From: Paenibacillus terricola
GTDB lineage: Bacteria > Bacillota > Bacilli > Paenibacillales > Paenibacillaceae
Assembly (NCBI RefSeq): GCF_014779765.1
Contig: NZ_JACXZA010000002.1
Span: 186,001 to 250,000 of the forward strand
Direction of reading: 5' to 3'
Length of the DNA: 64,000 bases
A model generated the notes under the pieces. It had not been told where the DNA came from and did not search any database. It saw nothing but the letters and a program-made list of their open reading frames with translations. Positions 1 to 64,000 of the stretch are shown here, in pieces; the first letter of the stretch is position 1; every line of letters begins with the position of its first letter. The position numbers and the translations under genes are program-made.

Positions 1-99
1 GCTAAGCATTTTGGCACCGATGAGTCTGGCAAATTCGTTAACGGCGTTCTTGGCAAGCTGATTGGCGCCATTAACAGTTCCAAACAAGATCAACAATAA
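1..99 (+). CDS. nusB: Transcription antitermination factor NusB (C-terminal end only)
   Basis: Only the last 32 codons are in the window; the gene begins to the left of base 1 and stops at TAA 97-99. The visible sequence, with the motif FGTDESGKFVNGVLG, resembles the last helices of NusB, which binds boxA RNA with S10 and supports antitermination in rRNA operons. NusB immediately before folD is the usual order in Bacillales, which supports the call. The assignment rests on this short tail and its position. Confidence 0.8.
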   Translation, partial: AKHFGTDESGKFVNGVLGKLIGAINSSKQDQQ

Positions 100-133
100 C
101 AAATAGAACAAACAAGGTGGAGGACGGTTAGTC

Positions 134-991
134 ATGACAGCACAAATCATTAATGGTAAAGCAATCTCGGATATGATTCGCGAAGAAGTGAAAGCAGAGA
201 CGGACAAGCTCCGCCAACAAGGCGTAGTACCGGGCCTCGCAGTTGTGCTTGTAGGCGAGGATCCAGCATCCAAAGTGTATGTTGGCAGCAAAGAAAAGGC
301 GTGCATCCAACTCGGCTTCTACTCTGAAGTTCACCGCCTCAGCGCGGATACAAGCGAAGAAGATCTGCTTGCGCTTATTCATAAGCTGAACGAGCAATCG
401 ACGATCAATGGTATCCTCGTGCAGCTGCCGCTGCCCAAACACATTAATGAGAAAGCTGTTATCGATGCGATCAGCGTGGATAAAGACGTAGACGGTTTCC
501 ATCCGGAGAGTGTCGGCAATCTGGTCATCGGTGACGACAGCTTGCTCCCATGTACGCCAGCAGGCGTTATCGAGCTTATCAAGCGTGCTGGAACGGACAT
601 TGCAGGCAAACATGCGGTTGTTATCGGCCGCAGCAACATCGTAGGCAAGCCAGTTGCAATGCTTCTCCTCCGCGAGAACGCAACGGTTACGATCTGCCAC
701 TCGCGTACGGCTAACTTGAAGGAAATCGCTTCGCAGGCTGACATTCTTGTTGCTGCGATCGGCCGTGCCAAAGCAATTGACCGCTCGTATGTGAAGCCGG
801 GCGCTGTTGTTATTGACGTAGGCATCAACCGTCTTCCTGACGGCAAGCTCGCGGGCGACGTTGACTACGAGGATTGCCTCGAAGTTTCAGGCGCTATTAC
901 GCCTGTGCCGGGCGGCGTTGGCCCGATGACGATCACGATGCTCATGAGCAATACGCTTAAGGCAGCTAAGAAAGCACACGGAATCGGGTGA
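134..991 (+). CDS. folD: Bifunctional methylene-THF dehydrogenase / methenyl-THF cyclohydrolase
   Basis: FolD interconverts 5,10-methylene- and 10-formyl-tetrahydrofolate through methenyl-THF, using NADP, and feeds one-carbon units to purine, thymidylate and formyl-Met synthesis in the cytosol. The 285 residues are the usual family length. Visible motifs are the catalytic YxxxK (Tyr49, Lys53) after GEDPAS, QLPLPKH near residue 97, the nucleotide-binding GRSNIVGKP, and the C-terminal signature [10 protein letters not shown]. The ATG follows a GGAGG-type site at about 118-123. The gene lies 34 bp after nusB and 5 bp before xseA, so it is probably the first gene of a folD-xseA-xseB-ispA-dxs run. 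Confidence 0.97.
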
Positions 992-996
992 TGTGA

Positions 997-2364
997 ATGG
1001 CGAAAGAGCCTCGCATCTATTCGATCAAGGAACTGAATCGATACATTAAGCTGAAGCTGGAAGCGGACAATCTGCTTGGTGATGTATGGCTTCGCGGTGA
1101 AATATCGAACTTCACCCACCATTCGAGCGGGCATATGTATTTCACGCTGAAGGACAGCGACAGCAGGATCAAGTGCATTATGTTTGCCTCGCACAACCGC
1201 AATCTTCCCTTTATTCCGAAGGAAGGGGCGAAGGTTATTGCGCAGGGCAACATTTCGGTATATGAACGTGACGGAAATTATCAGTTCTATGCAACAGCAA
1301 TGCAACCGGATGGGATTGGCAGCTTGTATTTAGCTTATGAACAACTAAAGCGTAAGCTGGAGAACGAGGGGTTGTTTGACGCAGCACGCAAACGGCCGAT
1401 CCCGTCGCTCCCACGGGCGATTGGTGTCATTACATCTCCGACAGGCGCGGCTGTTCGCGACGTAATTATTACGTTGCAGCGGCGCTATCCGTCTATTCCG
1501 ATTATCGTCTGTCCTGTCCTTGTCCAAGGGACAGGTGCAGGACCATCGATTGTGCGAGCGATCGAATTTATGAACCGAATCGCCGAAACCGACGTATTAA
1601 TTGTTGGGCGAGGCGGCGGGTCGTTGGAAGAGCTATGGGCATTTAATGAAGAAGCGGTAGCAAGAGCGATCGCAGCTTCGGCAATCCCGGTTATTTCGGC
1701 TGTTGGCCATGAGACGGACTTTACGATAGCGGATTTCGTTGCTGACCTGCGGGCGGCAACGCCTACAGCTGCAGCAGAATTGGCAGTTCCGCATATCGGT
1801 GAGCTTCAACGTCAGGTGGAGCGGCTTAATCAAAGGCTGGTTCAAGCTGGCAGGCAGTATGTGAAAGTGTCGAGAGATCGGCTGGAGCGTATAAGGCGTT
1901 CGCCATTTTTTGTACATCCAAGGCGGTATTTGCTTGATCAAGCGGAACGTCTCGATCGGCTTCAAGAGCGTCTTGCTCATTTGACCGTCCGCAAGGCTGA
2001 GCGTGGCCGTGAGCGGCTGGAGCGTATGCGTACGCTGCTTGCAGCCAATCACCCCGGTCATGCGGTAGAGACAGCGTCGGATAAACGAGGCGCGATGCAG
2101 CGTCGCTTGGAATCAGCGATGGCTGTTCGTCTTAAGGAACGTAAATTAGCATTGTCAGCTTCGATCCGGCAGTTGGATGCGCTGAGCCCTTTGAAAGTTA
2201 TGGCGCGCGGATATAGTCTCGTCTATGACGAGAGCGAGAAGAAGCTGATTCGCTCGGTAGAAGAAGTGCAACTGGGCGATGTCATACGAGTGAAGCTGAC
2301 GGACGGATTATTAGATTGCCATATTTGGTCGATGCGAGGTGATCAGAACGATGGAAGCGAATGA
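997..2364 (+). CDS. xseA: Exodeoxyribonuclease VII large subunit
   Basis: This is the large subunit of exonuclease VII, which degrades single-stranded DNA from both ends to oligonucleotides and acts in mismatch repair and recombination. The 455-residue protein has the N-terminal OB-fold region (WLRGEISNF near residue 32), the central nuclease region with the conserved GRGGGSLEELWAFN stretch near residue 195 and the following SAVGHETDF, and a long charged helical C-terminal half expected to form the coiled-coil stalk. ATG 997 lies 5 bp after the folD stop. It overlaps the outermost possible start of xseB, so the two subunits are likely translated together. Confidence 0.96.
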   Translation: MAKEPRIYSIKELNRYIKLKLEADNLLGDVWLRGEISNFTHHSSGHMYFTLKDSDSRIKCIMFASHNRNLPFIPKEGAKVIAQGNISVYERDGNYQFYATAMQPDGIGSLYLAYEQLKRKLENEGLFDAARKRPIPSLPRAIGVITSPTGAAVRDVIITLQRRYPSIPIIVCPVLVQGTGAGPSIVRAIEFMNRIAETDVLIVGRGGGSLEELWAFNEEAVARAIAASAIPVISAVGHETDFTIADFVADLRAATPTAAAELAVPHIGELQRQVERLNQRLVQAGRQYVKVSRDRLERIRRSPFFVHPRRYLLDQAERLDRLQERLAHLTVRKAERGRERLERMRTLLAANHPGHAVETASDKRGAMQRRLESAMAVRLKERKLALSASIRQLDALSPLKVMARGYSLVYDESEKKLIRSVEEVQLGDVIRVKLTDGLLDCHIWSMRGDQNDGSE

Positions 2365-2599
2365 TCAGCTATCGTTCGAGGAAGCAATGGAGAAGCTGGA
2401 GACGATCGTCATGAAGCTGGAGAATGGCGATGTTCCACTGGAAACGGCGATTGAGTTGTTTCAAGAAGGCATGCGGCTATCGCAGCTGTGCGGAAACAAG
2501 CTGGAACTGGTGGAGCGCAAGATCGAGCTTCTCGTAGAAACGGAGCAAGGCGTGCAGCGGAAGCCGTTTGTTCATCCAAACGAAGATAGAGGGGAATAA
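2351..2599 (+). CDS. xseB: Exodeoxyribonuclease VII small subunit
   Basis: The 82-residue protein has the compact two-helix signature of XseB (SFEEAMEKLETIVMKLE, then a GDVPLETAIELFQEGM segment). The small subunit wraps the coiled-coil stalk of XseA to make active exonuclease VII. I start at ATG 2351 because AGGTGA at 2337-2342 gives normal spacing. An in-frame GTG at 2339 would add four residues but has no good ribosome site. Either way the gene overlaps the 3' end of xseA. Confidence 0.93.
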   Translation: MEANDQLSFEEAMEKLETIVMKLENGDVPLETAIELFQEGMRLSQLCGNKLELVERKIELLVETEQGVQRKPFVHPNEDRGE

Positions 2600-2602
2600 G
2601 CT

Positions 2603-3517
2603 TTGAGTGAGCCGTTAACTACACAACAATATATCAGTCAGACTGCGGCCGAAGTCGAAGCGGCTTTGAAATCAGTCTTACCTGCGAAGTGGGACGTTCC
2701 AGCAGAGCTTCGCGAGTCTATGAATTATTCGGTTGATGCAGGCGGCAAACGTATGCGTCCAGTACTCGTTCTGGCCGCTGCGGAAGCCATTCGACGCGAT
2801 CCTGCAGCTGTCAAAGCAGCAATGCCGGTGGCATGCGCTATCGAAATGATTCATACGTATTCATTAATCCACGACGATCTTCCGGCGATGGATAATGATG
2901 ATTACCGCCGCGGCAAGCTGACGAACCATAAAGTGTTTGGCGAGGCAATGGCAATTCTGGCTGGAGATGCACTACTGACGCATGCTTTCTATAGCATTGT
3001 ACAGTCTGCGCGTTCGAACGGCGTTGCGGCTGAGATTGCTCTGCAAATTGTGGAGGAGTTGTCTGTGCTGGCCGGGGCTTCCGGTATGGTTGGCGGTCAA
3101 GCGGCAGATATGCTAGGTGAACAAGGCGTTACATCGATCGAGCAGCTGAAGTATATTCATCAGCACAAGACGAGTGATCTGATCGTGTTCTCACTACGTG
3201 CGGGAGCACTGATTGGCGGAGCTACAACAGAGCAATTGGAGCGAGTAACAGAGTTCGGTACCGCGCTTGGACTCGCGTTCCAGATTCAAGACGATATCTT
3301 GGATTTGATTGGCGACGAAGCGAAACTTGGCAAGAAAACGAACAGCGATGTGGAGCAGCACAAGGTGACTTATCCCTTCCTCATCGGTCTCGAAGAAAGC
3401 CAGATGGAAGTAGAGCGACTGACCGATGTTGCGAAACAAGCGCTTAACCAGGCTGAGCTCGAGGCGCCTGCTCGACTATTCGGCATTGCCGACTATTTGA
3501 TGAAGCGCGACCATTGA
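2603..3517 (+). CDS. ispA: Polyprenyl synthetase, farnesyl diphosphate synthase type
   Basis: This enzyme condenses IPP with DMAPP and GPP to make farnesyl diphosphate, the precursor of undecaprenyl, heptaprenyl and quinone side chains. The 304-residue protein shows the first aspartate-rich motif DDLPAMDND (Asp91, Asp92, Asp97), the second motif QIQDDILDLIGD near 228-238, and GGKRMRP for pyrophosphate binding near residue 47. It starts at TTG 2603 behind GAGGGG, 3 bp after xseB, and is followed 6 bp later by the reading frame leading into dxs. The xseB-ispA-dxs arrangement is common in Bacillales. Confidence 0.95.
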   Translation: MSEPLTTQQYISQTAAEVEAALKSVLPAKWDVPAELRESMNYSVDAGGKRMRPVLVLAAAEAIRRDPAAVKAAMPVACAIEMIHTYSLIHDDLPAMDNDDYRRGKLTNHKVFGEAMAILAGDALLTHAFYSIVQSARSNGVAAEIALQIVEELSVLAGASGMVGGQAADMLGEQGVTSIEQLKYIHQHKTSDLIVFSLRAGALIGGATTEQLERVTEFGTALGLAFQIQDDILDLIGDEAKLGKKTNSDVEQHKVTYPFLIGLEESQMEVERLTDVAKQALNQAELEAPARLFGIADYLMKRDH

Positions 3518-3595
3518 TTTATAATGGTTAAAAAACGGGTAAAAGTCGATAGTTCGACAAATCTAGTGGTTAGTAGCGAAAGTGAGGAAAGCGCC

Positions 3596-5491
3596 GTGTT
3601 GCTCGACAATATTAACGATCCTAAGGACTTGAAGAAGCTATCCGTATCGGAGCTCGAAACATTAGCTGGCGAAATTCGACAGTTTCTAGTTGAGAAGCTT
3701 GCTGCAACGGGAGGGCATCTCGCGCCGAATTTGGGTGTAGTTGAGTTGACCTTGGTGCTTCATTATTTGTTTGATAGTCCAACTGACAAATTTATTTTTG
3801 ACGTGGGTCATCAATCCTATGTGCATAAAATTTTAACAGGAAGACGCGATCGGTTCGATACGCTCCGCAAGTATAAGGGTCTGTGCGGATTCGTCAAGCG
3901 TTCCGAGAGTGAGCATGACGTCTGGGAAGCCGGCCACAGCAGCACTTCGCTGTCTGCGGCAATGGGAATGGCGCTTGCGCGTGATTTGAAAGGCGAATCG
4001 AACAAAGTCGTCGCGATTATCGGAGACGGTGCTCTGACGGGCGGTATGGCGCTCGAAGCGCTTAACCATATCGGACACGAGAAGAAGAACCTGATGGTTA
4101 TTCTGAACGATAACGAAATGTCGATCGCTCCTAACGTTGGTGCGCTTCATCATTATTTGGGCAAAATCCGTACGGATCGTCATTATCAGAAGGCGAAGGA
4201 AGAGTTGAACAGCCTTCTTAACAAGATTCCTGCGATTGGCGGCAAGATTGCAAAGACAGCTGAACGATTTAAGGATAGCCTGAAATATTTGCTTGTAAGC
4301 GGCATTTTGTTCGAACAATTTGGCCTTACTTACTTTGGTCCGGTCGATGGTCATGATATTCCATCGCTTATGGAAATCATTAAGCAGGCTTCGCAGGTAG
4401 AGGGTCCGGTACTCGTTCACGTTGTAACGGTGAAGGGCAAAGGCTACTCGCCAGCAGAAGCAGATTCGTTCAAGTGGCATGGCGCTACACCGTATAAGAT
4501 CGAATCTGGCCAAATGCTTAAGGCAGTTGGACCACCGATGTATACGGATGTATTTGCGGATGCGCTTATGGAATTGGCAGAGAAGGACGAACGTATCGTT
4601 GCGATTACACCTGCCATGCCTGGTGGTTCCGGCCTAATGAAGTTTGCCGGTCGGTTCCCGCATCGGATGATCGATGTCGGTATCGCGGAACAGCATGCTG
4701 CTACGATGTCCGCCGCGCTGGCGATGGAAGGCTTGAAGCCGGTTTATGCCGTTTATTCGACCTTCTTGCAGCGTGCGTACGACCAAGTGGTGCATGATAT
4801 TTGCCGTCAGAATCTCAATGTTGTATTTGCGATTGATCGTGCAGGCTTTGTTGGCGCAGATGGCGAGACGCATCACGGGGTGTACGATATTCCGTTCCTG
4901 CGTCATGTACCGAATCTGGTGCTGATGATGCCGAAGGACGAGAATGAGCTTCGCAACATGATGAAGACGGCTATGGATTATAACGATGGGCCTATCGCTG
5001 TTCGTTATCCACGTACGAACGGACTTGGCGTTCCGATCGATCCGGAGATGACGGCGATTCCGATCGGCTCATGGGAAGTGCTGCGCAGCGGCGAACAGGT
5101 TGCAATTGTTGCAATCGGTCCTATGATTAGCGTGGCTGAAGAAGCAGCAGATCTGCTGAAGCGCGAAGGCATTAATCCGCGCATCATTAACGCGCGTTTC
5201 GTGAAGCCGCTTGATGAAGAGATGCTTCGCTCTCTCGCAGAAGACGGCATGCAAATTGTGGTGCTGGAAGAAGGAGCTGAGCTTGGCGGTCTTGGCAGCG
5301 CAGTGATGGAATTCTACTCGCAGCAGCAAATTTTCGGTGTCAATGTCCGGATTATAGGCGTACCAGACGTGTTCGTTGAGCATGGTTCTGTGAAGGAACA
5401 GCGTGCAGAGACTGGACTTACCGCTGAGCGCGTTGCTGCTGATGTGAAGACCATGATGCCGCGCCGCACTCGAATGGCTACAGGGCAATAA
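3596..5491 (+). CDS. dxs: 1-deoxy-D-xylulose-5-phosphate synthase
   Basis: DXS makes 1-deoxy-D-xylulose 5-phosphate from pyruvate and glyceraldehyde 3-phosphate with thiamine diphosphate, the first step of the MEP pathway to IPP and DMAPP. The N-terminal TPP domain shows [16 protein letters not shown] and the TPP/Mg motif [18 protein letters not shown] ending in [12 protein letters not shown]. The middle and C-terminal transketolase domains follow ([19 protein letters not shown]). I start at GTG 3596: GAGGA at 3584-3588 is correctly spaced and the resulting [12 protein letters not shown] start and 631 residues fit the family. An in-frame ATG at 3524 would add 24 low-complexity residues and cannot be excluded. 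Confidence 0.94.
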
Positions 5492-5720
5492 TCGTCCGTT
5501 GATCACGAAGTATATCAGGAAGCTTATTCGGCATCGAATCTTGATTCAGCCCTCGAACTCCAAAGCTTATGCTTTCGAAGTAGGTTTCTCTATGGAAACC
5601 TTGTAGCTCATGTAGGTTTGCCTACACTCCGCTACTCGTTCTTCGGTCTAAATCAACCTTCTCGGTGCTGAACAGCCGATTTTTGAATTTTCTTTGGAAG
5701 ATAGCATTCGAAGGAGAAAC
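5492..5720. other. Intergenic region dxs-tlyA with stacked hairpins
   Basis: There is no gene here. It holds three consecutive hairpins: AAAGC/GCTTT (5562-5575), GGTTTC/GAAACC (5583-5600) and GTAGG/CCTAC (5612-5625), followed by a likely terminator. The first two resemble the hairpin pair inserted in the second copy of the repeat near 60.6 kb; see the findings. Confidence 0.6.
5662..5685 (+). terminator. Probable terminator after dxs
   Basis: The sequence has a short stem, TCGG..CTG paired with CAGCCGA around an AA loop and a small bulge, followed by a T run (5680-5684). It is the only U-tract hairpin between dxs and tlyA and would end the folD-dxs transcript. Confidence 0.5.
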
Positions 5721-6566
5721 ATGACGAATACGAAAGAACGAATTGATGTTCTGCTCGTGGAGCAGGGCTTTTATGAAAGCAGGGAGAAAGCGAAAGCGGC
5801 CGTTATGGCCGGTCTCGTGCTGGTTGATGGCGACCGGATGGAGAAGAGCGGGATGAAGGTGCCTCGGGCGGCAGCAATTACCGTCAAGGGCGCTCCCCAT
5901 CCCTATGTGAGCCGCGGAGGCCTGAAGTTGGAGAAAGCGCTTCGGCAATTCGGCATTCCGATGGAAGGCCGGATCATGCTTGATATCGGCGCCTCCACAG
6001 GTGGATTTACGGATTGCGCGCTGCAGAACGGTGCTTCGCTCGTCTACGCGATCGATGTAGGGTATAATCAGCTCGATTATTCGCTTCGTTCGGATGACCG
6101 CGTGCGCGTGATGGAACGTACCAATTTCAGACATATGCAGCCTGGTGATCTCGATGGTCCCGAGCCGACATTTGCTTCAATCGACGTTTCCTTTATTTCG
6201 CTGAAGCTGATATTGCCTGCTTTGACCGGACTGCTGGCGAAAGGCGGCGATGTAGCAGCGCTTATTAAGCCGCAGTTTGAAGCGGGCCGTGAGAAGGTCG
6301 GCAAGTCAGGCGTTGTCCGCGACTCAAGTGTGCATGAGGAAGTGCTGCGTACAGTGCTTGGTTTCGCGGCCGAGCTCGGTTTCGAGGCCAAAGACATTAC
6401 ATTCTCGCCAATTACAGGCGGCGAAGGCAATATTGAATTTCTCGTCCACTGGCTGTGGACAGGCGAACAGGGATCTGCCGCAGCAGTTGCTGCTGTGCCG
6501 GATGACAATCGGATCGCAGCGCTTGTTGCAGAAGCTGGCCAGACATTCCGTGCCGGTAAAGCATAA
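5721..6566 (+). CDS. tlyA: TlyA-family rRNA (cytidine-2'-O)-methyltransferase
   Basis: This is a predicted 2'-O-methyltransferase acting on ribosomal RNA. Residues 1-60 form an S4 RNA-binding domain (RIDVLLVEQGFYESREKAK). It is followed by a FtsJ-like methyltransferase domain with the SAM motif LDIGASTGGFTDCAL and the later DVSFISLKLILPAL and LIKPQFEAGR segments. The ATG at 5721 follows AAGGAG (5711-5716), giving 281 residues; an in-frame upstream ATG at 5694 lacks a ribosome site. Related proteins have been called hemolysins, but the domain content points to RNA methylation. In Bacillus the gene (yqxC) also sits between dxs and argR (ahrC). Confidence 0.92.
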   Translation: MTNTKERIDVLLVEQGFYESREKAKAAVMAGLVLVDGDRMEKSGMKVPRAAAITVKGAPHPYVSRGGLKLEKALRQFGIPMEGRIMLDIGASTGGFTDCALQNGASLVYAIDVGYNQLDYSLRSDDRVRVMERTNFRHMQPGDLDGPEPTFASIDVSFISLKLILPALTGLLAKGGDVAALIKPQFEAGREKVGKSGVVRDSSVHEEVLRTVLGFAAELGFEAKDITFSPITGGEGNIEFLVHWLWTGEQGSAAAVAAVPDDNRIAALVAEAGQTFRAGKA

Positions 6567-6576
6567 GCGGAAGAAG

Positions 6577-6624
6577 AGGCATTTTTCGAACGGGCTAAGG
6601 CCTTTTCGAAAAATGCCTTTTTTT
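6577..6624 (+). terminator. Rho-independent terminator after tlyA
   Basis: A perfect 14-bp stem (6577-6590 with 6605-6618, AGGCATTTTTCGAA and its complement) encloses a 14-base loop and is followed by seven T. The A+T-rich stem also gives a T run on the other strand. Confidence 0.88.
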
Positions 6625-6637
6625 GTGCGTGTTCGCC

Positions 6638-6666
6638 TTTACAGGGCATACTTCATTTGATACACT
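6638..6666 (+). promoter_or_regulatory. SigA-type promoter for the 6813 gene and argR
   Basis: TTTACA (6638-6643), a 17-base spacer and TACACT (6661-6666) give a reasonable housekeeping promoter directly after the tlyA terminator. It would drive the small membrane protein gene and argR. Confidence 0.5.
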
Positions 6667-6812
6667 AGGGTTACCAAACAAGCGTTCGTATTCTACAGAG
6701 CAGGATTCAACGTTGTTCGCCTCGAATGTGATTAACGAGCAAGTATGGGGATTGTTGGATATCCCTCTTGCATCGTTTAGGCTTGAACCGAGACGAAAGC
6801 GGGGAATTGCCA

Positions 6813-7286
6813 TTGGAACAATCTATCGACTGGTTCGTCATGTTGTTGGTGGGGTCGTTGTTGCTCTTATGGATCTATCGCGCTATATACAATTGGCTGC
6901 ATGCTCCTCCAGGCATGAAGCGGTTGAGGCTGGGCAAGGGAGGCGTATGGTCGGCTGACGAATCTGGTGTACAGATTCTAGAAGCGAGCGGCTATGTCGT
7001 CACCTCCGGGAAACATCGTGTCCCGATTTCGATTGGATGGAATGGGAACCGGTTATATTCTCGGCTGTATATTGATTACATTGCAGAGCGAGATGGCAAG
7101 ATGTATGTAGTCAAGTGCTCACGAGATCGTCAACCGATGGATTGGACGGGCAGCGGCATACGGGATCGGTTAATGGTTTATGCGTTATTACTGCCAGAGA
7201 GCAGTGGAGTATTGTATGTGGATACGACCGACGGAACGGTCCATCAGATAACGTTCGATATCGGCGTATACGACCGAGAGGAATAG
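6813..7286 (+). CDS. Conserved hypothetical membrane-anchored protein
   Basis: I do not recognise the function. From TTG 6813 the protein has 157 residues. One hydrophobic segment near the N-terminus ([20 protein letters not shown]) is followed by a soluble domain rich in beta-strand-like stretches ([32 protein letters not shown]) that is probably cytoplasmic. GGGG at 6801-6804 is correctly spaced for TTG 6813; an in-frame TTG at 6768 would add 15 residues without a good ribosome site. It lies 16 bp upstream of argR and probably shares its transcript. It may be specific to Paenibacillus relatives. Confidence 0.75.
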
Positions 7287-7302
7287 CAGGAGGACATTGA
7301 AG

Positions 7303-7767
7303 ATGAAGGGCTTACGACATTTTAGAATAAGGGACATTATTGCGAAACAAGTCATTGAGACGCAGGACGAACTCGTTGAAGCGCTGCGTACAGCTGGACT
7401 GCAGGTGACACAAGCGACCGTTTCACGCGATATGAAGGAGCTGCAGCTGATAAAGGTTCCGACAGGTGACGGGCGATACCAATATTCCTTACCAGGAGAC
7501 AATCGCCAGAGTAACCCGATACATAAGCTGAAGCGATCGTTAATCGACCACTTTACGCATATTGATTACACAGACAATCTTGTCGTTATGAAATGTTCCC
7601 CAGGTACAGCGAATACGCTTGGTGCGCTTATTGATAACATGGAGTGGACAGAAGTGATGGGTACGATCTGCGGTGATGACACGATTCTAATCATCTGCCG
7701 CACGAAGGAGCAGAGCGGTGAAGTAACCGAACGGCTGCTCAGCCTATTAGAAGGTACGCAAAGTTGA
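7303..7767 (+). CDS. argR: Arginine repressor / activator ArgR (AhrC)
   Basis: This is a hexameric, arginine-responsive regulator that represses arginine biosynthesis and activates catabolism. Residues 1-70 carry the winged helix-turn-helix with the family signature [20 protein letters not shown]. The C-terminal arginine-binding and hexamerisation domain includes [15 protein letters not shown], close to B. subtilis AhrC. ATG 7303 is 9 bp after GGAGG (7289-7293); TTG 7297 would be too close to it. Length is 154 residues, near the normal 149-156. In Bacillus this gene likewise precedes recN. Confidence 0.95.
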
Positions 7768-7809
7768 GGATATATATGAATATAGAGTGAATGCTAAGGA
7801 GGAATTCTC

Positions 7810-9528
7810 ATGCTTCGCGAATTGTCGATTCGTAATTTGGCGGTAATTGAAGACGTAACGGTTTCTTTCCATGATGGATTTCATGTATTAACGGGTGAGA
7901 CAGGTGCTGGTAAGTCGATTCTGATCGATGCGCTCAGCCTTGTCGTCGGAGGACGCGGCCAAGCAGAACTCGTGCGCCATGGCTGTGACAGAAGTGAGAT
8001 TGAGGCTGTATTCGATATGCCACTCAATCACCCCGTCTGGGAAGTGCTCGCTCGTAATGGCTTAACGGCATCGCCGGAAGAGCTGCTCGTTATTCGCCGT
8101 GAATTGAACGCACAGGGCAAGAGCGTTAGTCGAATTAACGGTCAGACCGTGAATTTGTCGATGCTCCGTGAAGCAGGAGAATGTCTCGTTAACATTCATG
8201 GACAACATGAGCACCAATCGCTTCTTCGTTCGGACAAGCATCTGGACTGGTTGGACGCATATGCAGGAGAGCCGCTTGGTGAGCGCAAGAAATGTTACGC
8301 TTCATTATATAAGCAATACGAGTCAGCGAAGTCCGCGCTGCGTGAGCTGGAGGAGACTTCGAAGCGCCAGCTTCAGATGCTTGATTTGTATAGATTCCAG
8401 CTTGAGGAGATTGCAACAGCCCAGCTGCAGCGGGGCGAAGATGAATCATTAGCTGAAGAGAAACGGAAGCTAACTTATGCGGAACGCCTGCGCGGTAATG
8501 CTGCTGAAGCCTATGAGCTGCTATATGGCCCGCAAGGACTCGATGCGATCGGCAAGGCGGTATCGAAGTTGGAGGACATCTGCTCCTTCGATAAGACTGC
8601 AATTGCCCCATTGCTGGAGCAGCTTCAGTCAGCGTATTATCAGGCTGAGGATGCGGTATTCTCACTGCGTGATTACCGCGACAATATCGAATCCGATCCT
8701 GAACGTCTGGCATGGATTGATGATCGTCTGAATACGATCCATCACTTGAAGCGTAAGTATGGAGAATCGATCGATGAGATTCTCGTTTATTACAATAAAA
8801 TTAAGACAGAATGTGAATGGTTGGAGAACCGTGATGAACGTCTTCAGCAGCTTCGAGAAGAAGAGCAACGGCTGTATCAAGAAGCGTTAAAGCTGGCTTA
8901 CGAATTAACGTCTCTTCGTAAGCATGCGTCCAGCCGTCTATCCTCGGCTGTCGAGACTGAACTGCAGCAGCTCCAGATGGGCGGTACACAGTTCCGTGTT
9001 GTTATCGGACTAATTGGCGGCGATCACGCTGAACAAGAACCTGCAGAACCGAAGCTGAGCATCAACGGTATGGATGAAGCCGTATTCCTTCTCGCACCGA
9101 ATCCAGGCGAACCGCTGAAGCCGCTTGCGAAGATTGCATCTGGCGGTGAGATGTCGCGTATTATGCTTGCGCTCAAGAGCATCTTCGCTGCTATCGACCA
9201 GATCCCTGTACTTATCTTCGATGAGGTTGATACGGGTGTTAGCGGTCGTGCAGCGCAGTCGATCGCGGAGAAGATGTCCCAGCTGTCGGTAGGCTGCCAA
9301 GTGTTCTCGATTACACACTTGCCGCAAGTGGCTTGTATGGCTGATCATCATTATGAAATCCACAAGGCTGTTATCGAGAGCCGTACGCGCACGTCAGTTA
9401 CAGAGTTGTCGCTGAACGGCCGAATTGAAGAGCTTGCTCGTATGCTTGGTGGTGTTGAAGTGACTGAGAAGACGCGTCATCACGCGCAGGAAATGCTTGA
9501 CTTGGCGGTACAACGCAAGGGCGCGTAA
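7810..9528 (+). CDS. recN: DNA repair protein RecN
   Basis: RecN is an SMC-like ATPase recruited early to double-strand breaks, where it tethers DNA ends for RecA-dependent repair. The 572-residue protein has the N-terminal Walker A TGETGAGKSIL (about 28-38), two long coiled-coil halves rich in Glu, Gln, Leu and Arg (about 150-370), the ABC signature KIASGGEMSRIMLALK, and Walker B VLIFDEVDTGVSG near residue 475. ATG 7810 follows AAGGAGG at 7798-7804. It lies 42 bp after argR, a conserved pairing. Confidence 0.97.
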   Translation: MLRELSIRNLAVIEDVTVSFHDGFHVLTGETGAGKSILIDALSLVVGGRGQAELVRHGCDRSEIEAVFDMPLNHPVWEVLARNGLTASPEELLVIRRELNAQGKSVSRINGQTVNLSMLREAGECLVNIHGQHEHQSLLRSDKHLDWLDAYAGEPLGERKKCYASLYKQYESAKSALRELEETSKRQLQMLDLYRFQLEEIATAQLQRGEDESLAEEKRKLTYAERLRGNAAEAYELLYGPQGLDAIGKAVSKLEDICSFDKTAIAPLLEQLQSAYYQAEDAVFSLRDYRDNIESDPERLAWIDDRLNTIHHLKRKYGESIDEILVYYNKIKTECEWLENRDERLQQLREEEQRLYQEALKLAYELTSLRKHASSRLSSAVETELQQLQMGGTQFRVVIGLIGGDHAEQEPAEPKLSINGMDEAVFLLAPNPGEPLKPLAKIASGGEMSRIMLALKSIFAAIDQIPVLIFDEVDTGVSGRAAQSIAEKMSQLSVGCQVFSITHLPQVACMADHHYEIHKAVIESRTRTSVTELSLNGRIEELARMLGGVEVTEKTRHHAQEMLDLAVQRKGA

Positions 9529-9556
9529 TCAAACCAGACAGGGAAGGAATTGCGGG

Positions 9557-9586
9557 ACATAAAAGAAACGGGGCAAGGTTACCTTA
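9557..9586 (+). promoter_or_regulatory. Candidate forespore (SigF/SigG-type) promoter for spoIVB
   Basis: ACATA (9557-9561), a 15-base spacer and GGTTACCTTA (9577-9586) fit the SigF pattern (GYATA, about 15-16, GGNNANAHTR) with one mismatch in each element. B. subtilis spoIVB is expressed in the forespore, which fits. The match is by eye only. Confidence 0.4.
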
Positions 9587-9653
9587 TAGGTACGCCATTG
9601 GCGATAAAGCCTTCATCACGACAAGCGATGGAACAACAGGGAGCGTGAAATCA

Positions 9654-10979
9654 TTGAACTCCATCCAACGGAAGCGATGGTTTGGTCTTGTCCTCGTTTT
9701 CTTCGTTTGCATAATCGGGACATCAACCCCTATTCAGCATTTGGCCGCATTCCCTGATGAATTAAGATTATTCTCTGGTCAGCCGAAACGTCTGGATTAT
9801 GGTGTGCCGGTTCATGCAAAAATTACGGTCGACCCTGCGATGCTGCAAGTGAATGGATCGACTACCCGTTCCACCTCCGTCAATCTCAACGAACCTTTGT
9901 CGCTGCAATCGAGCAAGGCCGGTATGACGGAAATGTCCCTGAAATTATTCGGTAAAATTCCGTTTAAAACCGTGAAGGTAAATGTCGTCCCGGATCTGCA
10001 TGTCATACCGGGTGGGCAGACGATTGGCGTTAAAGTAAGGGCTGCAGGAATAATGGTCGTCGGGCATCATCTCGTGAAAGGTGAAGATGGCAAGAAGATC
10101 TCTCCTGGCGAGACTGCGGACATCCATCTTGGTGATTTGATCACGAAGGTCGATGGCGTGCAGATGAATGATGTTCATAAGCTGGCTTCAGTCATTGAGA
10201 AGTCTGGTGTAGCGAAGCGCGCTTTGCAGCTTACGATTAAGCGTTCTGGCAAAATGATTGAGCGTGAGCTTATGCCAGCCTTTGATGCCGAGGACAAATC
10301 GTGGAGGCTTGGTCTCTACATTCGGGATTCTGCCGCAGGTGTCGGTACGCTAACGTTCTACGCGCCTGATCAAGGGGTGTATGGCGCTCTTGGACATGTC
10401 ATTACCGATATGGACACACAGCTTCCTATTGAAGTCGGTGAAGGGCAAATTTTGCAGTCTAACGTTCGCTCGATTAATAAAAGCCAGAATGGTGAGCCTG
10501 GCGAGAAGCGTGCGGAGTTTGTGAAACAGAGCAAAATTTTAGGAAACATTAAACGAAACACGCCATTTGGAATTTTTGGTGGTATGACTGATCAGCCTGA
10601 CCATGGTTATGATAATCGACGTGTCCCTGTTGCTTTCGCTGAAGAAGTGAAGGAAGGGCCAGCTGAAATATGGACGGTTATCGACGGACAGAAGGTCGAG
10701 AAATTCCAGATTGAGATCGTGCATGTAACGAAACAATCGGTTCCGGCTACGAAAGGAATGGTCATTCGAATAACGGATCGACGATTGTTAGAGCGGACCG
10801 GCGGTATTGTTCAAGGGATGTCAGGCAGTCCGATTCTGCAGAATGGCAAGTTAGTTGGCGCTGTAACCCACGTATTCGTGAACGATCCAACGAGCGGATA
10901 CGGGTGTTTCATCGAATGGATGCTGCAGGATGCAGGCGTACTCGTTAAATCAGCACCCAAAAATCTCGAAGCCGTTTAA
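9654..10979 (+). CDS. spoIVB: SpoIVB serine peptidase (SigK-checkpoint signalling)
   Basis: SpoIVB is made in the forespore and secreted into the intermembrane space, where it cleaves SpoIVFA and so triggers pro-SigK processing in the mother cell. The protein has an N-terminal membrane anchor (FGLVLVFFVCIIGTST), a PDZ domain around residues 120-195 (GLKVRAAGIMVVGHHLV-like region through LQLTIKRSG), and an S55 peptidase domain with the His in ALGHVITDMDT and the nucleophile Ser in VQGMSGSPIL. I prefer TTG 9654, which lies 10 bp after AGGGAG (9638-9643); GTG 9645 is only 1 bp from that site. It precedes spo0A as in Bacillus. Confidence 0.95.
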   Translation: MNSIQRKRWFGLVLVFFVCIIGTSTPIQHLAAFPDELRLFSGQPKRLDYGVPVHAKITVDPAMLQVNGSTTRSTSVNLNEPLSLQSSKAGMTEMSLKLFGKIPFKTVKVNVVPDLHVIPGGQTIGVKVRAAGIMVVGHHLVKGEDGKKISPGETADIHLGDLITKVDGVQMNDVHKLASVIEKSGVAKRALQLTIKRSGKMIERELMPAFDAEDKSWRLGLYIRDSAAGVGTLTFYAPDQGVYGALGHVITDMDTQLPIEVGEGQILQSNVRSINKSQNGEPGEKRAEFVKQSKILGNIKRNTPFGIFGGMTDQPDHGYDNRRVPVAFAEEVKEGPAEIWTVIDGQKVEKFQIEIVHVTKQSVPATKGMVIRITDRRLLERTGGIVQGMSGSPILQNGKLVGAVTHVFVNDPTSGYGCFIEWMLQDAGVLVKSAPKNLEAV

Positions 10980-10998
10980 TGGCCTCGAGATTTTTTTT
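10961..10998 (+). terminator. Terminator overlapping the spoIVB stop codon
   Basis: The stem AATCTCGA..GCC / GGC..CGAGATT has the spoIVB TAA (10977-10979) in its loop and is followed by eight T. The last codons of spoIVB therefore double as the left arm of the terminator. Confidence 0.88.
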
Positions 10999-11048
10999 GT
11001 CGTTTCATTACTCTGTATACTTACAAACGCACTGAAAAGCTGCTGTCT

Positions 11049-11057
11049 TTTGTCGAA
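11049..11057 (+). promoter_or_regulatory. Spo0A-binding site (0A box) upstream of spo0A
   Basis: TTTGTCGAA is an exact match to the 0A-box core TGTCGAA. It lies about 15 bp upstream of the candidate vegetative -35. Confidence 0.7.
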
Positions 11058-11073
11058 AGAAAACGAATCATTG

Positions 11074-11103
11074 TTGATTTTGTATTAAATTATTCATTAT
11101 AAA
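11074..11103 (+). promoter_or_regulatory. Candidate vegetative (SigA) promoter of spo0A
   Basis: TTGATT (11074-11079) and TATAAA (11098-11103) are separated by 18 bases. In B. subtilis spo0A has a vegetative promoter upstream of its SigH promoter, and the same order is seen here. Confidence 0.45.
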
Positions 11104-11135
11104 TGAAGTGAATCAAAAAATAAAGAAAAATAATT

Positions 11136-11142
11136 TTCGACA
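11136..11142 (-). promoter_or_regulatory. Spo0A-binding site (0A box), reverse orientation
   Basis: TTCGACA is the exact complement of the 0A-box core TGTCGAA. It abuts the -35 region of the SigH-like promoter. Confidence 0.65.
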
Positions 11143-11171
11143 GAAGGAATTCAAACAGGTTTGTCGAAAAC
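11143..11171 (+). promoter_or_regulatory. SigH-type promoter of spo0A with an overlapping 0A box
   Basis: GAAGGAATT (11143-11151) matches the SigH -35 consensus RNAGGAWWW exactly. After 11 bases, GTCGAAAAC (11163-11171) matches RNNGAATWW at seven of nine positions. A third 0A box, TTTGTCGAA at 11160-11168, overlaps the -10. The arrangement implies direct Spo0A~P feedback on the sporulation promoter. Confidence 0.65.
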
Positions 11172-11254
11172 TATAGATACACCAGAAGGGCAGGCCGAAC
11201 TTATAATCAATAAACCTAAAATCAAATGGATTTAATGTCAAGGGAGGCTATATT

Positions 11255-12073
11255 GTGAGTAAGATTGAAGTATTATTGGCGGATGATAATCGGGAATTTA
11301 CTAATTTATTGTCTGAATACATTGCTGAACAAAATGATATGGTAGTAACGGGAATCGCATATAACGGTGAAGAAGTTATTCAATTGCTTGAAGAAACAAG
11401 AAGAATGCCGGATGTTCTCATTCTAGATATTATTATGCCCCATCTTGATGGTCTTGGTGTGCTTGAACGTCTGAGAGAGCTCAATCCTACTCCTATGCCC
11501 AAAATTATTATGCTGACAGCATTTGGTCAAGAAAATATTACGCAAAAAGCGGTTCAACTCGGTGCTTCTTATTATATTCTCAAACCTTTCGATATGGAAA
11601 TCCTTGCAAACCGTATTCGTCAGCTTGTTGTTAATAATAATGTATTAACACCAACCTCTTCGTACAATAGTTCGTCTACTATTTCTAATAAATCGAATGT
11701 TGTTCCAATTGCTAAGGGCAAAAACTTGGATGCCAATATTACAAGCATTATCCATGAAATTGGGGTACCCGCTCATATTAAAGGTTATCAATATTTGCGC
11801 GAAGCCATTACAATGGTGTACAACAACATCGAGATTTTAGGTGCAATTACGAAAACGCTCTATCCAGCAATCGCGGAGAAATTCAAAACGACGCCTTCCC
11901 GTGTAGAACGCGCAATCCGCCACGCAATTGAAGTCGCTTGGACACGCGGCAATATCGATAGCATCAGCCACCTGTTCGGTTACACGATCAACATTAGCAA
12001 GTCGAAACCAACAAACTCCGAATTCATTGCGATGGTTGCTGACAAACTGCGCATTGAGCATAAAGTGAGCTAA
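11255..12073 (+). CDS. spo0A: Sporulation master response regulator Spo0A
   Basis: Spo0A is the phosphorelay end-point that, when phosphorylated, commits the cell to sporulation by binding 0A boxes. The receiver domain (about 1-120) shows the acidic pocket ADDN (Asp10, Asp11), the phosphoacceptor Asp58 in [12 protein letters not shown] and the conserved Lys in YYILKPF. A variable linker rich in Ser and Asn (about 127-155) leads to the C-terminal DNA-binding domain with [20 protein letters not shown] 11255 lies behind AGGGAGG (11241-11247); B. subtilis spo0A also starts with GTG. The 272 residues fit the family. Confidence 0.98.
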
Positions 12074-12097
12074 TTATAACGATAACGGGACAATGAC

Positions 12098-12145
12098 AAC
12101 CGCTGTTTATTGGATTTTACAAAAATCCGATGAAAGCGGTTTTTC
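12098..12145 (+). terminator. Rho-independent terminator after spo0A
   Basis: Nested stems AACCGCT/AGCGGTT (12098-12104 with 12135-12141) and GGATTTT/AAAATCC lie inside one hairpin, followed by a T run. Confidence 0.8.
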
Positions 12146-12234
12146 TATATGTACAGACAGCTATACGCAAGTTAATAACATAAAGGAAGAAATGTATAAA
12201 GGAATAAGGTAAAGACTGTAGTAGGGGAGGCACG

Positions 12235-12291
12235 GTGACTGAAGTTGGATATTGGTTATTTAATCATTCTCGGAAGAGGAGGACCATTTGA
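12235..12291 (+). CDS. Possible 18-codon leader ORF coupled to the Imm7 gene
   Basis: GTG 12235 lies a few bases after GGGGAGG (12224-12230) and opens an 18-codon frame that ends at TGA 12289-12291. This stop shares its A with the ATG of the next gene (TGATG). The peptide (MTEVGYWLFNHSRKRRTI) resembles nothing I know. The strong ribosome site and stop-start overlap suggest translational coupling, but the frame is too short to be sure it is a gene. Confidence 0.3.
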   Translation: MTEVGYWLFNHSRKRRTI

Positions 12292-12683
12292 TGTTCGAAT
12301 ATCATGGCTGGGCGGTCATCCTGGACAGCACAGGTGAAGAGGGAAACAGCGCAGCGGCGATATATGATCGGGTAATGAAGTATGTGGAACTATTAAAACC
12401 GAATACAGATGTGCTTGAATTGAAGGCGATTAATGGACAGTATCATCTGTGGCTGTCGGGGTTGAATAATCATGTGCCAACTTCAAAATATGATCCAGTT
12501 GAGATCATGCAAACCTTAGGCGTCATGGCACCGGGATCTTATGGATTGCTGTACGTTTATAATGATGAGAACGAACACCGTACGAATGAATTCCGCGTAT
12601 TCGTCCTTGCTAGAGGCTGTGTGAAGGAGAAGGAGGATCCGTTCTTGTCCCCCATTATACCGATGGTTGCTGACGAATGTTGA
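12291..12683 (+). CDS. Imm7-family immunity protein
   Basis: The N-terminus FEYHGWAVI and the overall 130-residue length resemble the Immunity protein 7 family, members of which neutralise polymorphic or contact-dependent toxins. No signal peptide or membrane segment is seen, so the protein is cytoplasmic. ATG 12291 follows GAGGAGG (12276-12282). No toxin gene lies next to it: the neighbours are spo0A and a DUF2627 gene facing it. It may be an orphan protecting against toxins of competitors. The family call is from recall of the N-terminal signature. Confidence 0.7.
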   Translation: MFEYHGWAVILDSTGEEGNSAAAIYDRVMKYVELLKPNTDVLELKAINGQYHLWLSGLNNHVPTSKYDPVEIMQTLGVMAPGSYGLLYVYNDENEHRTNEFRVFVLARGCVKEKEDPFLSPIIPMVADEC

Positions 12684-12703
12684 GAATTTGCCGTAAATCA
12701 AAA

Positions 12704-12735
12704 CAAGCCCTGCCAGTTCTAGCTGGCTTGGCTTG
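12704..12735 (-). terminator. Convergent terminator between the Imm7 and DUF2627 genes
   Basis: CAAGCC..GCCAG (12704-12716) pairs with CTGGC..GGCTTG (12723-12735) around a 6-base loop, with a two-base internal mismatch. On the minus strand it is followed by TTTTGATTT, so it best fits termination of the minus-strand gene but lies between two converging genes. Confidence 0.65.
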
Positions 12736-12761
12736 TCCATTTCTTCTAGACAGCGATTCGA

Positions 12762-13079
12762 TTAAGAGCCAGGACGTGTCGTCGGCTTCGGTGGACGGGG
12801 GCGTTTCTGGCGGAAGCGGGGAGCGACGTAGTTGTGTTTGCGGTCGCGGAAGAAAATCCAGCCGCCGATAAAGCTAACTCCGATCGCAAATAGAATAAGG
12901 CCAACAACGAATGTAAGCCATTCGAATGACGGTGGATTCACTTCATCGCCATAGGATACGAAATAGTTGTACAGAGCATCTTTCATGCGCAGAAATCCAT
13001 AGGTCGCCAACAGGCCGGGAATGACGAGCAGTAAAATTGCAATGAAGCGTGTCGCTATGACACTAGGTTGTGCTTTCAT
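12762..13079 (-). CDS. DUF2627 family membrane protein (YqzF-like)
   Basis: The 105-residue protein has two clear membrane segments (ATRFIAILLLVIPGLLATYG near 9-28 and WLTFVVGLILFAIGVSFIGG near 54-73) and a basic, proline-rich C-terminal tail. It resembles YqzF of B. subtilis, which also lies between spo0A and the branched-chain dehydrogenase genes; the function is unknown. A GAGAGG site precedes the ATG. It runs opposite to its neighbours, from a separate promoter in 13080-13249. Confidence 0.8.
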   Translation of the reverse strand: MKAQPSVIATRFIAILLLVIPGLLATYGFLRMKDALYNYFVSYGDEVNPPSFEWLTFVVGLILFAIGVSFIGGWIFFRDRKHNYVAPRFRQKRPRPPKPTTRPGS

Positions 13080-13249
13080 ATCGTTACTTGTCCTCTCATT
13101 ATGTAGATGCTGCTAAGTTCCATAATAATCATACATGAACACGTTTCTACTGTCTATTTTGGGATTGAAGTATGTATTCTTTGAAGAAAAATTGTACAAT
13201 AGATGCATAGACCGGCAGACCGGGTAATCAGGAGAGGGTGTTAAGGTAG

Positions 13250-14680
13250 ATGGCAATTGAAGTAGATGTAGCCGTACTCGGCGGCGGCCCAGGCGGATAT
13301 ACGGCGGCGATTCGCGCTGCTCAGCTTGGCAAACGGACGGCCATTATCGAAATGGACAAGCTCGGAGGCACTTGCCTTCATAAGGGCTGCATACCTAGCA
13401 AATCACTGCTTCGCAGCGCAGAGGTATATGCGACGCTGTTGAAAGCAAGTACATATGGCATTGAAGTACAAGAGAATGCGGTTAGTGTGAACTTCGGTCG
13501 CGTTCAAGATCGGAAGGAGCAGACGGTTGAGCAGCTGCACGGCGGCCTGCAATCATTAATGGCGAAGCATGGCATTACGATTGTCAAAGGCAAAGGACGC
13601 ATCATCGGTCCTTCCATTTTCTCGCCGCGTGCGGGAACAGTTGCGGTTGAGCTTGCAGATGGTGAGATGGAATCGGTTGTTTCGAAGCATCTTATTATTG
13701 CGACAGGTTCGCGTCCGCGTCAAATTCCAGGCCTTGAAGCTGACGGGAAGCTAATTCTGACAAGTGATGATGCACTTGCGTTGGAACAGCTGCCAACATC
13801 GATTCTAATCGTAGGCGGCGGAGTCATCGGTGTCGAATGGGCGTCGCTGTTGAACGACTTTGGTGTGGAAGTGACAATCGTAGAAGCGGCGGAGCGTATT
13901 CTGCCGACGGAAGACGAAGATATTTCGCGTGAAGTGACGCGGTTATTCCGTAAGCGCGGTATCCGCATTCTAACGAGTGCTTCCGTTCAACCGAATACAT
14001 ATGCAGGCAGCGATAACGGTGTGAACATTACAGCAGGAGGTACAGACGGCGATGTTCAACTGACAGCTGCATGCATGCTGGTCAGCGTTGGCCGTGTTCC
14101 GAATACGGAAGGTCTCGGTCTTGAGAATACCGATATCCGTACAGACAATAACGGATTTATCTTGACGAATGCGCAGTACCAAACGAATGAACGACATATC
14201 TATGCGATTGGCGATGTCATCGGCGGTGTTCAGCTTGCGCATGCTGCCGCTCATGAAGGGCTCGCTGCTGTCGATCATTCGAATGGCGGCAAACCGGAGA
14301 CGGTTGCAGCTCATCGTATTCCTCGTTGCGTTTACTCTCGTCCGGAGATTGCATCTGTCGGTTATACGGAACGTCAGGCGAAGGACAAAGGCATTCAGAC
14401 GAAGACGGCGAAGCTGCCATTCGGAGCAATCGGCAAGGCGATCGTTGCCGGTGAAACAGAAGGTTTCGTGAAGGTGATTGCAGATGCGGACACGAATGAT
14501 ATCGTTGGCGTCCACATTATTGGTCTGCATGCAACGGACCTTATCGCTGAAGCCACATTGGCCCAGCTGCTCGATGCAACCCCATGGGAAATCGGGCAAT
14601 CGATTCATCCGCATCCGACGCTGTCGGAGGCGCTTGGAGAGGCGATGCTTGCGCTGGATGGCTTGTCGACAGCGTTCTAA
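13250..14680 (+). CDS. lpdV: Dihydrolipoyl dehydrogenase, E3 of the branched-chain 2-oxoacid dehydrogenase
   Basis: E3 re-oxidises dihydrolipoyl groups on E2 using FAD and NAD. The N-terminal FAD site is VAVLGGGPGGYTAA. The redox disulfide is Cys42/Cys47 in GGTCLHKGCIPSK, the NAD site is ILIVGGGVIGVEWAS near 185, and the C-terminal catalytic His-Glu region is IHPHPTLSEALGEA near 452. The 476 residues are typical. ATG 13250 follows AGGAGAGGG (13230-13238). E1 and E2 genes follow, so this E3 serves Bkd. In B. subtilis ptb, bcd and buk precede lpdV; they are missing here. Confidence 0.95.
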   Translation: MAIEVDVAVLGGGPGGYTAAIRAAQLGKRTAIIEMDKLGGTCLHKGCIPSKSLLRSAEVYATLLKASTYGIEVQENAVSVNFGRVQDRKEQTVEQLHGGLQSLMAKHGITIVKGKGRIIGPSIFSPRAGTVAVELADGEMESVVSKHLIIATGSRPRQIPGLEADGKLILTSDDALALEQLPTSILIVGGGVIGVEWASLLNDFGVEVTIVEAAERILPTEDEDISREVTRLFRKRGIRILTSASVQPNTYAGSDNGVNITAGGTDGDVQLTAACMLVSVGRVPNTEGLGLENTDIRTDNNGFILTNAQYQTNERHIYAIGDVIGGVQLAHAAAHEGLAAVDHSNGGKPETVAAHRIPRCVYSRPEIASVGYTERQAKDKGIQTKTAKLPFGAIGKAIVAGETEGFVKVIADADTNDIVGVHIIGLHATDLIAEATLAQLLDATPWEIGQSIHPHPTLSEALGEAMLALDGLSTAF

Positions 14681-14701
14681 ATTTATAACTCAGAGATGAC
14701 G

Positions 14702-14745
14702 AAGGGAACGGCGATGCATGTGATGCAAGCCGTTTCCCTTTTTGC
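14702..14745 (+). terminator. Terminator between lpdV and bkdAA
   Basis: AAGGGAACGGC pairs with GCCGTTTCCC (one bulge) and is followed by five T. It separates lpdV from the E1-E2 genes, so the latter need read-through or their own promoter. Confidence 0.75.
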
Positions 14746-14785
14746 AGAAGAACGGTTATAATGTATATGATCTAGTATTAGTACC

Positions 14786-14799
14786 TGGTTTTAAAACCA
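14786..14799. promoter_or_regulatory. Perfect 14-bp palindrome in the bkdAA leader
   Basis: TGGTTTTAAAACCA is a perfect palindrome midway between the lpdV terminator and the bkdAA start. It looks like a repressor or activator half-site pair, possibly the operator for E1-E2 expression. The regulator is not identifiable from the sequence. Confidence 0.4.
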
Positions 14800-14864
14800 A
14801 CATAAACGGTTACATATTTGATAAAGCAACGCGTTCTGTAAGAGCGCTAGGGAGGGGTAGCTGC

Positions 14865-15896
14865 ATGAACGAGATGGAATCCAAACCTCGTATGTCGCGC
14901 CATCATGAAATAGGCCTGACAGATGACCAAGCGATTGAAATGTATCGTACGATGCTGCTTGCACGCAGATTCGACGAACGCGTACTGCTCCTGCAGCGCG
15001 CTGGCAAAATTAATTTCCACGTCTCAGGCATTGGACAAGAAGCAGCTCAAGTAGCGGCAGGCTTCGCGCTTGACCGAAACGTTGATTATTTTCTTCCGTA
15101 TTACCGCGACTATGGATTAGTCCTTAGTGTAGGCATGACGGTGCGCGAGCTGATGCTCTCCGTATTCGCGAAGGCAGAGGACCCGAATAGCGGCGGACGC
15201 CAAATGCCAGGTCACTTCGGCCACAAGCGCCTTCGGATCGTAACAGGCTCTAGCCCAGTAACGACGCAGGTGCCGCATGCTGTTGGTATCGCGCTTGCAG
15301 CGAAGATGAAAGGCGAGCAGTTCGTCAGCTTCGTAACATTCGGCGAAGGCTCGAGCAATCAAGGCGATTTCCATGAAGGCTGCAATTTTGCCGGTGTACA
15401 TAAACTGCCGGTTATTATTATGTGTGAGAATAACCAATATGCAATCTCGGTACCGATTCATAAGCAGATCGGTGGACGTATCGTCGATCGTGCGGCTGGT
15501 TATGGCTTCCCGGGCGTCCGAGTGGATGGCAATGATCCGCTCGAAGTATACCGTGTCGTGAAGGAAGCGCGTGAGCGTGCGCTGCGGGGCGAAGGTCCTA
15601 CTCTAATTGAAGCGATGATGTACCGTCTGTCTCCACATTCAACTTCTGATAATGACCTTGCCTACCGGTCGAAGGAAGAAGTGGACGAGAACCGTGCGAA
15701 GGACGGTATTCCTAAATATAAGCAGTACTTAATCGATGCTGGCATTTGGTCTGAAGAGCAGGATGTTCAATTAAATGCAGATCTTAAAGTCATTATAGAT
15801 GATGCGACAAGCTACGGGGATAAGGCGCCATTCCCAACACCGGAAAGCACCTTGCTGCACGTATATGACGGAGATTCGGAAGGGGGGCGCGCATAG
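14865..15896 (+). CDS. bkdAA: Branched-chain 2-oxoacid dehydrogenase E1 alpha subunit
   Basis: E1 alpha binds thiamine diphosphate and, with E1 beta, decarboxylates branched-chain 2-oxoacids from Val, Ile and Leu to give branched acyl groups for fatty acid primers. The TPP-binding motif is visible as FGEGSSNQGDFHEGCNFA near residue 164, ending in CENNQYAISVP. The MPGHFGHKRL and SPHSTSDND segments are typical of 2-oxoacid E1. I start at ATG 14865, behind GGGAGGGG (14850-14857), giving 343 residues. The frame extends upstream through the terminator region but without support. Its stop directly abuts the E1 beta ATG. Confidence 0.95.
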   Translation: MNEMESKPRMSRHHEIGLTDDQAIEMYRTMLLARRFDERVLLLQRAGKINFHVSGIGQEAAQVAAGFALDRNVDYFLPYYRDYGLVLSVGMTVRELMLSVFAKAEDPNSGGRQMPGHFGHKRLRIVTGSSPVTTQVPHAVGIALAAKMKGEQFVSFVTFGEGSSNQGDFHEGCNFAGVHKLPVIIMCENNQYAISVPIHKQIGGRIVDRAAGYGFPGVRVDGNDPLEVYRVVKEARERALRGEGPTLIEAMMYRLSPHSTSDNDLAYRSKEEVDENRAKDGIPKYKQYLIDAGIWSEEQDVQLNADLKVIIDDATSYGDKAPFPTPESTLLHVYDGDSEGGRA

Positions 15897-16883
15897 ATGG
15901 CAGTTATGGAGTATATCGAAGCGCTGCGTCTCGCTATGCGAGAAGAGTTGGAGCGGGATGAGAACGTGTTCGTCCTCGGCGAAGACGTTGGTCTGAAAGG
16001 CGGCGTGTTTACGACGACCAAAGGATTGCAGCAGCAGTTCGGCGAACAGCGAGTGATGGATACACCGTTGTCGGAATCTGCGATTGCAGGTGTTGCGATT
16101 GGCGCGGCTATGTACGGCATGAAGCCGATTGCAGAGATGCAGTATTCGGATTTCATGTTCCCTGCCACCAATCAGATCATTAGTGAAGCGGCGAAGATTC
16201 GTTACCGTTCCAATAATGATTGGAGCTGTCCTGTTGTTATTCGTGCACCTATCGGCGGCGGTATCTTCGGCGGCTTGTACCATTCGCAATGTCCGGAATC
16301 GGTGTTCTTCGGAACGCCAGGCTTGAAGATCGTTGCGCCATTCACGCCTTATGATGCGAAGGGCTTGCTCAAGGCAGCTGTTCGTGATCCAGACCCTGTC
16401 CTTTTCTTTGAAAATAAAAAATGCTACACGCTTATTACAGGCGACGTGCCGGATACCGACTATACGGTTGAGATCGGCAAAGCGAATGTACTACGTGAAG
16501 GCGATGATATTACGGTCATCTCTTACAGCCTGCCGCTGCACTTCGCTCTTGAAGCCGCAGAAGAGCTGCAAGAGGAAGAAGGCATCAGCGCTCATATTCT
16601 TGATCTTCGTACGCTGCAGCCGCTCGATAAGGAAGCAATCTTAGAAGCTGTTCGTCGTACAGGTAAGGTTATGATTGTGCACGAGGATAATAAGACGGGC
16701 GGTATCGGTGCGGAAGTTGCTGCGATCATCGCGGAAGAACTGCTGTACGAGCTTGATGCACCGATCATGCGTGTGTGCGGACCAGACGTGCCTGCAATGC
16801 CGATCAACCCGCCGGGCGAGAAGTTCTTCATGTTGAACAAGACCAAGGTAAAAGACGCCATGCGGCAGTTAGCTATCTATTAG
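15897..16883 (+). CDS. bkdAB: Branched-chain 2-oxoacid dehydrogenase E1 beta subunit
   Basis: This is the beta subunit of the E1 heterotetramer and completes the TPP active site and the subunit interface. Visible family segments include VFVLGEDVGLKGGVF near the N-terminus, RVMDTPLSESAIAGVAIGAA, and the C-terminal VIVHEDN-like stretch (VMIVHEDNKTGGIGAEVAA) with CGPDVPAMP. The 328 residues are normal. ATG 15897 follows the alpha-subunit stop without any gap, indicating translational coupling. Confidence 0.95.
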   Translation: MAVMEYIEALRLAMREELERDENVFVLGEDVGLKGGVFTTTKGLQQQFGEQRVMDTPLSESAIAGVAIGAAMYGMKPIAEMQYSDFMFPATNQIISEAAKIRYRSNNDWSCPVVIRAPIGGGIFGGLYHSQCPESVFFGTPGLKIVAPFTPYDAKGLLKAAVRDPDPVLFFENKKCYTLITGDVPDTDYTVEIGKANVLREGDDITVISYSLPLHFALEAAEELQEEEGISAHILDLRTLQPLDKEAILEAVRRTGKVMIVHEDNKTGGIGAEVAAIIAEELLYELDAPIMRVCGPDVPAMPINPPGEKFFMLNKTKVKDAMRQLAIY

Positions 16884-16888
16884 AGGTT

Positions 16889-16919
16889 GTTCAACCAGTC
16901 CTTTTTTGACATTTTGAAC
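16889..16919. repeat. GTTCAA palindromic element, copy A (degenerate)
   Basis: GTTCAACCAGTCC (16889-16901) and GACATTTTGAAC (16908-16919) form an imperfect inverted repeat 50 bp before bkdB. It resembles the better-preserved copies at 24401-24434 and 34120-34158 and is preceded by the same GAGGT sequence as the 24.4-kb copy. Confidence 0.5.
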
Positions 16920-16968
16920 CCGCACTATTAACAATATGGGCAGCGGGCCCGATGGGAGACGAATTGGC

Positions 16969-18291
16969 ATGAAGACGTTGACGGAAATCGTCATGCCGAA
17001 GCTGGCGGAATCGCTAGTATCGGCTACTATTGATCGGTGGCTCAAGCAGCCGGGCGATATGATCAGCATGTACGAACCGATCTGTGAAGTCATCACGAAT
17101 AAAGTAAACGCAGAAATTCCTTCTACTGTAGAAGGCAGACTGGTATCAATCCTCGCTAAAGATGGCGAAGATGTACCAGTAGGCGCACCGATCTGTGTCA
17201 TTGAGGCGATTGATGATACAGCTGGTGCATCCGTATCTGCTCCTTCATCATCAGCTGTATCAACTGCAAGTTCGCAATCATCTGAAGATAACGAGCAGGA
17301 TATTCCTGCAGAAGGCGACATGCGCGGACGTTATTCACCAGCTGTTCAGCGAATTGCAGCGGAGCAAGGTGTAGATCTTCAGCTTGTTCGCGGTACAGGA
17401 CTTGGCGGGCGCGTAACGCGTAAAGACGTATTGGCGTACGCGGCTTCCGGGCAGCCGAAAGCGACAGTTGCAGCTGAAGCAGTTAAGGATGCAACAACGA
17501 AGACGGAGAAGGCGCCATTGCGTACAACGGGGCTTCACCTCTCCGAGACGCCTCGTATCCCTCAGATCGAGGTAGAATCCGAAATTCCAGGCCGCGGTGA
17601 GTACTTCATTGATATTACGCCGATCCGCAATGCGATCGCGCGTAATGTGAAGCAGAGCGTAACGGAAATTCCGCATGCTTGGATGATGATTGAGGTTGAT
17701 GTGACGAATCTCGTTCAGCTTCGCAATAAGCTGAAGGATGAGTTCAAGAAGCGTGAAGGCGTGAACCTGACGTATCTCGCATTCGTGCTGAAGGCAGTTG
17801 TCAACGCGGTGAAGGACTATCCGATTATCAACTCGACATGGGCTACGGACAAAATTATCGTCAAGCGCGATATCAACATTTCGCTTGCAGTTGGCACAGA
17901 GGATTCGGTCGCAACACCGGTCATCAAGAATGCCGATCAGAAAAATATCGCTGGCATCGCCCATGAGATCGATGATCTGGCACGCCGTGGCCGCGAAGGC
18001 AAGCTGACGCTCGCTGATATGAGCGGCGGTACGCTGACCGTCAACAATACCGGTTCGTTCGGATCGATATTGTCGTATCCGACGATCGTTTATCCGCAAG
18101 CCGTCAACCTGACGTTCGAATCGATCGTCAAACGTCCAGTTGTCATTAACGATATGATCGGCGTTCGTTCAATGGCGAATATGTGCTTGTCGCTCGATCA
18201 TCGTATTCTTGATGGCGTTATCTGCGGACGTTTCTTACAGCGTGTCAAAGAAAACTTGGAGAGCTTCTCGCTCGATACGAAGCTTTATTAA
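16969..18291 (+). CDS. bkdB: Branched-chain 2-oxoacid dehydrogenase E2 (dihydrolipoyl acyltransferase)
   Basis: E2 forms the core of the complex and carries the swinging lipoyl arm that passes the acyl group to CoA. From N to C there is a lipoyl domain (1-80, lipoylated Lys45 in TNKVNAE), a Ser/Ala-rich linker, a peripheral-subunit-binding domain (about 123-158, YSPAVQRIAAE to VTRKDVLAY), a second linker, and the acyltransferase domain ending with the HxxxDG active site DHRILDGVICG. ATG 16969 with GGGAG at 16954-16958 gives 440 residues; an in-frame ATG at 16936 is less well supported. lipB, which supplies octanoyl groups for lipoylation, follows directly. Confidence 0.94.
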   Translation: MKTLTEIVMPKLAESLVSATIDRWLKQPGDMISMYEPICEVITNKVNAEIPSTVEGRLVSILAKDGEDVPVGAPICVIEAIDDTAGASVSAPSSSAVSTASSQSSEDNEQDIPAEGDMRGRYSPAVQRIAAEQGVDLQLVRGTGLGGRVTRKDVLAYAASGQPKATVAAEAVKDATTKTEKAPLRTTGLHLSETPRIPQIEVESEIPGRGEYFIDITPIRNAIARNVKQSVTEIPHAWMMIEVDVTNLVQLRNKLKDEFKKREGVNLTYLAFVLKAVVNAVKDYPIINSTWATDKIIVKRDINISLAVGTEDSVATPVIKNADQKNIAGIAHEIDDLARRGREGKLTLADMSGGTLTVNNTGSFGSILSYPTIVYPQAVNLTFESIVKRPVVINDMIGVRSMANMCLSLDHRILDGVICGRFLQRVKENLESFSLDTKLY

Positions 18292-18332
18292 TCCGGAATT
18301 CGTTTCCGGTTATACGAAATGAGGCAACCAAG

Positions 18333-19037
18333 ATGGGGATGAATGAACAACAGTTGCGCGAGCTAGATGCGCGCTACATCCCGCTCATCGGCTATGCGGA
18401 AGCATGGGAGCTGCAGAAAGCTTACGTGAAAGAGATCGACAAGGAGGAGCGGCGCGAGACGCTGCTCCTTCTTCAGCATCCGCCTACGTATACGCTGGGC
18501 ACGGATCTGCACCGTGAACATCTGCTGCTTGATGAAGCGGAATTGAAGGAACGCGGAATCTCCGTGTTTGAAATCGACAGAGGCGGGGACATTACGTATC
18601 ATGGGCCTGGACAGCTAGTCGGCTACCCGCTTATTTATCTGGATGCGGAGAACTTGGACTTGCACGGTTATCTTCGCAGCTTGGAGCAGGCTATTATAGA
18701 GTGGTTAGCTGGTTACGGAATTGTTGGCGGTCGCAAATCGGAATATACCGGCGTATGGGTTGGCGATTTGAAAATCGCGGCGATCGGAGTGAAGTTTAAT
18801 CGTGCACGCACGCGCCGCGGATTTGTGACGAGCCACGGTTTTGCGCTTAATCTGAAGGCTGGAATCGGTGGGGAAGGCTTCCAAGGCATTATCCCTTGCG
18901 GAATCTCGCAGTACGGGGTTACATCGTTCGAGGATTTGACAGGCGAGGCGATGACGCCTGAACGGGCGGCGGCGGAGCTTCTGCCGCATTTCTGCCGCCA
19001 ATTCGGCTTCAAGCTCCCGGAGGGAGCGCTTCTCTAG
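18333..19037 (+). CDS. lipB: Octanoyl-[acyl-carrier-protein]:protein octanoyltransferase
   Basis: LipB moves octanoate from ACP to the lipoyl lysine of E2 and GcvH proteins; LipA then inserts sulfur. The 234-residue protein has the signature DRGGDITYHGPGQLVGYP near residue 85, a Lys-containing LKIAAIGVKF segment, SHGFALNL, and the catalytic Cys in IIPCGI. GAGG at 18321-18324 precedes ATG 18333. It lies 41 bp after the E2 gene, so the lipoylation enzyme is probably co-expressed with its substrate. B. subtilis uses LipM and LipL instead of LipB. Confidence 0.93.
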   Translation: MGMNEQQLRELDARYIPLIGYAEAWELQKAYVKEIDKEERRETLLLLQHPPTYTLGTDLHREHLLLDEAELKERGISVFEIDRGGDITYHGPGQLVGYPLIYLDAENLDLHGYLRSLEQAIIEWLAGYGIVGGRKSEYTGVWVGDLKIAAIGVKFNRARTRRGFVTSHGFALNLKAGIGGEGFQGIIPCGISQYGVTSFEDLTGEAMTPERAAAELLPHFCRQFGFKLPEGALL

Positions 19038-19039
19038 CG

Positions 19040-19135
19040 TTAGAGCAAGAAGCTTATGCCAGAGACGACGACCGACAGGAGCATCGCGGCGAGCATGATC
19101 CAGACTACGATTTTGACTACACGACTGCTGAACAT
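19040..19135 (-). CDS. prli42: Prli42-like small membrane protein (stressosome associated)
   Basis: A 31-codon gene reads on the minus strand with an AAGGAG site 9 bp before its ATG. The protein is a short basic N-terminus (MFSSRVVKIV) followed by one hydrophobic helix (IMLAAMLLSVVVSGISFLL). This resembles Prli42 of Listeria and Bacillus, a membrane miniprotein reported to anchor the stressosome. Pattern, length and basic-then-hydrophobic layout match; identity is by resemblance only. It occupies the gap between lipB and the YqjE-type peptidase. Confidence 0.7.
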   Translation of the reverse strand: MFSSRVVKIVVWIMLAAMLLSVVVSGISFLL

Positions 19136-19283
19136 CCGGGCACTCTCCTTCCCATGACATGGCTCAAGGTTGAACCTCTTGTCTCTATATCCTATCATAG
19201 ATAGTAGGACAAATTCACGTCTTCACAGCAAGAGAAATGCACGATTCATGAATAATTTGGAATGAAGAAGCGGAGGGATTGGG

Positions 19284-20414
19284 ATGATTGGGCGCGAGCG
19301 GATCATTCAGGAGTTTATGGAGCTTGTCCAAGTGGACAGCGAGACGAGAAACGAAGGACAGATTAGTGTTGTTTTGAAGCAAAAATTCGCTGCGCTTGGC
19401 TTGTCGCTCGAAGAAGATGATGCGGCAGCGAAGACGGGACATGGCGCGAACAACTTATTTGCTACCTTGGCTCCTTCTGGCGACTCAAGTGCGCCGGTAA
19501 TACTGTTCACCTCCCATATGGATACGGTAACGCCAGGCAACGGCATTAAGCCGCGCCTGGATGATGACGGATATATTCGCTCCGACGGTACGACGATTCT
19601 CGGCGCGGATGATAAAGCCGGGCTTGCAGCTATGTTTGAAGCGATTCGTGTGCTTAAGGAGCAGCAAATTCCGCATGGCGAGATTCAATTCGTCATTACG
19701 GTAGGCGAGGAATCCGGTCTTCTCGGCGCACGGGCGATGGATGGCTCCAAGCTTCGGGCGAAGCTTGGATTCGCGCTTGATTCCAATGGCGAGATTGGCG
19801 ACATTGCTGTTGCAGCGCCTACGCAGGCGAAAGTAACGATTAAGCTGCACGGCAAATCGGCTCACGCCGGCGTCAATCCAGAGGATGGCATCAGTGCGAT
19901 CCAAGTCGCTTCCAAGGCGGTTGCGCGTATGCCGCTCGGCCGGATCGACGAAGAGACAACGGCCAATATCGGCCGTTTCGAAGGCGGCGGCGCAACGAAC
20001 ATTGTGTGCGATTATGTGAAGCTTGATGCAGAAGCACGCAGCATCGTACAGCATAAGCTGGATAAGCAAGTAACTGCGATGCGCGAAGCGGTTGAATCGG
20101 CAGCAGCGGAATTCGGCGCTCGTGCAGAGTTTGAGAGCGACATTATTTATCCAGCGTTCATGTACGGCGACGGGGATGAAGTGGTTGAGCTTGCCAAGGC
20201 CGCAATCCAGTCGCTTGGCCTTACGCCGCGCACGTTCCATTCCGGAGGCGGCAGTGACGCGAATATTTTTAACGGATTGGGTGTTCCCACTGTTAACCTC
20301 GCAGTCGGCTACGAGCATATTCATACGACGAAGGAACAAATTAAAGCAGACGACCTGGCGAAGGTTGCGGAATTGGTCGTTGAGATTATCCGTCAATCGA
20401 CGGCACGAGCTTAA
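19284..20414 (+). CDS. yqjE: YqjE-like M20-family peptidase (tripeptidase T related)
   Basis: This is a predicted zinc-dependent cytoplasmic peptidase of the M20/PepT superfamily. Metal-binding segments are recognisable: FTSHMDTVTPG near residue 75, LGADDKAGLAAM near 110, VGEESGLLGARAM near 148 and the C-terminal HSGGGSDANIF near 320. A dimerisation lid containing KSAHAGVNPEDG lies between them. The 376 residues fit YqjE. ATG 19284 follows GGAGGG. The last codons lie in a 19-bp tandem duplication (20400-20437), so the terminal TARA-stop sequence is present twice in DNA. Confidence 0.9.
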   Translation: MIGRERIIQEFMELVQVDSETRNEGQISVVLKQKFAALGLSLEEDDAAAKTGHGANNLFATLAPSGDSSAPVILFTSHMDTVTPGNGIKPRLDDDGYIRSDGTTILGADDKAGLAAMFEAIRVLKEQQIPHGEIQFVITVGEESGLLGARAMDGSKLRAKLGFALDSNGEIGDIAVAAPTQAKVTIKLHGKSAHAGVNPEDGISAIQVASKAVARMPLGRIDEETTANIGRFEGGGATNIVCDYVKLDAEARSIVQHKLDKQVTAMREAVESAAAEFGARAEFESDIIYPAFMYGDGDEVVELAKAAIQSLGLTPRTFHSGGGSDANIFNGLGVPTVNLAVGYEHIHTTKEQIKADDLAKVAELVVEIIRQSTARA

Positions 20415-20443
20415 CAAGACGGCACGAGCTTAACAATAGGAAG

Positions 20444-20486
20444 AAGGGCAGCGAGGACGGATTCACCGTTCCTGCTGCCCTTTTTA
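20444..20486 (+). terminator. Rho-independent terminator after the yqjE-like gene
   Basis: GGGCAGC.AGGA pairs with TCCTGCTGCCC, followed by five T. It lies between this gene and the convergent mciZ gene. Confidence 0.82.
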
Positions 20487-20498
20487 TCATAAGAAACA

Positions 20499-20654
20499 TT
20501 AACGTTTCGGACTGCGGCGATGCAAATAATCGACAAGCATCGAAGGAGCGCTTGCGGATTCACGGCTGCGGACAGAAATTTCTTTCAACTGGCGGCGGAT
20601 TTCCCATCCTTTGCCGACCAATCTGACGCTTTCTTGCGCATAGTATGCTTTCAT
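20499..20654 (-). CDS. mciZ: Z-ring formation inhibitor MciZ
   Basis: A 51-codon gene reads on the minus strand with AAGGAG a few bases before ATG 20654. The segment VRLVGKGWEIRRQLKEIS closely resembles the core of the 40-residue B. subtilis MciZ (VGKAWEIRAKLKEY). MciZ is a mother-cell peptide that binds FtsZ and stops Z-ring assembly during sporulation. The protein here is about ten residues longer at its basic C-terminus (HRRSPKR). It is divergent from nudF, across a repeat-bearing spacer. The gene is short but the motif, ribosome site and position agree. Confidence 0.85.
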   Translation of the reverse strand: MKAYYAQESVRLVGKGWEIRRQLKEISVRSRESASAPSMLVDYLHRRSPKR

Positions 20655-20668
20655 GAATACCGCTCCTT

Positions 20669-20770
20669 ACATCAGGATCTTTGAACGGAGTTCAAAGTCA
20701 CTCTGCTGCTACATCAGGATCTTTGAACGTGACATCAGGATCTTTGAACGGAGTTCAAAGTCACTCTGCT
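20669..20770. repeat. Direct repeats carrying palindromes between mciZ and nudF
   Basis: An identical 39-bp unit occurs at 20669-20707 and 20732-20770, with a truncated copy (first 19 bases) at 20711-20729. Each full unit contains the palindrome CTTTGAAC-gga-GTTCAAAG. The right copy ends 19 bp before the nudF -10 box, so it covers that promoter's -35 region. Confidence 0.9.
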
Positions 20771-20785
20771 TTCGCCTGGGCCGAT

Positions 20786-20795
20786 TTGGTATAAT
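20786..20795 (+). promoter_or_regulatory. Extended -10 promoter of nudF
   Basis: TTTGGTATAAT includes a perfect TATAAT (20790-20795) with the TGn extension. No good -35 is present; the adjoining direct repeat occupies that position. Confidence 0.6.
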
Positions 20796-20856
20796 GAAGC
20801 ATATGCCGTTCGGGGCTGTCGTATGACAAGCCCTCATGATGAAGGGAGATAGAAAG

Positions 20857-21417
20857 ATGACACAGGAGAAATTGGATAGCTGGCAGGAGAAAACGATTCA
20901 TACCGAACCTATTTTCCAAGGGAAAATCATTTCGCTGCAGGTCGATACGATTGAACTGCCTGATGGGAAGACGGCAACACGCGAGATCGTACGTCATCCA
21001 GGCGCAGCAGCGGTTCTCGCTCTGCATGAGGATCGCATGCTCGTTGTTGAACAATACCGGAAGCCGATGGAGAAGTTTCAGGTTGAAATCCCGGCAGGCA
21101 AGCTGGATCCAGGTGAAGATCCAATCGTATGTGCAGGACGGGAGCTCGAAGAAGAGACGGGTTACCGCGCTGCATCGCTTCGACCGATCAGCGCTTTCTA
21201 TACCTCGCCAGGCTTTGCGGATGAGAAGCTGTATCTGTATCTTGCTGAAGGGCTGGAGAAGGGCGCTATGAACCTGGATGAGGATGAATACTTGAGTGTA
21301 GAAGCGATAACGCTGGAAGAAGCACTGCGATATATAGAGGAAGGCCGGATTAGCGATGCGAAGACGGTTCTTGCGGTATATGCTTGGCGTCTATACAAGT
21401 TGACGGGTGAAGTGTAA
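20857..21417 (+). CDS. nudF: ADP-ribose pyrophosphatase (Nudix hydrolase)
   Basis: NudF hydrolyses ADP-ribose to AMP and ribose 5-phosphate. The Nudix box is complete, running from GKLDPGEDPIVCAG into RELEEETGY (about residues 86-108), after the strand VVEQYRKPMEKFQVEIPAG typical of ADP-ribose enzymes. ATG 20857 follows GGGAG at 20844-20848, giving 186 residues. In B. subtilis nudF is likewise close to mciZ and spoIIM. It reads toward spoIIM with no clear terminator between, which matters for the spoIIM leader. Confidence 0.93.
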   Translation: MTQEKLDSWQEKTIHTEPIFQGKIISLQVDTIELPDGKTATREIVRHPGAAAVLALHEDRMLVVEQYRKPMEKFQVEIPAGKLDPGEDPIVCAGRELEEETGYRAASLRPISAFYTSPGFADEKLYLYLAEGLEKGAMNLDEDEYLSVEAITLEEALRYIEEGRISDAKTVLAVYAWRLYKLTGEV

Positions 21418-21484
21418 CACCAACCATTAAGCGATCTTAACAATTTAACGTATGAAATAGCGATTATTACAGCTTAGAGCCACG

Positions 21485-21514
21485 TCATATCCTCCCTTGT
21501 CCAATCATAGATTA
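21485..21514 (+). promoter_or_regulatory. SigE-type promoter of spoIIM inside an inverted repeat
   Basis: TCATATC (21485-21491), a 14-base spacer and CATAGATTA (21506-21514) match the SigE pattern (KMATATW, 14, CATAYANWW) with one mismatch in each element. The -10 lies in the loop of the inverted repeat CCCTTGTCCAA (21494-21504) / TTGGACAAGGG (21529-21539). The right arm overlaps the spoIIM ribosome binding site. Confidence 0.6.
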
Positions 21515-21548
21515 GCTATGAAACGCATTTGGACAAGGGGTGGCCCTC

Positions 21549-22175
21549 GTGAATTCGACGATTTTGAAACGCCGTGCAGCTGACAACATTACACTCTATG
21601 TATTCATCGGGGTGCTGTTCGCCGTCGGTGTCGTGTTCGGCGCTTTAGCTGTACATTCATTGACATTGGAGCAGCAGCAGAATTTGTCGGGTGATCTGGA
21701 TCGATTTATTCGAATGATGGAAGCGGGCATGTTTCCCAATGAAGTGGAGACGTTCTGGGATCGGTTTTTCTTTTATGCCAAATGGATCGGATTAATCGGC
21801 GTGCTCGGCATGACGGTCGTTGGACTGCCGCTTGTGCTGGCGCTCGACTTCTTGAAGGGCTCGCTCGTCGGCTTCGCGATTGGTACCGTCGTCAGCGAGC
21901 ATGGATGGAAAGGGCTTGTGTTCTCGCTAGCGTCTGTTGCGCCGCCGAATGTCATCGTTGTGCCAGCGATCGTCATAGCCAGCGCGGCATCGATTTCTTT
22001 TGCCATGCATGTCATTCGCTTCCGTCTGCTTCAGAGCAAAGGTAGGCTGCTTCCTGCATTTGCTTCTCTTTGCTCGATGCTTGGGCTTATGCTGGTCGCT
22101 GTAACTGCGGCGGCGCTTGTCGAAGCGTACATTTCGCCGGCTCTCATGCGTTGGGCGGCACCTATGCTGGGCTAG
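21549..22175 (+). CDS. spoIIM: Stage II sporulation protein M
   Basis: SpoIIM is a mother-cell membrane protein that acts with SpoIID and SpoIIP in peptidoglycan hydrolysis for septal thinning and engulfment. The 208-residue protein has several hydrophobic segments (YVFIGVLFAVGVVFGALAV near the N-terminus; GVLGMTVVGLPLVLALDFL; LASVAPPNVIVVPAIVIAS; LGLMLVAVTAAALVEAYI) and an outside loop after the first. I start at GTG 21549 behind AAGGGGTGG (21535-21543); GTG 21540 is the alternative. It is followed by fur, as in Bacillus. Confidence 0.93.
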   Translation: MNSTILKRRAADNITLYVFIGVLFAVGVVFGALAVHSLTLEQQQNLSGDLDRFIRMMEAGMFPNEVETFWDRFFFYAKWIGLIGVLGMTVVGLPLVLALDFLKGSLVGFAIGTVVSEHGWKGLVFSLASVAPPNVIVVPAIVIASAASISFAMHVIRFRLLQSKGRLLPAFASLCSMLGLMLVAVTAAALVEAYISPALMRWAAPMLG

Positions 22176-22201
22176 TCTTGTCGATCTGCGGTTTAAATCG
22201 T

Positions 22202-22231
22202 TTGACTTTATTCGCGCAAAGCTCATATAAT
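22202..22231 (+). promoter_or_regulatory. SigA promoter of fur
   Basis: TTGACT (22202-22207), an 18-base spacer and a perfect TATAAT (22226-22231) lie 52 bp before the fur start. Confidence 0.75.
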
Positions 22232-22282
22232 GAAAGCAAATGTTCCGGAAATGGGCGCAATACGTGTGCGAGGGGGAAAACC

Positions 22283-22768
22283 ATGGAAGCCCGGATCGAG
22301 AAAATTAAACAGCAGCTGCAATCGCAGGGCTACAAGTTAACCCCGCAGCGCGAGGCGACCGTTCGCGTGCTGCTGGAGAATGAAGAAGATCACCTAAGTG
22401 CGGAAGATGTATTCATGCTCGTGAAAGAGAAAGCGCCGGAGATCGGCCTTGCAACGGTATATCGGACGCTTGAACTGCTGAGCGAGATGCACGTCGTGGA
22501 GAAGATGAATTTCGGAGACGGCGTGGCACGTTATGATTTGCGAACGGATAGCAATCAGCACCACCATCATCATCTGATCTGCGTACAATGCGGAACGATG
22601 GATGAAATTATGGACGACTGGCTCGGACCGCTGGAAGAGCGTCTGGAGCAGGAGTTCGGCTTTATCGTCGTCGATCATCGCCTTGATTTCCAAGGGGTAT
22701 GCCGTCGATGCCAAGAGAAGAATGAAGCAGCGGGCCTTGAGTCTGTGCCGTCAACTCGCACGCTCTGA
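22283..22768 (+). CDS. fur: Ferric uptake regulator Fur
   Basis: Fur is an iron-dependent repressor of siderophore and iron uptake genes. The winged-helix domain (about 1-85) includes LTPQREATVRVLLEN and the recognition region GLATVYRTLELLSE. The dimerisation domain shows the metal-binding run HHHHHLICVQCG and a second cysteine pair CRRC, the structural zinc site. The 161 residues are slightly long because of a C-terminal extension after the last Cys pair. ATG 22283 follows GAGGGGG. Other Fur-family members (PerR, Zur) are possible, but position after spoIIM and sequence favour Fur. Confidence 0.9.
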   Translation: MEARIEKIKQQLQSQGYKLTPQREATVRVLLENEEDHLSAEDVFMLVKEKAPEIGLATVYRTLELLSEMHVVEKMNFGDGVARYDLRTDSNQHHHHHLICVQCGTMDEIMDDWLGPLEERLEQEFGFIVVDHRLDFQGVCRRCQEKNEAAGLESVPSTRTL

Positions 22769-22796
22769 TTGAATCAATGAAAGTCCATGGACAACG

Positions 22797-22828
22797 ACTT
22801 CCGCACAAGGCTGTGCGGAAGTTTTTTC
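22797..22828 (+). terminator. Rho-independent terminator after fur
   Basis: A perfect 11-bp stem ACTTCCGCACA / TGTGCGGAAGT (22797-22807 with 22812-22822) has a 4-base loop and a T run. It faces the end of the minus-strand subtilase gene. Confidence 0.9.
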
Positions 22829-22838
22829 GTCTCATGGA

Positions 22839-24254
22839 CTATTTGGCTTTTTTTACGAATCGACTGGCTGCGGCTGGCGCTGATTTCCGTGTTGGCGTCC
22901 GTCTTGGACGCTCGAGAGAGGTCGACGTACGTTTTACAGCCTGTGCAGTCTTAGTTCGATTGCGAGTCTTCTGCCGTGAAGATGGCGGCCGGAAGAGCCG
23001 TTTCTTGCGTCGATTGACGAGTGGCTCGGAAGGCTGGGCTCCCGATTCAGCCGCAATGCCTGCCAGCTGCATAATACCAGAGCCTTGGGCTTGCTGATTG
23101 TAACCGTTTAGATTTTTCGCCCACGACTTAAGCTTCTTGGAAACCTGATCCGGTGTAAGGGATTTGTCAGCAGCGAGCACTAACGCTGCACCTCCAGCGA
23201 CGTGAGGACAGGACATTGAAGTGCCGCTCATCTCGACATAACCGCTGTTTGGTGTGAGGGATCGTATGTTGGTGCCTGGCGCTGTAATGTCGATGCCTTC
23301 GCCGCGACTGCTATACGAGGCGATCTCGTCCTTCTGGTTCGATGCCGCAACCGAGATCGTCTCCGAGAAGCTGGCAGGCTCATCGATTCGCCCATTGCTC
23401 GTACCGCTGTTACCAGCAGAAGCAACGCACACGATTCCGTTATTATAAGCCTTCTGAATCGCTTCTTGCAGGGCAGCACTTTGTTCGCCGGGCAGCAGAC
23501 CGAAGCTCATATTAATAACTTGGATTTTGTTGTTGATGCACCAGTTAATGCCTTCAATGATATCGGAGATATAACCAAGGCCTTCATGGTCTAATGCTTT
23601 TATTGCATATAGGCTTGCTTTCGGAGCCACGCCTGGCTGCAGACCATCCTTGCCTGTCGCTGCTACAATGCCAGCGACATGTGTGCCGTGGCCGTTATCG
23701 TCGTAATAAGACGATTTGCTATTCGTTGTGTTGATACCGCCTGCAATAGCAAGATTAGCATGCTTGGCGATTCCTGTGTCAATGATGGCTACGCGCACTC
23801 CGTCTCCTTCGGTTTTCGCCCAGACGTCAGGTGCTTGCACGCGGCAGATGTTCCAAGTTGCGTGGTCAGGACAATTGCCAGCTCCACTGTTATTTCGTCT
23901 GCGCGCACCGCTGCGCTGGCCGGCGGGAAGTGCATGCGTGCGTACGCGCGCATCCTTCTCGATAAATTTAATGCCGGCGGGAAGCGATGTAATACGTGCT
24001 TTGTTCTTTAAGCTCCGTGTATTCATATAACAGCAAATGACACGACTCGATTTGATCGTTTTGATCGGTTTGATGCCTTTGCGCTCCAAATATTGAACCA
24101 GTTGATTATAGGAGGTTTTGCCTCGAAAGCCGATGAGGTGTCTCGACGTATGTTTTGCGGCGGAAGTTCGGACACATTGCCCGAATAGCTTTTCCAGATG
24201 CAGTTGGGCCAAGGTTATCGTCTCTCCTTCGATCCGTGCAGGATGGGACTCCAT
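22839..24254 (-). CDS. Subtilisin-like S8 serine peptidase without signal peptide, basic tail
   Basis: The catalytic triad is intact: Asp159 in VAIIDTGIA, His189 in DDNGHGTHVAG and Ser346 in MSGTSMSCPHVAGG, with the oxyanion Asn in ASAGNSGTS. Residues about 36-105 look like an I9-type propeptide. There is no hydrophobic signal peptide, and residues 414-471 are a Pro/Ser/Thr-containing, strongly Arg/Lys-rich tail, unusual for a secreted subtilase. ATG 24254 lacks a good ribosome site; TTG at codon 15 follows AAGGAG at normal-to-long spacing and may be the true start. It may be intracellular or spore-associated; substrate unknown. It stands alone between fur and ald. Confidence 0.88.
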   Translation of the reverse strand: MESHPARIEGETITLAQLHLEKLFGQCVRTSAAKHTSRHLIGFRGKTSYNQLVQYLERKGIKPIKTIKSSRVICCYMNTRSLKNKARITSLPAGIKFIEKDARVRTHALPAGQRSGARRRNNSGAGNCPDHATWNICRVQAPDVWAKTEGDGVRVAIIDTGIAKHANLAIAGGINTTNSKSSYYDDNGHGTHVAGIVAATGKDGLQPGVAPKASLYAIKALDHEGLGYISDIIEGINWCINNKIQVINMSFGLLPGEQSAALQEAIQKAYNNGIVCVASAGNSGTSNGRIDEPASFSETISVAASNQKDEIASYSSRGEGIDITAPGTNIRSLTPNSGYVEMSGTSMSCPHVAGGAALVLAADKSLTPDQVSKKLKSWAKNLNGYNQQAQGSGIMQLAGIAAESGAQPSEPLVNRRKKRLFRPPSSRQKTRNRTKTAQAVKRTSTSLERPRRTPTRKSAPAAASRFVKKAK

Positions 24255-24400
24255 TCGTTTGCGGCTACAGTCATAGTATGGAGACCTCTGCGCTCAGTCA
24301 CGGCGTATGGCCGCTGCGGCACATATTTTTACTGCGGCAGGAGAATCGTATGTTGTAGGACTGTCAGCGGCTCAGCTGTCATAATACAAATTATGAGGTC

Positions 24401-24434
24401 GTTCAAAAAGTCCACTAATCCGGACTGTTTGAAC
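24401..24434. repeat. GTTCAAAAAGTCC palindromic element, copy B
   Basis: GTTCAAAAAGTCC (24401-24413) and GGACTGTTTGAAC (24422-24434) are inverted with 12 of 13 positions complementary. The element ends 55 bp before the ald start. Related sequences lie before bkdB and spoVAA. Confidence 0.75.
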
Positions 24435-24489
24435 ACGCACTTTATGAATAGGGCATTAGTCCGCTGTTGCGGCAGAGGGGGACGAGAGC

Positions 24490-25590
24490 ATGCGAATCGG
24501 CGTGCCGAAAGAAATTAAGAATAATGAATTTCGCGTGGCATTAACACCGGCAGGTGCCATGCAGCTGAAAGCTGGTGGCCATCGTGTACTGGTGCAGCGT
24601 GGTGTCGGTGTTGGCAGCGGATTTACAGATGACGAATATGCAGAGGCTGGTGCTGAGCTTGCTGCTCATGCAGGAGATGTATGGCGCAACTCCGATATGA
24701 TTATGAAGGTGAAGGAGCCGCTCCCTGAAGAATATGGTTATTTTCGCAAGGGGTTGATGCTGTTTACTTACCTGCATCTTGCGGCTGCGATAGAGTTAGC
24801 GAAGGCGCTCGCTGGTGCAGGAGTCAGCGCAGTTGCGTATGAGACGATTCAGCTTGCAAGTGGCGGTCTGCCGCTATTAACTCCGATGAGCGAGGTTGCA
24901 GGACGGATGGCGGTTCAACTAGGAGCACAGTATCTAGAATCGTTCTACGGCGGCCGTGGCGTGTTATTAGGGGGTGTACCAGGTGTGCCTCCAGCAGATA
25001 TCGTTATTATTGGAGGAGGAATTGTAGGGACGAATGCGGCCAAAATCGCGCTCGGAATGGGCGCAAGCGTTGTCGTCTTGGAGAAAAGCGCAGAACGTAT
25101 GCGTTACCTGGACGATATATTCGGCGGACGTCTTCGCACGCTTGCATCGAATCCCCCGAACATTGCATCTGCCGTACGCAAAGCGGATCTGCTGATCGGT
25201 GCCGTGCTTATCCCTGGTGCAAGAGCGCCTCATCTCGTAACAGAAGAAATGGTCAAGACGATGAAGAAGGGTTCGGTCATCGTGGATGTAGCAGTTGACC
25301 AAGGTGGATCCATTGCGACTGTAGATCGTCCAACGACACATGAGCATCCAATCTATGTGAAGCATGATGTTATCCATTATGCGGTTGCGAATATTCCTGG
25401 AGCTGTGCCACGTACCTCTACACTGGCGCTGACGAATGCAACGCTGCCCTATGCTCGTGCGCTTGCAGATAAAGGAATGGCTGCCGCAATGAAGGACCCC
25501 GCGCTTCGCAAAGGGGTTAACACTCATAACGGCGCTGTGACGAATGAAGCAGTAGCGCAAGCGGTCGGATTGCCATACACGCCATTCTAG
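24490..25590 (+). CDS. ald: Alanine dehydrogenase
   Basis: Ald reversibly deaminates L-alanine to pyruvate and ammonium with NAD. It feeds carbon during sporulation in Bacillus and is important in spore germination with L-alanine. Catalytic Lys75 and His96 lie in KVKEPLP and FTYLHLAAA. The NAD-binding fold shows [20 protein letters not shown] near 175, and the family signature VDVAVDQGG is near 268. The 366 residues are near normal. ATG 24490 is preceded by AGAGGGGG. Copy B of the GTTCAA palindrome lies just upstream. Confidence 0.95.
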
Positions 25591-25678
25591 AAATGATGGA
25601 ATTCGATAGGCTTGGCCGAATGAACAAGCGAATCCCTGCATATGGTGAACCAATACGATACGCAGGAGGCGATTGCTA

Positions 25679-25909
25679 ATGGTCGTATCCATTCGCCAAT
25701 GGTTTGGAAGATTGGTATTTGTGTTGTTGTTCATGCTGCTGACAATGATCGCTTTCGGTGGTTACAGATGGCTCATTGACGTTGTTGCGCCGGTCGATCC
25801 GTACCGTGAGCCTCACGGAAGGGCGCTGAAGGTGTCCGGCACGCTGCAGACACCAGACGAGAGCACGATGAGTGACCGGCTTCGCTGGTTCTATTGGTAT
25901 GGCGAATGA
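25679..25909 (+). CDS. yqzK: DUF4227 family protein (YqzK-like)
   Basis: The 76-residue protein has one membrane segment near the N-terminus (LVFVLLFMLLTMIAFGGY) and a short extracytoplasmic or cytoplasmic tail ending in SDRLRWFYWYGE. It resembles YqzK of B. subtilis, which lies between fur and xerD, as here. The function is unknown. ATG 25679 is 9 bp after GGAGG (25665-25669); TTG 25673 would be too close. Confidence 0.82.
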   Translation: MVVSIRQWFGRLVFVLLFMLLTMIAFGGYRWLIDVVAPVDPYREPHGRALKVSGTLQTPDESTMSDRLRWFYWYGE

Positions 25910-25958
25910 TGAGTCGATAGTAACGACACGACGACTCGCATGCGGCATAATAAGCGCT

Positions 25959-25986
25959 CAGGCTGTACCTACTGCAGCCTGTTTTG
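25959..25986 (+). terminator. Weak terminator-like hairpin after yqzK
   Basis: CAGGCTG (25959-25965) pairs with CAGCCTG (25975-25981), followed by a short TTTTG. The tract is short, so it may be only partly effective. Confidence 0.4.
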
Positions 25987-26109
25987 AGCTGTCTATTCGT
26001 GCAATTGAGTGACCTTCTGACGACAATCGCCATCGCATGCAGGAATTTGGAGTCATGCTGTGGAATGTTTAAGTGCACGTCATTCGACTGCGGAAAGGAT
26101 AGCTGAATC

Positions 26110-27000
26110 ATGGAGACGGAGCTGCAATCGTTTATTCAGGATGCGTCATACGAAAGGTCGCTGTCTGACAATACGCTTGCATCTTATGAACGAGACGTGA
26201 GACATTTTATCCGCTATGCAGCGGAGTCGGGCATCCATACGGCTCGTGATGTGAAGAAACACCATATGGCGCGTTATTGGCTAGTGCTGAGACATGAAGG
26301 ACGCAAGAATGCGTCACTGTCCCGTTATCGGGTATCTCTTCGCGCGTTCTTTCGCTATTTGATGGACAAGCGGCTTGTAGACGCTGATCCTACATCAGAT
26401 ATGGATGCGCCGAAGCCGGATAGTCCGCCGCCGCTTATTATACCTGCGGAGCAGGTGGAGCGTCTGCTTGCTGCGCCTGACCGTGCTGAGCCGATCGGGA
26501 TTCGGGATATGGCAATTCTGGAAACATTGTATGCGACTGGTATTCGCGTATCCGAATTGATCGCCCTTGAGGTGACCGATGTACACATCAGCCTCGGTTT
26601 TATCCGCTGTGCTGCCGGAAGCAAGGAACGTATCGTACCAATCGGCCGATCTGCACAAGCTGCGATAGAGACTTATCTCAGTACTGTACGAACGGATCTG
26701 GGACGCAGCCATCCGGAAGAGCAAGCGTTATTCCTCAATCGAAGAGGAGAGCGGCTCACAAGGCAAGGGCTGTGGAAAATAGTGAAAAAATATGCGCTTG
26801 CAGCAGGCATTGAAGGTGAACTGACTCCGCATTCGCTGCGGCACTCGTTCGCTGCGCATTTGCTTGAGAACGGCGCTGATGTAAGATCTGTTCAAGAGAT
26901 GCTTGGCCACACAGGCCTTGCTGCTACACAGAAATATGTTCAACTAACCAAGTCGCGAATGAAAGAAGTGTATGAACGCTCGCATCCGCGAGCCAAATAA
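26110..27000 (+). CDS. xerD: Site-specific tyrosine recombinase XerD
   Basis: XerD works with XerC at dif to resolve chromosome dimers. The catalytic residues of tyrosine recombinases are all present: Arg146 (ATGIRVSEL), Lys172, His241 and Arg244 (TPHSLRHSF), His267 (LGHTGL) and the nucleophile Tyr276 (ATQKYVQLT). Residues 1-95 form the SAM-like core-binding domain. The 296 residues and position before drm and punA match B. subtilis xerD (ripX). ATG 26110 follows AAGGATAG. Confidence 0.95.
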   Translation: METELQSFIQDASYERSLSDNTLASYERDVRHFIRYAAESGIHTARDVKKHHMARYWLVLRHEGRKNASLSRYRVSLRAFFRYLMDKRLVDADPTSDMDAPKPDSPPPLIIPAEQVERLLAAPDRAEPIGIRDMAILETLYATGIRVSELIALEVTDVHISLGFIRCAAGSKERIVPIGRSAQAAIETYLSTVRTDLGRSHPEEQALFLNRRGERLTRQGLWKIVKKYALAAGIEGELTPHSLRHSFAAHLLENGADVRSVQEMLGHTGLAATQKYVQLTKSRMKEVYERSHPRAK

Positions 27001-27054
27001 TGTTCGTACCGGATGGATCAAAGAAATGATCCTGATGTCAGGAGGGACTATCAT

Positions 27055-28233
27055 ATGCGGTTTCAACGTATTGCGTTGATTGTGCTTGACAGCGTAGGTA
27101 TCGGAGAGATGCCGGATGCTGCGCGGTTCGGAGATGCCGGTGCACACACGCTGGGGCACATTATTCGCGAAGTGCCAGATTTGCAAATGTCGAGGATGCG
27201 CCGCTGGGGATTGGACCGAATTGCTGAACTTCCGGGCTGGACGCCTTGCAAAGAACAGCCTGCAGCATTTTATGGCAAAATGTCAGAGGCTTCTGTCGGC
27301 AAGGATACGATGACGGGACATTGGGAAATTGCGGGGCTTAAAGTGACGATTCCGTTCCAGACGTTCCCGAATGGGTTTCCAGAGGAATTGATCCGCACCT
27401 TCGAGGAGCGGACTGGACGAGCGGTAATCGGCAACAAGCCTGCGAGCGGCACCGAAATACTCGTAGAGCTTGGCGAGGAGCAAATGAAGACCGGCGCATG
27501 GATTGTCTATACCTCTGCTGATAGTGTCTTCCAGATTGCTGCACATGAGGAAATCATTCCACTTGATGAGTTGTATCGCGCATGCGAAATCGCCCGCGAA
27601 TTGACGATGGATCCTCGGTATGCAGTAGGGCGCGTCATTGCTAGGCCGTATGTGGGTACCCCTGGTGCTTTCGTCCGTACGCCGAATCGACATGATTACG
27701 CGTTAAAGCCGCCTGAGCCTACGGTGCTTAATGCATTGAAGGACAATGGATATGATGTGATAGCAGTCGGCAAAATCAACGATATTTTCGATGGGGAAGG
27801 CATTACCGAATCAATGCCGACGAAAAGCAATGAAGATGGAATTCGCAAGACGCTGGAGCGGCTGGAGACGAGCTTTGAAGGTTTGTTATTTACAAATCTT
27901 GTCGATTTCGATTCCTTGTATGGACATCGGCGCGATCCGGCTGGTTATGCAAAGGCGCTTGAGGTATTCGACAGAGCTGTACCGGAGCTTGAGAAAAGGC
28001 TGGGACCACGCGACTTGCTTATCGTGACGGCGGACCATGGCAACGATCCAACTCATGCAGGCACAGATCATACGCGTGAATTCGTCCCGCTGCTGCTGTA
28101 CAGCCCAGCGTTTGTCACGCCTGGCTCCATCGGGGTGAGACCAACCTTCGCGGATATTGCGGCAACGGTAGCGGATAACTTCGGTGTGGCGATGCCGCCT
28201 AATGGTGAAAGTTTATTAGATCGGCTAAGCTAA
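27055..28233 (+). CDS. deoB: Phosphopentomutase
   Basis: The enzyme (Drm in Bacillus) interconverts (deoxy)ribose 1- and 5-phosphate, linking nucleoside phosphorolysis to central metabolism. It is a metalloenzyme of the alkaline phosphatase superfamily. The N-terminal [15 protein letters not shown] carries the metal aspartate, [13 protein letters not shown] the catalytic Thr, and [20 protein letters not shown] near residue 325 the second metal site. ATG 27055 is 8 bp after AGGAGGG (27040-27046), giving 392 residues. punA follows after 51 bp. Confidence 0.96.
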
Positions 28234-28284
28234 AGGGCTGGTGTAATAGAGATCAATCGACAGGGAGAAGGAGAGAGGAATACG

Positions 28285-29127
28285 ATGGCAAATGAGAACA
28301 ATGCTGGCAGACTGACAGGGCAAGCCTATGAGGAAGCTGCGGCTTATATACGGCAGCAGACAAGCATTCAGCCAGAGGTCGGATTAATACTTGGCTCTGG
28401 ACTAGGTGTATTAGCCGATTACATAACGGATGCGACGACGATTGCATATGGCGATATCCCGCATTTTCCAATTTCGACTGTTGAAGGTCACGCAGGGGAA
28501 TTGCTCATCGGTCGATTGAATGGCAGACCAGTTGTTCTGATGAAGGGCCGTTTCCACATGTACGAGGGTTACTTACCTGAACTGACGAGCTTCCCGGTAC
28601 GCGTGATGAAGGAGCTGGGTATTTCGAAACTCGTCGTAACGAATGCGGCAGGGGGCATTAACACGGACTATGAGCCTGGCGATCTAATGCTCATCTCCGA
28701 TCATATTAATCTGACTGGACGAAATCCGCTTATCGGACCTAACGAGGATCGATTTGGTGTTCGCTTCCCGGATATGTCCGAGGCTTACAGCCGTCGGCTT
28801 CGCGCACTCGCACAAGAGACTGCGCAGGCTGCTGGCTTCTCGCTGCGAGAGGGCGTTTATATCGGCGTTCTTGGTCCATCCTATGAAACGCCTGCAGAAA
28901 TCCGAATGATGCGCACGATTGGCGCTGATGCTGTAGGCATGTCGACAATCGCGGAAGTCGTCGCAGCGCGTCATTGTCGTATTGAAGTGCTCGGCATCTC
29001 GTGCATTAGCAACATGGCTTCGGGTATATTGGATCAGCCGTTGTCCCATGAAGAAGTAATGGAAACGACGGAACGCGTGAAAAACCGCTTCCTTCAGCTC
29101 GTATCCGACGTCGTACCGAAGCTGTAA
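28285..29127 (+). CDS. punA: Purine nucleoside phosphorylase (PNP I type)
   Basis: This enzyme phosphorolyses guanosine, inosine and their deoxy forms to base and (deoxy)ribose 1-phosphate. Characteristic segments are the phosphate-binding LILGSGLGVLAD near 34, GHAGELLIGRLNGRPV, TNAAGGINTDYEPGDLMLI near 118 and GADAVGMSTIAEVVAARH near 212. The 280 residues are typical of the trimeric family. ATG 28285 follows GGAGAGAGG. With deoB and pdp it forms a nucleoside salvage block. Confidence 0.95.
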   Translation: MANENNAGRLTGQAYEEAAAYIRQQTSIQPEVGLILGSGLGVLADYITDATTIAYGDIPHFPISTVEGHAGELLIGRLNGRPVVLMKGRFHMYEGYLPELTSFPVRVMKELGISKLVVTNAAGGINTDYEPGDLMLISDHINLTGRNPLIGPNEDRFGVRFPDMSEAYSRRLRALAQETAQAAGFSLREGVYIGVLGPSYETPAEIRMMRTIGADAVGMSTIAEVVAARHCRIEVLGISCISNMASGILDQPLSHEEVMETTERVKNRFLQLVSDVVPKL

Positions 29128-29178
29128 CCGTCGTTATTTGTCGGTTAAAAAATTTGCTTCACCGACTCAATATGACAT

Positions 29179-29206
29179 ACATTGTACGAAATTCACAGTA
29201 CAATGT
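29179..29206. promoter_or_regulatory. 9-bp inverted repeat upstream of the Spo0E-like gene
   Basis: ACATTGTAC (29179-29187) and GTACAATGT (29198-29206) are perfect complements separated by ten bases. A weak promoter, TTCACA (29192-29197) and TATAGA (29214-29219), overlaps it, so it could be an operator. Confidence 0.45.
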
Positions 29207-29237
29207 TCGTGATTATAGATGTGGAGTGGAGCGAGAG

Positions 29238-29429
29238 ATGAACAATTCCCTGTACGTAAGTCTAGAAGAACTTCGTGGCAGAATGGTAGATACCGCCCTG
29301 TTAAGGAACACCTTGCAGGACCGCGACGTGCTGCACTTAAGTCAGCAGCTGGATACGTTAATCGTACAAGCCCTGACAGAGCAGCATCGTTCGCGGTGCC
29401 ACAATAAACCTACACCCGAGGAGGACTAA
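29238..29429 (+). CDS. Spo0E-like sporulation regulatory protein (aspartyl phosphatase family)
   Basis: The 63-residue protein is almost all helix and carries the family signature LSQQLDTLIVQALTEQ near residue 34, equivalent to the SQELD motif of Spo0E, YisI and YnzD. Those proteins dephosphorylate Spo0A~P and so restrain sporulation. ATG 29238 follows GGAG (29228-29231). The gene lies alone between punA and pdp with its own upstream inverted repeat. Specificity for Spo0A is inferred from the family. Confidence 0.85.
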   Translation: MNNSLYVSLEELRGRMVDTALLRNTLQDRDVLHLSQQLDTLIVQALTEQHRSRCHNKPTPEED

Positions 29430-29652
29430 CGTCTTATGCGGGATGTAGAATTTATGCGGAACAATCGCAAGCAGTCAACGGGAGTTCTTTTACGAAATCG
29501 ATTTCTTAATTTATGGCTGTTGCCAAGGCTCTATACCTGTTGATCAGATGTCGGCCTGTGGCAGCAGCTATTTTGTTTGAGCGCTTTATGTCAAACGATT
29601 GTGGTCGAGATCGTTGGCTCGAATGAAATCTCATCTATAGGAGAATTGCACA
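29430..29652. other. Spacer before pdp
   Basis: I see no supported gene, terminator or strong promoter here. A 35-codon frame (29436-29543) is present but not convincing. Confidence 0.5.
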
Positions 29653-30954
29653 ATGAGAATGTCCGATATCATTGATAAGAAGAAGTATGACACGGAGTTG
29701 TCCTTCGAAGAAATTCAGTATGTCATTCATGGTTATGTGAATGGCACAATTCCTGATTATCAAGTGTCTGCTTGGCTTATGACGGTCTATTTCAATGGCA
29801 TGAGCGAAGAGGAAGCTTTTTATTTAACGAAAGCAATGATCGAGTCGGGTGACCAATTGGATCTGTCCGCGATATCGAAAGCGAAAGTGGACAAGCATTC
29901 AACCGGCGGCGTAGGCGATAAAGTATCGCTGATCATTGCGCCGATTATTGCTTGCTTCGATCTTGCGATGGCCAAAATGTCAGGTCGGGGACTCGGGCTC
30001 ACGGGCGGAACGATTGATAAGCTTGAATCCATTCCGAACATTAACGTCGAACAACCCGTAGATACCTTCATTGATACGGTTAAGTCCGTCGGATTTGCGC
30101 TTATTGGGCAGACCGGCAATCTGGTTCCGGCAGATAAGAAGCTGTATGCGCTTCGGGATGTAACCGGAACGGTTGATTCCATTCCGCTCATTGCAAGCTC
30201 GATCGTGAGCAAAAAAATTGCGGCAGGAAACGACATTATTCTGCTTGATGTGAAATTCGGCCAAGGTGCTTTCATGAAGGATGCTGAATCGGCCAAAGAG
30301 CTGGCGGCAAGCATGATCGGCATTGGCGGTCGCTTCAATAAGAAGTTTGCAGCCCTTATTACGGATATGAACCAGCCTTTAGGTTCAATGGTCGGTAATG
30401 CATTCGAGGTATACGAAAGCATTGAGATTTTGAAAGGCAGAGGCGATTCCCATTTACGTCAAATATGTGTGGACACTGTTGCCTATCTGCTTCGTCTATC
30501 CGAACAATTCGCTGAACTAGACGAGGCGATTGAACAGATCAACAAGGTAATTGACGATGGATCGGCTTATAACAAGTTTGCGGAGTATGTACAAGCATTC
30601 GGCGGGAACTTAGATGTGTTCGAAGATGAGAATTGGGTATTCAGCTGCACTTCCAAGCTCGAAATCAAAGCGCTCTGCGATGGCTACATACACCAGATCG
30701 ATGCTGAAACAATCGGCAGAGCAGCGATGATCGCTGGTGCGGGAAGAGAGAAGAAAGAGGATTCCATCGATCATCATGCAGGTATTCAATTCATCAAGCA
30801 GTACGGTGATGAAGTTCAAGAGGGTGACGTTGTCGGCTACCTGTATACGAACAAGTCGATTGCGTCGGAATTGATCGCTGATCTGCAGCAAGCCGTTCAT
30901 ATTAAGCCAAGCGCCCCGGCTGACCATAAACATATTTATTCGTATATGGAGTAG
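29653..30954 (+). CDS. pdp: Pyrimidine-nucleoside phosphorylase
   Basis: Pdp phosphorolyses uridine, thymidine and deoxyuridine to the base and (deoxy)ribose 1-phosphate. The phosphate-binding signature DKHSTGGVGDK is near residue 80, followed by AKMSGRGLGLTGGTIDKLE. The C-terminal domain contains AGAGREKKEDSIDHHAG. The 433 residues are typical. GGAG lies about 10 bp before ATG 29653; a second ATG two codons later is possible. A terminator follows 26 bp after the stop. Confidence 0.95.
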   Translation: MRMSDIIDKKKYDTELSFEEIQYVIHGYVNGTIPDYQVSAWLMTVYFNGMSEEEAFYLTKAMIESGDQLDLSAISKAKVDKHSTGGVGDKVSLIIAPIIACFDLAMAKMSGRGLGLTGGTIDKLESIPNINVEQPVDTFIDTVKSVGFALIGQTGNLVPADKKLYALRDVTGTVDSIPLIASSIVSKKIAAGNDIILLDVKFGQGAFMKDAESAKELAASMIGIGGRFNKKFAALITDMNQPLGSMVGNAFEVYESIEILKGRGDSHLRQICVDTVAYLLRLSEQFAELDEAIEQINKVIDDGSAYNKFAEYVQAFGGNLDVFEDENWVFSCTSKLEIKALCDGYIHQIDAETIGRAAMIAGAGREKKEDSIDHHAGIQFIKQYGDEVQEGDVVGYLYTNKSIASELIADLQQAVHIKPSAPADHKHIYSYME

Positions 30955-30980
30955 CTCAGTGTTTATAGGGAACAGCAGAT

Positions 30981-31012
30981 AGACCGAATCTCAACAGGGT
31001 TCGGTCTTTTTG
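30981..31012 (+). terminator. Rho-independent terminator after pdp
   Basis: AGACCGAA (30981-30988) and TTCGGTCT (31000-31007) form a perfect stem, followed by five T. Confidence 0.85.
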
Positions 31013-31153
31013 TATGCAGGAATTGGGAATAAATTGGCTGAAGACTGTCCATAATGGGAAGGAAAAAGATGGCCGCTGTGTGTTCCGTCCTTCCAATGCT
31101 GTAACTTCAGCTCGGATGGAACAAGGCCGCAACATGCTCAGGAGGGATCGTTC

Positions 31154-32350
31154 TTGTTCAAGTCTGTCTGTACTAAATTATTCGTTAGCGCCTTAGCGCT
31201 CATGCTGCTTCTGCCGGCAGTGTACGCTTCCGCCGCAGAACCTACGCCGCCGAACGCTTCTTCAGCTTCCCCTGCGGTCAATTTGGCACCGTCTGCGCGC
31301 TCAGCTGTGCTGATGGATGCTGACAGCGGTACGGTTATTTTTGATAAAAACAGCCATGATAAGCTGCCGCCTGCCAGCATTACGAAGATTATGACGATGC
31401 TGCTCATCATGGAGGCGCTTGATGACGGCCGTCTGAAATTGACCGACAAAGTGTCGACGAGCGAATATGCGGCTTCCATGGGCGGTTCACAGATCTTCCT
31501 TGAACCAGGCGAAGAGATGACAGTTGATGAGATGATCAAAGGCATTGCGCTCGCATCAGGCAACGACGCATCCGTTGCGATGGCGGAGAAGCTTGCTGGT
31601 TCAGAGGCACAGTTCGTCAACATGATGAATGAGAAGGCTAAGCAGCTAGGCATGAACGATACGCATTTTGCGAACTGCAACGGCCTACCGGTTGCAGACC
31701 ACTATACGTCAGCGCATGATATCGCTGTAATGTCACGCGAGCTGCTGAAGCATACCGAGATTACGAAGTATACGGGGATGTATCAGGACTACCTCCGCAA
31801 GTCATCGGAGAAGCCATTCTGGCTCGTTAATACGAATAAGCTCGTACGCTTCTATACAGGAGCTGACGGTTTGAAAACTGGCTTCACGAATGAAGCGAAG
31901 TTCTGCTTGTCGGCAACGGCACGTCGCGATGGTCTGCGTGTCATTGCAGTTGTAATGGGCGAGCCGAATACGAAGACGCGTAATGCAGAAGTGGCATCCA
32001 TGCTCGATTATTCGTTCGCGCAGTATACGAACTACTCGATCTTCAAGCAGGGCGATCCAATTGGCAAGGTGCCAGTGGAGAAAGGCCAAGTTGCACAGCT
32101 GGAATTGACAGCTACTCATCCATACAGCGTATTGATGCGTAAAGGCGCATCAACCGGCGATATTCGTCATGAGCTGCAGCTCGATAAGAATATTAAAGCG
32201 CCTCTTAAGATTGGTGATCGCATTGGCCGAATTGTCGTATATCAGGGCAATCAGCAATTAACCGAGTTCGAGGTTCAATCGCCGATTACGGTAGAGAAGG
32301 CAAGTTGGTGGACGTTGATGAAGCGGACTTGTTCCGGTCTATTCAGCTAA
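31154..32350 (+). CDS. dacF: D-alanyl-D-alanine carboxypeptidase DacF
   Basis: This is a low-molecular-weight penicillin-binding protein that trims D-Ala from peptidoglycan; DacF shapes spore cortex cross-linking from the forespore side. It has a signal peptide (ALALMLLLPAVYASAAE) and the S11 active-site motifs Ser75-ITK78, S135-G-N137 and K241-T-G243, then a C-terminal PBP5 beta domain. It starts at TTG 31154 behind AGGAGGG. The gene directly upstream of spoIIAA is dacF in B. subtilis, which supports the name over other DacA-type enzymes. Confidence 0.92.
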   Translation: MFKSVCTKLFVSALALMLLLPAVYASAAEPTPPNASSASPAVNLAPSARSAVLMDADSGTVIFDKNSHDKLPPASITKIMTMLLIMEALDDGRLKLTDKVSTSEYAASMGGSQIFLEPGEEMTVDEMIKGIALASGNDASVAMAEKLAGSEAQFVNMMNEKAKQLGMNDTHFANCNGLPVADHYTSAHDIAVMSRELLKHTEITKYTGMYQDYLRKSSEKPFWLVNTNKLVRFYTGADGLKTGFTNEAKFCLSATARRDGLRVIAVVMGEPNTKTRNAEVASMLDYSFAQYTNYSIFKQGDPIGKVPVEKGQVAQLELTATHPYSVLMRKGASTGDIRHELQLDKNIKAPLKIGDRIGRIVVYQGNQQLTEFEVQSPITVEKASWWTLMKRTCSGLFS

Positions 32351-32373
32351 ATTAAGAAGCGCAATTTGTCGGC

Positions 32374-32403
32374 TCATAGCGTCGCGGTTCTAGTTTTGTC
32401 GTG
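32374..32403 (+). promoter_or_regulatory. Imperfect 0A-box-like sites before spoIIAA
   Basis: TTTGTCGG (about 32374-32381) and TTTTGTCGTG (about 32395-32403) each retain TTTGTCG of the 0A box but lack the final AA. They lie upstream of the SigH-like promoter, where Spo0A~P would be expected to bind. Confidence 0.35.
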
Positions 32404-32405
32404 AG

Positions 32406-32435
32406 GCAGGAATGGGGAGGCTCTGCGGAGAAATG
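32406..32435 (+). promoter_or_regulatory. Candidate SigH promoter of the spoIIA operon
   Basis: GCAGGAATG (32406-32414) matches the SigH -35 except for its last base. After 12 bases, GGAGAAATG (32427-32435) is a partial -10. B. subtilis spoIIA is driven by SigH with Spo0A~P. Confidence 0.4.
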
Positions 32436-32466
32436 CTTGTTCATCACGGGGAGGAGTGAACAGGAT

Positions 32467-32820
32467 ATGAGTCTTCAAGTAGAGTTGGAGCACCAACGTA
32501 ATGTGTTGATTGTGCGCCTGAGAGGAGAGCTTGACCATCACACGGCTGACAATGTTCGGCTCCGGATGGAAGAAGCTATCCTGAAGAGTACAGTCGAGCA
32601 TGTCGTTCTCAGCCTGAAGGATTTGATCTTCATGGATAGCTCCGGTCTCGGTGTCATACTTGGCCGATATAAGCAGCTGAAGGCAAAGGGCGGCGTAATG
32701 GCCGTCTGTGACGTGAATAAAAGTGTATACCGGCTGCTCGAGATGTCAGGCTTGTTCAAAATTTTGGCTGTTCACGATAATGAGCGCGCGGCGCTCACCA
32801 GTCTGGAGGTCGTATCATGA
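32467..32820 (+). CDS. spoIIAA: Anti-sigma F factor antagonist SpoIIAA
   Basis: SpoIIAA is a STAS-domain protein that releases SigF by binding SpoIIAB; it is inactivated by SpoIIAB phosphorylation and reactivated by SpoIIE in the forespore. The phosphorylated serine is Ser58 in [16 protein letters not shown] 32467 follows GGAGGAG, giving 117 residues, the normal length. Its last bases overlap the ATG of spoIIAB by four bases. Confidence 0.96.
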
Positions 32821-33272
32821 ACGAGACGAGAGCTGCCAATACGATGCGCGTAACGTTCTCCGCCCGCAGTGAGAATGAGGCGTTCGCCAGGATTACCGTC
32901 GCCGCCTTCATTACGCATTTGGACCCGACGCTAGATGAGCTGAACGACCTGAAGACGGTTGTGTCCGAAGCGGTAACGAATTCGATTATTCACGGTTACG
33001 ATAATGATCCTGCTCGATTTATCACGATTGAAGCATCGATCGAAGACGAAACGCTGCATCTGATCGTCAGCGACGAGGGCAATGGAATCGAGGATCTGGA
33101 GCTGGCGCGCTCGCCGCTCTATACGTCCAAGCCGGAGCTGGAGCGTTCAGGCATGGGTTTTACGATAATGGAAAATTTCATGGATCGGTTCGAAGTGACG
33201 AGCGAGCCCGGCCGTGGTACACGGATCGAGATGTCGAAGCGAATCGAATCGAAAAAAGCGCTGTTTAATTAG
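32817..33272 (+). CDS. spoIIAB: Anti-sigma F factor / serine kinase SpoIIAB
   Basis: SpoIIAB is a GHKL-fold ATPase that holds SigF inactive in the predivisional cell and phosphorylates SpoIIAA. The ATP-binding N box is [14 protein letters not shown] near residue 45, the G1 box is [10 protein letters not shown] near 82 and the G2 box is [10 protein letters not shown] near 112. The 151 residues are typical. It overlaps spoIIAA by ATGA, which would couple synthesis of the two partners. Confidence 0.96.
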
Positions 33273-33292
33273 GCGCATAGGGGTTGGACCTC

Positions 33293-34048
33293 ATGGAAGT
33301 CGATTTGAAGCAAACGGCGCAGCCGTATTTGGATGACGCAGAAGTGAAGCGTCTTATCGCCCTGAGCCAGTCAGGAGACAGCGTGTCTCGGGACACGCTT
33401 GTCCACTGCAACATTCGGCTCGTATGGTCGGTCGTGCAGCGGTTTATGAATCGCGGGTACGAGCCTGACGACCTGTTCCAGATCGGCTGTATCGGACTGC
33501 TGAAGTCGGTCGACAAATTCGATTTGTCTTACGACGTCAAGTTTTCGACCTATGCGGTACCGATGATTATAGGCGAGATCCAGCGCTTTCTGCGCGATGA
33601 TGGAACGCTGAAGGTAAGCCGATCGCTTAAGGAAACAGCGAATAAAGTGCGCAAGATGAAGGACGAGCTGTCCAAGACGCTTGGCCGCCTGCCGACGATT
33701 AACGAGGTGGCGGAAGGGCTTGGCATATCGCCTGAGGACGTCGTATTCGCACAGGAGGCGAATAAGCCTCCCACCTCCATACATGAGACGGTATTCGAGA
33801 ATGATGGCGACCCGATCACCCTTATGGACCAAATTGCTGACGATACGCAAGAGAGATGGTTCGACAAGCTGGCATTGGCAGAAGCGATAGAAGGGCTTGC
33901 GGAACGCGAGCGGCTTATCGTCTATCTGCGGTACTTCCGCGACCAGACGCAGTCGGAAGTCGCAAGCAGGCTTGGCATCTCGCAAGTGCAAGTATCGCGG
34001 CTTGAGAAAAAAATATTGCAGCTCATCAAAAACCAAATCGCCCAATAA
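33293..34048 (+). CDS. sigF: RNA polymerase sigma factor SigF
   Basis: SigF is the first forespore-specific sigma factor. Region 2 is seen in DDLFQIGCIGLLKSVDKFD and KFSTYAVPMIIGEIQRFLRD, region 3 in GRLPTINEVAEGLGISPED, and region 4 with the helix-turn-helix QSEVASRLGISQVQVSRLEK. ATG 33293 is 9 bp after AGGGG (33279-33283), giving 251 residues; TTG 33284 would be too close to that site. It closes the spoIIA operon and its stop codon lies in the loop of the terminator. Confidence 0.96.
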   Translation: MEVDLKQTAQPYLDDAEVKRLIALSQSGDSVSRDTLVHCNIRLVWSVVQRFMNRGYEPDDLFQIGCIGLLKSVDKFDLSYDVKFSTYAVPMIIGEIQRFLRDDGTLKVSRSLKETANKVRKMKDELSKTLGRLPTINEVAEGLGISPEDVVFAQEANKPPTSIHETVFENDGDPITLMDQIADDTQERWFDKLALAEAIEGLAERERLIVYLRYFRDQTQSEVASRLGISQVQVSRLEKKILQLIKNQIAQ

Positions 34049-34067
34049 GCGGCGATTTGGTTTTTTT
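34031..34067 (+). terminator. Terminator overlapping the sigF stop codon
   Basis: A perfect 12-bp stem AACCAAATCGCC / GGCGATTTGGTT (34031-34042 with 34051-34062) carries the TAA (34046-34048) in its loop and is followed by seven T. Confidence 0.92.
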
Positions 34068-34081
34068 AATGCCAATGCAGC

Positions 34082-34088
34082 CATACTA
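34082..34088 (+). promoter_or_regulatory. Candidate SigG -10 element for spoVAA
   Basis: CATACTA matches the SigG -10 consensus exactly, but the -35 region is only T-rich. The spoVA operon of B. subtilis is SigG dependent. If correct, the transcript would begin near 34096 and carry palindromic copy C in its leader. Confidence 0.35.
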
Positions 34089-34119
34089 TCGAAGAACCGT
34101 TATGCACAATTAATTGCAT

Positions 34120-34158
34120 GTTCAAAAAGTACGGTTTTCACAAGCGGACTTTTTGAAC
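34120..34158. repeat. GTTCAAAAAGT palindromic element, copy C
   Basis: GTTCAAAAAGTACG (34120-34133) and CGGACTTTTTGAAC (34145-34158) are inverted with 13 of 14 positions complementary. The element lies 48 bp before the spoVAA start. Confidence 0.8.
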
Positions 34159-34205
34159 TACCTCACAAAGGTTGTATGTCGCTTGCAACAGGGGGTGTTG
34201 GGCGC

Positions 34206-34868
34206 TTGGAAGGGAATGTTTCGGCACCGACGGTGCTTTATATGCGGCTGAAGAAGCGGGTTCATATCCATGCCGGCGACACGGTAACTCTGGGGATGAC
34301 TGCAAAGCTGCTGACCGATGATAGCATTGCAGAAGTGCTGGAATCACTTGTTCTGTATCACCATCAGACGGCTGACGGCAACCGTGTCGTCATCGATCTG
34401 CTGCAGATGATACGTGTGATCCGTTCACACTTTCCGAACCTGACGATCGAGACATTCGGCGAGCCGCAAGTGCTCCTGATGGTTGGCGAGAAGGCAGAGC
34501 GTCCACGAATGCCGGTGCTCCTTATTTCATGGCTGCTGTTATTTTTCGGCGCGGGGCTTGCCATTATGAACTTTCACACGGATGTAAGCATGAAGCAAGT
34601 TCATATGCGAATCGCTGAGCTCGTCACAGGCAAGCACGAGGAGCACCCGCTTTGGTTCCAGATACCATACTCGGCAGGCATCGGTCTCGGTATGCTGCTG
34701 TTCTTTAACCATCTGTTTAAGAAACGGTTTAATGAGGAACCGAATCCGCTTGAAGTGGAGCTGTATTTGTATCAGGAGAACGTCAACGCCTATGTCGTAG
34801 CGGAAGAGATGCGCAAGAAGCAAGGCGGCCATGGGCCAAGCGGTCCGGCAGGTGAACCTCATGCTTGA
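34206..34868 (+). CDS. spoVAA: Stage V sporulation protein AA
   Basis: This is a membrane-associated component of the SpoVA system, which moves Ca-dipicolinic acid into the forespore and out on germination. Residues about 1-95 form a soluble domain (YMRLKKRVHIHAGDTVTLG). Two hydrophobic segments follow, PVLLISWLLLFFGAGLAIM near 105 and IPYSAGIGLGMLLFFNHLF near 155. I start at TTG 34206, about 10 bp after CAGGGGGTG, giving 220 residues; ATG 34178 is in frame but has no ribosome site. It overlaps spoVAB by eight bases. Confidence 0.88.
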   Translation: MEGNVSAPTVLYMRLKKRVHIHAGDTVTLGMTAKLLTDDSIAEVLESLVLYHHQTADGNRVVIDLLQMIRVIRSHFPNLTIETFGEPQVLLMVGEKAERPRMPVLLISWLLLFFGAGLAIMNFHTDVSMKQVHMRIAELVTGKHEEHPLWFQIPYSAGIGLGMLLFFNHLFKKRFNEEPNPLEVELYLYQENVNAYVVAEEMRKKQGGHGPSGPAGEPHA

Positions 34869-35289
34869 TCTTGGCCGTAATCTATTCGTTGCGATGCTTG
34901 GACTGGGAGGCGGAATTGCTGTCGGATCGGGGCTCGTCTCTTTGCTCATCATTCTGGACTTGATTCCACGTCTGGCTCAATTGGGCAAGGCGTATCGGCA
35001 ATCGGTATGGTTTGAAACGGCGGTCACAGCAGGAGCGCTATTCTGGACGGTGGCTGACTTATTAAACTGGAGACTGTATTTGCCTAACCACTTCGTTATG
35101 CCGATTGCAGGCATGCTGGATGGACTGTTCGTCGGTATGCTTGCAGCAGCGCTGACGGAAGTGATGAACGTGCTCCCCATATTGGCGAAACGAATGTCGC
35201 TGTCTAAGCATATAGCAACGCTAGTGTGGGCGATGGTATTGGGCAAGACAGCAGGCTCGCTGTTTGATTGGCTCTATTATCAGTGGTAA
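34861..35289 (+). CDS. spoVAB: Stage V sporulation protein AB
   Basis: This is a small multi-spanning membrane protein of the SpoVA operon. From ATG 34861 the 142 residues match the usual length and begin LDLGRNLFVAMLGLGGG, with further hydrophobic segments (VGSGLVSLLIILDLIP, WFETAVTAGALFWTV, MPIAGMLDGLFVGMLAAAL). AGGTGA lies 6 bp before the ATG; an upstream in-frame ATG at 34831 lies within spoVAA. Its detailed role in dipicolinate transport is not known. Confidence 0.9.
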   Translation: MLDLGRNLFVAMLGLGGGIAVGSGLVSLLIILDLIPRLAQLGKAYRQSVWFETAVTAGALFWTVADLLNWRLYLPNHFVMPIAGMLDGLFVGMLAAALTEVMNVLPILAKRMSLSKHIATLVWAMVLGKTAGSLFDWLYYQW

Positions 35290-35313
35290 GCAACAAGGAG
35301 GACGGAGGACGCT

Positions 35314-37371
35314 ATGCGAAATCGGGATAGACAGACACCAGACGATCAAACGTTCATCATACCGGAAATGATCACGATGATGGAGGAGTTGGAAGACGAA
35401 GATTCAATCGATCACGATTCTGCCCCGAGATCCATGCACAGCCGCGACGATGAATCTGATGAGGATCTTACGGCTGTTATTGAGGAGATAAGCGAGCCGC
35501 CAGTACGGGAAGCTAAACCGAAGGCTGAACGTGGTGCTGTCGCTCCATCAGATCATCGCGACCCACATAATGGCGAGAGCGGCAAGAAACGTGTATCGCA
35601 GGAGGATCTCGATATTGAGCTGTTGTCACTTATTAAGGACAAACAACGGCTGCATCAGCTGTTGTCTGCTGAGCTTGTATCCAAGGAACCAGCCGTGCAT
35701 AATAGCCAGTCGGCACAGCAGGGAGGAGAAGACAAGCAGCATAAGGCGGCGAATCGCAATGGCGAGAGTAGTCATGGCGACCATGGGGGTCACTCTGATC
35801 ACGCGGGGCAAACTGCACATTCATCCCAACAGCACGGCGGTAACCCAAATAAAGGGAAGAAGCAAGAACATAATAAATTGCAGCATTCCGATCCTCATGG
35901 CGATCAGCAGGAGCAATTCGAACCTATACCGGCCAGCATTGATGGATATCTAAAGAAGCTGGAAGATGCGGGTTTCCATACTAGCTTTGATATTGTAGTG
36001 CGTGAGATGACGCTGGGCGATAAGCGGACTTCACTGTTTTTCTACAACGGTCTCGTCAAGGATACCGTACTAACCGATGTACTCACTCGATTGACCTACT
36101 TGCAGCCGGAATCGATATCGACGAATGCCGTTCATGACTTCCTGCACTACTATGTGCCTGCCGTTCAAGTAAAGGCTGTCGATAAGTGGAATGATATGAT
36201 GATCGAGGTTATGTCAGGAGCTTCTGCATTCTACATTGATGGTGAAGACAAAGCGATTATCATCGATGCCAAAGCGTTCCCGGCGCGTGGACCGGAAGAG
36301 CCTTCGCTGGAGCGCGTCGTTCGCGGCGCAAGGGACGGCTTCGTCGAGACGCTAATGGTCAATGTATCGCTCGTTCGTCGGCGGCTGCGTGATCCCATGC
36401 TTAGATACGAGATTGTTCGCGTTGGTGAGCGTACTCAGACAGACGTCTGTATCGCATATGTGGAAGACATTACAGATCCAGAACTGATTGAGTCGATTCG
36501 CGACAAAATCAAGCAGGTGAAGCTAGACGGCCTGCCACTTGCGGACAAACAGCTTGAGGAAGCGACAGTCAAGAGGGGCTGGAATCCGTATCCGCTTGTC
36601 CGATACTCGGAACGGCCAGACGTTGTTGCGGCTCACTTGCTTGAAGGCAACGTCGCCGTATTCGTGGATACATCGCCAAGTGTTATGCTGCTGCCAACGA
36701 CGTTCTTCGATCTCGTCCAGCATGCGGAAGAGAATCGTCAGACGCCGTTCATGGGCACTTATTTGAGATGGGTGCGTTTCATCGGCATTATGGCTTCGCT
36801 GTTCCTGCTGCCAATCTGGTTCTTATTCGTGTTAGAGCCAAGTCTGAAGCCAGCAGCGCTGGATTTCATCGGCCCGACGAAGATGGCTAAGATTCCGATG
36901 GTCGTTCAATTCCTGTTAGCTGAGCTTGGTGTCGATCTGCTGCGCATGGCAGCCGTCCATACGCCAACGCCGCTAGCTACAGCAATGTCCCTCATCGCAG
37001 CGATTATGATCGGCGATATCGCTGTATCGACCGGGCTGTTCATTAACGAGGTCATCCTGTATATGGCGATTGCCGCAGTCGGTATGTTCGCAACGCCGAG
37101 CTATGAGCTTGGACTTGCTAACCGTATCGTTCGCATTCTTCTCATTGTGTGCGTAGCGTCGTTCAAAGTGCCGGGTTTCGTCATTGCGACAACGCTCGTC
37201 ATGCTGATACTCTCGATGGAGCGTTCATTCAACCGTCCGTATATGTGGCCGTTCATTCCGTTCGATCTGAAAGCGATGATCAACATCATCGTACGGCCGC
37301 CAGTGTTGTACAATCGGACTCGTCCGAATCTGCTCCGTCCGAAGCAGCGGGATAAAATGCCTCGCACCTAG
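35314..37371 (+). CDS. spoVAF: SpoVAF-type GerA-family spore germination protein with long His-rich N-terminus
   Basis: The C-terminal two thirds (about 205-685) resemble GerA/SpoVAF proteins: a soluble domain, then the membrane domain beginning PFMGTYLRWVRFIGIMASL. Conserved segments include KIPMVVQFLLAELGVDLLR and HTPTPLATAMSLIAAIMIGD, and the tail is basic. SpoVAF forms a spore inner membrane complex that assists germination. The protein has 685 residues against about 490 in B. subtilis; the extra N-terminus is acidic (1-65), then charged and polar with 11 His between 129 and 195. ATG 35314 follows AGGAGGACGGAGG. spoVAC, AD and AE are absent between AB and AF. Confidence 0.88.
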   Translation: MRNRDRQTPDDQTFIIPEMITMMEELEDEDSIDHDSAPRSMHSRDDESDEDLTAVIEEISEPPVREAKPKAERGAVAPSDHRDPHNGESGKKRVSQEDLDIELLSLIKDKQRLHQLLSAELVSKEPAVHNSQSAQQGGEDKQHKAANRNGESSHGDHGGHSDHAGQTAHSSQQHGGNPNKGKKQEHNKLQHSDPHGDQQEQFEPIPASIDGYLKKLEDAGFHTSFDIVVREMTLGDKRTSLFFYNGLVKDTVLTDVLTRLTYLQPESISTNAVHDFLHYYVPAVQVKAVDKWNDMMIEVMSGASAFYIDGEDKAIIIDAKAFPARGPEEPSLERVVRGARDGFVETLMVNVSLVRRRLRDPMLRYEIVRVGERTQTDVCIAYVEDITDPELIESIRDKIKQVKLDGLPLADKQLEEATVKRGWNPYPLVRYSERPDVVAAHLLEGNVAVFVDTSPSVMLLPTTFFDLVQHAEENRQTPFMGTYLRWVRFIGIMASLFLLPIWFLFVLEPSLKPAALDFIGPTKMAKIPMVVQFLLAELGVDLLRMAAVHTPTPLATAMSLIAAIMIGDIAVSTGLFINEVILYMAIAAVGMFATPSYELGLANRIVRILLIVCVASFKVPGFVIATTLVMLILSMERSFNRPYMWPFIPFDLKAMINIIVRPPVLYNRTRPNLLRPKQRDKMPRT

Positions 37372-37508
37372 AGGAGTGCCAAAATTAGTGCAAATGAAAT
37401 GATGAAAAATACATTTCTCCGATAGATGGTTTAGAGTATACTGATGACATTGGGTACAAATGAAATTGGTATTCCTATACATCATTTACTATCGGAGGGA
37501 TTTTGTCC

Positions 37509-38834
37509 ATGTTTTTGCACGGGACTAGTGAAATTAATGATAAAGGACATCTACAAATCGGCGGATGCGACACAACGGTGCTTGCACAAGAGTTCGGCAC
37601 GCCGCTTTATATCGTAGACGAAGGACTCGTTCGTCAGCGTGCACGTGAATTTGTTGAAGCTTTCAAAGCGACAGGTCTGAAGTTCCAAGTCGCTTATGCA
37701 AGCAAAGCGTTCAGCGTAATGGCAATGTGCGCAATCGCAGAGCAAGAAGGCTTGTCGCTTGACGTCGTATCCGACGGCGAGCTGTACACGGCGCTGCAAG
37801 CGGGATTCCCAGTTGAACGTATTCACTTCCACGGCAATAACAAGACGCCTGACGAGATCAATATGGCGCTTGATGCTGGCATCGGCTGCTTCGTAGTCGA
37901 CAACTTTATCGAGATGAGCCTTCTGAACGCTCTGGCAGCGGACAAAGGCAAGACGGCTAACGTACTGCTTCGCATTACGCCAGGCGTAGAAGCGCATACG
38001 CATGACTACATCTCGACCGGTCAGCAAGATTCGAAGTTCGGTTTCGACCTTGGCAACGGTACGGCATTCCGCGCGATCGAAGAGACGTTGAAGCTGACGA
38101 ACCTGAACCTGCTCGGCGTTCACTCGCATATCGGCTCGCAAATTTTCGAAGTTGAAGGCTTCGGCATGGCGGTTGATAAAGTAGCGAAATTCGCTGTTCA
38201 AGTTCGCAACGAACTCGGCACAACGTTCTCCGTTATCAACGTAGGCGGCGGCTTCGGTATTCGTTATGTTGAAGGCGACACTCCGCTTCCGCTTGCAACG
38301 TATGTTAACGCAATTGCTGATGCGATCATCTCGAACTTCACATCTGCTGAATACCCAACGCCAGAGATCTGGATCGAGCCAGGCCGCAGTATGGTTGGCG
38401 ACGCGGGTACGACGCTGTACACGATCGGCACGAACAAAGAAATTCCAGGCGTACGCAAATATATCGCGGTTGACGGCGGTATGACGGATAACCCGCGTCC
38501 TGCACTGTACGGCTCGAAGTACGACGCGCTTCTCGCGAATCGTGCGAACGCAGCTAACGAAGAGACCGTTTCTGTAGCCGGCAAATGCTGCGAGAGCGGC
38601 GACATGCTCATCTGGGATCTTGAGCTGCCGAAATCCGAGTCTGGCGACCTGCTTGCTGTATTCTGCACAGGAGCGTATAATTACGCAATGGCGAGCAACT
38701 ACAATCGGATTCGTCGTCCGGCTGTCGTATTCGTCAAAGACGGCGAAGCATCGCTTGCGGTTAAACGCGAATCGCTGAATGACATCGTCGCGAACGATGT
38801 TATTCCACAACGCCTCCGTAAGGCGAACGTATAA
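37509..38834 (+). CDS. lysA: Diaminopimelate decarboxylase
   Basis: LysA converts meso-diaminopimelate to L-lysine with pyridoxal phosphate, the last step of lysine synthesis. The PLP lysine is Lys66 in VAYASKAFS. Other active-site segments are GVHSHIGSQI near 203, INVGGGFGIRY near 243, IEPGRSMVGDAGTT near 290 and CESGDML near 359. ATG 37509 is 10 bp after GGAGG (37494-37498); TTG 37503 is too close. Length is 441. In B. subtilis lysA likewise follows spoVAF and precedes ppiB. Confidence 0.96.
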   Translation: MFLHGTSEINDKGHLQIGGCDTTVLAQEFGTPLYIVDEGLVRQRAREFVEAFKATGLKFQVAYASKAFSVMAMCAIAEQEGLSLDVVSDGELYTALQAGFPVERIHFHGNNKTPDEINMALDAGIGCFVVDNFIEMSLLNALAADKGKTANVLLRITPGVEAHTHDYISTGQQDSKFGFDLGNGTAFRAIEETLKLTNLNLLGVHSHIGSQIFEVEGFGMAVDKVAKFAVQVRNELGTTFSVINVGGGFGIRYVEGDTPLPLATYVNAIADAIISNFTSAEYPTPEIWIEPGRSMVGDAGTTLYTIGTNKEIPGVRKYIAVDGGMTDNPRPALYGSKYDALLANRANAANEETVSVAGKCCESGDMLIWDLELPKSESGDLLAVFCTGAYNYAMASNYNRIRRPAVVFVKDGEASLAVKRESLNDIVANDVIPQRLRKANV

Positions 38835-38898
38835 GTATTCGTGTATCGCAGAGCGTGCATTCGCGCGATCACTTTGAGGAATCAGGAGTTGAACGATA

Positions 38899-39330
38899 AT
38901 GGCTAAACAAGCACACATTACCCTTTCGAACGGCGCTGTCGTTAAGATCGATCTGTTCGAGAAAGATGCACCGAATACGGTAGCGAACTTCGAGAAGCTG
39001 GCTAACGAAGGCTTCTACAACGGTCTTGTATTCCACCGCGTTATCCCAGGTTTCGTCGCTCAAGGCGGCTGCCCAAGCGGCACTGGCACAGGCGGCCCTG
39101 GTTACACGATTGATTGTGAGATCAATCCGAACAAACATGAGCGTGGCACGCTTGCAATGGCTCATGCTGGCCGTAACACGGGCGGCAGCCAATTCTACAT
39201 CTGCTACAAGCCACAACCGCACCTTGACGGCGTTCACACTGTATTCGGCAAAGTTGCTGAAGGCATGGAACAAGTAGACGCTTTCAAAGGCCGCGACAAA
39301 ATGGAAAAGGTCGAAATCGTCGAAGTATAA
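38899..39330 (+). CDS. ppiB: Cyclophilin-type peptidyl-prolyl cis-trans isomerase
   Basis: This cytoplasmic cyclophilin speeds folding at proline bonds. The 143-residue protein has the core motifs [16 protein letters not shown] (catalytic Arg) and [17 protein letters not shown], and the C-terminal [22 protein letters not shown] 38899 is preceded by AGGAG. It lies 65 bp after lysA and is followed by a strong hairpin. Confidence 0.96.
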
Positions 39331-39352
39331 TCGCGATCTCGTCCTTCCGTAG

Positions 39353-39404
39353 GAAGCCGCGGGGACACGACAAGCTATTGTCGATGATCCCGCGGCTTCT
39401 TGCA
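39353..39404 (+). terminator. Strong hairpin after ppiB
   Basis: GAAGCCGCGGG pairs with CCCGCGGCTTC, with an inner CGACAA/TTGTCG stem. There is only a short TTCTTG after it, so termination strength is uncertain. Confidence 0.6.
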
Positions 39405-39420
39405 ATCAAGCCGTCTAACC

Positions 39421-39449
39421 TTGCAAATTAGTAATCTGAGTGGTATAGT
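39421..39449 (+). promoter_or_regulatory. SigA promoter of the riboflavin operon
   Basis: TTGCAA (39421-39426), a 17-base spacer and TATAGT (39444-39449) with a TGn extension lie about 60 bp upstream of the FMN riboswitch. Confidence 0.75.
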
Positions 39450-39507
39450 TTACGAAACTATATCGTTGCCGCTCAACAGCGGCGAATAGGTAATACAATA
39501 GGCGACT

Positions 39508-39707
39508 TTCCTTCGGGGTGCGGTGAGATTCCGAACCGGCGGTGATCGTTGGAAGCTATTTATGCTACCGTATGTACGGCGCAAGCTTCCGGCGTCAGTC
39601 CGTGACCCGAAGTCTCGTAATATCTTTCGTGTCCTGCACGTAGAAGAGGCTTCGGTGGACCTGGTGCAATTCCGGGACCGACAGTATAGTCTGGATGGGA
39701 GAAGGGA
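39508..39707 (+). promoter_or_regulatory. FMN riboswitch (RFN element)
   Basis: The conserved RFN sequences are all visible: CTTCGGGG then GTGAGATTCCGAACCGGCGG, the AGTCCGTGACCCG segment, GGTGGACCTGGTGCAATTCC, and GACCGACAGTATAGTCTGGA near the 3' end. P1 would pair CCTTC (39510-39514) with GAAGG (39701-39705). A variable hairpin sits in the middle. FMN binding would stop expression of the downstream ribD-ribE-ribBA-ribH genes. Confidence 0.96.
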
Positions 39708-39846
39708 AGCATTCAACAAATACGCCATTCGTACGGGTTTCTTTGTCATCTTTGTTTATATAGATGATATCGTGACCCTCGCTTGCGTATGCTTTGAATG
39801 TTTTTCACAACACAATAACGCCAGCGTACCAGCGCAAGCGTTACCC

Positions 39847-39884
39847 ATCCCCCCGTCGGCAGTCTGCCGGTCGGGGGGATTTTT
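39847..39884 (+). terminator. FMN-controlled terminator that also holds the ribD ribosome site
   Basis: ATCCCCCCG (39847-39855) pairs with CGGGGGGAT (39872-39880), followed by T. The antiterminator is visible too: GGATGGG at the riboswitch 3' end (39693-39699) is a perfect complement of CCCATCC (39844-39850). GGGGGG (39873-39878) is the only ribosome site for ribD. Confidence 0.88.
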
Positions 39885-39888
39885 GATT

Positions 39889-41019
39889 ATGTCTGCAATC
39901 ATGAATGACGAATTTTATATGAAACTCGCTTTGCAGATGGCAGAGAGCGCAAGCGGCCAGACGAGCATCAATCCCGTCGTTGGTTGCGTCATTGTGAAGG
40001 AAGGGCGTGTAGTAGGCCTTGGCGCGCATCTGAAGCGGGGCGAAGGGCATGCAGAGGTGAATGCGCTCCGTATGGCTGGCGCAGAAGCGGAAGGCGCGAC
40101 AGCCTATGTAACGTTGGAGCCCTGCAGCCATTATCGGAAACTGACGCCGCCTTGTTGTGATCGATTAATCGAGGCGAAGGTAGCTCGGGTCATCATTGCT
40201 GCGCTGGATCCGAATCCGGAGGTGGCGGGAACCGGTGTCGCACGCTTGCGGGAAGCGGGCATCGAAGTGTCCCATGGACTGTTGGGACAGCAGTCGCTCG
40301 ACATGAACGAAGCTTATAACAAATACATTCTGACCCGTCTTCCATACGTTACACTCAAATCGGCGTCGACATTGGATGGCAAGGTCGCCGCTCGTACAGG
40401 GGATAGCCGCTGGATCTCTGGTGCTGTGTCGCGGCAGGCAGTACATACGATGCGGCATCGCAATGCGGGCATTATGATCGGCATCGGCACACTGCTTGCC
40501 GACGATCCACAGCTAACGACTCGACTTGAGGTGGCTGCCCTGCATCCGACCCGCATCATTGTTGATTCGAAGCTTCGGATTCCGCTTACGGCTCGTGTCG
40601 TTACAGATGGCGAAGCGCCAACAATCATTCTGACTACAGCCAGCGCGGATGCTGATAAGCGTCAAGCACTGCAAGCGGCTGGCGTTGAAGTCATTGATTG
40701 CGGTGATGGAGCTAGCGTTGATCTTGCAGAAGCTATGAGGCTGCTCGGCGAGCGAGAGATTAGTTCGATTTTGCTGGAAGGCGGAGGTCGGTTGAATGGT
40801 TCCATGCTCGAGGCGGGCCTGGTTGACAAAATCGCTTTGTTCATCGCACCGAAGCTGATCGGCGGCGGTGCAGCAGCACCAGCAGCATTCGAGTTCAGCG
40901 GCTTCGACAAGATGGCGGATGCCATCACGCTTGAAGCGGTCAAATATGAGCAGCATGGCGATGACATGGCCATTGTCGGTTATCCGTCTAATCGGCACAA
41001 GCCGGCAGAGAGGAGTTGA
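39889..41019 (+). CDS. ribD: Riboflavin-specific deaminase / 5-amino-6-(5-phosphoribosylamino)uracil reductase
   Basis: This bifunctional enzyme performs the second and third steps of riboflavin synthesis from GTP. The N-terminal deaminase domain carries the zinc site HAEVNAL and PCSHYRKLTPPCC. The C-terminal reductase domain begins near residue 150 (YVTLKSASTLDGKVAARTGDS) and includes ILLEGGGRLNGSML. I start at ATG 39889, giving 376 residues; ATG 39901 is an alternative. The only ribosome site is the G run in the terminator arm. It overlaps the outermost frame of ribE. Confidence 0.95.
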   Translation: MSAIMNDEFYMKLALQMAESASGQTSINPVVGCVIVKEGRVVGLGAHLKRGEGHAEVNALRMAGAEAEGATAYVTLEPCSHYRKLTPPCCDRLIEAKVARVIIAALDPNPEVAGTGVARLREAGIEVSHGLLGQQSLDMNEAYNKYILTRLPYVTLKSASTLDGKVAARTGDSRWISGAVSRQAVHTMRHRNAGIMIGIGTLLADDPQLTTRLEVAALHPTRIIVDSKLRIPLTARVVTDGEAPTIILTTASADADKRQALQAAGVEVIDCGDGASVDLAEAMRLLGEREISSILLEGGGRLNGSMLEAGLVDKIALFIAPKLIGGGAAAPAAFEFSGFDKMADAITLEAVKYEQHGDDMAIVGYPSNRHKPAERS

Positions 41020-41024
41020 TCGGC

Positions 41025-41696
41025 GTGTTCACAGGGTTGATTGAAGAAGTAGGGAAACTTCGCAGCGCGTCCCGAGCTGGAGAAGCAATGGTGCTGACGA
41101 TCGAAGCCTCGCATATTGTTGAAGGTGTCGCAATTGGCGACAGCATCTCGGTGAATGGCGTCTGTTTAACGGTTATCTCATTCACGCGGACATCGTTCCA
41201 AGCGGATGTAATGCCGCAGACGTATCGTCATTCGAACTTGAAAGATTTGAAGCCTGGCTCGAAGGTAAACCTAGAGCGGGCGATGGCGGCGGGCGGACGA
41301 TTCGGCGGCCATATCGTACAGGGCCATATTGATGGTACGGGCGTTATCGTCTCACGTACGGTTGATGCGAATGCAGTTGTGTTCGCGATTCGTGCCGAAG
41401 ATGAAGAGCCTTTCGCCAAGTATGTCATTCCCAAAGGCTCCATTACGATCGATGGCATCTCGCTTACGGTCATCCGTGCTGAAGGTGGTTCATTCGCAGT
41501 TTCAATCATTCCGCATACGCTTGCTCAGACAGCGCTCTATGATAAGCAGCCAGGCGATACGGTCAATCTGGAAGCGGACATCCTCGGGAAATATATTGAT
41601 CATCTTCTGAATTACCGGGGAAGCGAAGGAAATACGAAGCCCGCAGGACGCGGCGGTTTGACGGCTTCATTCTTGGCGGATAATGGATTTATGTGA
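41025..41696 (+). CDS. ribE: Riboflavin synthase alpha subunit
   Basis: This enzyme dismutates two 6,7-dimethyl-8-ribityllumazines to riboflavin. The protein starts at GTG 41025 with the usual MFTGLIEEVG, 9 bp after AGGAG (41011-41015); TTG 41016 is the other possible start. It consists of two similar lumazine-binding barrels, seen as the repeated pattern SISVNGVCLTV near residue 40 and SITIDGISLTV near 138. Length is 223 residues. Confidence 0.95.
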   Translation: MFTGLIEEVGKLRSASRAGEAMVLTIEASHIVEGVAIGDSISVNGVCLTVISFTRTSFQADVMPQTYRHSNLKDLKPGSKVNLERAMAAGGRFGGHIVQGHIDGTGVIVSRTVDANAVVFAIRAEDEEPFAKYVIPKGSITIDGISLTVIRAEGGSFAVSIIPHTLAQTALYDKQPGDTVNLEADILGKYIDHLLNYRGSEGNTKPAGRGGLTASFLADNGFM

Positions 41697-41743
41697 ACAT
41701 AAGATTGGAATAGATAGATATTTGGAAAGTGGAGGGGTTAACC

Positions 41744-42940
41744 ATGTCCGAGCAAACACAAAGCGCCGCGCGGCTGCTGGGTGACACATCTGTTTATTTT
41801 GACTCCATTGAGGAAGCTATCGAGGATTTGAAACAGGGTAAGCCGATTATCGTTGTCGACGACGAGGATCGGGAGAATGAAGGCGACCTCATCGTGCTGA
41901 CGGAGAAAGCAACGCCGGAAGCGATCAATTTCATGATTACCGAAGCGCGTGGACTTGTGTGCGTACCAATTACGAGCGAGCGTGCAGAAGCGCTTAATTT
42001 GCCCCCGATGGTGAATCATAACACGGATTATCACGGCACAGCGTTTACCGTTTCTGTTGACCATGTATCCACTTCGACAGGCATCTCCGCTCATGAGCGT
42101 TCGATGACGGTTATGGCGCTGATCGACGAAACGGCGAAGCCGGAACATTTTCGCAGACCGGGCCACATTTTCCCGCTTATTGCGAAGGAAGGCGGCGTGC
42201 TTCGTCGTGCCGGTCATACCGAAGCGGCGATCGATCTAGCGAATATGTGCGGCGCGAAGCCATCTTCGGTCATTTGCGAAATTATTAAAGAAGACGGAAC
42301 GATGGCGCGGCTGCCCGATCTGATTGAGTTTAAAGAGAAACACGGCCTGAAGCTCATCTCGATTGAAGAGATGATCAAATATCGCAACGGGAAAGAACGG
42401 CTGGTGGAACGTGCAGTCGAAACGCCGCTTTCGACCGAGTTTGGTGATTTTACTGTTATCGGTTATTCGAATCAGCTTGACGACAAGGTTCACTTGGCGT
42501 TCGTTAAAGGCAAGATCTCGCCAGATCGTCCAACGCTTGTCCGCGTTCACTCGGAGTGCCTGACAGGTGATGTGTTCCACTCGAAAAAGTGCAGCTGCAG
42601 CAAGCATCTTGATGCGGCAATGCGTCAGATTAATGAAGCGGGCAACGGAGTTCTGCTTTATATGCGGCAGGACACCAAAAGCGAAGGTTTGCTGAGCAAA
42701 TTAAAATCTTATCAGCTTCAGGAGCAGGGATTCGACAAGGGCGAGGCGAATAAGAAAGTTGGATTTTATCCGGATTTGCGGGAATATGGCATCGGGGCTC
42801 AGATTTTGAAGGATCTTGGCGTACGCCAAATGCGTCTGCTCACGAATAACCCGCGCAAGATTAAAGGACTTGAAGGTTATGGCCTGGAGGTCGTTGATCG
42901 GGTTACGTTGAACAAAATACATGACGATTACTGCATCTAA
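41744..42940 (+). CDS. ribBA: Bifunctional DHBP synthase / GTP cyclohydrolase II
   Basis: The N-terminal domain (about 20-220) makes 3,4-dihydroxy-2-butanone 4-phosphate from ribulose 5-phosphate ([29 protein letters not shown]). The C-terminal domain (about 225-398) opens GTP, with its zinc cysteines in [16 protein letters not shown]. Both precursors of lumazine are therefore supplied by one protein. ATG 41744 follows GGAGGGG. Length is 398. Confidence 0.96.
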
Positions 42941-42983
42941 TAAATCTAAATCTAATCGTATCCAAGTGGAAGGAAGATGAACA

Positions 42984-43451
42984 ATGAAACATTATGAAGG
43001 ACATTTAGTATCGCAAGGTTTGAAATATGGTATCGTCGTTGGACGTTTCAATGAATTTATTACGACGAAGCTGCTGTCGGGAGCGCTCGACGCGCTGAAG
43101 CGCCATGGCGCAGAAGATTCCGAGATCGAGATCGCTTGGGTGCCAGGCGCATTCGAAATTCCATTCGCGGCTCAGAAAATGGCTGAAAGCGGCAAATATG
43201 ACGCTGTCATTACGCTGGGTGCGGTAATCCGCGGATCAACGCCTCACTTCGATTTCGTGTGCAACGAAGCGGCTAAAGGCGTTGCAGCTATCGCGCTGAA
43301 AACAGGCGTTCCTGCGATCTTCGGCGTATTGACGACGGACTCGATCGAGCAAGCCATTGAGCGCGCTGGCACCAAAGCGGGCAACAAAGGCTGGGAGTCT
43401 GCAACGTCGGCAATCGAAATGGCGAACCTGACGCGCCAGCTTCAAGGCTAA
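42984..43451 (+). CDS. ribH: 6,7-dimethyl-8-ribityllumazine synthase
   Basis: Lumazine synthase condenses the two riboflavin precursors and forms 60-subunit capsids in Bacillus. Family segments include [19 protein letters not shown] near residue 14, [15 protein letters not shown] near 53, [19 protein letters not shown] near 80 with the active-site His, and [17 protein letters not shown] near 113. The 155 residues are typical. GGAAGG precedes the ATG. It closes the rib operon. Confidence 0.96.
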
Positions 43452-43545
43452 TCGATTGGAGGCGCTGCTGCGCTGCCAAATCCGTAGAAAGTATTATTCC
43501 TGCTGCGGATCATGATAGCCGATCATCACCCGGGAGGACGACGCC

Positions 43546-44328
43546 GTGACGGTGACGTATAAGCTGGAGACGTTCGAAGGACCGCTCGATCTGCTGCTTC
43601 ACTTAATTGACAAAGCCGAGATCGACATCCACGAAGTATCCATCAGCGAGATTACCGATCAATATATGAATTATTTGCAAGCCATGCAGGAACTCGAGCT
43701 CGATGTAACGAGCGAGTTCCTCGTCATGGCTGCTACGCTGCTGTCAATTAAGAGCAAGCAGCTTCTGCCGAAGCCTCCAGTCATCGAGCTCGATGAATTC
43801 GAGGACTGGCAGGATGACGGGCCTGACCCGCAGGAAGAGCTGATTCAGCGCCTGCTCGAGTATCGCAAGTACAAGCTCATTGCCGCCGAGCTTCGAGATA
43901 AGGAGTTTGAGCGCAGTCTTGTTTTTGCGAAAGAGCCTGAAGATTTGTCGCCGTTCATGCATGAACAGCCGTCGAATCCGGTAGAAGGTCTGCACATCGA
44001 TGATCTTGTGCGTGCGTTTCAGAAGGCGCTGCGAAGAGCGGTTCGACGCAATTTCGTTGCGACGGTTAAGCGTGATGAAATCTCAGTGAAGGATCGTATC
44101 CGCGATATCATTGATGTGCTGAAGCAGTACGAGACTGTACGATTCTCGAAGCTGATCAAGCAAAATATGGACCGTCACGAGATTGTCGTGACGTTTCTGG
44201 CGATATTGGAGCTGATGAAGATGAAGCATGTTCGCTGTCATCAGCATCAGTCGTTCGATGACATCGTCATTCATTGGAGAGGGGAAACGTCGGATAATGG
44301 ATTATCAGAGCTACAAATCGATTATTGA
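43546..44328 (+). CDS. scpA: Segregation and condensation protein A
   Basis: ScpA is the kleisin of the SMC-ScpAB condensin that organises and segregates the chromosome. The N-terminal SMC-neck-binding helix contains ETFEGPLDLLLHLIDKAEI, followed by a flexible middle and a C-terminal winged-helix region (VTFLAILELMKMKHV). It starts at GTG 43546 behind GGGAGG. Its 3' end overlaps scpB by 32 bases, so the subunits are likely coupled. Confidence 0.95.
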   Translation: MTVTYKLETFEGPLDLLLHLIDKAEIDIHEVSISEITDQYMNYLQAMQELELDVTSEFLVMAATLLSIKSKQLLPKPPVIELDEFEDWQDDGPDPQEELIQRLLEYRKYKLIAAELRDKEFERSLVFAKEPEDLSPFMHEQPSNPVEGLHIDDLVRAFQKALRRAVRRNFVATVKRDEISVKDRIRDIIDVLKQYETVRFSKLIKQNMDRHEIVVTFLAILELMKMKHVRCHQHQSFDDIVIHWRGETSDNGLSELQIDY

Positions 44329-44947
44329 AGGCTTGATGTACATGGCAGGAGAGGAAGGTCTCAATGCCAGGCAGATTGCCGAGATTTTGCAGATCGATGC
44401 TCAGTTATCGGCGGAGCTTGTCTACGATTTGAAGTGCGATTTGAAACGAGAAGGAAGAGGCGTGCAAATCTCGGAGGTCGCAGGCGCCTATCGCATGACG
44501 ACAAACCCAGAGCATGCAATATATTTTGAGCGGATGGCTTATTCGCCTGCTCGAGCGAGTTTGTCGCAGGCGGCGCTTGAGACGCTGTCGATCGTCGCTT
44601 ACCGACAGCCGATTACACGTGTCGATATCGAAGAAATTCGCGGCGTCAAGAGCGATCGCGCTATTCACTCTCTAGTTTCGAAGGATTTGATCGAAGAGGT
44701 TGGCCGTGCTGAAGCAATAGGCCGACCGATTCTATATGGAACAACGAAATCGTTCTTGGATTACTTTGGTCTATCTGCGCTTAGTGCGCTGCCGGAGCCT
44801 GCGCATGTAACGTTGGAGGATCTCGACGATGGCTCGAATGCGCTGTTCGAACGGTTCGACGGCCGTCAGATGACGTTCGATGAGCTGCCGCCGATTCCAC
44901 CTGCGCCGCAGGGCATCGCAGCTGCGAAGGAAGACGAAGAAGAATAA
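44297..44947 (+). CDS. scpB: Segregation and condensation protein B
   Basis: ScpB dimers bind the middle of ScpA and complete the SMC complex. The 216-residue protein contains two winged-helix domains. The signature LSQAALETLSIVAYRQPITR (near residue 93) is followed by IEEIRGVKSDRAIHSLVSK. The C-terminus is acidic (AAKEDEEE). ATG 44297 is preceded by GAGAGGGG at a long spacing. Confidence 0.95.
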   Translation: MDYQSYKSIIEGLMYMAGEEGLNARQIAEILQIDAQLSAELVYDLKCDLKREGRGVQISEVAGAYRMTTNPEHAIYFERMAYSPARASLSQAALETLSIVAYRQPITRVDIEEIRGVKSDRAIHSLVSKDLIEEVGRAEAIGRPILYGTTKSFLDYFGLSALSALPEPAHVTLEDLDDGSNALFERFDGRQMTFDELPPIPPAPQGIAAAKEDEEE

Positions 44948-45049
44948 GTACATGAGATCTGTCAGCAAGGCCATACTATAACCAACTGCTGCTTGTTATG
45001 ACGATAAGCGGAACACAAGCCAATTGCTTGGAGGATGGAGGAACCGCAT

Positions 45050-45730
45050 ATGGCGGCTTTTTCACATGGTTGGATATGGTGGGCGGCTGCAGGTCTCTTT
45101 TTTTTGCTCGGATTGCTCGTATGGTTCTCTCCGATTGTACTGACAACCCAGATGAAGAAAATCAACCTGGATGACGATCTCGAGGTTCATATTAAGGCGT
45201 TATATGGCCTTGTACGGTTGAAGTGGCGCATGCCTGTCCTAGAGTGGACGAATCACGGCATTAAGGTACGGACCGAGAAGGACAATATGCAGGGTCACGA
45301 TGAACAAGAGGAGCAGATGGATGCTGCTCGTGTAATCAGTCTAACGAACCGGCTCAAAATGGTTATTGTCCAGGTAGAAGACGCGGCAAAGCTTGTAACG
45401 AAGGTGCTTCGGAAGGTGAAAGTAGAGGAATGGCGTTGGGTGACGGAAGTCGGCACCGATGATGCCATGTGGACGGCGATGTGCACGGGTATGTTATGGT
45501 CAGTCAAAACGACAGCTGTAGGTGTTGCCTCACAGCTCATGCAGCTAGTGGCTTCACCGGTAATAGATGTGCGGCCGGCTTATAACCGTACCTGTCTTGC
45601 GTCAGAATGGAAGTTTGCCGCTCGGATGCGACTTGGAGAGGCTGGCATTATTGGGCTGCGCGTACTCAATGCGATCCGCAAAATGAAGGCGGGTACGGCG
45701 GGTCTGCAGCGAATTCTGCCGAAGACGTAG
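45050..45730 (+). CDS. ytfI: DUF2953 family membrane protein (YtfI-like)
   Basis: The 226-residue protein has an N-terminal membrane segment ([20 protein letters not shown]) and a domain of unknown function with the typical [13 protein letters not shown] near 47 and [14 protein letters not shown] near 145. In other Bacillales it lies directly before ytfJ/gerW, and a sporulation link is likely but unproven. GGAGG (45037-45041) is 8 bp before ATG 45050; ATG 45035 is upstream but lacks a site. Here an ABC-transporter remnant separates it from gerW. Confidence 0.85.
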
Positions 45731-45761
45731 TGGAGATGATTGCGGAATGTGGAGAGCAGCG

Positions 45762-45786
45762 AGAGCAGCGGAGGCTGCTCTTTTTT
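45762..45786 (+). terminator. Terminator after the DUF2953 gene
   Basis: AGAGCAGC (45762-45769) pairs with GCTGCTCT (45774-45781) around a 4-base loop, followed by six T. The homology of the ABC remnant starts immediately after this run. Confidence 0.82.
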
Positions 45787-46182
45787 GCGTTTGACTTCGT
45801 CATGCAGCTCCCACAGGGCTTGGATTCGGAGTTGGCTGAGCATGGGGGCGGCTTGTCAGGCGGACAGCGGCAGCGACTAGCAATTGCAAGGGCCATGCTG
45901 CGTAATGCACCCATCCTTCTGATGGATGAAGCAACATCTGCGCTTGATTCTGAATCGGAACGAGAAATTGTGCAAGCTCTAAGGCGATTGTCGGAAGGAA
46001 AGACAACCATTACGATTGCCCATCGGCTGTATACGGTTCGAGATGCGGATGCCATTATTGTCATGGATCAAGGGCGAATCCAAGCGATTGGAACACATGA
46101 TCAATTGCTTGAACAATGTGAGCTGTACCGTCGAATGTATGAAGCTCAGTCTGGTGATGTCGAGATTCAAGTGGTGGCGTAG
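45787..46182 (+). pseudogene. Truncated ABC-transporter ATPase remnant (MsbA/MdlB type)
   Basis: About 130 codons match the C-terminal half of an exporter-type nucleotide-binding domain. Present are the post-Q-loop [15 protein letters not shown], the signature [17 protein letters not shown], Walker [15 protein letters not shown], the H-loop [13 protein letters not shown], and an intact natural C-terminus. The transmembrane domain, Walker A and Q-loop are missing. There is no ribosome site or credible start; the frame runs back through the preceding terminator. It is a gene fragment whose 5' part was lost, lying between ytfI and gerW. Confidence 0.82.
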
Positions 46183-46305
46183 ACGTTCATCGAAGTCAGG
46201 TGACTCTGTGATTTCTTCCTACACATAATCTGAACTTCGTTCGTGCACAATACAAAAAGCGTACGGAAGTAATCCTTATCCATATCGCACCAAGGAGGAG
46301 CATCT

Positions 46306-46767
46306 ATGTCCAATCACCCGATTGAAGGTCTCATGCAGACCGCGATGGAAAATATTAAAGAAATGGTCGACGTCAACACGATTGTCGGCGATCCGGTTCA
46401 AACGCCAGACGGTAGCGTTATTATGCCGATCTCCAAAGTAGGCTTTGGCTTCGTTGCCGGCGGCAGCGACATCCGCTTCAGTCAATCGGGCGGCGGCCAA
46501 CAGTCCACGACACCGCATGAAGGCCAGAACGCAAATGTACAAGGACCTTTCGGCGGCGGCAGCGGCGGCGGTGTATCGATTACGCCTATCGCTTTCCTCG
46601 TGGTTGGCACGCACGGCGTCAAGGTCGTACCGCTCGACAATAACACGCATCTCATTGAACGCGTCATCGATTCTGCACCACATGTATTCGATCGTATTCA
46701 AGGCATGCTGAAGAATAACGAACACCACCATCAGGATTCCACCATTACCGAGTCTCCACTTCTGTAA
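46306..46767 (+). CDS. gerW: GerW family sporulation protein (YtfJ)
   Basis: GerW is a forespore protein needed in B. subtilis for normal spore germination with L-alanine. The 153-residue protein has the family segments MKDIQTM-like IEGLMQTAMENIKEMVDV, ISKVGFGFVAGGSD near 45 and a Gly-rich stretch GGGSGGGVSITPIAFLVV near 85. ATG 46306 follows AAGGAGGAG. A strong terminator follows the stop. Confidence 0.93.
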   Translation: MSNHPIEGLMQTAMENIKEMVDVNTIVGDPVQTPDGSVIMPISKVGFGFVAGGSDIRFSQSGGGQQSTTPHEGQNANVQGPFGGGSGGGVSITPIAFLVVGTHGVKVVPLDNNTHLIERVIDSAPHVFDRIQGMLKNNEHHHQDSTITESPLL

Positions 46768-46778
46768 AAGGAAGCCAC

Positions 46779-46818
46779 GAAAAGCCTGTATCGGCATAAG
46801 CTGATACAGGCTTTTTTA
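46779..46818 (+). terminator. Rho-independent terminator after gerW
   Basis: A perfect stem AAAGCCTGTATC / GATACAGGCTTT (46781-46792 with 46803-46814) is followed by a T run. Confidence 0.92.
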
Positions 46819-46852
46819 TCGTTCAAATGGATAATGGCTGAGGATGAATCAT

Positions 46853-46866
46853 ATGACATTTGTCAT
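46853..46866. promoter_or_regulatory. Palindrome ATGACATTTGTCAT before the ABC/two-component operon
   Basis: ATGACA and TGTCAT are perfect complements separated by TT. A TAAAAT (46880-46885) downstream may be the -10, placing the palindrome over the -35 region. It is a candidate site for the operon's own NarL-type regulator. Confidence 0.45.
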
Positions 46867-46980
46867 GCGAAACAGATGTTAAAATGATCTACCAGCTGTG
46901 GCAACGTTCAGGTAAGATAAGGAAGTCAGAGAGAGCGTACCGGATGAACGAACTTTAAAGATAGACAGGGGATGGAAACG

Positions 46981-47880
46981 ATGAAGGATTGGGCGATACA
47001 AATAAGCAACGTTACGAAGGTATATAAAGGAAAAAAAGCAGTTAACGATTTATCGCTTACTGTAGAAAAGGGAAGTGTCGTTGCGCTGCTTGGACCAAAT
47101 GGTGCGGGCAAGACGACAACCGTCTCGATGATTCTTGGGTTGATCCAGCCTACGAGCGGCAGCGTGAAGCTGCTTGGCGGTGACCCGAAGGAGCGCAGCG
47201 TCCGCGATCGCATTGGCGCAATGCTGCAGGATGTCAGTGTTATCGAAAATTTGACGGTAGCGGAAACGATTGATCTCTTCCGTCATTACTATAAAACGCC
47301 GCTTCCGCTTGCTCAGCTCCTTCAGATTAGCGGTCTTACCAACGAGCGCAGCAAGATGGCTTCAGCATTGTCCGGAGGCCAACAGCGTCGCTTAGGCTTC
47401 GCAATGGCCGCTGCCGGTGATCCAGAGGTACTGTTCCTTGACGAACCTACCGTCGGGATGGATGTGACGAGCCGTCAATTGTTCTGGGATACGGTTAAAG
47501 CAATGGCTGGAAGAGGCCGCACGATCGTACTTACGACGCACTACTTAGAGGAAGCCGACCAGATAGCGGACCGGATCGTTGTCATTAACGACGGCAGGCT
47601 CGTAGCGGACGGCACGCCAAGTCAAATTAAAGCAACAACGATTGGGCGCACGATTACGTTCACGGCGGGATCATCTGTAACGAATGAGGTTTTATATGGA
47701 ATTTCCGGCGTAACGGATGCGGAATGGAACGGACGGCGAGTCCGATTGTATAGCAGCGATACCGATAGACTGATCGCCGAGCTCATTATGCGCGGCGTAG
47801 AGATGAAGGATATCGAGATCCAGAGCGGCGGATTAGAGGAAGCGTTCCGTTCGCTAGTAAGCAGCGCCAAAGAAGACTAA
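46981..47880 (+). CDS. ABC transporter ATP-binding protein (drug/lantibiotic export type)
   Basis: This is the ATPase of an ABC-2 exporter. Walker A is GPNGAGKTTT near residue 41, the signature is LSGGQQRRLGFAMA near 131, Walker B is VLFLDEPTVGMD near 152, and the switch His is in LTTHYLEEADQIAD. The last 80 residues are a C-terminal regulatory extension. ATG 46981 follows AGGGG. Next come a permease, a DesK-like kinase and a NarL-type regulator, the order seen in YvfRS-YvfTU of B. subtilis. The substrate cannot be told from sequence. Confidence 0.9.
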   Translation: MKDWAIQISNVTKVYKGKKAVNDLSLTVEKGSVVALLGPNGAGKTTTVSMILGLIQPTSGSVKLLGGDPKERSVRDRIGAMLQDVSVIENLTVAETIDLFRHYYKTPLPLAQLLQISGLTNERSKMASALSGGQQRRLGFAMAAAGDPEVLFLDEPTVGMDVTSRQLFWDTVKAMAGRGRTIVLTTHYLEEADQIADRIVVINDGRLVADGTPSQIKATTIGRTITFTAGSSVTNEVLYGISGVTDAEWNGRRVRLYSSDTDRLIAELIMRGVEMKDIEIQSGGLEEAFRSLVSSAKED

Positions 47881-47911
47881 TAAAGAGGACGAAAAGGGAG
47901 CTGGAATTAAC

Positions 47912-48667
47912 ATGGATACAAGCGTAAGAAGAGCGGCGATCGCGCAGTTGAAATCGGAGCTGCTTCGCACGATGCGGAATAAACGGTTTGTTTTCTTCAC
48001 CATTGTCATGCCGATTGCTTTCTACTTTATTTTCACAAGTTCGATGGATGGAGACCTTACGGTGGACGGAATCGACTGGGCGGCTTATTATCTGATGTCG
48101 ATGTCGGCTTACGGGGTTGTTGGCTCGGGGATTACAACGCTTAGCCAGAAGTTTTCTAGAGAACGGTCGCAAGGCTGGTCGAGATTGCTTCGTATAACGC
48201 CGCTTCCGTCATGGGCATTCGTCCTTTCGAAGGTAATCGCGCAAGGCTTGATCAATTTGTGCATGATCATCATTTTGTTCATTATCGCGTCTGTGGTCAA
48301 GGGTGTGGAGTTATCCGCTGCACAGTGGATTGAAAGCGGCTTGTGGATCTGGTTTGGCAGCTTCTCCTTCATGGCGCTTGGAACACTGGTCGGAACGATT
48401 CGGAACTCCGACGTTGTGCAGGTGGTCGGCATGATCGTTTATCTGGGTATGTCGATGCTGGGCGGTCTCTGGTTTCCTGTGGAGACGATGTCGGATACAA
48501 TGCGCGCGATTGCGCATGCGATGCCAACCTATTGGCTGGGTCACGGCGCATGGAATCTGATCGGCGGCGGAGCATTTGATTGGAATGGCGTTTTCGTTCT
48601 CGGTGCATATGTGATCGGTTTCGTGGTACTATCATCCTATATCATGAGAAAACAGGAAGCGGTCTAA
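47912..48667 (+). CDS. ABC-2 type permease
   Basis: The 251-residue protein has six hydrophobic segments: KRFVFFTIVMPIAFYFIF, AYYLMSMSAYGVVGSGI, LINLCMIIILFIIASVV, GLWIWFGSFSFMALGTLV, VGMIVYLGMSMLGGLWF and VFVLGAYVIGFVVLSSYI. The last loop contains MPTYWLGHGAWNL, typical of ABC-2 permeases. It is the membrane partner of the preceding ATPase, 31 bp away. Its stop overlaps the ribosome site region of the kinase gene. Confidence 0.9.
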   Translation: MDTSVRRAAIAQLKSELLRTMRNKRFVFFTIVMPIAFYFIFTSSMDGDLTVDGIDWAAYYLMSMSAYGVVGSGITTLSQKFSRERSQGWSRLLRITPLPSWAFVLSKVIAQGLINLCMIIILFIIASVVKGVELSAAQWIESGLWIWFGSFSFMALGTLVGTIRNSDVVQVVGMIVYLGMSMLGGLWFPVETMSDTMRAIAHAMPTYWLGHGAWNLIGGGAFDWNGVFVLGAYVIGFVVLSSYIMRKQEAV

Positions 48668-49822
48668 TTGATAAAATCATTCGTGCATTCATTGTTTGGC
48701 GAGCGGTCTCCTACGAGACCGCCTTTGTTCATTTCATTTATTTGGCTAGTGTATCTCGCATTTCCTCTGCACGCCGTTTTCAAGCTTCCGTTCAGCGAGA
48801 TGATAATCGGCCTCTTGGTCATCGCATTATTTGCCGCAATGTACATTTACAGCATTCTGCACGAGCGGGGCAGGTTCGTCCTGCTTTATGTCCAGATGGC
48901 CATCATTGTAATATTTACGCTCAAGGTCGATCCTGGATTTATGTTCATGGGCTTCTATCTAACTCCGCTCACCGGCATTATGCCTACCAGGCGCAAGTTT
49001 ATCATCACATGGATATCGTTGTTTGTATTCTTGATAGCTGTTCTTGTCGTATACCGTAACGAGCTTACTAGTGATGACTTGATAAGCGTTATTCCTGCTA
49101 TGCTCATTATGCTGTTCATGCCGTTAGCGATTCGTTTCGGGCGGCGTTCCAAAGAACTGAGGGAGAAACTCGACATCGCAAATGAGCAAATCGCGATTCT
49201 CTCGGCCAACGAGGAGCGAGCGCGCATCTCCCGGGATCTGCATGATACGCTTGGGCACTCGTTGTCACTAATAACGCTAAAGAGCGAACTGACGGAAAGG
49301 CTTATCCTCAAAAATACAGATCGTGCGATTCAAGAGGTAAGGGATATCCAAGCGACTTCACGCGCTGCGCTTCAGCAGGTCAGAGAGCTGATTTCCGGAC
49401 TTAATACGGCTACGGTGGAGACCGAGATCCATAATGCTCTGCAATTACTAGCCGCGGCCAATATCGAGCCTCGTCTAGAGGGGGAGTATCGTGAAGGCAC
49501 AATCACGCCTCTAATCAACAATATTCTGGGCATGTGTTTGCGGGAGACCGTGACGAATGTCGTTCGTCATAGTGGAGCTTCTTGCTGCACGATCGAGCGG
49601 ATTAGCATGCATGACAGCATGATGCTAATCGTCACCGATAATGGTCGTGGCATTGATGAACAACCAACCGATAAGGGCAGAAGCGAAGGTAACGGACTCA
49701 AAGGGATGAGAGAACGGTTGAAGCTGGTGGAAGGCAAGATCACAATGGAGCGGCAAGGATTGAAGGGGACGCGAGTGTCGATTACGGTTCCTTATGTGAA
49801 TCGTTCTTCAATAAGCAGATAG
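48668..49822 (+). CDS. DesK-type sensor histidine kinase
   Basis: Five hydrophobic segments (about 20-155) form a membrane sensor without a large extracellular domain. A HisKA_3 dimerisation domain follows, with the phosphorylated His192 in RISRDLHDTLGHSLS, then an HATPase with CLRETVTNVVRHSGA and VTDNGRGIDE. It starts at TTG 48668 behind AGGAAG, overlapping the end of the permease region by spacing of only a few bases. Kinases of this layout often sense membrane stress or fluidity. It pairs with the next gene. Confidence 0.9.
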   Translation: MIKSFVHSLFGERSPTRPPLFISFIWLVYLAFPLHAVFKLPFSEMIIGLLVIALFAAMYIYSILHERGRFVLLYVQMAIIVIFTLKVDPGFMFMGFYLTPLTGIMPTRRKFIITWISLFVFLIAVLVVYRNELTSDDLISVIPAMLIMLFMPLAIRFGRRSKELREKLDIANEQIAILSANEERARISRDLHDTLGHSLSLITLKSELTERLILKNTDRAIQEVRDIQATSRAALQQVRELISGLNTATVETEIHNALQLLAAANIEPRLEGEYREGTITPLINNILGMCLRETVTNVVRHSGASCCTIERISMHDSMMLIVTDNGRGIDEQPTDKGRSEGNGLKGMRERLKLVEGKITMERQGLKGTRVSITVPYVNRSSISR

Positions 49823-49833
49823 GAGAACAGCCG

Positions 49834-50436
49834 ATGAGGGTCATTATCGCAGAAGATCAAGGCATGTTGAGAGGGGCGCTCAGTGCGCTTCTTGATATGG
49901 AGGATGACATCGAAGTAGTCGGACAGGCAGAGAACGGCGAGAAAGCGCTGGAGCTTATTCATGCGCTGAAGCCGGATATTTGTCTTTTGGACATCGAGAT
50001 GCCCATCTTGACCGGATTAGATGTTGCCGAGCAGCTAGCAGCACAGCGTCACGTATGCAAGGTCGTCATATTGACGACGTTCTCGCGTTCCGGTTATTTT
50101 CAACGCGCGATGCGGGCAGGCGTTCACGGCTTCCTGCTCAAGGATGCGCCGATCGACGATTTAAGCGCCTCCTTAAGGCGTGTGTATGAAGGCGGGCGCG
50201 CGGTTAGCCCAGAGCTAGCGATTACGCTGTGGGAAGCAGGGAATCCGCTCAGTGATCGGGAACGTGAGGTGCTGAAGCTGGCAGGGGAAGGATTATCCGC
50301 ACAAGAAATATCGAAGAGTCTGCACCTGACTGCCGGTACTGTACGCAATTATTTGTCCGAGGCAATTCGTAAGCTTGATGCGAAGAATCGGATTGAGGCA
50401 ATCACCATCGCGAATAAGAAGGGATGGCTTGATTAG
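49834..50436 (+). CDS. NarL/DesR-type response regulator
   Basis: The receiver domain has the acidic pair in IIAEDQG, phosphoacceptor Asp53 in ICLLDIEMPILTG and Lys in FLLKDAP. The C-terminal LuxR helix-turn-helix (about 135-200) contains LSDREREVLKLAGEGLSAQE and GTVRNYLSEAIRKLDAKNR. At 200 residues it matches DesR, LiaR and YvfU. GGAG precedes ATG 49834. It is the partner of the upstream kinase and probably controls this operon. Confidence 0.92.
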   Translation: MRVIIAEDQGMLRGALSALLDMEDDIEVVGQAENGEKALELIHALKPDICLLDIEMPILTGLDVAEQLAAQRHVCKVVILTTFSRSGYFQRAMRAGVHGFLLKDAPIDDLSASLRRVYEGGRAVSPELAITLWEAGNPLSDREREVLKLAGEGLSAQEISKSLHLTAGTVRNYLSEAIRKLDAKNRIEAITIANKKGWLD

Positions 50437-50464
50437 TCATTCTTCCGAATAGATGGATCAGACA

Positions 50465-50495
50465 ACGGCACACCGAACAGGTGAATGCCGTTTTT
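50465..50495 (+). terminator. Terminator after the response regulator
   Basis: ACGGCA/TGCCGT encloses an inner CACC/GGTG stem, followed by five T. Confidence 0.82.
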
Positions 50496-50621
50496 GTCGT
50501 TAGAGTATGGTGGAGCATAAAGAAGGCTGCTTGGACATATGCTGTACAAGCAGGCACTTTTTGCGCGGCTATTTTGTCATTCAATTGTGCCATATGGTTT
50601 ACGACAGGAGGTTTCAATCGC

Positions 50622-51836
50622 ATGTCTATGAAGTTGCTGCGTCGTCATCAGTCGATTAGGCGGCTGTCGTATGCTGCGTTAGCCGTCGCGCTGCTGACTG
50701 CTGCGATCGGGATCGGACCTGCTGCAGTCGATGCGGCTGCAAGTGTTCCGCCTCTTGGGACACACGCGAAGGCATCGGCGCTGATCGACGTGGAGTCAGG
50801 CCGGATTTTGTACAATAAGAACGGGGAACAGCGTCTTCGTATCGCCAGTCTAACGAAAATCATGACGGCCATCGTTGCGATCGAGAATGCGGATCTATCC
50901 GATAAAGTGAAAGTTAGTGTTCGTGCTGCTGGCAAGGAAGGCTCCTCCATCTACTTACGTGCGGGGGAAGAAATGAAGCTGGAGGACATGCTGTATGGCC
51001 TCATGCTTCGATCCGGCAATGACGCCGCGACTGCGATAGCCGAGCATGTCGGGGGCTCTATTGAAGGATTTGTCCGCATGATGAACGAGAAGGCAGAGTG
51101 GATTGGGCTGGATAACACCCATTTTATGAATCCTTCCGGACTCGATGATGAAGGTCATTATTCCTCTGCGGATGATCTCGCCAAGCTGACTGCTTACGCG
51201 CTTCATAATCCGACGTTCGCGACGATTGTGAAGACTCGGGAGAAGAAGGCGCCGAATCCGAATGAATCTTGGGATTATCAATGGTCGAACAAGAACAAGA
51301 TGCTGAACATGTATGAAGGAGCGGACGGTGTCAAAACCGGTTACACCAAGCTGGCGCTGCGATGCCTTGTTAGCTCCGCAACCCGCAATGGTCAACAACT
51401 TGCTGCAGTTACGATCAATGATCGTGATGACTGGGCTGATCATCGCAGCATGCTCGATTGGGGTTTTGAGCACTACAAGCTTACGATTGTAGCGAAGCAA
51501 GGACAACCGATCAGCGGTTATCCGCTTGCTGCAGGTCGTACGTTCCGTTATCCGCTTGCGAATGGGGAAGCAGAGCAGCTGCATTCCAAGCTTTCCTTAA
51601 TAAGCAGCACCAGCACACCCTACGCGTTGGGAGAGCGTGGAATGCTTCAGTGGGAGCTCGGAGGCAGAACAATTGGCGTCGTTCCCGTGTACGATGCGGC
51701 CAGCACTCGGCTGCAATGGAAAGAGAAGCGGCCGCTTCCTGCATTAGACAATGCAGCAAGCGCAAGAGCAGGCAGCTATTCGTTCTCAGCTACATTACAT
51801 GCCGTTGTACGAGCATTATTCGGGGGAGGAGCGTGA
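50622..51836 (+). CDS. dacB: D-alanyl-D-alanine carboxypeptidase DacB (PBP5*)
   Basis: This sporulation-specific S11 carboxypeptidase is made in the mother cell and limits cortex cross-linking. The signal peptide spans about residues 15-40 (ALAVALLTAAIGIGPAAVDAA). Active-site motifs are Ser76-LTK79, S131-G-N133 and K238-T-G240. Compared with DacF, the region before KTG is longer (KAPNPNESWDYQWSNKN). ATG 50622 is 10 bp after GGAGG (50607-50611), giving 404 residues. spmA and spmB follow, as in the B. subtilis dacB operon. Confidence 0.93.
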   Translation: MSMKLLRRHQSIRRLSYAALAVALLTAAIGIGPAAVDAAASVPPLGTHAKASALIDVESGRILYNKNGEQRLRIASLTKIMTAIVAIENADLSDKVKVSVRAAGKEGSSIYLRAGEEMKLEDMLYGLMLRSGNDAATAIAEHVGGSIEGFVRMMNEKAEWIGLDNTHFMNPSGLDDEGHYSSADDLAKLTAYALHNPTFATIVKTREKKAPNPNESWDYQWSNKNKMLNMYEGADGVKTGYTKLALRCLVSSATRNGQQLAAVTINDRDDWADHRSMLDWGFEHYKLTIVAKQGQPISGYPLAAGRTFRYPLANGEAEQLHSKLSLISSTSTPYALGERGMLQWELGGRTIGVVPVYDAASTRLQWKEKRPLPALDNAASARAGSYSFSATLHAVVRALFGGGA

Positions 51837-51843
51837 GCGGCCG

Positions 51844-52500
51844 ATGGTCAATTGGATCTGGTTGTTCATGATTGTCGTCAGCGTGATCTCAGCTGCGGTG
51901 ACGGGTAAGCTCGAGGCGGTTACAGAAGCGGCGTTTGATGGAGCGAAGACGGGGGTAACGGTCAGTTTTGGACTGATCAGCATTCTCGTCTTCTGGTTAG
52001 GCTTAATGCGTATCGGGGAGGATGCGGGTCTGCTTCGAGTATTATCTCGAATGCTCGGACCTGCCGTCCGCTTCCTGTTCCCCGATGTTCCACGCAATCA
52101 TCCGGCACTCGGTTACATCATGAGCAATATGGCTGCTAACTTACTTGGTCTTGGCAATGCGGCGACACCAATGGGAATCAAAGCGATGCAGGAGCTTCAA
52201 AAGCTCAATCCAGACCAAGAAACGGCCACCCCTGCCATGTGTACCTTGCTTGCGCTTAATACATCGAGTATTACACTTGTTCCAACCACATTAATTGCAA
52301 TCAGGCTGCAATATGAATCTGCGAATGCCGCCGAAATTGTAGGCTCCACCATCGCAGCTACTGCTGTTGCAACCGCAGCCGCCATACTTGCAGACCGCTG
52401 GTACCGAAGCCGAACCTCGCGCTCGAAGCGACCGCCGATCACACCGACTTATACGGCACCGCCTACGCAATCCGGAAAGGGTGGTGAGGCGGTTGGTTGA
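51844..52500 (+). CDS. spmA: Spore maturation protein A
   Basis: SpmA is a nucleoside-transporter-gate (Gate domain) membrane protein needed for spore core dehydration. The 218 residues start VNWIWLFMIVVSVISAAVTG and contain the conserved SFGLISILVFWLGLMRIGED and LLGLGNAATPMGIKAMQEL. The proline- and Ser/Thr-rich C-terminus is cytoplasmic. ATG 51844 lies 13 bp after GGGGGAGGA, eight bases beyond the dacB stop. It overlaps spmB by eight bases. Confidence 0.93.
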   Translation: MVNWIWLFMIVVSVISAAVTGKLEAVTEAAFDGAKTGVTVSFGLISILVFWLGLMRIGEDAGLLRVLSRMLGPAVRFLFPDVPRNHPALGYIMSNMAANLLGLGNAATPMGIKAMQELQKLNPDQETATPAMCTLLALNTSSITLVPTTLIAIRLQYESANAAEIVGSTIAATAVATAAAILADRWYRSRTSRSKRPPITPTYTAPPTQSGKGGEAVG

Positions 52501-53026
52501 ATGGCTGTCAACACTATCGGTATGGATGATCCCCGCACTTATCGTTTTTATTCCTTTGTTCGCCGCATTTAAGAAAGTTCCGGTCTATGAGACATTCGTC
52601 GAAGGGGCCAAAGAGGGGTTCGGCACTGCTATCAGTATTATTCCGCATATTGTAGGGATGATGGTGGCGATCAGCATGTTTCGGGCGTCAGGCGCAATGG
52701 ATATCATGTTATCCTTCTTCAAGCCATTGCTCGCTCCGCTTGGTGTACCAGCCGAGGTGCTTCCGCTTGGATTGCTTCGTCCATTGACTGGGGCAGGTTC
52801 TCTTGCTTATACAACAGATCTTATCAAGTCATTCGGACCAGACTCGATGATCGGCCGAATTGCTTCGACTATACAGGGCAGCACCGACACAACGCTATAT
52901 GTAATAACAGTTTATTTCGGCGCAGTGGGCATTCGCAAATCGCGGTATGCATTGAAGGTTGGCTTGTTCTCCGACCTCGTTGGCTTCGCCGCTTCGATTG
53001 CGGTTTGCTTGCTTTTATTCAGCTAA
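52493..53026 (+). CDS. spmB: Spore maturation protein B
   Basis: SpmB is the partner of SpmA and is also a Gate-domain membrane protein. It starts at TTG 52493, giving 177 residues beginning MVEWLSTLSVWMIPALIVF, close to the 178 of B. subtilis. Conserved segments are KKVPVYETFVEGAKEGF, LRPLTGAGSLAYTTDLIK and STDTTLYVITVYFGAVGI. GTGAGG within spmA provides the ribosome site. Upstream in-frame GTG codons exist but would give an unrelated Arg-rich extension. Confidence 0.92.
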   Translation: MVEWLSTLSVWMIPALIVFIPLFAAFKKVPVYETFVEGAKEGFGTAISIIPHIVGMMVAISMFRASGAMDIMLSFFKPLLAPLGVPAEVLPLGLLRPLTGAGSLAYTTDLIKSFGPDSMIGRIASTIQGSTDTTLYVITVYFGAVGIRKSRYALKVGLFSDLVGFAASIAVCLLLFS

Positions 53027-53090
53027 ATGGCCGTTCCAAGCGTGCGTCAACAAATTGTCAAATTTGAAATTTCCTCTAACAGCAAGGCGG

Positions 53091-53147
53091 AAGCACAAGT
53101 GCGGGCAAGATGGCGTAAAGGCCGTCAGTACCGACCTTGTGCTTTTT
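53091..53147 (+). terminator. Terminator after the dacB-spmAB operon
   Basis: AAGCACAAG (53091-53099) pairs with CTTGTGCTT (53136-53144) across a 36-base loop, followed by T. The loop is long, but the stem is perfect. Confidence 0.65.
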
Positions 53148-53175
53148 CGTGCTTAAAGTTAATATGGAGGGTGAG

Positions 53176-54402
53176 GTGAAAAAGTTGGAACGTTTACAGA
53201 AAATATTGGCGCAAGCAGGCATTGCCTCTCGGCGCAAATGCGAAGAGCTTATCTTGTCTGGACAGGTGGAAGTGAACGGGGTCCAAGTTAAGACGCTCGG
53301 TGCTAAGGCCGATCCGAATGAAGATGTCATTACCGTAAACGGGAAGCCGATTGAAACGGAAGCGAAGCTGTACATTATGCTGAACAAGCCGAAGGGCGTT
53401 ATTACGAGCGCATCGGATCCGCAAGGCCGCAAGGTCGTGTCGGATTTTTTGTCAGGCATCAAACAGCGTGTCTATCCGATCGGTCGACTCGATTATGATA
53501 CCGAAGGATTGCTGCTTCTGACGAATGATGGCGAATTCGCTAATTTGCTGACGCATCCGAAGCACCATGTGCCGAAGACGTATTTGGCGACAGTGGATGG
53601 CGTCCCGCATGGCGAGAAGCTGGACCAGCTTCGTAAGGGCGTCGAGCTTGAGGACGGGATGACGGCTCCGGCCGAGGTCGAGTATCAAGATATTCAAGCC
53701 GACAACAAGGAATCCACGATTCGTATTACGATCTATGAAGGTCGCAACCGTCAGGTTCGCCGGATGTTCGATGCGGTGGGTCATCCTGTTACTCGTCTGA
53801 AGCGGGTCAAATTCGGAGAGATTGGTTTGCAAAATCTGAAGCGCGGCGGCTGGCGTCCGCTCACGCCGAAGGAAGTGGCCGAGCTTCGTGCGGAAGCTGC
53901 GAAGGCAGAAGGCAAGGAGAATCCGATCGCTTCAAGCCGTAACGGGAAGAAGCCAGAGTGGAAACCGAAGCCAAAGCCTAAGGGATTAGCGACGGCATCT
54001 GTCTCTGAAGCAAGTGAAGGCCGTAAACCTGCAAAAGCGAAGCCTAGCACTCGTACAGCTAATGGCCGCTCCCGCAAATCTTATGCTGAAGCTGTTATCG
54101 AGAAAGTCATTGGCAGCTACGATAAGAATGCGGGCAGCGCAGACGGACGCAGACCAGGCGACCGTCAGCAGCAAGCTGGCAGCCAAGGAAGATCGCCGCG
54201 TGGACGAGCAGCTGCCGGAACACAGCGTGATGCTGCAAGAAATACGCAAACGTCTAATGCTGGCCGCAGACCTAAGCAGTCGGAGACTGGCAGAAGCAGT
54301 GGTCGTTCGCAGGACAGCCGCGGACGCGGGCAAACACCACGTTCGGGCGATCGTCCAGGTGCAACTGGCGGCAGCAGACCAACGCGCACACGCAAAGGTT
54401 AA
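53176..54402 (+). CDS. rluB: 23S rRNA pseudouridine synthase RluB with long basic tail
   Basis: RluB makes pseudouridine at about position 2605 of 23S rRNA. An S4 domain (about 3-60, LQKILAQAGIASRRKCEEL) precedes the catalytic domain with the Asp in YPIGRLDYDTEGLLLLTN and the later GRNRQVRRMFDAVGH. The conserved protein ends near residue 245; about 160 further residues form a low-complexity tail rich in Arg, Lys, Gly, Ser and Gln. B. subtilis RluB lacks it. GTG 53176 follows GGAGG (53166-53170); TTG 53185 is equally possible. It precedes resA, as in Bacillus. Confidence 0.92.
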   Translation: MKKLERLQKILAQAGIASRRKCEELILSGQVEVNGVQVKTLGAKADPNEDVITVNGKPIETEAKLYIMLNKPKGVITSASDPQGRKVVSDFLSGIKQRVYPIGRLDYDTEGLLLLTNDGEFANLLTHPKHHVPKTYLATVDGVPHGEKLDQLRKGVELEDGMTAPAEVEYQDIQADNKESTIRITIYEGRNRQVRRMFDAVGHPVTRLKRVKFGEIGLQNLKRGGWRPLTPKEVAELRAEAAKAEGKENPIASSRNGKKPEWKPKPKPKGLATASVSEASEGRKPAKAKPSTRTANGRSRKSYAEAVIEKVIGSYDKNAGSADGRRPGDRQQQAGSQGRSPRGRAAAGTQRDAARNTQTSNAGRRPKQSETGRSSGRSQDSRGRGQTPRSGDRPGATGGSRPTRTRKG

Positions 54403-54441
54403 GGGCTAACAGCTTTAGCTGGAGTGATGGGCGTATAACAT

Positions 54442-54472
54442 GACGGCATTGTTGCGAATGCCGTCGATTTTT
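54442..54472 (+). terminator. Rho-independent terminator after rluB
   Basis: GACGGCATT (54442-54450) and AATGCCGTC (54457-54465) form a perfect stem, followed by GA and five T. Confidence 0.85.
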
Positions 54473-54532
54473 GTTCAAATTAAGGAAATGGATTATTTAG
54501 GTTGTTTCGCAATCTACTAGAGGTGATAAGGC

Positions 54533-55060
54533 TTGGGCAAAAATCGGAAGCCGATTCAGATCGTCATCTTGCTCGGCGTCTTGCTGCTCGGCGGATATGC
54601 GATCGGCAAGACGCTGTTTGCGTCTGACGATGGCCGTCCGGCAGTCGGTAAGGCGGCGCCGGATTTTACATTGCTTGATCTGAACGGTCAGACGCATCAG
54701 TTGGCAGATTACAAGGGCAAGGCAGTGGTCGTCAATTTCTGGGGATCATTCTGTCCGCCATGTGTCACGGAGATGCCGGAGTTTCAGCGTATGTATGACA
54801 AGTATAAGGACAAGTCTTTTGAAGTGCTGGCGATAAACCTAAGTGAAGACGATTTAACCGTCAACAACTTCGTCGGGGAGCGTTCGCTTACTTACCCGAT
54901 TCTAAGGGATGCGAATCGAGTCATTGAGCGCAAGTACGGATTATCGCAGTATCCAACCACGTTCTTCGTCAAGCCGGATGGCACGATTATGGACATCTTC
55001 GTCGGCGGGATGAGTGAACAAGACATCGATTCGCGGGTAGATCAGCTGCTGCAATCCTAG
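54533..55060 (+). CDS. resA: Thiol-disulfide oxidoreductase ResA
   Basis: ResA is a membrane-tethered thioredoxin-like protein facing the outside that reduces apocytochrome c cysteines before heme attachment. It has an N-terminal anchor (IVILLGVLLLGGYAIGKTL) and a TlpA/AhpC-like fold with the active-site Cys74-P-P-Cys77 in FWGSFCPPCVTEMP. The cis-proline loop QYPTTFFVKPDG is near 148. It starts at TTG 54533 behind GAGGTGAT, giving 175 residues. It is the first gene of resABCDE. Confidence 0.93.
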   Translation: MGKNRKPIQIVILLGVLLLGGYAIGKTLFASDDGRPAVGKAAPDFTLLDLNGQTHQLADYKGKAVVVNFWGSFCPPCVTEMPEFQRMYDKYKDKSFEVLAINLSEDDLTVNNFVGERSLTYPILRDANRVIERKYGLSQYPTTFFVKPDGTIMDIFVGGMSEQDIDSRVDQLLQS

Positions 55061-55108
55061 TTGTTCGCCTTCCATGCGAGAGTGAGGTTCAGAAGGAGGC
55101 TTTACGTT

Positions 55109-56737
55109 TTGTTTCAGAATACGAAGTGCGAATGCGGTCACCAGAATCCGCCGGACACGCTGCTCTGCGAGTCATGCGGCAAACCGCTTGTAGAATCAGA
55201 TGAGCCGCTAGAGATGCGGTATGACGGCGTAGCCAGACGGTCACAGAAGCGGAATCCGAACCCACTTGATCGGGTGTGGAACTTTTTCTCATCGGTTCGT
55301 ATCGCCGTTATCATCATCATTATTACACTGGTCGGTGCCTCTCTTGGTACGATTTATCCTCAGGGCAATAATGCAGAGTATTATAAAGAAGCGTACGGAT
55401 GGAGCGGAGAGCTGTATCATAAGATTGGGCTTTCCTCCATGTATGATTCCTGGTGGTTCGTCGGCCTGCTGGTTATGATTGGTACGTCGCTTGTCATCTG
55501 CAGTCTTGACCGGGTGCTTCCGCTCTATCGCGCCTTGAACAAGCAGCAGATTCGTAAGCATCTGCAATTCATTACACGCCAGAAGACTTCCTATGTCGGC
55601 GCTATTGAAGGGGATGCCGAGCAATGGGTGCAGTCGTTCGGTAACCATCTTAAGCGGCGCAGATACAAAGTACATATTAATGGCACTGCACTCCTCGCGG
55701 AGAAAAACCGATTCAGCCGCTGGGGCCCTTACATCAACCATATCGGTCTGATCATTCTGCTGCTCGCGCTGCTGGCTCGGACGATTCCGCATTGGACGGA
55801 AGAGAATACGATCGCTGTTCGCGACGGGGAGACCGTACAGGTTGCCGGTACTGACTACTATGTGAAGAACGATAAGTTCACTGTAGAGTACTATAATGAA
55901 ACCGAGCTGCCGGACAGGCTGAAGCAGCAGCAGCGTCCGAAGCTATATGAGACGCATGCTGTAATGTACGAATGCGTCAGCTCTTGCGATGAGCCGGGCA
56001 TTGAGCCAGAGCTCAAAGAAGTGAAGCAATACGAGATTACGGTAAACCATCCAATGAACTATAAGGGCGTAAAGCTCTATCAGATCGGTTACGATGATGA
56101 GCCGCTGTTGCAATCCGTTAAACCGGTTATCGAAGATGTGAAGACGGGGCAAAAGTACGGACCGTTCGATCTGCCGATGAAGAATCCGAAGACAAGCTTT
56201 GAGGTTGGTCCATACAGCTTGGAGCTGAAAGCGAATTACATGGAATTTGCTTTGAATGACGAAGGCAGTCCAGTTACGAAATCGCGGGATCCGAAAGCGC
56301 CAGCGTTCATCTTTATCGTGAAGGGACCAGGTCTTGACGAGAATGGCGAACCGTACATGTATTTCCCGCTTGAGAAAGATAAAGAACGTTTCAGTCAGGA
56401 TAAAATCAACCAAGCGATAGCGTCTAAGATTCAAATCCGGGTTGATGGCATGGACAATGTCAAGTTTAGCTCTTACACGAGCTACTTGTTAATCCGGGTC
56501 GACCGTGCGCTGCCATTCGTATGGGTTGGTCTTGGCATTTGTATGCTTGGCTTGTTGATGGGTGCCTATTGGCATCACCGCCGGATATGGCTGCGGATTG
56601 ATGACGGTACATTGTCGCTTGGCGCGCATACGAACAAAAACCATTTTGGCATGCGTTCGGAGACAACTTGGGCGCTTGAACAAATGGGCATTACGGTCGA
56701 GAGCGATAAGCTCGATAACGGGGGTTATAATTCGTGA
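55109..56737 (+). CDS. resB: Cytochrome c biogenesis protein ResB with N-terminal zinc ribbon
   Basis: ResB (Ccs1 family) works with ResC in heme export and attachment to cytochrome c. The protein has four hydrophobic segments (IAVIIIIITLVGASLGTIY; SWWFVGLLVMIGTSLVICS; HIGLIILLLALLARTI; LPFVWVGLGICMLGLLMG) and a large external domain between the last two. The first 21 residues contain the cysteine pattern CECGHQN..LCESCG, a likely cytosolic zinc ribbon not found in B. subtilis ResB. I start at TTG 55109, 10 bp after AAGGAGG (55093-55099), giving 542 residues. Confidence 0.93.
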   Translation: MFQNTKCECGHQNPPDTLLCESCGKPLVESDEPLEMRYDGVARRSQKRNPNPLDRVWNFFSSVRIAVIIIIITLVGASLGTIYPQGNNAEYYKEAYGWSGELYHKIGLSSMYDSWWFVGLLVMIGTSLVICSLDRVLPLYRALNKQQIRKHLQFITRQKTSYVGAIEGDAEQWVQSFGNHLKRRRYKVHINGTALLAEKNRFSRWGPYINHIGLIILLLALLARTIPHWTEENTIAVRDGETVQVAGTDYYVKNDKFTVEYYNETELPDRLKQQQRPKLYETHAVMYECVSSCDEPGIEPELKEVKQYEITVNHPMNYKGVKLYQIGYDDEPLLQSVKPVIEDVKTGQKYGPFDLPMKNPKTSFEVGPYSLELKANYMEFALNDEGSPVTKSRDPKAPAFIFIVKGPGLDENGEPYMYFPLEKDKERFSQDKINQAIASKIQIRVDGMDNVKFSSYTSYLLIRVDRALPFVWVGLGICMLGLLMGAYWHHRRIWLRIDDGTLSLGAHTNKNHFGMRSETTWALEQMGITVESDKLDNGGYNS

Positions 56738-57993
56738 ATTGGGTAGAGTTTAGCGGACATGCATACCTAGTTGCATTCGCCTTATATTGTTTCGCGTTTA
56801 TGTTTTATGTAATCGCAATTGCTGGTCAGCGCTGGAGTAACCGAGACTCCAAGAATCATACGCAGCGCTGGGGCCGAATTGCTTTCTTCACCTCGTCAGT
56901 GGGTCTTGCGGGTCACCTGACCTTCTTCTTCACTCGCTGGTACGGAAGCGGACAGATTCCTACTAGTAATATGTACGAATTCATGTCGTTTCTTGCGATG
57001 GCGATCATGATCGCCTTCACCATTATTTACTTGATTTATCGCAAGCCGATTCTCGGGATGTTCGCGACTCCGCTTGCTGTTATTATCGTAGCGTATGCAT
57101 CTGTATTCCCTAAGGATGTGCAGCCGCTCATCCCATCGCTTAACTCGTATTGGCTGAAGATTCACGTAACGACAGCTGCACTCGGCGAAGCATTCTTTGC
57201 AGTCGGTTTCGCAGCGGGACTTATGTATTTGCTTCGGGTGGTCGATTATACTCGTAAGGACGCTAAAGCCCGCAAAGAGCAGCGTTGGGTCGAGTTTACG
57301 CTTTATGTTATCGTTGTGGTCATCGGCTTCATCAGCATCGTCTTCTCGTTCCGCGGAGCGGGCTACGAAGCACATTTCACGCAAGAGAATGTGACTGTTG
57401 ACGAGCAAGGTCAGACCATCACAAGGGTCGAGCAGGTCCAATACGATCTGCCGCCAATCTTTAAGCCTTACAACAGCCAAGTGGTGTCGGTCGATTCCTT
57501 CCTTGGCATGAACAAGCCTTGGTTCGAGACGCCTTCTTGGATGAATGGCATTAACGCCGGCCGCAAGCTGAACACCGTTATCTGGTCGATTATTGCAGGT
57601 TCGTTGTTGTATGGACTGCTTCGCTTAGCGTTTCGTAAGCCGCTTGGTGCTGTCATTCATCCGTTTATGGATGGTGTTAAGCCCAGTGATCTCGACGAGA
57701 TCAGCTACCGCGCCATCGCCATCGGCTTCCCCGTGTTTACGCTCGGCGCACTCATCTTCGCGATGATCTGGGCGAACGAGGCGTGGGGCCGCTTCTGGGG
57801 ATGGGATCCGAAGGAAGTATGGGCGCTTATTACATGGCTATACTACAGCGTTTACTTGCACTTCCGCTTATCGCGCGGATGGCAGGGACTTCGTTCCGCA
57901 TGGCTGGCCGTTATCGGCTTCGTCATTGTGTGGTTCACGCTCATTGGCGTTAACCTCATTATCGCCGGCTTGCACTCGTATGCAGGTGTATAG
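56734..57993 (+). CDS. resC: Cytochrome c biogenesis protein ResC (CcsA/CcsB family)
   Basis: ResC is the heme-handling membrane partner of ResB. It has eight or so hydrophobic segments and the tryptophan-rich heme-binding WWD-like motif ANEAWGRFWGWDPKEVWALI near residue 347, plus conserved His residues in external loops (IHVTTAALGEAFFAVG and the C-terminal GLHSYAGV). It starts at GTG 56734, overlapping the resB stop (GTGA). The 419 residues include a long loop of about 70 residues after the fifth segment. Confidence 0.94.
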   Translation: MNWVEFSGHAYLVAFALYCFAFMFYVIAIAGQRWSNRDSKNHTQRWGRIAFFTSSVGLAGHLTFFFTRWYGSGQIPTSNMYEFMSFLAMAIMIAFTIIYLIYRKPILGMFATPLAVIIVAYASVFPKDVQPLIPSLNSYWLKIHVTTAALGEAFFAVGFAAGLMYLLRVVDYTRKDAKARKEQRWVEFTLYVIVVVIGFISIVFSFRGAGYEAHFTQENVTVDEQGQTITRVEQVQYDLPPIFKPYNSQVVSVDSFLGMNKPWFETPSWMNGINAGRKLNTVIWSIIAGSLLYGLLRLAFRKPLGAVIHPFMDGVKPSDLDEISYRAIAIGFPVFTLGALIFAMIWANEAWGRFWGWDPKEVWALITWLYYSVYLHFRLSRGWQGLRSAWLAVIGFVIVWFTLIGVNLIIAGLHSYAGV

Positions 57994-58027
57994 TCACCTA
58001 AATTATTGATAAAGGGGCCGTGTCTTT

Positions 58028-58744
58028 ATGACCGATTTCGCGCATCGCATATTAGTTGTAGACGACGAAGAGCGCATTCGCCGCTTGCTCAAAATGTACT
58101 TGGAGAAGGAAGGCTACGAGATCGAAGAAGCAGAGGATGGAGAAACTGCACTTCGAATGGCAGCGGGCAAAGATTATGATCTGATCATGCTCGACGTTAT
58201 GCTTCCGGGTATTGATGGCGTTGAAGTATGCTCCAGACTTCGCCAGGTGAAAGCTACGCCGGTTATTATGCTTACGGCTAAAGGCGAAGAAATGAACCGT
58301 GTGCAAGGGTTTGAGGCAGGCGCTGACGATTATGTTGTAAAACCGTTCAGCCCGCGTGAAGTGATCTATCGTGTGAAAGCGATCCTTCGCCGCTCATCGG
58401 CTACGGCTTTCCTCACGAAAGAATCGAATTCCAGCAACAACATCGTGCTTCCGCATCTCATTATCGAGCATGACGCACACCGTGTTATGGCAGGCGGGCA
58501 AGAGGTAAGCCTGACGCCTAAGGAGTACGAATTGCTGCACTATTTGGCTGTATCGCCGGACAAAGTATTCTCGCGTGAGGAGCTGCTGAAGGATGTATGG
58601 AACTATGAGTTCTTTGGCGACCTTCGCACCGTAGATACTCATGTAAAGCGTCTGCGCGAGAAGCTGAACAAAGTGTCGGTTGAAGCAGCTTCAATGATTA
58701 CTACGGTATGGGGCGTTGGTTATAAGCTTGAGGTATCGAAGTAA
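58028..58744 (+). CDS. resD: Response regulator ResD
   Basis: ResD is an OmpR/PhoB-type regulator that with ResE controls aerobic-to-anaerobic respiration genes, including resABC and ctaA in Bacillus. The receiver contains VVDDEER, phosphoacceptor Asp56 in LIMLDVMLPGIDG and Lys in VVKPFSPRE. The winged-helix output domain (about 140-238) includes LTPKEYELLHYLA and LRTVDTHVKRLREKL. AAAGGGG precedes ATG 58028. Confidence 0.95.
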   Translation: MTDFAHRILVVDDEERIRRLLKMYLEKEGYEIEEAEDGETALRMAAGKDYDLIMLDVMLPGIDGVEVCSRLRQVKATPVIMLTAKGEEMNRVQGFEAGADDYVVKPFSPREVIYRVKAILRRSSATAFLTKESNSSNNIVLPHLIIEHDAHRVMAGGQEVSLTPKEYELLHYLAVSPDKVFSREELLKDVWNYEFFGDLRTVDTHVKRLREKLNKVSVEAASMITTVWGVGYKLEVSK

Positions 58745-60223
58745 TTGATGAAGCTGGGATGGTTGTGGCGTAGTGTAGTCGGCAAGCTGTGGATGACGAT
58801 TATCGTGCTGGTAGCAGTCGTTCTGCTCATTCTAGGCATGTTCCTGCTTCAATATATCGATATTAACTTTCAGGACAACACCTCTCATCAGGTGAAAGTG
58901 CTGTTCATTGTTACCGGGATCATCGGGTTTCTGTTATCTACTTTTTTTGCTTTCTTCCTATCGTCCAAAATCACGCAACCGCTCATCGAGATGAAGAAAG
59001 CGGCTGCGTCGATTTCCGGGGGCGATTATGAGACGCGTGTTCCGATTCGTTCGACAGACGAGATTGGTGATCTGGCCCATGCATTCAACCGTATGGCACA
59101 TGATCTTGATTCGCTCATTAAAGATTTGAGCCTCGAGAAGAATCATCTCGCCAGCATCTTGCGCAGTATGTCTGATGCCGTCATCACGTTTGATGCAGAA
59201 GGCAATGTGACGATGTCCAACCCGCCAGGCGATAAGCTGATGGCGCATTGGAACTCGCTTGATTGGGCGGAGGATGAGGAGAACAACTCGCGACCAGGGG
59301 TGCCTAAGCCGCTGCTTGAGCTGTTCGGACATGTCATTGCAGAGGGCATAGATAGCAGTGACAAGATTCATTTCCTAAGCGGGGTTTGGTCGGTTGTCAT
59401 GGCACCGTTGAAATCGAATGATTCGGTTCGCGGTGCGGTTGCGGTAGTACGGGATGTAACCGAGGAGTTCAAGCTGGAGAAGCTGCGTCGTGATTTCGTT
59501 GCGAACGTGTCCCATGAGATTCGGACGCCGTTGTCGATGATGCAGGGCTACAGTGAAGCGCTGTTGGACGGATTCGCTGATTCGCCAGAAGAACGCGATG
59601 AGCTTGTTCAAGTGATTCACGACGAATCCGTTCGGATGGGTCGGCTTGTGAAAGACTTGCTTGATCTGGCGAGAATGGAGGCAGGGCATACGGAGCTTAA
59701 GCTTATGCCATGCAATATCGATGCACTTGCAAGGCGCGTTCATCGTAAGTTTATGGCGTTCGCCAAGGAACGTGATATTCGACTTCAATGCGAGCTTCCC
59801 GAGTCTCCTCCGCTTCATGTTCAGGCTGCGGATGAGGATCGGCTCGAACAAGTGTTAACGAATTTGTTGGATAACGCGTTAAGACATACGCCTAGCGGGG
59901 CAATGATTACGTTATCTGGCGCATGGGGACAGCAGGAACCAGGTCAGTCTGAACCTTCCAATGTGGTACTGCGGATTGCAGACGAAGGGGAAGGTATCCC
60001 AACGGATGATCTGCCGTACATTTTCGAGCGTTTCTACAAAGCGGATAAGTCACGTAAACGCGGTTCGTCGGGTGGCACAGGTCTTGGACTTGCGATTGTG
60101 AAGAACATCGTAGAAGGCCATCACGGCCGCATTCAAGTGGATAGTATGATCGGCAAAGGTACGACATTTACAATATTGCTTCCTGTCGATTTGAATCATC
60201 AGTTGTCAATGCGCTCATCATAA
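58745..60223 (+). CDS. resE: Sensor histidine kinase ResE
   Basis: This is the membrane kinase for ResD. There are two membrane segments (about 17-36 and 51-74) with only a short external loop between them, so sensing is probably cytoplasmic. A HAMP domain (about 75-127), a PAS domain (about 130-240), a HisKA domain with His257 in VSHEIRTPLSMMQGYSE, and the HATPase domain with LEQVLTNLLDNALRHTP and GTGLGLAIVKNIVEGH follow. The start is TTG 58745, directly after the resD stop; ATG 58748 is possible. Its stop codon lies within the terminator. Confidence 0.94.
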   Translation: MMKLGWLWRSVVGKLWMTIIVLVAVVLLILGMFLLQYIDINFQDNTSHQVKVLFIVTGIIGFLLSTFFAFFLSSKITQPLIEMKKAAASISGGDYETRVPIRSTDEIGDLAHAFNRMAHDLDSLIKDLSLEKNHLASILRSMSDAVITFDAEGNVTMSNPPGDKLMAHWNSLDWAEDEENNSRPGVPKPLLELFGHVIAEGIDSSDKIHFLSGVWSVVMAPLKSNDSVRGAVAVVRDVTEEFKLEKLRRDFVANVSHEIRTPLSMMQGYSEALLDGFADSPEERDELVQVIHDESVRMGRLVKDLLDLARMEAGHTELKLMPCNIDALARRVHRKFMAFAKERDIRLQCELPESPPLHVQAADEDRLEQVLTNLLDNALRHTPSGAMITLSGAWGQQEPGQSEPSNVVLRIADEGEGIPTDDLPYIFERFYKADKSRKRGSSGGTGLGLAIVKNIVEGHHGRIQVDSMIGKGTTFTILLPVDLNHQLSMRSS

Positions 60224-60237
60224 TGAGCGCTTTTTTT
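60211..60237 (+). terminator. Terminator overlapping the resE stop codon
   Basis: GCGCTCAT (60211-60218) and ATGAGCGC (60223-60230) form an 8-bp stem with the stop codon in the loop, followed by seven T. Confidence 0.88.
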
Positions 60238-60280
60238 GTTGGATTAAGGGGGTTAATATTGTTCAACGTGGAACATGTAT

Positions 60281-60312
60281 AGGGGCTCCGCCCCTTTAGA
60301 CCCCGTTTTTTT
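60281..60312. other. GC-rich hairpin with downstream T run
   Basis: AGGGGC/GCCCCT (60281-60295) forms a tight hairpin with a TCC loop. After ten more bases there are seven T (60306-60312). It may be a second terminator or part of the repeat region that follows. Confidence 0.4.
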
Positions 60313-60347
60313 ACGAAAAATTAATAATTAAAGAGTTAAAAATTTCT

Positions 60348-60570
60348 ACCCACCCAAACCCTCCCTGCAAGGGAGGGCCCCAAAGGTCGTGTGACCTCTG
60401 GACTCCTCACAAGGACGGTGTATTGGATTGGATGGATCGTGTGCCCGCACTTGCCGCTTTTAGCGGCAAAGCTTTTGTTTGGATGGGTCTAGATAAGGTA
60501 TAGCGTCTGCATGCATTTTCGTTCATGCCCATCAGTCACCGCCCATTGATGAAACAGTCGAATAATTGCA
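60348..60570. repeat. Structured repeat element, copy 1
   Basis: The element is closed by ACCCACCCAAAC (60348-60359) pairing with GTTTGGATGGGT (60477-60488), 11 of 12 bases complementary. Inside are the hairpins CCCTCCCT/AGGGAGGG, AGGTC/GACCT and TTGCCGCT/AGCGGCAA. The similarity to copy 2 continues to about 60570, beyond the closing stem. It has no credible coding content. Confidence 0.8.
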
Positions 60571-60583
60571 GCATAAATGATCT

Positions 60584-60842
60584 ACCCACCCAAACCCTCC
60601 CTGCAAGGGAGGGACCCAAAGGTCGTGAGCGTATGCTCCCGATGTGGTTTCCTCGCGGAAACCTTTACCTCTGGACTCCTCACAAGGACGATGTCTTGGA
60701 TTGGATGGATCGTGTGCCCGCAATTGCCGCTTTCAGCGGCAAAGCTTTTGTTTGGATGGGTTTAGATAAGGTATAGCAGCTGCATGCTTTTTCGTTCATG
60801 CTCACCAGTCACCGCCCATTGATGAAACAGTCGAGTAACTGC
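60584..60842. repeat. Structured repeat element, copy 2 (37 bp longer)
   Basis: It has the same closing stem (60584-60595 with 60750-60761) and hairpins as copy 1. The short AGGTC/GACCT hairpin is replaced by a longer arm carrying two extra hairpins, GAGC/GCTC and GGTTTCC/GGAAACC. The TTGCCGCT hairpin differs from copy 1 only in its loop. Confidence 0.8.
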
Positions 60843-60933
60843 CGTTTTTAGGAATATGGAGGATCGAATCGAAGCGCATATAAGAGAAGGGGAGAGTGAA
60901 GGAGTTTGTTGTACGAGCTATTCACATACAGAC

Positions 60934-60968
60934 AAAAAACGCCAGAGACATTTCGTCCCTGGCGTTTG
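60934..60968 (-). terminator. Terminator of serA
   Basis: AAACGCCAGAGAC (60937-60949) pairs with GTCCCTGGCGTTT (60955-60967) with one mismatch. On the minus strand it is followed by six T, 14 bases after the serA stop. Confidence 0.88.
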
Positions 60969-60981
60969 CATTATGACCATA

Positions 60982-62571
60982 TTACAGGCTGATCACTTTC
61001 GCTTTGTTCAGTTCTGGCAGTTTTACAATATCATCGATGACCGATGCTGGCACTTGCTTGTCGACTGTGAGCACCATGAGTGCGTCGCCGCCAGCAAGTT
61101 TGCGCCCAACTTGCATCGTTGCGATGTTGACATCGTTGTTGCCGAGCAATGTACCGACACTGCCGATAATGCCTGGTTTATCCGTATGCGACACGAGAAG
61201 GAGTTTGCCTTCTGGTGCGACGTCTACTGGATAACTGTCAATTTGAACGATACGTGGACCGTAGCCTGTCATCAGTGCTCCGGATACTGTACGCTCGACT
61301 TCCTCTGTGCGAAGGGTTACCGTCACGAGGTTCGTGAAGTCTTTTGCAACACTTGATTTGTTAACTACTACGTTTACGCTGCGCTCTTTCGCCAGGTGCA
61401 TCGAGTTAACAACATTGACTTGGTCTGCGCCGAGGTGGTGAGCAAGCACGCCGCGAACGACGTAACGATTAAGCGGTTGCGTATCAACTTCAGCCAGATC
61501 ACCTGCATAGCTAATGACAATCTCTTTTATTGCGCCAGCCGTCAGTTGTGCAATGAAGCTGCCCAGCTTCTCGCCGAGCGGGAAGTAAGGCTGCAGTACG
61601 CTGCGAACGTTCGCAGGGATAGGAGGCATGTTCACTGCGTTGATGAACGGCTCGTCACGCAGAATGTGGAGCACTTGCTCCGATACGTCGATTGCAACGT
61701 TCTCTTGAGCTTCAACCGTCGAAGCGCCAAGGTGAGGCGTTACGATGATTTTCGGATTCGTCAAGAATGGGTGATCCGGTGCCGGAGGCTCAACTTCGAA
61801 TACGTCGAATGCCGCGCCTGCTACGATACCTTGATCGATTGCTTCAACAAGCGCAAGCTCGTCGATGATGCCGCCGCGTGCACAGTTCACGATGCGCATG
61901 CCTGGCTTCATCACTTCGAATTGCTTACGCGAGATCATGTGGCGCGTTTCAGGCGTCAATGGCGTATGAACCGTCATGAAGTCTGCGTTGCGGATGATGT
62001 CGTCTACCGATGCAAGCTTAATGCCCATTTTTTCAGCGCGCTCTTCCGTCAGGAACGGATCGTAGCCGAGGATTTCCATGCCGAATGCTTTAGCGCGTTT
62101 AGCAACTTCGCTGCCGATACGGCCCATGCCCATAACGCCGAGCACTTTGTTGCGAAGCTCTACGCCGAGGAACGATTTGCGATCCCATACGCCGCCAACC
62201 GTCTTCAGGTAAGCTTGTGGAATGTGGCGAGCAACAGCCATCATCATCGCGAACGTATGTTCACAAGTCGTGATTGTGTTGCCGTCCGGTGCGTTGATAA
62301 CGATAATACCACGTTGAGTAGCAGCTTCCAGATCGATGTTGTCAACGCCTACGCCTGCACGGCCGACAACTTTCAGTTTCTTGCCTGCTTCCATGATGCG
62401 TGGTGTAACGCGTGTTTGGCTGCGAACGAGCAGAGCATCGTATTCGCCGATGATGGCAACGAGTTCGTCTTCGCTTAAACCAGGTTTTTTGTCAACGATA
62501 ACGTCTGATGCATCTACAAGCTTCTGAATGCCGAGGTCACTGATTGGATCCGATACTAACACTTTAAACAT
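60982..62571 (-). CDS. serA: D-3-phosphoglycerate dehydrogenase
   Basis: SerA oxidises 3-phosphoglycerate with NAD, the first step of serine synthesis. The 529-residue protein is the long form. The NAD-binding motif is GVMGMGRIGSEVAKRA near 145, catalytic Arg and Glu are in VNCARGGIID and VFEVEPP, and the catalytic His is in TPHLGAS. An intervening domain (about 315-450) and a C-terminal ACT domain (about 455-529, VSHTDKPGIIGSVGTLL) suggest serine feedback. AGGAGG precedes the ATG. It is the only long minus-strand metabolic gene here. Confidence 0.96.
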   Translation of the reverse strand: MFKVLVSDPISDLGIQKLVDASDVIVDKKPGLSEDELVAIIGEYDALLVRSQTRVTPRIMEAGKKLKVVGRAGVGVDNIDLEAATQRGIIVINAPDGNTITTCEHTFAMMMAVARHIPQAYLKTVGGVWDRKSFLGVELRNKVLGVMGMGRIGSEVAKRAKAFGMEILGYDPFLTEERAEKMGIKLASVDDIIRNADFMTVHTPLTPETRHMISRKQFEVMKPGMRIVNCARGGIIDELALVEAIDQGIVAGAAFDVFEVEPPAPDHPFLTNPKIIVTPHLGASTVEAQENVAIDVSEQVLHILRDEPFINAVNMPPIPANVRSVLQPYFPLGEKLGSFIAQLTAGAIKEIVISYAGDLAEVDTQPLNRYVVRGVLAHHLGADQVNVVNSMHLAKERSVNVVVNKSSVAKDFTNLVTVTLRTEEVERTVSGALMTGYGPRIVQIDSYPVDVAPEGKLLLVSHTDKPGIIGSVGTLLGNNDVNIATMQVGRKLAGGDALMVLTVDKQVPASVIDDIVKLPELNKAKVISL

Positions 62572-62772
62572 GTGGAAACTGCCTCCTGTCTGAATGTGAA
62601 AAGAATGGTGTTGCAGTGAATATGTAGGAAAAACTCCATGTTGGAGTCATTCGACCAATAGGATGATGACGAATTGGTTCGAGGAAAAACATCGTCTCAA
62701 TACGATAACGAGTATCGGAACGAAAGCCTGTCCAAGCGAAAAAATGATTCGTCATTTCTCATAACGCTTATT
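62572..62772 (-). promoter_or_regulatory. Leader of serA
   Basis: About 200 bases separate the candidate promoter from the serA start. They hold small inverted repeats, including ACTCCA/TGGAGT near 62634-62650 and CCAAT/ATTGG, but no T-box or riboswitch consensus that I recognise. Confidence 0.35.
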
Positions 62773-62802
62773 ATTTTAAAGTAGTTAACAGGTGGAATGC
62801 AA
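62773..62802 (-). promoter_or_regulatory. Candidate SigA promoter of serA
   Basis: Read on the minus strand, TTGCAT (62802-62797), an 18-base spacer and TAAAAT (62778-62773) give a fair promoter. Confidence 0.5.
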
Positions 62803-62811
62803 TGCCGAAAC

Positions 62812-62840
62812 TTGCCGATACGTGAATTTTCCGATATGAT
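62812..62840 (+). promoter_or_regulatory. SigA promoter of the rhodanese gene
   Basis: TTGCCG (62812-62817), a 17-base spacer and TATGAT (62835-62840) lie 30 bp before the GTG start, divergent from the serA promoter. Confidence 0.6.
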
Positions 62841-62870
62841 TCATTCAACGTCATAGGGAGGGAAAACGCT

Positions 62871-63197
62871 GTGAATCGATGGGAAAATATTGATGCGGAC
62901 AAGCTTCTAGAACGGCTTGCCAATGGATCGGTGAAGCCAGAACAAATCATTGACGTCCGCGAGCATCATGAATGGGACTATTATCGGCTTGAAGGAACAA
63001 CACATATTCCTATGAGTATCTTTCCGGAGCAGCTTGCTTCTATAACACAAGAAGAATCATGGTACATATTATGCGGACATGGTGTTCGTAGTGTAGCTGT
63101 ATGCCGCTATATGCAAGAAAACGGCTACGACGCGCTCCACAACATCGTGGGCGGCATCGCAGCCGTAGCAGAACTTAAAGGGTTTCAGTATGACTGA
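62871..63197 (+). CDS. Rhodanese-like domain protein
   Basis: This is a single-domain rhodanese (108 residues), a likely cytoplasmic sulfur carrier or sulfurtransferase. The N-terminal segment IIDVREHHEWDYYRLEG and the active-site loop with Cys68 in LCGHGVRSVAVCRYM are typical; NIVGGIAAV near the end is the usual WxGGhxxW-like position. It starts at GTG 62871 behind AGGGAGGG. It is monocistronic; the sulfur acceptor is unknown. Confidence 0.9.
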   Translation: MNRWENIDADKLLERLANGSVKPEQIIDVREHHEWDYYRLEGTTHIPMSIFPEQLASITQEESWYILCGHGVRSVAVCRYMQENGYDALHNIVGGIAAVAELKGFQYD

Positions 63198-63212
63198 TTA
63201 ATTATGTAGATG

Positions 63213-64000
63213 TTATGCTTCATCAGATAAGAAGAACGGCAACTGCGGAAGCAGCTGCTTCGCATATTGGTTCACCATGCTGCTCTTGAAATCTCCGCTG
63301 CGCACTGCTTTCGTATCAATCAACAGCTCGGAGATAGGACCAATTAGGTCGTACTTCAACTTAGCAGCTTGTCCCGAGCTAATGAATTCATCGATGCGGC
63401 TGCTCAAGTCCTGCGGATAGTAATTAACGACTGTGCCTGAAGCTAAGATGAGATCGGCGCTAAGTTTATTCTTTACGATAAGAGGCAGCGATTTCCATAC
63501 CGATATTTTCATCGTGCCAGGCAATTCGTTTACTTGTACAATGTCGGAATTGATCGTTCGAGCCCATTGAACCATTGCATTATAATAGGATTGCTGACCT
63601 TGCAGTGACTTGTTTACCGCTGATTTATAATCAGTGTCCTTGCGCATTGCGGCAAGAATCTGTGCAACAGATTGCCCCTCTTTGCTGGTAGACAGCCGTT
63701 TGGATACGGATTGGAATGATGCGATGCTCTTCAGCAACTGCTGCTGGGATTGTTCCAGCGGAGTAGATGTTGGCATGCTCACTGCCGATACTTCATTGAA
63801 TGTTTTCTGAGATAGAGAAGCCAGTCGTTTCAGCTCAGTAGGCAAATCGGTTGTTTGCCTTGCGTTTGCATTCTCGACAACTGCTATCCATTCGGATTGA
63901 AATTCACGATAAGGCATAAATACAGTATGATAGTAGGATACGAGATCTTGCTGCTGAAGCGTGCCTGAGACGGGCTTTTTATCCGTTGATTCTTTACTTG
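63213..64000 (-). CDS. Hypothetical protein, 5' end beyond the window
   Basis: The frame stays open from its stop (63213-63215) to the right edge, so the true start lies outside; ATG 63917 is probably internal. Upstream of it the frame reads on without a stop through LQQQDLVSYYHTVFMPYREF. The visible 262 residues are polar and helical, with Gln- and Ser-rich stretches (LEQSQQQLLKSIASFQSVSK) and no membrane segment. A secreted or lipoprotein start upstream is possible but not visible. I do not recognise the family. Confidence 0.6.
   Translation of the reverse strand, partial: SKESTDKKPVSGTLQQQDLVSYYHTVFMPYREFQSEWIAVVENANARQTTDLPTELKRLASLSQKTFNEVSAVSMPTSTPLEQSQQQLLKSIASFQSVSKRLSTSKEGQSVAQILAAMRKDTDYKSAVNKSLQGQQSYYNAMVQWARTINSDIVQVNELPGTMKISVWKSLPLIVKNKLSADLILASGTVVNYYPQDLSSRIDEFISSGQAAKLKYDLIGPISELLIDTKAVRSGDFKSSMVNQYAKQLLPQLPFFLSDEA

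What the first reader, a model, noticed from the sequence alone, without database searches (positions are those of the whole stretch)
60348..60842. Tandem pair of structured elements with a conserved 12-bp closing stem and a variable hairpin arm
Two copies lie between resE and serA. Each is bounded by ACCCACCCAAAC and GTTTGGATGGGT, which pair at 11 of 12 positions. Within, CCCTCCCT/AGGGAGGG and TTGCCGCT/AGCGGCAA are kept, and the latter differs between copies only in its loop. Copy 2 is 37 bp longer: the small AGGTC/GACCT hairpin is replaced by an arm with two new hairpins that is still closed by AGGT/ACCT. Conserved pairing with an exchangeable arm suggests a structured RNA or a palindromic mobile element (MITE-like) rather than a gene. 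The duplicated segment also includes about 80 bp of 3' flank.
Basis: partly seen in the sequence, partly recalled or inferred. Interest (0 to 1): 0.75.

Follow-up and report, generated by a model that had tools for sequence, protein, structure and literature searches.

The report
Modular triplex-capped repeats in Paenibacillus
The two look-alike DNA segments between resE and serA are an insertion belonging to a large family of non-coding, hairpin-rich modular repeats in Paenibacillus and its relatives, each starting with a short motif that could fold into a triple helix; the general kind is known, and in some species single copies sit at fixed, conserved places next to housekeeping genes.

Summary
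The two copies are real, but the title feature is not general. They belong to a repeat family with 144 model matches in this genome, present in 126 of 197 sampled genomes of the bacterial family and in none outside it among 299 sampled from the class.

The conserved part is a ~59-nt cap: leader CCCWCCC-AAA plus hairpins P1 and P2, which covary. The 12-bp closing stem is confined to these two copies: 25 other type-A copies pair at 5-8 of 12. Leader and P1 change in mirror fashion, keeping purine-motif triads (204 of 213), as in published class II intrastrand triplex motifs (PMC4666352). Exchangeable, sometimes tandem bodies follow, as in BOX elements (PMC3049150).

The resE-serA insertion is absent from five of five genus mates. 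In another genus the cap is single-copy between argG and argH in 10 of 16 species, 5-24 nt from the argH start.

Best reading: a BOX-like, once-mobile composite repeat with a triplex-motif cap, gained recently here; a few old copies elsewhere look functionally retained. Mobilising enzyme unknown.

The parts
60281..60304 (+). P0 hairpin AGGGGCTCCGCCCCTTTAGACCCC upstream of the first cap; first feature of the DNA absent from the genus mate
   Evidence: 1 match in window, 0.02 expected; such hairpins are in 34 of 70 element-bearing intergenic regions against 2 of 356 without; with a wider pattern, 48 of 56 upstream ones are in the forward orientation, 8 unreadable, none reversed; insertion boundary at 60279/60280
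60305..60344 (.). AT-rich spacer between P0 and cap 1
   Evidence: sequence; similar AT-rich stretches precede many copies
60345..60377 (+). cap 1: TCTA, leader CCCACCC (60349-60355), AAA, P1 arms CCCTCCCT (60359-60366) and AGGGAGGG (60370-60377). On the minus strand CCCTCCCT-TGC-AGGGAGGG-TTT-GGGTGGGT, a class II intrastrand triplex motif of 8 triads
   Evidence: triads read from sequence; family test
60380..60401 (+). P2 hairpin, short form, of unit 1
60402..60574 (+). type-A body of unit 1, with the TTGCCGCT/AGCGGCAA hairpin (60451-60469) and the conserved end CACCGCCCATTGATG; right end approximate
60477..60488 (+).
60581..60613 (+). cap 2, same as cap 1
60616..60674 (+). P2 of unit 2, long form: stem AGGT/ACCT enclosing two hairpins (shared exchange module)
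60675..60846 (+). type-A body of unit 2; right end of the unit approximate
60847..60922 (.). zone holding the right limit of the inserted DNA; alignment to the genus mate resumes clearly at 60923, by the serA terminator

Best explanation
The 60281-60846 segment is a composite, non-coding repeat: a P0 hairpin, an AT-rich spacer and two tandem capped units. It entered the resE-serA intergenic region after this species split from its sequenced genus mates. It belongs to a Paenibacillaceae family built like pneumococcal BOX elements: a conserved cap, an exchangeable P2 arm and interchangeable bodies that can repeat in tandem. In some relatives there are inverted caps at both ends, mostly with a tandem array between them. 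The cap is a homopurine/homopyrimidine mirror repeat beside a hairpin and fits a class II (purine-motif) intrastrand triplex motif. Shown: family, modularity, covariation, mirror co-change, presence here and absence in genus mates, near absence from divergent gene gaps. Inferred: spread as a non-autonomous element using an unidentified enzyme acting in trans; cap folding on single-stranded DNA as the recognised structure; placement behind genes because it is harmless there. A few old copies in other genera, at fixed places beside start codons, look retained for a function.
For: Copy number: 62 BLAST places, 107 pattern matches against 2 for the reversed control, 144 model matches with only 150 of 1459 candidates scored. 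Spread: 126 of 197 family genomes, 12 of 19 genera; 25 of 299 class genomes, all 25 in this family. Pairing: covariation score 0.239 against 0.112 shuffled, 0 of 500 shuffles as high; 60 double-changed cells against 21. Mirror triads: 204 of 213 allowed; shuffles mean 171, maximum 190 in 2000 runs; co-changes at cols 11/15, 5/21, 4/22, 8/18 and one triple change at leader col 7 with arm cols 19 and 79. Insertion: the serA neighbourhood was recovered in 5 of 5 genus mates with no cap in the 1500 nt behind serA; flank 87 of 99 identical to the nearest up to 60279. Modularity: bodies repeated up to six times, tandem capped units of 151-155 bp, two-cap elements of 493-1085 bp in 10 loci, 9 of these 10 with a tandem array of period 59-130. 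Location: 0 of 105 in genes, 1 of 77 sites divergent against 96 of 426 background intergenic regions, p 5e-7.
Against: No transposase with matching ends was found and no target-site duplication was seen. Vertical conservation at argG-argH (10 of 16 species), at uvrB-uvrA in two genera (6 of 6 loci) and at other junctions is not what a purely parasitic element predicts. The triplex was not observed; the authors of the published motif state that their data do not support stable triplex in vivo (PMC4666352, Discussion part 1). The direct-repeat register also exceeds its own shuffles (168 of 187 against a mean of 150, 0 of 2000 as high). Copies are related, so shuffle results are not probabilities.
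Confidence: 0.72

Rival explanations
1. A cis-acting mRNA element: in gene-sense orientation (reverse complement of the reader's strand) the cap lies just ahead of the next gene's ribosome-binding site, and P1, the second G-rich stretch (triplex or G-quadruplex) and the Shine-Dalgarno region compete, tuning expression of the second gene of a gene pair. The many copies in this genome are an amplified offshoot.
For: argG|cap|argH single-copy in 10 of 16 species of one genus, argG found upstream in 10 of 10, cap end 5-24 nt from ATG. Cap+P1+P2 49 of 56 columns invariant against 68 of 190 and 22 of 80 in the rest of the alignment. 32 of 59 caps outside the window's genus have a ribosome-binding-site-like start of an ORF of at least 100 aa within 80 nt, against 1-6 of 59 in four controls. 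Genes behind the cap include argH, uvrA, aspS, a HAD phosphatase and a flagellar rod gene.
Against: Targets share no evident pathway. In the window's genome only 13 of 105 copies meet the same test. P1/P2 and body wobble counts do not clearly favour one strand. No Rfam match at gathering score. Many of the 59 loci are orthologous and not independent.
Confidence: 0.2
2. A REP/REPIN or IS200/IS605-type element moved by a Y1 transposase (RAYT).
For: Hairpin units, intergenic location, inverted pairs, excess on one strand (convergent sites 21 on the C-rich strand, 5 on the other, p 0.0025).
Against: No Y1_Tnp domain in 6 of 6 genomes of the genus; the same search rings in 5 of 14 control genomes.
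Confidence: 0.04
3. A G-quadruplex element: GGGAGGGTTTGGGTGGG is the conserved feature.
For: The cap 17-mer fits a three-tetrad motif in most copies of this genome.
Against: A sub-lineage (ACCTAAATCCTCCCT) and the CCCCCTAAATCCCCC caps lose the four G3 runs but keep P1 and the mirror triads.
Confidence: 0.04

Closest known systems
Class II intrastrand triplex motif (ITM/PIT; TMECO), Holder et al. 2015, PMC4666352 (seen: abstract, introduction, passages, sections 16 and 18, part 1 of 2 of the discussion)
   Same: C-rich stem, short loop, G-rich stem, 3-nt loop, G-rich stem; purine-motif triads; multi-copy, intergenic, sometimes in inverted pairs.
   Different: 7-8 nt stems (CCCTCCC) instead of the 9-nt TMECO pattern; here the motif is the end module of a larger composite with P2 and bodies; the paper's main text has 0 occurrences of Paenibacillus or Firmicutes.
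BOX elements of Streptococcus pneumoniae and S. suis, Croucher et al. 2011, PMC3049150 (seen: abstract and passages)
   Same: End module plus variable number of tandem inner modules; highly paired; intergenic; over-represented between convergent genes; several module sets.
   Different: No sequence relation tested; most copies in this genome have one cap only; the cap is a mirror repeat; sites in tandem gaps are mostly opposed to the genes (38 against 12).
MITEs / BIME-REP / Correia / NIME elements (as described in the Background passages of PMC3049150)
   Same: Small, non-coding, palindromic, multi-copy.
   Different: No partner transposase, target duplication or RAYT found here.

Membership tests
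Class II intrastrand triplex motif | Y-stem, loop 1-6, R-stem, loop 1-6, third stem of 6-15 nt with G.G-C, A.A-T or T.A-T triads, at most one mismatch | tested here: met
   Both window caps: 8 of 8 triads, loops of 3 nt, read; family 204 of 213 triads. Some caps have a loop 1 longer than 6 nt as aligned.
Class II intrastrand triplex motif | Folds as a triplex in vitro | not testable with these tools
   Needs CD/NMR
TMECO | CCCTCNCCCN3-6GGGNGAGGGN3GGGNGAGGG | tested here: not met
   Window cap has CCCTCCCT/AGGGAGGG/GGGTGGGT
BOX element | End modules with a variable tandem array of inner modules | tested here: met
   (family level; the window units are single-body)
BOX element | Sequence homology to boxA/boxB/boxC | not tested
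   No BOX model was run; works like, not filed as, BOX
MITE | Terminal inverted repeats | tested here: inconclusive
   Inverted caps at both ends in loci of another genus; window copies have one cap and a 12-nt inverted match not conserved in the family
MITE | Target-site duplication | tested here: inconclusive
   None seen against the genus mate, but the right boundary is blurred
REPIN/RAYT, IS200/IS605 | Y1 transposase in the genome | tested here: not met
   0 of 6 genomes, controls 5 of 14
HEARO/OMEGA RNA | Rfam match or IscB/IsrB partner | tested here: inconclusive
   No Rfam match at gathering score and only unrelated sub-threshold hits; RRXRR 0 of 6 but the control was silent
Any Rfam family | Score above gathering threshold over the element | tested here: not met
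   (window); at E up to 10 gave two far-below-threshold hits (17.9 of 45 and 11.8 of 39 bits)

The most novel reading that the evidence does not exclude
The cap is a triple-helix/hairpin switch that was captured as a translation or transcription control ahead of housekeeping genes such as argH and uvrA in several Paenibacillaceae genera. It is a natural, selected intrastrand triplex with a gene-regulatory role, from which a mobile repeat family was amplified in one genus.
Probability: 0.17. Interest if true: 0.8.

Novelty: new variant of a known kind. Interest (0 to 1): 0.5.

Why it matters
Intrastrand triplex motifs are described as abundant sequence patterns linked to genome instability, with no gene-regulatory role found for the best-studied one (PMC4666352, sections 18 and 20 as read). 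Here the third strand and the hairpin change together, which is evolutionary evidence that the three-strand relation itself is kept. The same motif caps a modular repeat and sits, single-copy and conserved, 5-24 nt ahead of argH in ten species. That gives a clean, single-locus place to test whether such a motif does anything in a cell.

Tried and rejected
Rejected: the 12-bp closing stem as a family feature. Rfam families for window and other copies (only sub-threshold, unrelated hits over the element). Y1/RAYT mobilisation. IscB/IsrB RNA (control silent, so weak). Carriage by phages or viral contigs (none for the window's cap or element); plasmid hits were two P. cellulosilyticus replicons. 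G-quadruplex as the constraint (variants). tRNA gene nearby (none in 55000-64000). Strand of a putative RNA from wobble pairs: undecided. Covariation inside type A alone: only 1 of 33 pairs changed on both sides, because the copies are too alike. Fine search for a right-hand insertion boundary: blurred. Four paper searches naming Paenibacillus listed no title on this family; listings were cut (20 of 92, 15 of 361, 1 of 1, 10 of 64), so this says little about absence from print.

Caveats on counts: the 105 catalogued copies are those with the cap at up to 2 mismatches in 64 fetched regions, chosen from the places listed (the list was cut) of 107. In one search, 17 of 105 were set aside (long arm, palindromes, stub, poor parse). 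In one search, 7 of 36 copies that are not type A were dropped; the pairing test also leaves out two frame-shifted rows of 29. In one search, 98 of 105 caps of this genome and 90 of 91 others were parsed, 28 distinct. The 77 sites include palindromes counted on both strands. In one search, 59 of the 91 matches were tested (lower-scoring second caps and duplicate loci left out). The gene caller was my own script. The intergenic background comes from the same fetched regions and includes element-bearing gaps. E-values of model R1 are rough; the family and class searches scored at most 28 and 18 candidates a genome. In one search argG was seen by motif in only 2 of 10 loci; one search then found it by tblastn in 10 of 10.

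Full report
What was claimed and what is there. The two copies are real and fold better than shuffles. The window is contig C10:186001-250000 of a 6.78-Mb genome. The genes on either side are resE (58745-60223, +; name taken from the finding) and serA (60982-62571, -; orthologues).

A family, not a pair. The whole element gives 62 places in the genome. The cap pattern with up to 2 mismatches gives 107, against 2 for the reversed control. A covariance model of the cap (R1) gives 144 with only 150 of 1459 candidates scored. All 6 genomes of the genus have a match. In a wider sample 126 of 197 genomes and 12 of 19 genera of the family have it, and 25 of 299 genomes of the class, all 25 in this family (strict filters).

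Anatomy. P0 is not before every copy: it occurs in 34 of 70 element-bearing intergenic regions and in 2 of 356 others. Upstream of caps 48 of 56 such hairpins are forward, 8 unreadable, none reversed; downstream 9 forward, 2 reversed, 8 unreadable. P2 comes in a short form and a long form with two extra hairpins; the long form recurs in 11 of 105 copies of several body types, so the exchangeable arm of the finding is a true, shared module. Bodies fall in at least three types. Type A is that of the window. Type B (..GGAGTCGYGTG[hairpin]CACAACTTTTGTTCGAGC) was found 63 times by a loose pattern and repeats up to six times in a row. Type C starts with CACACCC. Whole capped units also stand in tandem, six of 155 bp and four of 151-154 bp.

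The closing stem. Of 27 aligned type-A copies, only the two of the window pair 11 of 12; the rest reach 5-8. It looks like local substitution in GTTCGGATGAATCTAG-like sequence (the form in two other copies), shared by the two copies because they are tandem duplicates.

Covariation. On 40 distinct cap modules P1+P2 show a covariation score of 0.239 against 0.112 shuffled (0 of 500 as high) and 60 double-changed cells against 21; sliding the register by 1 to 3 columns lowers the score to 0.105 or less. On 69 further distinct caps from other genera seven of eight P1 pairs are Watson-Crick in 68-69 sequences each and the eighth in 59 of 68, with C-G/T-A exchanges at several positions. Wobble counts do not single out a strand.

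Mirror symmetry. Leader and P1 5' arm read as mirror images around AAA: CCCTCCC-AAA-CCCTCCC, TCCCCCT-AAA-TCCCCCT, TCTCCCT-AAA-TCCCTCT, CCCCTCCT-AAA-TCCTCCCC. On the other strand this is the layout of a purine-motif intrastrand triplex: hairpin, 3-nt loop, and a third strand antiparallel to the purine arm. Allowed triads (G.G-C, A.A-T, T.A-T): 204 of 213 in the mirror register; leader shuffles average 171 with maximum 190 in 2000; registers one off give 109 of 187 and 105 of 185; the direct-repeat register gives 168 of 187, also above its own shuffles. One cap differs from its kin by a change at leader, arm and partner together (ATCTCCCT/TCCCTCTT/AAGAGGGA). Exceptions exist (nine triads). Variants that break a G-quadruplex keep the triads. 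The same class of motif is described, with CD and NMR evidence in vitro and without support for stable folding in vivo, in PMC4666352 (abstract, introduction, passages, sections 16, 18 and part 1 of 20 seen).

Insertion here. In all five genus mates the region beside serA was recovered and holds no cap in the 1500 nt behind serA; serA is 98% identical in the nearest. Alignment to that mate runs from resE to 60279 (87 of 99 identical) and resumes at 60923 (three mates aligned, the two more distant ones also lose alignment by 60275-60276). The extra DNA therefore begins at P0 and holds both units, and it replaces a short stretch; no duplication of the target was seen. The tandem pair is thus a lineage-specific gain.

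Where copies sit in this genome. None of 105 catalogued copies lies in a predicted gene. Of 77 sites, 38 are in tandem gaps with the element opposed to the genes, 12 in tandem gaps along them (p 0.0003), 26 convergent and 1 divergent; background gaps of at least 100 bp in the same regions are 270 tandem, 96 divergent, 60 convergent. At convergent sites the element strand is the C-rich, probably lagging one in 21 of 26 (p 0.0025). Gene orientation and replication strand are confounded elsewhere. Avoidance of promoters and tolerance behind genes can explain much of this, as argued for BOX in PMC3049150 (passages).

Old copies elsewhere. In one genus the cap is single-copy in 10 of 16 species, with argH behind it in 10 of 10 and argG before it in 10 of 10, its end 5-24 nt from the argH ATG. 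There the cap modules are invariant at 49 of 56 columns, against 68 of 190 and 22 of 80 in the rest. Six species of that genus have none. In others it lies between uvrB and uvrA (two genera, 6 of 6 loci), hisS and aspS (L193), ffh and rpsP (L192, L197), a pseudouridine synthase and a HAD phosphatase (L184), and two flagellar rod-like genes (L186) (one or two loci of each pair were named by profile, sister loci by eye). Outside the window's genus 32 of 59 caps have a ribosome-binding-site-like ORF start within 80 nt, controls 1, 4, 4 and 6 of 59; in this genome 13 of 105. These are largely orthologous sites, so the count overstates independence. Ten two-cap elements of 493-1085 bp were read in another genus, 9 of 10 with a tandem array between the inverted caps. 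Of 11 loci searched, 3 have a T-box leader above Rfam's threshold next to the element; by eye several others have T-box-like sequence there. The eleventh locus (L240) simply has a thioredoxin-like gene, recognised by eye, between two caps.

Judgement. The general kind is known twice over: modular interspersed repeats and intrastrand triplex motifs. Their combination, the mirror co-change, and single-copy conserved placement ahead of housekeeping genes are the new points. Spread by an unknown enzyme in trans is inferred, not shown. A regulatory role of the old copies is possible and testable.

Noticed in passing
window 39505-39710: FMN riboswitch (RF00050, 94 bits), the only Rfam match of the window at gathering threshold.
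   Followed up: no
L134 from 8234, L081 from 7998 (G000): Palindromes of the cap (TCTACCCACCCAAACCCTCCCT..AGGGAGGGTTTGGGTGGGTAGA): minimal two-cap derivatives.
   Followed up: partly
L004, L011, L071, L074, L080, L109 just upstream of caps: Solo ~25-nt cap stubs such as TCTACCCACCCAAACCCTCAGGAGT directly before full caps.
   Followed up: no
L241-L250: Two-cap elements with internal tandem arrays in another Paenibacillaceae genus, beside T-box leaders in at least 3 loci; array length varies between species.
   Followed up: partly
L249 2996-3066: The CCCCCTAAATCCCCC cap resembles short stretches in plasmids of cyanobacteria (17 of 19 plasmid records hit), at weak E-values of 1e-3 to 0.5; the pattern also occurs in 11 viral stretches. 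Convergence or a wider family is open.
   Followed up: partly
G000 C11:9676-10510 and C3:39442-39958: Head-to-tail arrays of complete type-B units, six of 155 bp and four of 151-154 bp.
   Followed up: no
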